From assembly GCA_026985515.1 (NCBI GenBank), contig JALSQH010000084.1, forward strand, positions 1 to 15,289: 15,289 nucleotides of DNA. The letters are read 5' to 3'. The DNA comes from a bacterium (GTDB taxonomy: Bacteria > JALSQH01). Every line of letters begins with the position of its first letter. The first letter of the stretch is position 1. Of the stretch, positions 1-15,289 are shown piece after piece. The translations under genes and the position numbers were made by a program. The notes below the pieces were generated by a model. That model had not been told where the DNA came from, did no database searches, and saw only the letters and a program-made list of their open reading frames with translations.

Positions 1-1312
1 GAACTTCAACCCCTGGAAATTCAGCACCAAATGGTGTGTTTCTCAGGTCATATATTCCAATAGCAGTGGCTCCAACCAGTACAATTTTATTTTTGAATTC
101 AGAAGGAGGAACTTTACCATCAAGCACGTCAACAAAACTATATGTTTTGAAAGTACCTGGAGGTCCCCGGTAGTTAATAAGCAGTTTTCCAGATTCGTTA
201 ACAGGTATTCTTCTCTTCCCAATTGCGAGGAGAGAAACCTCTCCTTCATCACCGATCTTCAATACTATGTCGCGATGCAGGTAAACTGCCGCAGTTATAA
301 GAGATAAAGATGGGTAATAATCATCCCTTCCGTGAAGGGTAACAAGCATCGGATGCCACCTGACCTCACCATCAAGATCAGGGATCATATTGAAAAAACC
401 CTGATATTTAACTGCCCTGCTCAGTATCGGAATATTTGGATTAACACCATAAGCCACCGGAACCCATGGCACATACCTGGAGTGGGGAAGCAGTACAATC
501 TTTATCCTGCTGTTCTCAATTAATTTTTCCCTTTCTTTTAATTCTATTGGAGAGAGGTGAGAAGCTTCCCTTTTAGAAAAGTAGAAGAAATAACCAAGCA
601 CAGAGGGGGGACCCTCTTTTAATGCTCTTGCCAGGAAATAATCGTTGTTTGCTTTTATTTCAGATTCCAGAATGTACCTGTAGAACCTGGCTGAATTTTC
701 AGATACTTCCTCCAGTAATTTTATTTTTGTGTTAACTTCAGCAAGCTCATCAGTCAGTTCTTTCATCTGAGCAACTATCTTTAATGTCGCTTTTTTAAGA
801 TAAAGCCTCCGCATTCTCCTTCCAAGAAGGGAAATTGTATCCTGAATTTCTTTCATCCTTTTCTTCAATTCCTCAAGCTGTTTCTCCACTTTTTCAGGAG
901 AAAGGGGCCATTGATTCAGCTTCATTTCATTGAAAAGCTTTTTAAACTCCTTTACTTTTACAAGCTCAGAATTCTTATCAGGTTCCGAGAAAACAATATC
1001 AAAAGCTATAACGGCAGGTTTATACTTTTTCATTAAATTTATAAATTCAGCTATCTTTGATCTGGGCCATGGCCATCTTCCCAGCTCCGGAGAGGCAAGA
1101 CTCTTTTCATCAATTGCAACAATCACAACTTCTGGATCAGGTTTTTCCGCTCCTCTCACAATAAATCTTGAATCAAGCAACTTCTCTTCAATTACACGAA
1201 AGAGATAAAGAGATGGAAATTTGAGGGAAAAGAGATAAAGGATTATCACAAAAAATGTGGCAATTACACTTATCCTGAAAGGGGTAAGTTTAAAAAACTT
1301 TTTCTTATTCAC
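1..1312 (-). CDS. CHASE2-domain membrane sensor protein (C-terminus beyond left edge)
   Basis: The reading frame is open from a GTG at 1312 to the window edge (437 codons seen, no stop). Residues 13-32 form one membrane span. It is followed by a typical CHASE2 opening: IEEKLLDSRF (41-50), DPEVVIVAIDEKSL (59-72), the RWPWPR motif (79-84) and AFDIVFSEPD (103-112). The region that closes CHASE2 (NKIVLVGATAIGIYDLRNTPF) lies just inside the left edge. CHASE2 is an extracytoplasmic sensory domain normally followed by two or three membrane spans and an adenylate cyclase, histidine kinase or Ser/Thr kinase domain; that output part is not visible. A charged coiled-coil-like stretch (about 138-205) is inserted inside the domain. 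The GTG shares its first G with the TAG stop of the upstream lipoprotein gene and has no good ribosome-binding site, so translational coupling is likely. I am sure of CHASE2 but not of the output activity. Confidence 0.88.
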   Translation of the reverse strand, partial: MNKKKFFKLTPFRISVIATFFVIILYLFSLKFPSLYLFRVIEEKLLDSRFIVRGAEKPDPEVVIVAIDEKSLASPELGRWPWPRSKIAEFINLMKKYKPAVIAFDIVFSEPDKNSELVKVKEFKKLFNEMKLNQWPLSPEKVEKQLEELKKRMKEIQDTISLLGRRMRRLYLKKATLKIVAQMKELTDELAEVNTKIKLLEEVSENSARFYRYILESEIKANNDYFLARALKEGPPSVLGYFFYFSKREASHLSPIELKEREKLIENSRIKIVLLPHSRYVPWVPVAYGVNPNIPILSRAVKYQGFFNMIPDLDGEVRWHPMLVTLHGRDDYYPSLSLITAAVYLHRDIVLKIGDEGEVSLLAIGKRRIPVNESGKLLINYRGPPGTFKTYSFVDVLDGKVPPSEFKNKIVLVGATAIGIYDLRNTPFGAEFPGVEV

Positions 1313-4300
1313 TACTGATTCACCACGAAATCAACTTTTTTCCAGAAACCTTCTATGCCAGTTTCCACAGGTTGAGCAAGTGAGTAATCAACCACACCGT
1401 CAGGATAGTAATAAATATTTCCCGAATGAACAGCAAAGAGTAAATAACTCCCCGGTATGAGATTAAAGAATGTCAGGTAACCACTGGTTGTGGTTACACT
1501 CTGCGAATAAGTAAAACCAGTGAGAAGATTTTTCATTGAAACAGTAACCCTGTCACCCTCCCAATCCCGTGGAAATGAGTAACCAACAGTTACATAACTT
1601 TTTATGTAAAAACTTCTGCTTCCAAAGTCAGTATCATCTGACAATTCTATCAGAGCAGAATTAAACTCTTCCGGATTAAAAAGAGATTCAATAGATGTTC
1701 CCCATCTCATCCTCCATTCACCGGCTGGCAAAGAGTATGAGAAAAATCCCCGGGAGTCAGTTTCAAAAATAAGGTCCACCGACTCTTCTGGATCCTCCAT
1801 AAGAAAATAGTATGCAACTTCGCCAAAGGCAGGGTTATATATTCTACCAGAGATGTTGTAACCTGAAGATGAAGAAACAGCAGGGAATGGCAGTATCACT
1901 TCTTCTGTTACCTCTACATCGTAAAGACTGAACTCTCCACCATCACCGAAAAACACTTTCCAGTATCTCCCCTGAAACAGATTCTTCTCCGTGTACTCTC
2001 TATAAATAAATTTCCCTTCCACACTTTTAACCACCGCTATCTTGCCTGCAAAATCCCTGAAACTTATCCCTGGAAATGTATATTGCCCCACTTTCATTTC
2101 TCCGAGATTTATAATCCCTCTTCCTGCCGGGATTGTAATGGACTCCGGAGAAAGGGTAACCTCAACATTGTAATCGTAAGGATATACCTGTAAAGACCAG
2201 CGTACAGGAAGCGGAGACTGTGGTTTAAAAGAGGTCAGATTAAGCGAAAAGAAACCTTCATCAATAGATGCAATAGCCGTTTGACCATACGCTCCGCAAC
2301 CAGAAATGGCGGTTATAAAACCACTCTTTACAGGTCCACCAGCAACAACCTTTCCTCTGACTGTGACATCGGTTACTCTGGCACCAATGCGAACATTCAT
2401 ACCATCGGTAATGCTCGCTGGTAATGAACTTTTCTCTCCTTCAAGGACATACTTCCCACTAAGAATAAATGGAACAAATCCATTATCTCCATTTTCAATG
2501 GAGAATGCAGCAGTCCCATTGTTATCGGTGGTTGACAATACTCCTTCCATTTCCGTCAAAATCAATATTTTCTTACCTGACACCGGTGAACCATCTGCAA
2601 CATCCGTTACTGTGAGTGTGAAATTAATGGGGTGAGCTTTCTGTCTTTTTACATAGAGAATCTTCTCTCCCCCCCGACTTGAGACCACAAGAGGGGTTTT
2701 ATCAAATTCCATGTTTTTGAATACCTCACCTACTGTGGTTACCACCTTCCCGTCTGAGACTCCATCAAGATCTCCCTCACTCTCAATTCCATCCACCATG
2801 TATCTGAGTACATACCTCTCTCCATTATCAATAATCCCGTTACTGTTGTCATCGATCCAGAAGGAAAACTTCACACCACCTCCACAACCTGTATTGTAAA
2901 CAGCTATGGTTGTGTTATCGCTGTAGGGTGAAAGATCCACTGGATTATTCTCAGAGCCTTCAACCCTCTTACCATCAATAAAAATATCCGGGCTTCCAGG
3001 TTCCTGATCAAAAAGCGTAATATCATAAGAACCTGCAGCAAACACTCCTCCATTATGATATCCGGCTCTTTCACTGCACTGGAGAAACCCATCTCCATTT
3101 TTATCCTCAAAGGCAAAAAGAGCAACCCCTTTTGAGAGAATATCGGAGGGGATCCTAAGAGAATATCCCACATCTCCTCCATTTTCATTGATGATAATCC
3201 GTGTAACGGGAACCCCATAAAAGACCGATTCAGTAATATTATCTCCAAATTTATAATTTGAGTAAGCTGCAATCACAAGTTTGCCTCCAGATGCATTGTG
3301 GACAATTCCACCTACTACATCCCCGGTAGTACTGAGGTTATTATCCCACAGAACCGGATATGTTAAAGAATATGAGTATGATGCAAATGATGTAACTGGC
3401 GAATAAAAATCTCCTGTTAGAATGTAATAACTTCCATATTCATCTCCATAAAAACCGGTAACTACACTCACCGGCGACAGGTAGAATCTATTATCCCTGA
3501 ACAATGCATATTTTCTTCCAGGTATAACTATTCCGCTTCTTATTACAATTAAAGATTTTGCGGCGATATTTCCTGCTTCATCCCTGACCACTATATTAAA
3601 AAAGTTTACACCATCCCTAACAGGTAGATACCGATCCAGGCTTGTAACACCTTCAAAATTAACAACCTTTTCCCATGTTTCTGATACATCGTCATAGCGG
3701 TAAATTCCACCGGTAACTTCCTCTGAAAAATCAATAGAAAAATTCTCCTCATCCGCGAATGTGTAAGTGATATCATTGGGAGAATTAACAAATATTTCAG
3801 GCAGACGCGAATCAATTTTCAGAGAAAAGCTCTTTTCCTCACTTACATTACCCGCCCTGTCAACTGCTCTCACAAACCATGTGGAAACAGGCTTTTCAAT
3901 TCCGTAAGAAACCATAAAAGGATACTCCCACCTGTTGGTTTCCATGACTCTTATCCACAAAATTCCATCGGGAGATATCTCAACACGATCAATTACCCCG
4001 GGCGGAGAGTCAGAAGCAGTACCAGTAAACCATGTCGGGTTATTCTCAGCATTTACTACAATTGAATTACTATCAGGATTCACCACAGGAGGGGTATTAT
4101 CCACAATTATGTGAACAGAAGATGTTCCCAGCATCTCAAGATTCAGCCCATTTCCAGCTTTGCACAGAAAATAATAATCCCCTTCCCTGTCTGGATCAAA
4201 CTGGAAGGACCAGTTAGTGGTACCGGCTGCCTTATACCATGTGGCACCCCCATCAGGGGAAATCTTTACGACCCTAACGACCGTATTCTTTGCCCAGGCT

Positions 4301-4749
4301 CTGCCCCTCACAACATAGGGAAGATGAGAAGAGTTGATATACAGGTCTGATGCAGGATCGGTAAACTCACAATTCAACACAGCTTCTGCAGGTGGTTTTG
4401 CTATTATATATTCCTGTTTCTTCAGTGTTTCGACATTCCCTGCGAGATCCACTGAGAAGTACCTCAGTGAGGTTGAATGGTCAATATAAATTTTGACAGA
4501 ATTCTTTGCTACCTTTGTATTGGGATCCCCTATTGAGGGAATAACATCATCAATTCCATAATAAATAGTGGCAGGTTCACTGGTGGTAAGAGTCACCGTG
4601 ATGGGGTAATAGTATGTTCCTCCCGGTGGATAGGCAGTTGTTACAGGAGGAGTTGTATCCCTCTTCGCTTTCCGCTCCTCTTTTTTATGGCATGAAGAAA
4701 ACAGAGAAAGAATGATAAGGAAAACAAAAAACTTTTTTATTCCTTCCAC
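1312..4749 (-). CDS. Giant multidomain surface lipoprotein (Ig-like, EF-hand-like loops)
   Basis: This is an 1145-aa probable lipoprotein of unknown function. A short basic N-terminus and hydrophobic core end in LFSSC with Cys20 as the lipidation residue; F rather than L at -3 is slightly atypical. A chitobiase C-terminal-like beta domain follows (about 32-118, beginning TPPVTTAYPPGG). Then come Ig-like repeats at about 125-220, 217-313 and 316-407, two of them sharing an ISPDG...W core and the last two AGN near their ends. Two canonical EF-hand-type calcium loops occur at 549-560 (DKNGDGFLQCSE) and 633-644 (DDNSNGIIDNGE). A Big_1-like or carboxypeptidase-regulatory-like region spans about 698-790, with further beta-rich modules to the C-terminus. 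The GTG at 4749 was chosen because GGGAGG lies 5 bases upstream; an in-frame GTG at 4755 lies inside that Shine-Dalgarno. It overlaps the CHASE2 gene by one base. Adhesion, matrix binding or cargo display are inferences only. Confidence 0.85.
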   Translation of the reverse strand: MEGIKKFFVFLIILSLFSSCHKKEERKAKRDTTPPVTTAYPPGGTYYYPITVTLTTSEPATIYYGIDDVIPSIGDPNTKVAKNSVKIYIDHSTSLRYFSVDLAGNVETLKKQEYIIAKPPAEAVLNCEFTDPASDLYINSSHLPYVVRGRAWAKNTVVRVVKISPDGGATWYKAAGTTNWSFQFDPDREGDYYFLCKAGNGLNLEMLGTSSVHIIVDNTPPVVNPDSNSIVVNAENNPTWFTGTASDSPPGVIDRVEISPDGILWIRVMETNRWEYPFMVSYGIEKPVSTWFVRAVDRAGNVSEEKSFSLKIDSRLPEIFVNSPNDITYTFADEENFSIDFSEEVTGGIYRYDDVSETWEKVVNFEGVTSLDRYLPVRDGVNFFNIVVRDEAGNIAAKSLIVIRSGIVIPGRKYALFRDNRFYLSPVSVVTGFYGDEYGSYYILTGDFYSPVTSFASYSYSLTYPVLWDNNLSTTGDVVGGIVHNASGGKLVIAAYSNYKFGDNITESVFYGVPVTRIIINENGGDVGYSLRIPSDILSKGVALFAFEDKNGDGFLQCSERAGYHNGGVFAAGSYDITLFDQEPGSPDIFIDGKRVEGSENNPVDLSPYSDNTTIAVYNTGCGGGVKFSFWIDDNSNGIIDNGERYVLRYMVDGIESEGDLDGVSDGKVVTTVGEVFKNMEFDKTPLVVSSRGGEKILYVKRQKAHPINFTLTVTDVADGSPVSGKKILILTEMEGVLSTTDNNGTAAFSIENGDNGFVPFILSGKYVLEGEKSSLPASITDGMNVRIGARVTDVTVRGKVVAGGPVKSGFITAISGCGAYGQTAIASIDEGFFSLNLTSFKPQSPLPVRWSLQVYPYDYNVEVTLSPESITIPAGRGIINLGEMKVGQYTFPGISFRDFAGKIAVVKSVEGKFIYREYTEKNLFQGRYWKVFFGDGGEFSLYDVEVTEEVILPFPAVSSSSGYNISGRIYNPAFGEVAYYFLMEDPEESVDLIFETDSRGFFSYSLPAGEWRMRWGTSIESLFNPEEFNSALIELSDDTDFGSRSFYIKSYVTVGYSFPRDWEGDRVTVSMKNLLTGFTYSQSVTTTSGYLTFFNLIPGSYLLFAVHSGNIYYYPDGVVDYSLAQPVETGIEGFWKKVDFVVNQ

Positions 4750-4773
4750 ATGCACCTCCCTTTTTTCAAGTAA

Positions 4774-4802
4774 ATAATAGTATAATGTAGATTTGAAGTC
4801 AA
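4774..4802 (-). promoter_or_regulatory. Predicted sigma-70 promoter of the lipoprotein-CHASE2 operon
   Basis: On the minus strand, TTGACT (4802-4797) and TATTAT (4779-4774) are separated by exactly 17 bases. Each box matches five of six consensus positions. Transcription would start near 4767, giving a leader of under 20 bases that still contains the GGGAGG ribosome-binding site. Confidence 0.6.
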
Positions 4803-4813
4803 CAAATTTAATC

Positions 4814-4841
4814 TTGACAATCAGGGGTGTTTATATATACT
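4814..4841 (+). promoter_or_regulatory. Predicted sigma-70 promoter of the acyl-CoA dehydrogenase gene
   Basis: A perfect TTGACA -35 box (4814-4819) is followed after 16 bases by TATACT (4836-4841), a five-of-six match to the -10 consensus. The predicted start is around 4848, inside the palindrome at 4847-4864, so a bound repressor would cover the start point. The -35 box lies 11 bases from the -35 box of the divergent lipoprotein promoter. Confidence 0.7.
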
Positions 4842-4846
4842 AAAAC

Positions 4847-4864
4847 TGAATGATTATTCATTCA
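4847..4864. promoter_or_regulatory. FadR-type (TetR family) palindromic operator
   Basis: TGAATGATTATTCATTCA is a perfect inverted repeat with 7-bp arms and a 4-base centre. From memory, the Bacillus subtilis FadR (YsiA) consensus is TGAATGA, a short A/T-rich centre, then TCATTCA, which this fits in both arms and spacing. It overlaps the predicted transcription start of an acyl-CoA dehydrogenase gene, the kind of target such a regulator represses when long-chain acyl-CoA is absent. No tetR-type gene lies in the window, so the regulator would act in trans. Confidence 0.72.
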
Positions 4865-4906
4865 TTTTTTGCGGAAAATTAAACTAACCATTATAAGGAG
4901 GTTAAA

Positions 4907-6754
4907 ATGCCAGATTACAGAGTGGACGAAAGGGATATAAGGTTTGTCCTGTACGAACAGCTTGAAATGGACAAAAAACTAAAAGAGATCCCAGACTATC
5001 AGGACTTTGATCGCGACATGTATGACATGGTTCTAAACGAAGCCATTAAATTCGCCGTAAACGAAGTGGCTCCTGTGAATCGATGCGGAGACCTTGAGGG
5101 CTGCAGGTTTGAAAATGGAAAAGCCTATGTTCCCAGTTGCTACAAAGAAGTATACAAAAAATATGCAGAGGCTGGATGGATAGGTCTTGTGAGTGATCCT
5201 GAATATGGTGGTCAGGGAATGCCCGAAACACTTGGTGTGGCAGTCTCAGAAGTTTTTGCTGGTGCTTCACTTGCATTTGTAATGTATCCTGGCTTGACCG
5301 CAGAAGCAGCCAGATTACTCCTCCACTATGGAAGCGAGGAGATGAAAAAACTGTATGTTCCCAGAATGCTCTCTGGTGAGTGGCAGGGAACCATGTGTCT
5401 TACAGAACCTGATGCCGGTAGCGATGTTGGTAATTCCAAAACAAAGGCTATAAAGAAGGATGGAAGGTACTTCATTGAAGGTCAAAAAATATTCATCTCC
5501 TCCGGTGACCACGACATGACAGAGAACCATATCCACCTTGTTCTTGCAAGACTTGAAGGAGCACCTCCCGGAACAAAGGGACTGAGCCTCTTTCTGGTAC
5601 CAAAGTACAAAGTGAACCCGGATGGTTCACTTGGAGAATTCAACGACGTTCATCTGGTAAGTATCGAACATAAAATGGGTATAAATGGTTCAGTCACCGC
5701 AACCCTCAGTTTCGGTGAAAATGGAAAATGTGAAGGTTACCTCATCGGAGAGGAAAATAAAGGTATCCAGTACATGTTTCTTATGATGAACGGCGCAAGA
5801 ATTGGAACCGGAATGCTTGCAATGGCAAATGCAGCCGCTGCTTATCTCGATGCCCTTGATTATGCGCATGAAAGGAAGCAGGGCTCCCACTGGACCCAGT
5901 TTAAAGATCCCACTGCTCCCAGGGTACCCATCATTGAACATCCTGATGTTAGAAGAATGATCATGATCATGAAATCCACAGTAGAGGGGCTCAGAAGTCT
6001 TCTTTACCATGTTGGCCTCTATGCTGATCTTGCAGAAAAGCATCCTGACGAGAAGGTAAGGGAGCACTATCAGGATCTCCTTGATCTTCTGACCCCAATT
6101 GCCAAGGCATACAGCAGTGACCAGGCTTTCAGAGTGGCAGAACTCGCAGTTCAGACATATGGAGGATATGGATACACTAAAGATTACATGGTTGAGCAGT
6201 ATCTCAGAGATATAAAAATCACCTCCATCTACGAAGGAGCAAATGGAATTCAGGCGATGGACCTCCTTTTCAGGAAGATGACTCTGCATGGTGGAAGGCT
6301 GTTTATGAGATTCATGACTGAATTGAATCAGTTCATTGAAAAACATCAGAATGAAGAAAAGATGAAAGACTTTATTTCAAAACTTGCTGCTGCAAGAGAC
6401 TCACTGGTAAAAATCGCCATGCAGTATCAGCAGGATGCTAGCAGTGGAAACTTTCTCCATCTGCTGCTTACAGCAACACCTTATCTTGAACTTTTTGGGC
6501 ATGTTGTAGTTGGCTACTACATGGCTGATCAGGCAAGAGTGGCCATCCAGAAACTGGAGGAAATCTACAAAGCCAAAGGAGCAGATACCGAAGAAAAACA
6601 GAAAGAACTGGTTAGAGAGAATGAGGAGGCGAAATTCTACTACAACAAGATTCAGACCGTAAAATTCTTCCTCAACCATGCTCTGCCGAAGGTTAAGGCT
6701 TTAGAAATGGAAATTGCAGACGATGATAAATCTCCCATGGATGTGATACTCTGA
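4907..6754 (+). CDS. Acyl-CoA dehydrogenase (long form with C-terminal extension)
   Basis: This cytoplasmic FAD enzyme catalyses the first beta-oxidation step, oxidising acyl-CoA to trans-2-enoyl-CoA and passing electrons to ETF. The N-terminal helical domain runs to about 160. CLTEPDAGSDVG (164-175) and EGQKIFISSGDHD (191-203) are the family FAD/substrate signatures in the middle beta domain. YGGYGYTKDYMVEQYLRDI and IYEGANGIQ follow in the C-terminal helical domain, with Glu443 as the predicted catalytic base. At 615 aa it is much longer than the 380-aa short-chain enzymes; the extra C-terminal helices (about 480-600) match the Acyl-CoA_dh_C type seen in FadE5-like and DmdC-like members. Chain-length specificity, and 3-methylthiopropionyl-CoA as an alternative substrate, cannot be settled here. 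AAGGAGGT stands 5-6 bases before the ATG. The gene is monocistronic, with an operator over its promoter and a terminator after it. Confidence 0.95.
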   Translation: MPDYRVDERDIRFVLYEQLEMDKKLKEIPDYQDFDRDMYDMVLNEAIKFAVNEVAPVNRCGDLEGCRFENGKAYVPSCYKEVYKKYAEAGWIGLVSDPEYGGQGMPETLGVAVSEVFAGASLAFVMYPGLTAEAARLLLHYGSEEMKKLYVPRMLSGEWQGTMCLTEPDAGSDVGNSKTKAIKKDGRYFIEGQKIFISSGDHDMTENHIHLVLARLEGAPPGTKGLSLFLVPKYKVNPDGSLGEFNDVHLVSIEHKMGINGSVTATLSFGENGKCEGYLIGEENKGIQYMFLMMNGARIGTGMLAMANAAAAYLDALDYAHERKQGSHWTQFKDPTAPRVPIIEHPDVRRMIMIMKSTVEGLRSLLYHVGLYADLAEKHPDEKVREHYQDLLDLLTPIAKAYSSDQAFRVAELAVQTYGGYGYTKDYMVEQYLRDIKITSIYEGANGIQAMDLLFRKMTLHGGRLFMRFMTELNQFIEKHQNEEKMKDFISKLAAARDSLVKIAMQYQQDASSGNFLHLLLTATPYLELFGHVVVGYYMADQARVAIQKLEEIYKAKGADTEEKQKELVRENEEAKFYYNKIQTVKFFLNHALPKVKALEMEIADDDKSPMDVIL

Positions 6755-6762
6755 TGCCGGCT

Positions 6763-6787
6763 GGAGCGGGTTCTTCCCGCTCCTTTT
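6763..6787 (+). terminator. Intrinsic terminator after the acyl-CoA dehydrogenase gene
   Basis: An 8-bp perfect GC-rich stem, GGAGCGGG (6763-6770) and CCCGCTCC (6776-6783), encloses a TTCTT loop and is followed by TTTT and a pyrimidine tract. It starts 8 bases after the stop codon. Confidence 0.88.
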
Positions 6788-6829
6788 CTCTCTTTTCTCA
6801 ATAACTTCTAAACAATTTTGCAGTGATCT

Positions 6830-6857
6830 TTTTATCAGAACCTCTTCCTGATAAAAT
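6830..6857 (+). promoter_or_regulatory. Inverted repeat overlapping a possible extended -10 before lptF
   Basis: TTTTATCAG (6830-6838) and CTGATAAAA (6848-6856) form a perfect 9-bp inverted repeat with a 9-base centre. The right arm contains TGATAAAAT (6849-6857), which reads as an extended -10 (TGnTAAAAT). The predicted start would fall around 6864, next to the ATG at 6867. It may be an operator-covered promoter, or simply a hairpin; no good -35 box is seen. Confidence 0.4.
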
Positions 6858-6866
6858 ATTTATCTA

Positions 6867-7913
6867 ATGATAAGCAAACTTGAAAAGTACATTCTGAAGG
6901 AGCTTTTCAATCACTTCATTCTGATCTATCTCATACTTTTTGTGGTTTTTCTCCTTATTCAAATTGGTGGGCTTCTCAAATCTGTTCCGGGCACTATTCC
7001 GCTCTGGAAAATACCTTCCATAGTTCCCCTTATCATACCCACCTTTACTCTTTATTTTTCCTTCCCCATTACTCTTTTAACCTTTACAGTGGTTTCCAGT
7101 CAGATGAGAAAAAGGGGAGAAAATATTGCACTTTTTTCCTCTGGTATCTCAATTAAAGAAATCGCAAGAACCTACTTTTTCTTTTCGATTCTGGTTACCC
7201 TTTTCAATCTCTATAATATCTTCTATCTTTTACCTGCAACCCGGTACAGGTTCAACAGGGCATCCCTGGAAATTTTGAAGGAGGGAACAGTTTCACTCCT
7301 TAACAGGGATGGTTTTTCCGTTGTCAACAACAATCTCACTGTTCTGGTCAAGAAAAACAATGAAAATAACTCAATCCTGCTCTTTTCTGATAAGAGCAAA
7401 TTACCAGTTATCATTTCAGCAGAAAATGTGAAATATGTGAGGGGAAAAATTTTGCTTGAAAGAGGTGTTATTATTCCTCTGCTGGAAAGGGCGGGACATT
7501 CATTTATGAGATTTTCCATGGGTGAAATACCCCCATCTCTTTTACTGCCAGTAAAATACAAGACCTATATATCTGAAGGAGAAATTCCATTTCCCCAGCT
7601 TCTTCAGCTGCAACAAAAAGACTTTGATCCAGACTATGCAATTGAAATTAATAGAAGATTGATTCTTTCCCTTGCCGTTCTCCTTGTAACCTGGGCGGGA
7701 CTCCTCCCATCAGGCATGAAGAGGGGACAGGAGGATACCGGGATATTCATCGTTACCACACTGATTTTTATCCTCTTTTACCTTTTGATGTCCACAGGAA
7801 GAAATATTATAAGAGAAAATGAATTTTCGGGTAATTACGTAATGTGGTCTACACTTCTTCTCCTCATCTTATACAATGAAATTTCCTTTTTAATTCTGAG
7901 GAAAAAGGTATGA
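6867..7913 (+). CDS. lptF: LPS export ABC transporter permease LptF (YjgP/YjgQ family)
   Basis: This is one of two inner-membrane permeases that, with the LptB ATPase (not in this window), extract lipopolysaccharide from the inner membrane and load it on the LptC/LptA bridge. At 348 aa it shows the family layout: three N-terminal spans (about 12-34, 52-76, 103-123), a periplasmic beta-jellyroll (about 130-260) and three C-terminal spans (about 267-284, 290-308, 322-344). The cytoplasmic motif MRKRGENIALFSSGIS (80-95) is the conserved coupling region that contacts LptB. The assignment as F rather than G rests on gene order. No Shine-Dalgarno precedes the ATG. The stop overlaps the next start as ATGA. 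Confidence 0.88.
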   Translation: MISKLEKYILKELFNHFILIYLILFVVFLLIQIGGLLKSVPGTIPLWKIPSIVPLIIPTFTLYFSFPITLLTFTVVSSQMRKRGENIALFSSGISIKEIARTYFFFSILVTLFNLYNIFYLLPATRYRFNRASLEILKEGTVSLLNRDGFSVVNNNLTVLVKKNNENNSILLFSDKSKLPVIISAENVKYVRGKILLERGVIIPLLERAGHSFMRFSMGEIPPSLLLPVKYKTYISEGEIPFPQLLQLQQKDFDPDYAIEINRRLILSLAVLLVTWAGLLPSGMKRGQEDTGIFIVTTLIFILFYLLMSTGRNIIRENEFSGNYVMWSTLLLLILYNEISFLILRKKV

Positions 7914-8986
7914 AGTTCTGGAAGTATCTCCTGATCAGATTTTCTATTATTTTTATCCTTACTTTGCTGGCATCAACCCTGATATTTCAAATCGTCACGC
8001 TTGTTGAAGAGGCCAGCAGACTGGGGGGAGAAGCAAGCCTCACATATCTTCTTTACTGGGAGCTATTAAAGACAGGAGCCATTCTATATCTCCTTTTTCC
8101 ACCTTCAACAATCATTGCTTCCTCAATTCTTCTTCTTTCCCTTTCAATTAACAGGGAACTTATTGCTCTCCTTTCCTCAGGAATACCTGTAAGAAAATTT
8201 CTTTTAACTCTTTCATTCACGGGTATCATTGTGGCAGCCAGCCATTTTCTCCTTGGCGAATTTGTCGTGCCTTATATGGAGAAAAAAGCGCAGGAGATTT
8301 ACTATACAAAAATAAAAAAATTGTCTTATCAGTTTCGTAAAACTGACAAAGTATGGCTTCAGAGTAAAAACTGCATATGCAGAGTTGGGCTTATTCTCCC
8401 CGAAGAAAAGGCTCTGAAGGATCTGACAATAATAAAGTTCAATGATGAGCTCAGGCCTGTTGAAGTGGAAAAAGTATGGTTTGCCACATATATAAGAAAT
8501 AAGTGGCTGTTTTTAAAAGTAAACAGAGTTGACTACACTCACAGGTTACCTTCAGAAACAAATAAAAAATTTATGGTTTCGGAAGATTTTCCATTTTCTT
8601 TCAAGTCAATGGAATTTCTCAGGAAAAAACCCTCTGAAATGAACATCATTCAGTTATACAGGTACATCAGGCTCCTGAAACAGGGTGGATACATCTATCC
8701 ATATATCATTGCAGGTTTCATTCAAAAGATAACCTCTCCTCTTATAACAATCATCATCTTTCTTCTTCCAGCAGGATTTCTCTACCTGAATCCCAGAAAA
8801 AAAAATTACCTGCCCCAGCTTGCAATTTCCATATTTACCGGTTTCGCGATTCTGGGCATCAACCTTCTTGCCTCTTCCATTCATTCGGGAGGATTGATAC
8901 CCTATGTAACATCCACCGGGCCCTTTTTGATTTTGTCTCTACTGACATGGCTTTTAATAAAGCGAAACTTTTCCATAAGACACTGA
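7910..8986 (+). CDS. lptG: LPS export ABC transporter permease LptG (YjgP/YjgQ family)
   Basis: This is the partner permease of LptF, 358 aa, with the same layout: spans at about 12-34, 55-79 and 97-120, a periplasmic jellyroll to about 260, and three C-terminal spans. The cytoplasmic coupling motif NRELIALLSSGIPVRKF (81-97) is strongly conserved. The segment around PSEMNIIQLYRYIRLLKQGG, just before the fourth span, is typical of LptG. It begins in a 4-base ATGA overlap with lptF, so the two subunits are probably made in equal amounts by coupled translation. Which of the pair is F and which is G should be confirmed by alignment, but membership of the family is secure. Confidence 0.88.
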   Translation: MKFWKYLLIRFSIIFILTLLASTLIFQIVTLVEEASRLGGEASLTYLLYWELLKTGAILYLLFPPSTIIASSILLLSLSINRELIALLSSGIPVRKFLLTLSFTGIIVAASHFLLGEFVVPYMEKKAQEIYYTKIKKLSYQFRKTDKVWLQSKNCICRVGLILPEEKALKDLTIIKFNDELRPVEVEKVWFATYIRNKWLFLKVNRVDYTHRLPSETNKKFMVSEDFPFSFKSMEFLRKKPSEMNIIQLYRYIRLLKQGGYIYPYIIAGFIQKITSPLITIIIFLLPAGFLYLNPRKKNYLPQLAISIFTGFAILGINLLASSIHSGGLIPYVTSTGPFLILSLLTWLLIKRNFSIRH

Positions 8987-8995
8987 GCCTTCATA

Positions 8996-9024
8996 TTGCT
9001 TTACCACTGCTTCTATGGTACAAT
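8996..9024 (+). promoter_or_regulatory. Possible internal promoter before the cyclic-nucleotide-binding gene
   Basis: TTGCTT (8996-9001) and TACAAT (9019-9024) are 17 bases apart, and a TGG immediately before the -10 makes it an extended -10. Transcription would begin near 9031, essentially at the ATG at 9032, which lacks a Shine-Dalgarno sequence. If real, the gene has its own leaderless transcript in addition to readthrough from lptG. Confidence 0.5.
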
Positions 9025-9031
9025 TGCAAGT

Positions 9032-9640
9032 ATGAAATGGGGATTGAGAAGTATATGTGAGAAGATTCTGAAAAATAAAGGTGAAAATAAACTTGTCACT
9101 TTCTTTAAAGATGTGGAGCTGTTCAGGGATTTCACAGATGAAGAAATCTTGAATTTCATCGAGTCAGTCCCGATTTCAACGAGGGAATATGCCCCGGGTG
9201 AAATGGTTTTTCATGAAGGGCAGGGAGGAGTGAGTGTATACTTCGTTTTTGAAGGGAGAGTGGGGATTTACAAAAATTATGGGGAGACTGATGAAATCAC
9301 TCTTGCACATCTCCATAAAGGTGATTTTTTCGGTGAAATATCTTTTCTGAGAGAAACACCAAGAACAGCAACAGTTGTAGCGATGCAACCCACAGTGCTG
9401 CTTGCAATTTCACAGAGAGATATAGAGGAGTTTATGAACAATTATCCCCATATTGCATACAAGATTTTGAAAAATTTTGCCATCAAGTTATCAAATGATC
9501 TGGAGAAGAGCAACAAACAAATGGAAAATTATGTAAAAACAATTCACTCTCTCAGTGAAGAAGTGGAAATTTTAAAAAAAGAACTCAATTCATGCAAAAG
9601 CAAGTTAAAACCCAGCAACTCCCGGGAAAAAGAAGAATGA
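9032..9640 (+). CDS. Stand-alone cyclic nucleotide-binding domain protein with coiled-coil tail
   Basis: This is a 202-aa predicted cytoplasmic protein. Residues 23-150 form a CRP/PKA-type cNMP-binding fold. The phosphate-binding cassette is intact: GDFFGEIS (97-104) with Glu102 for the ribose hydroxyl and PRTATV (110-115) with Arg111 for the cyclic phosphate, so cAMP or cGMP binding is likely. There is no C-terminal helix-turn-helix, unlike Crp/Fnr regulators. Residues 155-195 are instead a charged heptad-like coiled coil, suggesting dimerisation or a protein partner. The start is the ATG at 9032; a TTG 12 codons upstream would place the predicted -35 box inside the gene and add residues outside the domain. 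It ends in a 4-base ATGA overlap with the PerM gene, so a role tied to that permease or to the envelope operon is possible but unproven. Confidence 0.85.
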   Translation: MKWGLRSICEKILKNKGENKLVTFFKDVELFRDFTDEEILNFIESVPISTREYAPGEMVFHEGQGGVSVYFVFEGRVGIYKNYGETDEITLAHLHKGDFFGEISFLRETPRTATVVAMQPTVLLAISQRDIEEFMNNYPHIAYKILKNFAIKLSNDLEKSNKQMENYVKTIHSLSEEVEILKKELNSCKSKLKPSNSREKEE

Positions 9641-10698
9641 GCGGCAAATCCCACTTCTGGGCATGGTTTCAGTTTATAACCATGCTGCTGATTGGAACTG
9701 TAATTCTCTTCAAGTTGCTGAACTTCATCATTATCTCCATACCTCTCATACTCGGTGTTGTAATGTACTATTCCTCGAAACCCATAATTGAATTCCTGAT
9801 AAGACATGGAATATCAAGAAAAATGAGCGTAAATATTGTTTTCGTAACCTCTACAATCCTTTCCCTTCTGCTGATTTACTTCATTCCATCCTGGTTTTAT
9901 CAGGAAATACTTAATCTGAAAAATAAAGCTCCATTGGTTATTTCACAGATCCAGGATTTACTCACTTCCACGGAAAACTGGCTCAATACAAAACTTCCAC
10001 CAGATATTATGAGAATTGACATTGAAAGTTATGTTATGAGTCTGGCAAAAAAACTTCTACCCCTGATTTTCTCCAATTTGCCAGGAATGATTACCAATTT
10101 GATTATAATAATTGCCATGACTCCTGTTTTCGGATTCTTTCTCCTGAAGGATTCCAAGCAATTTAAAGAATTCTTTCTCAACATAACTCCAAACAGATAC
10201 TACGAAATGGCTGCGGTGATAATAGACAGGATCAACAAACAGGTGGGCAACTATATTGTGGGAAGAATAATTGAGGCTGCTGCAGTGGGAATTATCGTTC
10301 TCTTACCCACAGCCTTTGCTGGAGTAGAAGGTTCGGTTCTGATAGCTTTTATTGTGGCAGTTACAAACATCATTCCCTACATAGGACCGATTATTGGAAC
10401 AATTGTAGGAGTTATACTTGGCTTTGCTTCTGTAACAACAAGTTTCACACCCATATGGGTGATTCTCTTTGCATGTGGTGCCGCACAACTGATAGATGCC
10501 GTGATTCTATCCCCCGTGATAGTAGGCAAGAGTATGAATCTACATCCCCTTGTGGTTTTCACAACTTTTATAATTGCCGCGAGAATGTTTGGAATACTGG
10601 GATTAATCGTGGGCGTACCAATCGTGGCAATATATGTTATAACTTTCCAATCTTTCAGACAGGCTTTAAAGGGATTTGCACCTTACGAAAAAATATGA
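9637..10698 (+). CDS. PerM / AI-2E transporter family permease
   Basis: This is a 353-aa inner-membrane protein of the UPF0118/AI-2E family, whose members include TqsA (autoinducer-2 export), PerM and Na+/H+ antiporter-like proteins. Two N-terminal spans (about 10-55) are followed by a third hydrophobic block, an amphipathic loop, and the conserved C-terminal half: QVGNYIVGRIIEAAAVGI, the hydrophobic core ending NIIPYIGPIIGTIVG, and LSPVIVGKSMNLHPLVV, which together are diagnostic. The ATG at 9637 overlaps the previous stop as ATGA and is preferred over the in-frame ATG at 9592, which lies deep in the upstream gene. The substrate cannot be inferred; the family is functionally diverse. Its stop is one base from the convergent frr stop. 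Confidence 0.85.
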   Translation: MSGKSHFWAWFQFITMLLIGTVILFKLLNFIIISIPLILGVVMYYSSKPIIEFLIRHGISRKMSVNIVFVTSTILSLLLIYFIPSWFYQEILNLKNKAPLVISQIQDLLTSTENWLNTKLPPDIMRIDIESYVMSLAKKLLPLIFSNLPGMITNLIIIIAMTPVFGFFLLKDSKQFKEFFLNITPNRYYEMAAVIIDRINKQVGNYIVGRIIEAAAVGIIVLLPTAFAGVEGSVLIAFIVAVTNIIPYIGPIIGTIVGVILGFASVTTSFTPIWVILFACGAAQLIDAVILSPVIVGKSMNLHPLVVFTTFIIAARMFGILGLIVGVPIVAIYVITFQSFRQALKGFAPYEKI

Positions 10699-10699
10699 A

Positions 10700-11272
10700 T
10701 CAGACTTCCATCAACTCTTTTTCTTTTTCCTCAAGTAGTTTATTGATTTTCTTTATGAACTCGTCGGTGAGCTTCTGCACCTTATCCAGTAGTCTCTCTA
10801 TATCATCTTCCGAAACATGACCCTCTTTCTTTATCCTCTTAAGATGGTCATTTGCATCATGTCTCACACCCCTTATCTTCACTCTGTGCTCCTCAGCGAT
10901 CTTGTGAGCCTGCTTCACAAGATTTTTTCTGGTTTCCTCTGTAAGGGGTGGAACTGGAACTCTTATCACTTCACCATCATCAGATGGATTGAGGCCAAGA
11001 TCAGACTCAAGTATTGCCTTCTCTATGGCCTTGAATATCGTCTTGTCCCATGGTTTTATTACTATTAAATCATGAGAGGGAGCAGTAATAGATGCAATCT
11101 GATTGAGAGGTGTGGGTGTTCCATAATAATCAATTTTAATCCCGTCAAGCAAACTGACCGACGCACGACCTGTCCTCAAATGAGATAACTCTTTCCTGAA
11201 ATATTCTATTACCTTTTCCATCCTTCCTCTTGCATCCCTGTATACTTCCTCAAGATCAACCATTTCTTCCAT
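10700..11272 (-). CDS. frr: Ribosome recycling factor
   Basis: This 190-aa cytoplasmic protein works with EF-G to split post-termination ribosomes. The sequence covers the whole family: [18 protein letters not shown] (29-46, shared core), [14 protein letters not shown], the [14 protein letters not shown] helix, the [24 protein letters not shown] hinge region and a C-terminal helix ([19 protein letters not shown]). Length is close to the usual 185. The ATG at 11272 has AGGAGG 6 bases upstream; a GTG one codon earlier is less well spaced. It overlaps the end of pyrH by 17 bases, and its Shine-Dalgarno lies within pyrH, so coupling is expected. It is the last gene of the rpsB operon. Confidence 0.97.
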
Positions 11273-11993
11273 CACCCACCTCCTCTCCTATGTATGTTCC
11301 AACCTTTTCACCTTTAACTATTTTAACCAGACTTCCCCTCCTTTTCAAGTTATAAACAATCACCGGCAGACCATTTTCCTTACACAGTGTGATAGCCGTC
11401 ATATCCATTACCCTTAAATCTTTGCTGATCACATCATCGTAACTCAGTTTCTCATATAACTTAGCCCTTTTATCCTTTTTGGGATCCGCAGAATAAACTC
11501 CATCTACATTAGTAGCCTTTAGCAGTACGTCAACTCCCATCTCAATTCCCCTGAGAGCAGAAGCGGTATCTGTGGTAAAAAAGGGATTACCCGTACCGGC
11601 AGCAAAAATGACAACCCTCCCCTTTTCAAGATGCCTCTGTGCCCTTCTTCTTATATATGGCTCTGCAATGGCTCTCATCTCTATTGCCGTGGCAACTCTG
11701 GTTGGAACCCCCCTCTTCTCCAGAACATCCTGAAAGGCAAGGGCATTTATGACCGTTGCCAGCATTCCCATATAATCACCGGTAACCCTGTCTATGCCCT
11801 TTCCTTTGCCCTTTACTCCTCTGAAGATATTTCCTCCTCCCACGACCATGGCAATCTGAACACCCAGTTCCCACACCTCTTTTACTTCATCGGCGATCTG
11901 GGAAATAGTTTCAGCATCGATTCCGAATTCGGCATCACCAGCAAGAGCTTCCCCACTTATTTTGAGAAGGATCCTGTGGTACTTTAAATCCAT
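11256..11993 (-). CDS. pyrH: UMP kinase
   Basis: This 245-aa amino-acid-kinase-fold enzyme phosphorylates UMP to UDP with ATP, feeding pyrimidine nucleotides to RNA and envelope synthesis; family members are hexamers under GTP/UTP control. Visible signatures are [13 protein letters not shown] near the N-terminus, [50 protein letters not shown] and [16 protein letters not shown]. The ATG at 11993 shares its A with the TGA stop of tsf (TGATG), and there is only a weak purine run upstream, so translation probably depends on reinitiation after tsf. A TTG codon just upstream (11996) is a less likely start. Confidence 0.97.
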
Positions 11994-12619
11994 CAACTCT
12001 TTTTACCTGAAATTATTATTTCATCTTCACCCAATTTCATTCTGACAAATCTTTTCACCACAATATTTTCACCTAACTTGGCAATGTGTTCCTTGATAAG
12101 ATCACCTATTTTCTTCTTCTGATCCCTCACATACGGCTGTTCAAGGAGACATACTTCTTCATAAAATTTATTTATCCTTCCCTCAGCTATTCTCTCTGCT
12201 ATGTTCTCCGATTTTCCTTCAGCAATTGCAGCCTGTTTGTAAATCTCCTTTTCCTTTTCCAGCTCCTCAGCTGGTACATCCTCTCTGCTTACATACCTGG
12301 GGCTCATAGCAGCAATCTGCATTGCAATTTCTTTAACAAGATTCTGGAACTCCTCAGTCCTTGCCACAAAATCGGTCTCGCAATTAACCTCAACCAGGAC
12401 TCCCAGTTTGTTATCATGATGAATGTAGTAACCAATAACACCATCTCCCGCTGCCCTGCCTGCCTTTTTGTCAGCCTTGGCTATCCCCTTTTTTCTCAGA
12501 ATTTCGGCAGCCCTGTCAAGGTCACCATCAGCCTCTTCAAGAGCCTTTTTGCATTCAAGTATTCCCGCTCCTGTCCTTTCCCTGAGAGTTTTGATCATCT
12601 CTGTGGTTATATTTGCCAC
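11993..12619 (-). CDS. tsf: Translation elongation factor EF-Ts (short form)
   Basis: This is the guanine nucleotide exchange factor for EF-Tu. The N-terminal UBA-like domain carries [20 protein letters not shown] (16-35), and the core carries NCETDFVAR (about 79-87), whose Asp-Phe intrudes near the Mg2+ site of EF-Tu. At 208 aa it is a short EF-Ts like those of Thermus and several other lineages, not the 283-aa E. coli form with its larger core and coiled-coil region. The C-terminal module (residues about 160-205, [21 protein letters not shown]) is present. The GTG start at 12619 has GGAGG 7 bases upstream. It lies 24 bases after rpsB. Confidence 0.97.
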
Positions 12620-12643
12620 TTTTCTACCTCCAATTTATTTGAT

Positions 12644-13486
12644 TCACTCTTCAGTTTCCTCTTCTTCCTTTTCACCAGACTCAGATTTTTCCTCTGAAGA
12701 ACTCTTCGCCTTTCTAATCTTAATAACTTTTTCGGGAGACCTCTTTCCCTGTGCCTGCGCAACCTCAAGGGACTCCTCAACTGCCTGCTGCAACCTCTCC
12801 TCTCTTAGCTTCAATCCTTCTTCAACTGCCTCCCTTATCTTTGACGTAAAAAGTTTAATGGATCTTATTGCGTCGTCGTTACCGGGAATAATATAATCAA
12901 CCAGGTCAGGATCAGCATTTGTATCAACAATTCCAACAATTGGTATGCCAAGTTTTCTTGCTTCCTTAACTGCAATTTCTTCATTCTTTGTGTCCACGAT
13001 GTAAACAGCCTGGGGAAGTTTTTCCATGTCCCTTATTCCATTCAGAACACGCTGAAGTTTCTCTTTCTTACGGAGGAGTCTCATTGCCTCCTTTTTGGGT
13101 AATCTCTCAAGTACTCCCTCTTCTTCCATCTGTTCAATTTTCTTTAACTTTTCCACGCTCTTTCTTATGGTTCTGAAATTGGTAAGAGTACCTCCAAGCC
13201 ACCTGAAATTTACATAGGGCATTCCGACCTTTTCCGCTTCCTCCTTAATAATGTCCTGGGCCTGCTTTTTTGTACCAACAAAGAGAATCGTTCCACCATC
13301 TGCCACCACATTTACAACAAAATCATAGGCAATATCAAAAAGTTTCACAGTTTGTTGAAGATCAATGATATGAATTCTGTTCCTTGTGGTGAAAATGTAG
13401 GGCTTCATCTTGGGATTCCAGCGATGAGTCTGATGCCCGAAGTGAGCACCAGCTTCCAGAACTTCCTTCATCGTTAATCTTGGCAT
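12644..13486 (-). CDS. rpsB: 30S ribosomal protein S2 with acidic C-terminal tail
   Basis: This is a small-subunit ribosomal protein bound late on the platform/neck with bS1 contacts. Signatures are [20 protein letters not shown] near the N-terminus, [15 protein letters not shown], and [18 protein letters not shown]. The conserved core ends near residue 225. The remaining 50 or so residues form a highly charged, probably disordered tail that ends in a run of Glu and extends the protein to 280 aa (E. coli S2 is 241). AAGGAGGT stands before the ATG. It is the first gene of the rpsB-tsf-pyrH-frr operon and is preceded by a structured leader suited to autogenous control. Confidence 0.97.
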
Positions 13487-13511
13487 GGCAAACCTCCTTG
13501 GTTTTTTCCTC

Positions 13512-13574
13512 CACCTGCCTCATTTTCCACAGGGATTACCAGACAGGTAACACCACCTGTGGAATCAGCAGGTG
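13512..13574 (-). promoter_or_regulatory. Structured leader RNA of the rpsB operon
   Basis: Three perfectly paired, nested helices fold into one long irregular hairpin in the minus-strand transcript. The outer helix is CACCTGC (13574-13568) with GCAGGTG (13518-13512). The middle helix is TTCCACAGG (13564-13556) with CCTGTGGAA (13533-13525). The inner helix is TTACC (13550-13546) with GGTAA (13540-13536), closed by a TGTCT loop. Asymmetric internal loops separate them. The structure ends just upstream of the ribosome-binding site, which suits an S2-responsive translational control element. I do not recognise it as a named RNA family. Confidence 0.72.
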
Positions 13575-13586
13575 TGTGATTTAGTA

Positions 13587-14225
13587 TTAAGTTATACGAG
13601 TATCACTTTTTTCTGCAAGTATTTTCTTTACCTTTTTAAGAGTTACATATGTGGGGGGCATCAGCTTTATCTGATTTCTCTCAGCTCTGGTGATGGCATC
13701 CTCAGGTCTGATCCATATATACTCCTCTATCTCCCGGGGATTGGGGAATACCTCAGGCTCACCTTCAAGTTTCACAAGAAAAAATCTCGTATCAAATCTC
13801 ACGGGAAAGACAGGTGGGGTCAGCCAGTGATCCAGGTACATTATATTTTCGGGGACAGAAATATCACACTCTTTCACCACATCATCAAAAGTAAGAAGCC
13901 CCTTCCGGTACCTCTCCACCACATTCAGATTTCCTCTATCACTTCCCAGAAATATACCGGTTTCCTCAAACACCTCTCTGATACCAGCCACAATATGAGC
14001 AATCATTTCCCTCTCACTCATGAAAGCAAGAGAAGAAAGATTCTTCAAAAGTTCCAAAGAAACCCTTCCGCTCAGAATAGAATTGTAATCTTCATCATCA
14101 ACTCTCCCACCGGGATAAACATGGAATCCACCAAGAAATTTCAGGGATTTTTTCCTCAATGTCAGAAGAACTTTACCATCAGGGGTAAGAAGGATAAATG
14201 TGGAAGCCTTAAAAATTGGAGACAT
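13587..14225 (-). CDS. NUDT19-like Nudix hydrolase with split Nudix box
   Basis: This is a 212-aa putative nucleotide-diphosphate-derivative hydrolase. The canonical Nudix box is interrupted: its start is at VYPGGRVDDED (36-46) and its catalytic half, REVFEETG (83-90, metal-binding Glu87/Glu88), comes some 30 residues later than in a standard box. This split arrangement is known from NUDT19/RP2-type proteins, which hydrolyse CoA and acyl-CoA to 4'-phosphopantetheine products, so a CoA diphosphatase activity is a reasonable guess. The N-terminal strand ASTFILLTPDGKVLLTLR fits the fold. The ATG at 14225 was chosen; a GTG two codons upstream is possible, and neither has a clear Shine-Dalgarno. 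The gene lies upstream of rpsB on the same strand and may read through into it. Confidence 0.75.
   Translation of the reverse strand: MSPIFKASTFILLTPDGKVLLTLRKKSLKFLGGFHVYPGGRVDDEDYNSILSGRVSLELLKNLSSLAFMSEREMIAHIVAGIREVFEETGIFLGSDRGNLNVVERYRKGLLTFDDVVKECDISVPENIMYLDHWLTPPVFPVRFDTRFFLVKLEGEPEVFPNPREIEEYIWIRPEDAITRAERNQIKLMPPTYVTLKKVKKILAEKSDTRIT
13591..13618 (-). promoter_or_regulatory. Predicted rpsB operon promoter inside the 3' end of the Nudix gene
   Basis: On the minus strand, TTGCAG (13618-13613) and TATAAC (13596-13591) are 16 bases apart. Both boxes lie within the last codons of the upstream Nudix gene, whose stop is at 13589-13587. A start near 13584 would give a leader of about 98 bases containing the complete hairpin structure. 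Confidence 0.5.
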
Positions 14226-14236
14226 CTTCACTTAAA

Positions 14237-14242
14237 ATTATA
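14237..14242 (-). promoter_or_regulatory. Predicted -10 box of the Nudix gene
   Basis: TATAAT on the minus strand (14242-14237) places transcription start near 14230, at or within a few bases of the possible GTG (14231) and ATG (14225) starts. The -35 region is weak (TGGATT at 17-base spacing). The resulting mRNA would be almost leaderless. Confidence 0.4.
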
Positions 14243-14251
14243 AAATACTCA

Positions 14252-14281
14252 TGTTACAAAATCCAGTGGCCGTCGTATAAT
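14252..14281 (+). promoter_or_regulatory. Candidate promoter of the ECF sigma operon (possibly autoregulated)
   Basis: TGTTAC (14252-14257), 16 bases, then CGTA (14274-14277) resembles the ECF-type promoter arrangement known for SigW-like factors (TGAAAC, 16 bases, CGTA). The overlapping TATAAT (14276-14281), with GTTACA (14253-14258) 17 bases upstream, also makes a sigma-70 promoter. Either would start transcription near 14288, just ahead of the GGGAG ribosome-binding site. Confidence 0.45.
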
Positions 14282-14298
14282 ATTAGTGGGAGTTAAAA

Positions 14299-14832
14299 AT
14301 GTACAGTGAATATTCTGACAGAGAACTCTTTGAGCTTTTCAGGGAAGGAAGAGAAGAACCTTTTGAGATTGTTTATGAGAGGTACAAACCCAGACTTTAC
14401 GTTTTTCTCAGGAATCTTATTCCAGAAATACCACCAGATGAGATAGGGGATATAATTCAGGATATATTTTTGAAAGTAATAGAAAAGGCAACCTCTTTTA
14501 AAAAGAAGCATAAATTCTCAACCTGGATATATACAATTGCCAGAAACAAAGCTTACGACTACATGAGAAAGAGGAAAAGAAGAAAAAACCCTGATCCCCC
14601 GGTTGAGAGAACCCCCGAGGAAAAAAGTATTCACAGGGAAGAGTGGGAAAGGGTGCTCTCAGCTGTTACCAGACTTCCTGTGGAGTACAGAGAGGTGGTT
14701 CTTCTGAGGTCAGAGGGATTCTCATACAGGGAAATTTCAAAAATCCTCTTTATCCCTGAGAGGGTCGCCATAACAAGAATGCACAGAGCAGTGAAAAAAT
14801 TGAAGGAGGAACTGGGCAATGAAAACTTTTGA
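14299..14832 (+). CDS. ECF-family RNA polymerase sigma factor
   Basis: This is a 177-aa sigma factor made of regions 2 and 4 only. Sigma-2 spans about 21-92, with DIIQDIFLKVIEKATSF (51-67) in the core-binding helices and FSTWIYTIARNKAYDYMRKR (73-92) for -10 recognition. A basic linker follows (KRKRRKNPDPP). Sigma-4 spans about 115-172, with LPVEYREVVLLRSEGFSYRE leading into the helix-turn-helix ISKILFIPERVAITRMHRA that reads the -35. GGGAG lies 6 bases before the ATG. The gene overlaps the next one by 14 bases. Its activity is probably held by the downstream single-span membrane protein, as in other ECF/anti-sigma pairs. Confidence 0.94.
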   Translation: MYSEYSDRELFELFREGREEPFEIVYERYKPRLYVFLRNLIPEIPPDEIGDIIQDIFLKVIEKATSFKKKHKFSTWIYTIARNKAYDYMRKRKRRKNPDPPVERTPEEKSIHREEWERVLSAVTRLPVEYREVVLLRSEGFSYREISKILFIPERVAITRMHRAVKKLKEELGNENF

Positions 14833-15196
14833 TAGAGAATTTGAAAGGGAAGAAAGAAAGATCATAGAGATGGTATCAAATGCTCTTTCGCAGCAGAGGA
14901 AAAAGGAAGAAAGTTTTTATAAGAATCTCAGGGCTCCTCAATACTCCCGGCCGGGGTATAGAATATGGTGGGTGCTGGCACCCTTTCTCATGATTGCTCT
15001 TGCTCTACTGATACTTTCCCTTCTCCCTGCCTCTCCACCCACGATTGATAGGATTGATTCTCAGATCTACTCGGTGGAAGAAACACTGCAACTTATTGAA
15101 CCCGATCAGCAGGAACTGGCATCCACAAACATTGATGAGGAGATATGGCAAATTGAAGAGGAATTTAAAACTTTGAAGGAGGAACAAAATGGTTAA
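14819..15196 (+). CDS. Putative single-span anti-sigma factor, lacking a zinc motif
   Basis: This 125-aa protein has a charged cytoplasmic N-terminus (1-48, helical, rich in Glu/Arg/Lys), one membrane span (about 49-69, IWWVLAPFLMIALALLILSL) and an acidic periplasmic C-terminus (70-125) that looks helical. It contains no Cys and no His, so it is not a zinc-binding (ZAS/ChrR/RsrA) anti-sigma. Its size and layout recall CnrY-type anti-sigma factors, which clamp their sigma with a short N-terminal helix. The function is inferred from position: it starts inside the sigma gene (14-base overlap, GGAGG 9 bases upstream) and overlaps the next gene by 8 bases. I see no direct sequence signature that proves sigma binding. 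Confidence 0.7.
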   Translation: MKTFDREFEREERKIIEMVSNALSQQRKKEESFYKNLRAPQYSRPGYRIWWVLAPFLMIALALLILSLLPASPPTIDRIDSQIYSVEETLQLIEPDQQELASTNIDEEIWQIEEEFKTLKEEQNG

Positions 15197-15289
15197 AAAA
15201 GGAATTATCTGGGTAATTTTTCTCTCTTTACTCTCACTCCCACTTTATTCTCAGCCCCGAGGACCGATGGGACCGGGCTATGGTATGGG
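15189..15289 (+). CDS. Secreted Gly/Pro/Met-rich protein, N-terminus only
   Basis: Only the first 33 codons are present. Lys-Lys followed by a hydrophobic core (IIWVIFLSLLSLPLY) and a likely cleavage after YS form a signal peptide. The mature protein begins QPRGPMGPGYGM, a Gly/Pro/Met-rich start often seen in Spy/CpxP/CnrX-like periplasmic stress or metal sensors, though such low-complexity starts occur elsewhere too. GGAGG stands 6 bases upstream of the ATG, and the gene overlaps the putative anti-sigma gene by 8 bases. The position as third gene after sigma and anti-sigma supports a role as periplasmic sensor or as a target of the stress response. Confidence 0.65.
   Translation, partial: MVKKGIIWVIFLSLLSLPLYSQPRGPMGPGYGM

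Follow-up and report, generated by a model that had tools for sequence, protein, structure and literature searches.

A recurrent three-gene ECF sigma factor module with a secreted helical protein, possibly an envelope-stress switch and probably not a metal sensor

ECF sigma factors are one of the main routes by which bacteria sense the state of their envelope, and for many ECF groups the sensor is unknown. The stretch of bacterial DNA analysed here ends in an ECF sigma factor gene, a gene for a one-span membrane protein and the beginning of a gene for a secreted protein, which raises the question of whether these three genes belong together and, if so, what signal they read. The window, i.e. 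the whole stretch, is all of contig C84 (15,289 bases) of a genome of 2.36 Mb in 268 contigs. Among the genomes compared with it, one (G001, referred to below as the relative) belongs to the same GTDB family but to another genus, and the remainder share only the domain rank. The features of the locus are listed below.

14252–14281, + strand: TGTTAC-N16-CGTATAAT, a candidate promoter in front of the sigma gene, with element and spacing kept in the relative.
14299–14832, + strand: ECF sigma factor, 177 residues (Pfam Sigma70_r2 and Sigma70_r4_2 above cut-off; TIGR02937; 73% identity with the relative).
14819–15196, + strand: one-span putative anti-sigma factor, 125 residues, assigned from its topology and from its slot, which is that of the one-span anti-sigma factors (zinc-finger or zinc-free) of other modules.
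15189–15289, + strand: 5' part of the gene for a secreted helical protein (signal peptide and Gly-Pro-Met linker), with the MVKK start and the overlap found in the relative.

The genes overlap head to tail, the sigma and one-span genes by 14 bp and the one-span and third genes by 8 bp, and the open reading frames lie where a sequence-only reading of the window had placed three overlapping genes for an ECF sigma factor, a Cys- and His-free one-span protein and a secreted protein. The third gene starts with an ATG at 15189, its product begins MVKKGIIWVIFLSLLSLPLYSQPRGPMGPGYGM and the contig end cuts the gene after 33 codons. Extension of the contig had been proposed as a check; searches with the protein of the relative and with the family profile did not recover the rest of the third gene from its own genome, and it was in the relative that a complete trio could be read. 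A search of the window against Rfam found no family. By eye, a NUDIX-like gene (13587–14231, − strand) lies divergently upstream of the sigma gene, and in the relative a NUDIX-like homologue (L065:1-259, − strand) is also divergent upstream, with an enoyl-CoA hydratase-like gene between it and the sigma gene. Also by eye, the other end of the window (2–4755, − strand) holds a gene for a 1147-residue predicted lipoprotein with Ig-like repeats (1312–4755) adjoining a CHASE2-like sensor gene (2–1312).

The complete trio of the relative lies on a 3.4 kb contig (MAG record JALTID010000125.1). Its sigma factor and one-span protein are 73 and 46% identical to those of the window, respectively, and the MVKK start of the third gene and its 8 bp overlap with the anti-sigma gene are identical in the two genomes. 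The 33-codon fragment of the window matches the third protein of the relative with a BLASTP E of 2e-4 in a single comparison, the similarity being mostly in the signal peptide. The gene arrangement is not a product of chance, since the trio is present in a second genome of the family. A GTDB scan with the anti-sigma pair as query matched only the relative. After the trio, the relative has a gene for a small secreted protein of 86 residues and then a gene for a PurA-like protein; neither of these two genes is an efflux gene. A homologue of the 86-residue gene is found in the genome of the window inside contig C205, with no third gene adjoining, and near it (L092:1900-2400, G000:C205) are AEPPIGSAVKV repeats of a kind that may break contigs.

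A search of 386 genomes with the third protein of the relative as a single query gave matches at E 1e-4 or better in ten genomes of other families. The profile A3, built from 16 members that score high by construction, had matches of E 1e-20 or better in 12 families, 18 genomes in all, and in 13 of the 18 the sigma, one-span and third genes stand together. In G051 the sigma gene is present, with space for a middle gene, and in G114 and G257 the contig begins with the one-span gene (a sigma gene of G257 lies at the margin of a different contig). Among the 18, a third gene with no sigma gene next to it is seen only in the two genomes of family f81. Weaker profile matches in G133, G281 and G061 also adjoin an ECF gene, and G090 has a different gene order. 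The module of sigma factor, one-span anti-sigma factor and secreted protein postulated from the window is thus found both in the relative and in other families. In family f31 (L012, L016) an ECF sigma/anti-sigma pair faces a convergent true LTXXQ gene (PF07813 above cut-off), a further neighbourhood of the ECF/Spy-like kind.

The sigma factor of the window consists of sigma regions 2 and 4 (Sigma70_r2, E 6e-18; Sigma70_r4_2, E 6e-11; both above the Pfam cut-offs) and little else, as is characteristic of ECF sigma factors, and also matches TIGR02937 above cut-off. PF08281 is found above cut-off at two places in the genome, and the sigma factor is therefore one of about two ECF sigma factors there. 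A search of the PDB gave SigW (3e-14) and RpoE (3e-13), with CnrH weaker (8.6e-7), and no NCBIfam equivalog was matched at cut-off. The best NCBIfam match, NF009166, was rejected as a lineage marker, as ECF sigma factors outside the module match it too. In a sigma tree, 17 of the 18 module sigma factors fall on one side of a branch with support 87/90, and module membership requires three changes on the tree compared with a mean of 14.7 after shuffling of the labels (none of 500 shuffles was as low). A single origin of the module sigma factors is thus likely but short of proven, because two long-branched non-module sigma factors sit inside the group and one module sigma factor (G251) sits outside. 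The sigma factor apparently belongs to a distinct, little-described ECF lineage, which may already carry a formal ECF group number. The suggestion that the locus represents an undescribed ECF group sensing metal or envelope stress accordingly survives in part: the tree supports a distinct lineage, and the lack of conserved ligands described below speaks against metal.

The one-span protein of the window contains neither Cys nor His. Its membrane span covers approximately residues 51–69, with more Lys and Arg on the N-terminal side, so that the layout is that of a membrane anti-sigma factor: encoded with its sigma factor, with a predicted cytoplasmic N-terminus and one span. The cytoplasmic part of about 50 residues is modelled as one long helix (residues 2–35), and the periplasmic part is acidic and is modelled with low confidence as a hairpin of two helices. 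Searches with the protein against Pfam and NCBIfam gave no match of note, in agreement with the earlier view that it has no family signature, and a comparison with solved anti-sigma factors gave no sequence match. Class I anti-sigma domains (ASDI) average 101 residues, and those under 50 have been set aside as possible class II domains (PMC7406223). The window protein lacks the class I features (ASDI, zf-HC2: a domain built of four helices and some 100 residues, in many cases with HxxxCxxC). In size, its cytoplasmic segment matches class II (CnrY-like) domains, which are short and have helices that wrap around regions 2 and 4 of the sigma factor. On these length statistics the protein would have an unusually short, minimal zinc-free putative sigma-binding segment, CnrY-like in size. 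Among 13 module anti-sigma factors, seven have a zinc-finger motif in the cytoplasmic part and six, including those of the window and the relative, do not. The tail beyond the span is 54–110 residues long in these 13 proteins and acidic in 12 of them; for three control tails that do not belong to the module, the net charge is +3, +1 and −4. Across modules, no clear general trend pairs the charge of the tail with that of the secreted protein. In G257 (L058:52-1396) the only basic tail (net +8) occurs together with the secreted protein of greatest acidity (net −13), and the two partners may have swapped charge.

The complete third protein of the relative has 197 residues, is Sec-secreted and is all-helical in a single-sequence model (mean pLDDT 79.6), with helices at residues 45–58, 60–72, 74–95, 98–123 and 127–195. 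Besides a signal peptide and these helices it has a linker of low confidence (pLDDT under 50 at residues 1–27 and 29–38), to which the Gly-Pro-Met stretch of the window gene corresponds. An alignment of 16 members shows one Leu conserved in all 16, an FDLR-like motif, and an Arg and two Ile conserved in the long last helix; beyond the start Met, no His, Cys or Met column reaches 40%. In 12 of the 16 a Trp closes the chain or stands one residue before its end (e.g. L049:3444-4055, L058:824-1396 and L065:2202-2792). This C-terminal Trp could be a binding signal or a PDZ or protease recognition signal. In G282 (L056:306-2126), a gene resembling a PDZ-containing S41 (CtpA-like) peptidase was noted by eye upstream of the module.

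Searches of the secreted family against Pfam and NCBIfam produced no convincing match, the best of the scattered hits being DUF4559 (one member, E 3e-5) and a conjugal TraP model (4e-4). PF07813 (LTXXQ) was not matched by the family members listed, an exact LTxxQ occurs in two of the 16 members (one copy each) and hhalign gave no match between the family and LTXXQ proteins, which were represented by two sequences only. With the model of the relative, Foldseek had no match that reached E 0.001, and VIA-align returned only generic helical bundles with Z up to 8.1, scores that mean little for helical proteins; Spy, CpxP and CnrX are not among the structure matches listed. A search for LTxxQ motifs, CnrX-like helical hairpins and His or Met ligands had been suggested for this protein; its predicted helical nature agrees with that expectation, and the motif and the ligands do not.

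The element TGTTAC-N16-CGTATAAT precedes the sigma gene in both genera, and with spacers of 14–18 it has one match per genome, before the sigma gene, and none in the reversed control. It resembles promoters of the SigW type, for which the form is TGAAAC-N16-CGTA. Its use by the module sigma factor is a hypothesis, because the window element is at the same time a good match to a sigma-70 promoter (GTTACA-N17-TATAAT, 10/12). A relaxed form of the TGTTAC pattern is no commoner than its reversed control, and no regulon is claimed. In five other families (L049, L051, L055, L059 and L061), CAATAAA-N13/14-CGT stands about 23–37 bases before the module sigma gene; the pattern was spotted by eye and then counted, with five of its seven matches in 129 kb of sequence preceding module sigma genes, and genome-wide it is not enriched over the reversed control. 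The positions of both elements would fit autoregulation, and the gene order, topology and promoter together fit an autoregulated ECF switch.

We consider it about an even chance that the locus is an ECF module for envelope stress whose secreted protein both acts on the periplasmic hairpin of the anti-sigma factor and is an output; which proteins touch, which way control runs, what the signal is and that proteolysis takes part are what we infer. At rest, the short cytoplasmic helix of the one-span protein would tether the sigma factor to the membrane, and the secreted helical protein would contact and stabilize the acidic periplasmic hairpin. Envelope stress, in the form of misfolded or mislocalized envelope material, would draw the secreted protein off the anti-sigma factor, which would then be inactivated, probably by regulated proteolysis. 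The freed sigma factor would transcribe a small regulon including its own operon, and induction of the operon would raise the level of the secreted protein again, giving negative feedback. What the families share is the lineage of the sigma factor, the acidic tail and the secreted protein, whereas the cytoplasmic domain varies, and this suggests that sensing in common takes place on the periplasmic side. Against this model, hhalign found no match between the family and the pair of LTXXQ proteins, the TGTTAC element of the window can be a plain sigma-70 promoter and differs from the CAATAAA form in other families, that form lacks genome-wide enrichment over its reversed control, and in f81 the third gene lies away from a sigma gene.

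The main rival is a role as output only, in which the secreted protein is a periplasmic chaperone or envelope protein and the anti-sigma factor senses alone, for example through proteolysis of its hairpin. A long, charged helical protein would suit a chaperone, and in Phocaeicola vulgatus the Spy-like gene of the CirY-CirZ-Spy system is among the strongly induced genes under CirY control, its product being interpreted as a chaperone. The family is linked almost constantly to ECF/anti-sigma pairs, beside the gene for the anti-sigma factor, which is a closer association than a simple target would require, and we regard an output-only role as possible but rather doubtful. It is very improbable that the third gene is simply an unrelated downstream gene for a secreted or matrix protein, such that the gene of the window need not equal that of the relative: the few codons visible in the window and the confinement of their similarity mostly to the signal peptide leave room for it, but the start, the overlap and the gene order are shared with the relative and the trio recurs in other families.

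The remaining alternative is metal sensing as in CnrH-CnrY-CnrX, where binding of metal by the secreted protein would cause the anti-sigma factor to free the sigma factor for transcription of efflux genes. The gene roles and the small zinc-free one-span anti-sigma factor are as in CnrYXH, and the third protein of the relative has a subthreshold match to Metal_resist (E 0.07) and five His residues in its mature part. CnrX of Cupriavidus metallidurans, however, is membrane-anchored, binds Co and Ni and requires Met123 (PMC7689651), and the conserved His or Met ligands expected of such a periplasmic sensor are lacking in the 16 members. The third protein matched no Pfam metal-resistance family at cut-off, LTxxQ is rare, and a look for efflux genes beyond the third gene, which had been proposed, showed that neither of the two genes following the trio of the relative is of this kind. 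Metal sensing, one of the two signals considered in the sequence-only reading, is therefore unlikely because no ligands are conserved. Envelope stress is favoured instead because of the CirY-CirZ-Spy parallel and the shared periplasmic parts.

A sigma factor, an anti-sigma factor and a periplasmic helical partner make up a kind of system that is already known. What seems to be new is the family of the third protein, the breadth of its association with one ECF lineage and, in the family of the window, an anti-sigma factor that is minimal and zinc-free. We suggest, more tentatively than the mechanism itself, an ECF lineage across many families whose defining feature is a family of secreted helical co-sensors (lacking from Pfam and NCBIfam and mostly with a C-terminal Trp) that read envelope stress via the acidic hairpin, with the zinc-finger holding domain replaced in the family of the window by a zinc-free segment of about 50 residues. 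The module looks like a widespread, little-studied stress switch and probably not a metal sensor. The secreted family, found in 12 families and nearly always with one ECF lineage, is a concrete candidate sensor or effector and would explain loci now read only as a sigma factor with hypothetical proteins.

Among known systems, RpoE-RseA-RseB of Escherichia coli likewise combines an envelope-stress sigma factor, a one-span anti-sigma factor and a periplasmic partner of the latter. RseB is a larger protein of a different kind from the third protein here, and RseA has a class I domain, unlike the short cytoplasmic part of the window protein. Spy, CpxP and LTXXQ proteins (PF07813) resemble the third family in being small, secreted and all-helical and are tied to envelope stress, but the members listed lack a PF07813 match, LTxxQ is found in only two of 16 and the family has a long single C-terminal helix and a C-terminal Trp. 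CnrH-CnrY-CnrX shares the ECF sigma factor, the small one-span anti-sigma factor without a zinc finger and the helical periplasmic partner, but in contrast to the anchored CnrX with its Met123 the third family consists of secreted proteins in which no metal ligand is conserved. The CirY-CirZ-Spy system of P. vulgatus has, in the same order, an ECF sigma factor, an anti-sigma factor and a small helical periplasmic protein whose gene is transcribed with theirs, and CirY drives its own gene and the third gene (PMC13114119). Deletion of its anti-sigma factor induces the sigma factor and the Spy-like gene, along with two further genes that may have a role in peptidoglycan, and the system is strongly induced in colitis (PMC13114119). 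The P. vulgatus third protein owes its name to a structural resemblance to Spy, whereas the likeness here is one of layout and the organism is a different one; judged on that layout, CirY-CirZ-Spy is the best published parallel to the module.
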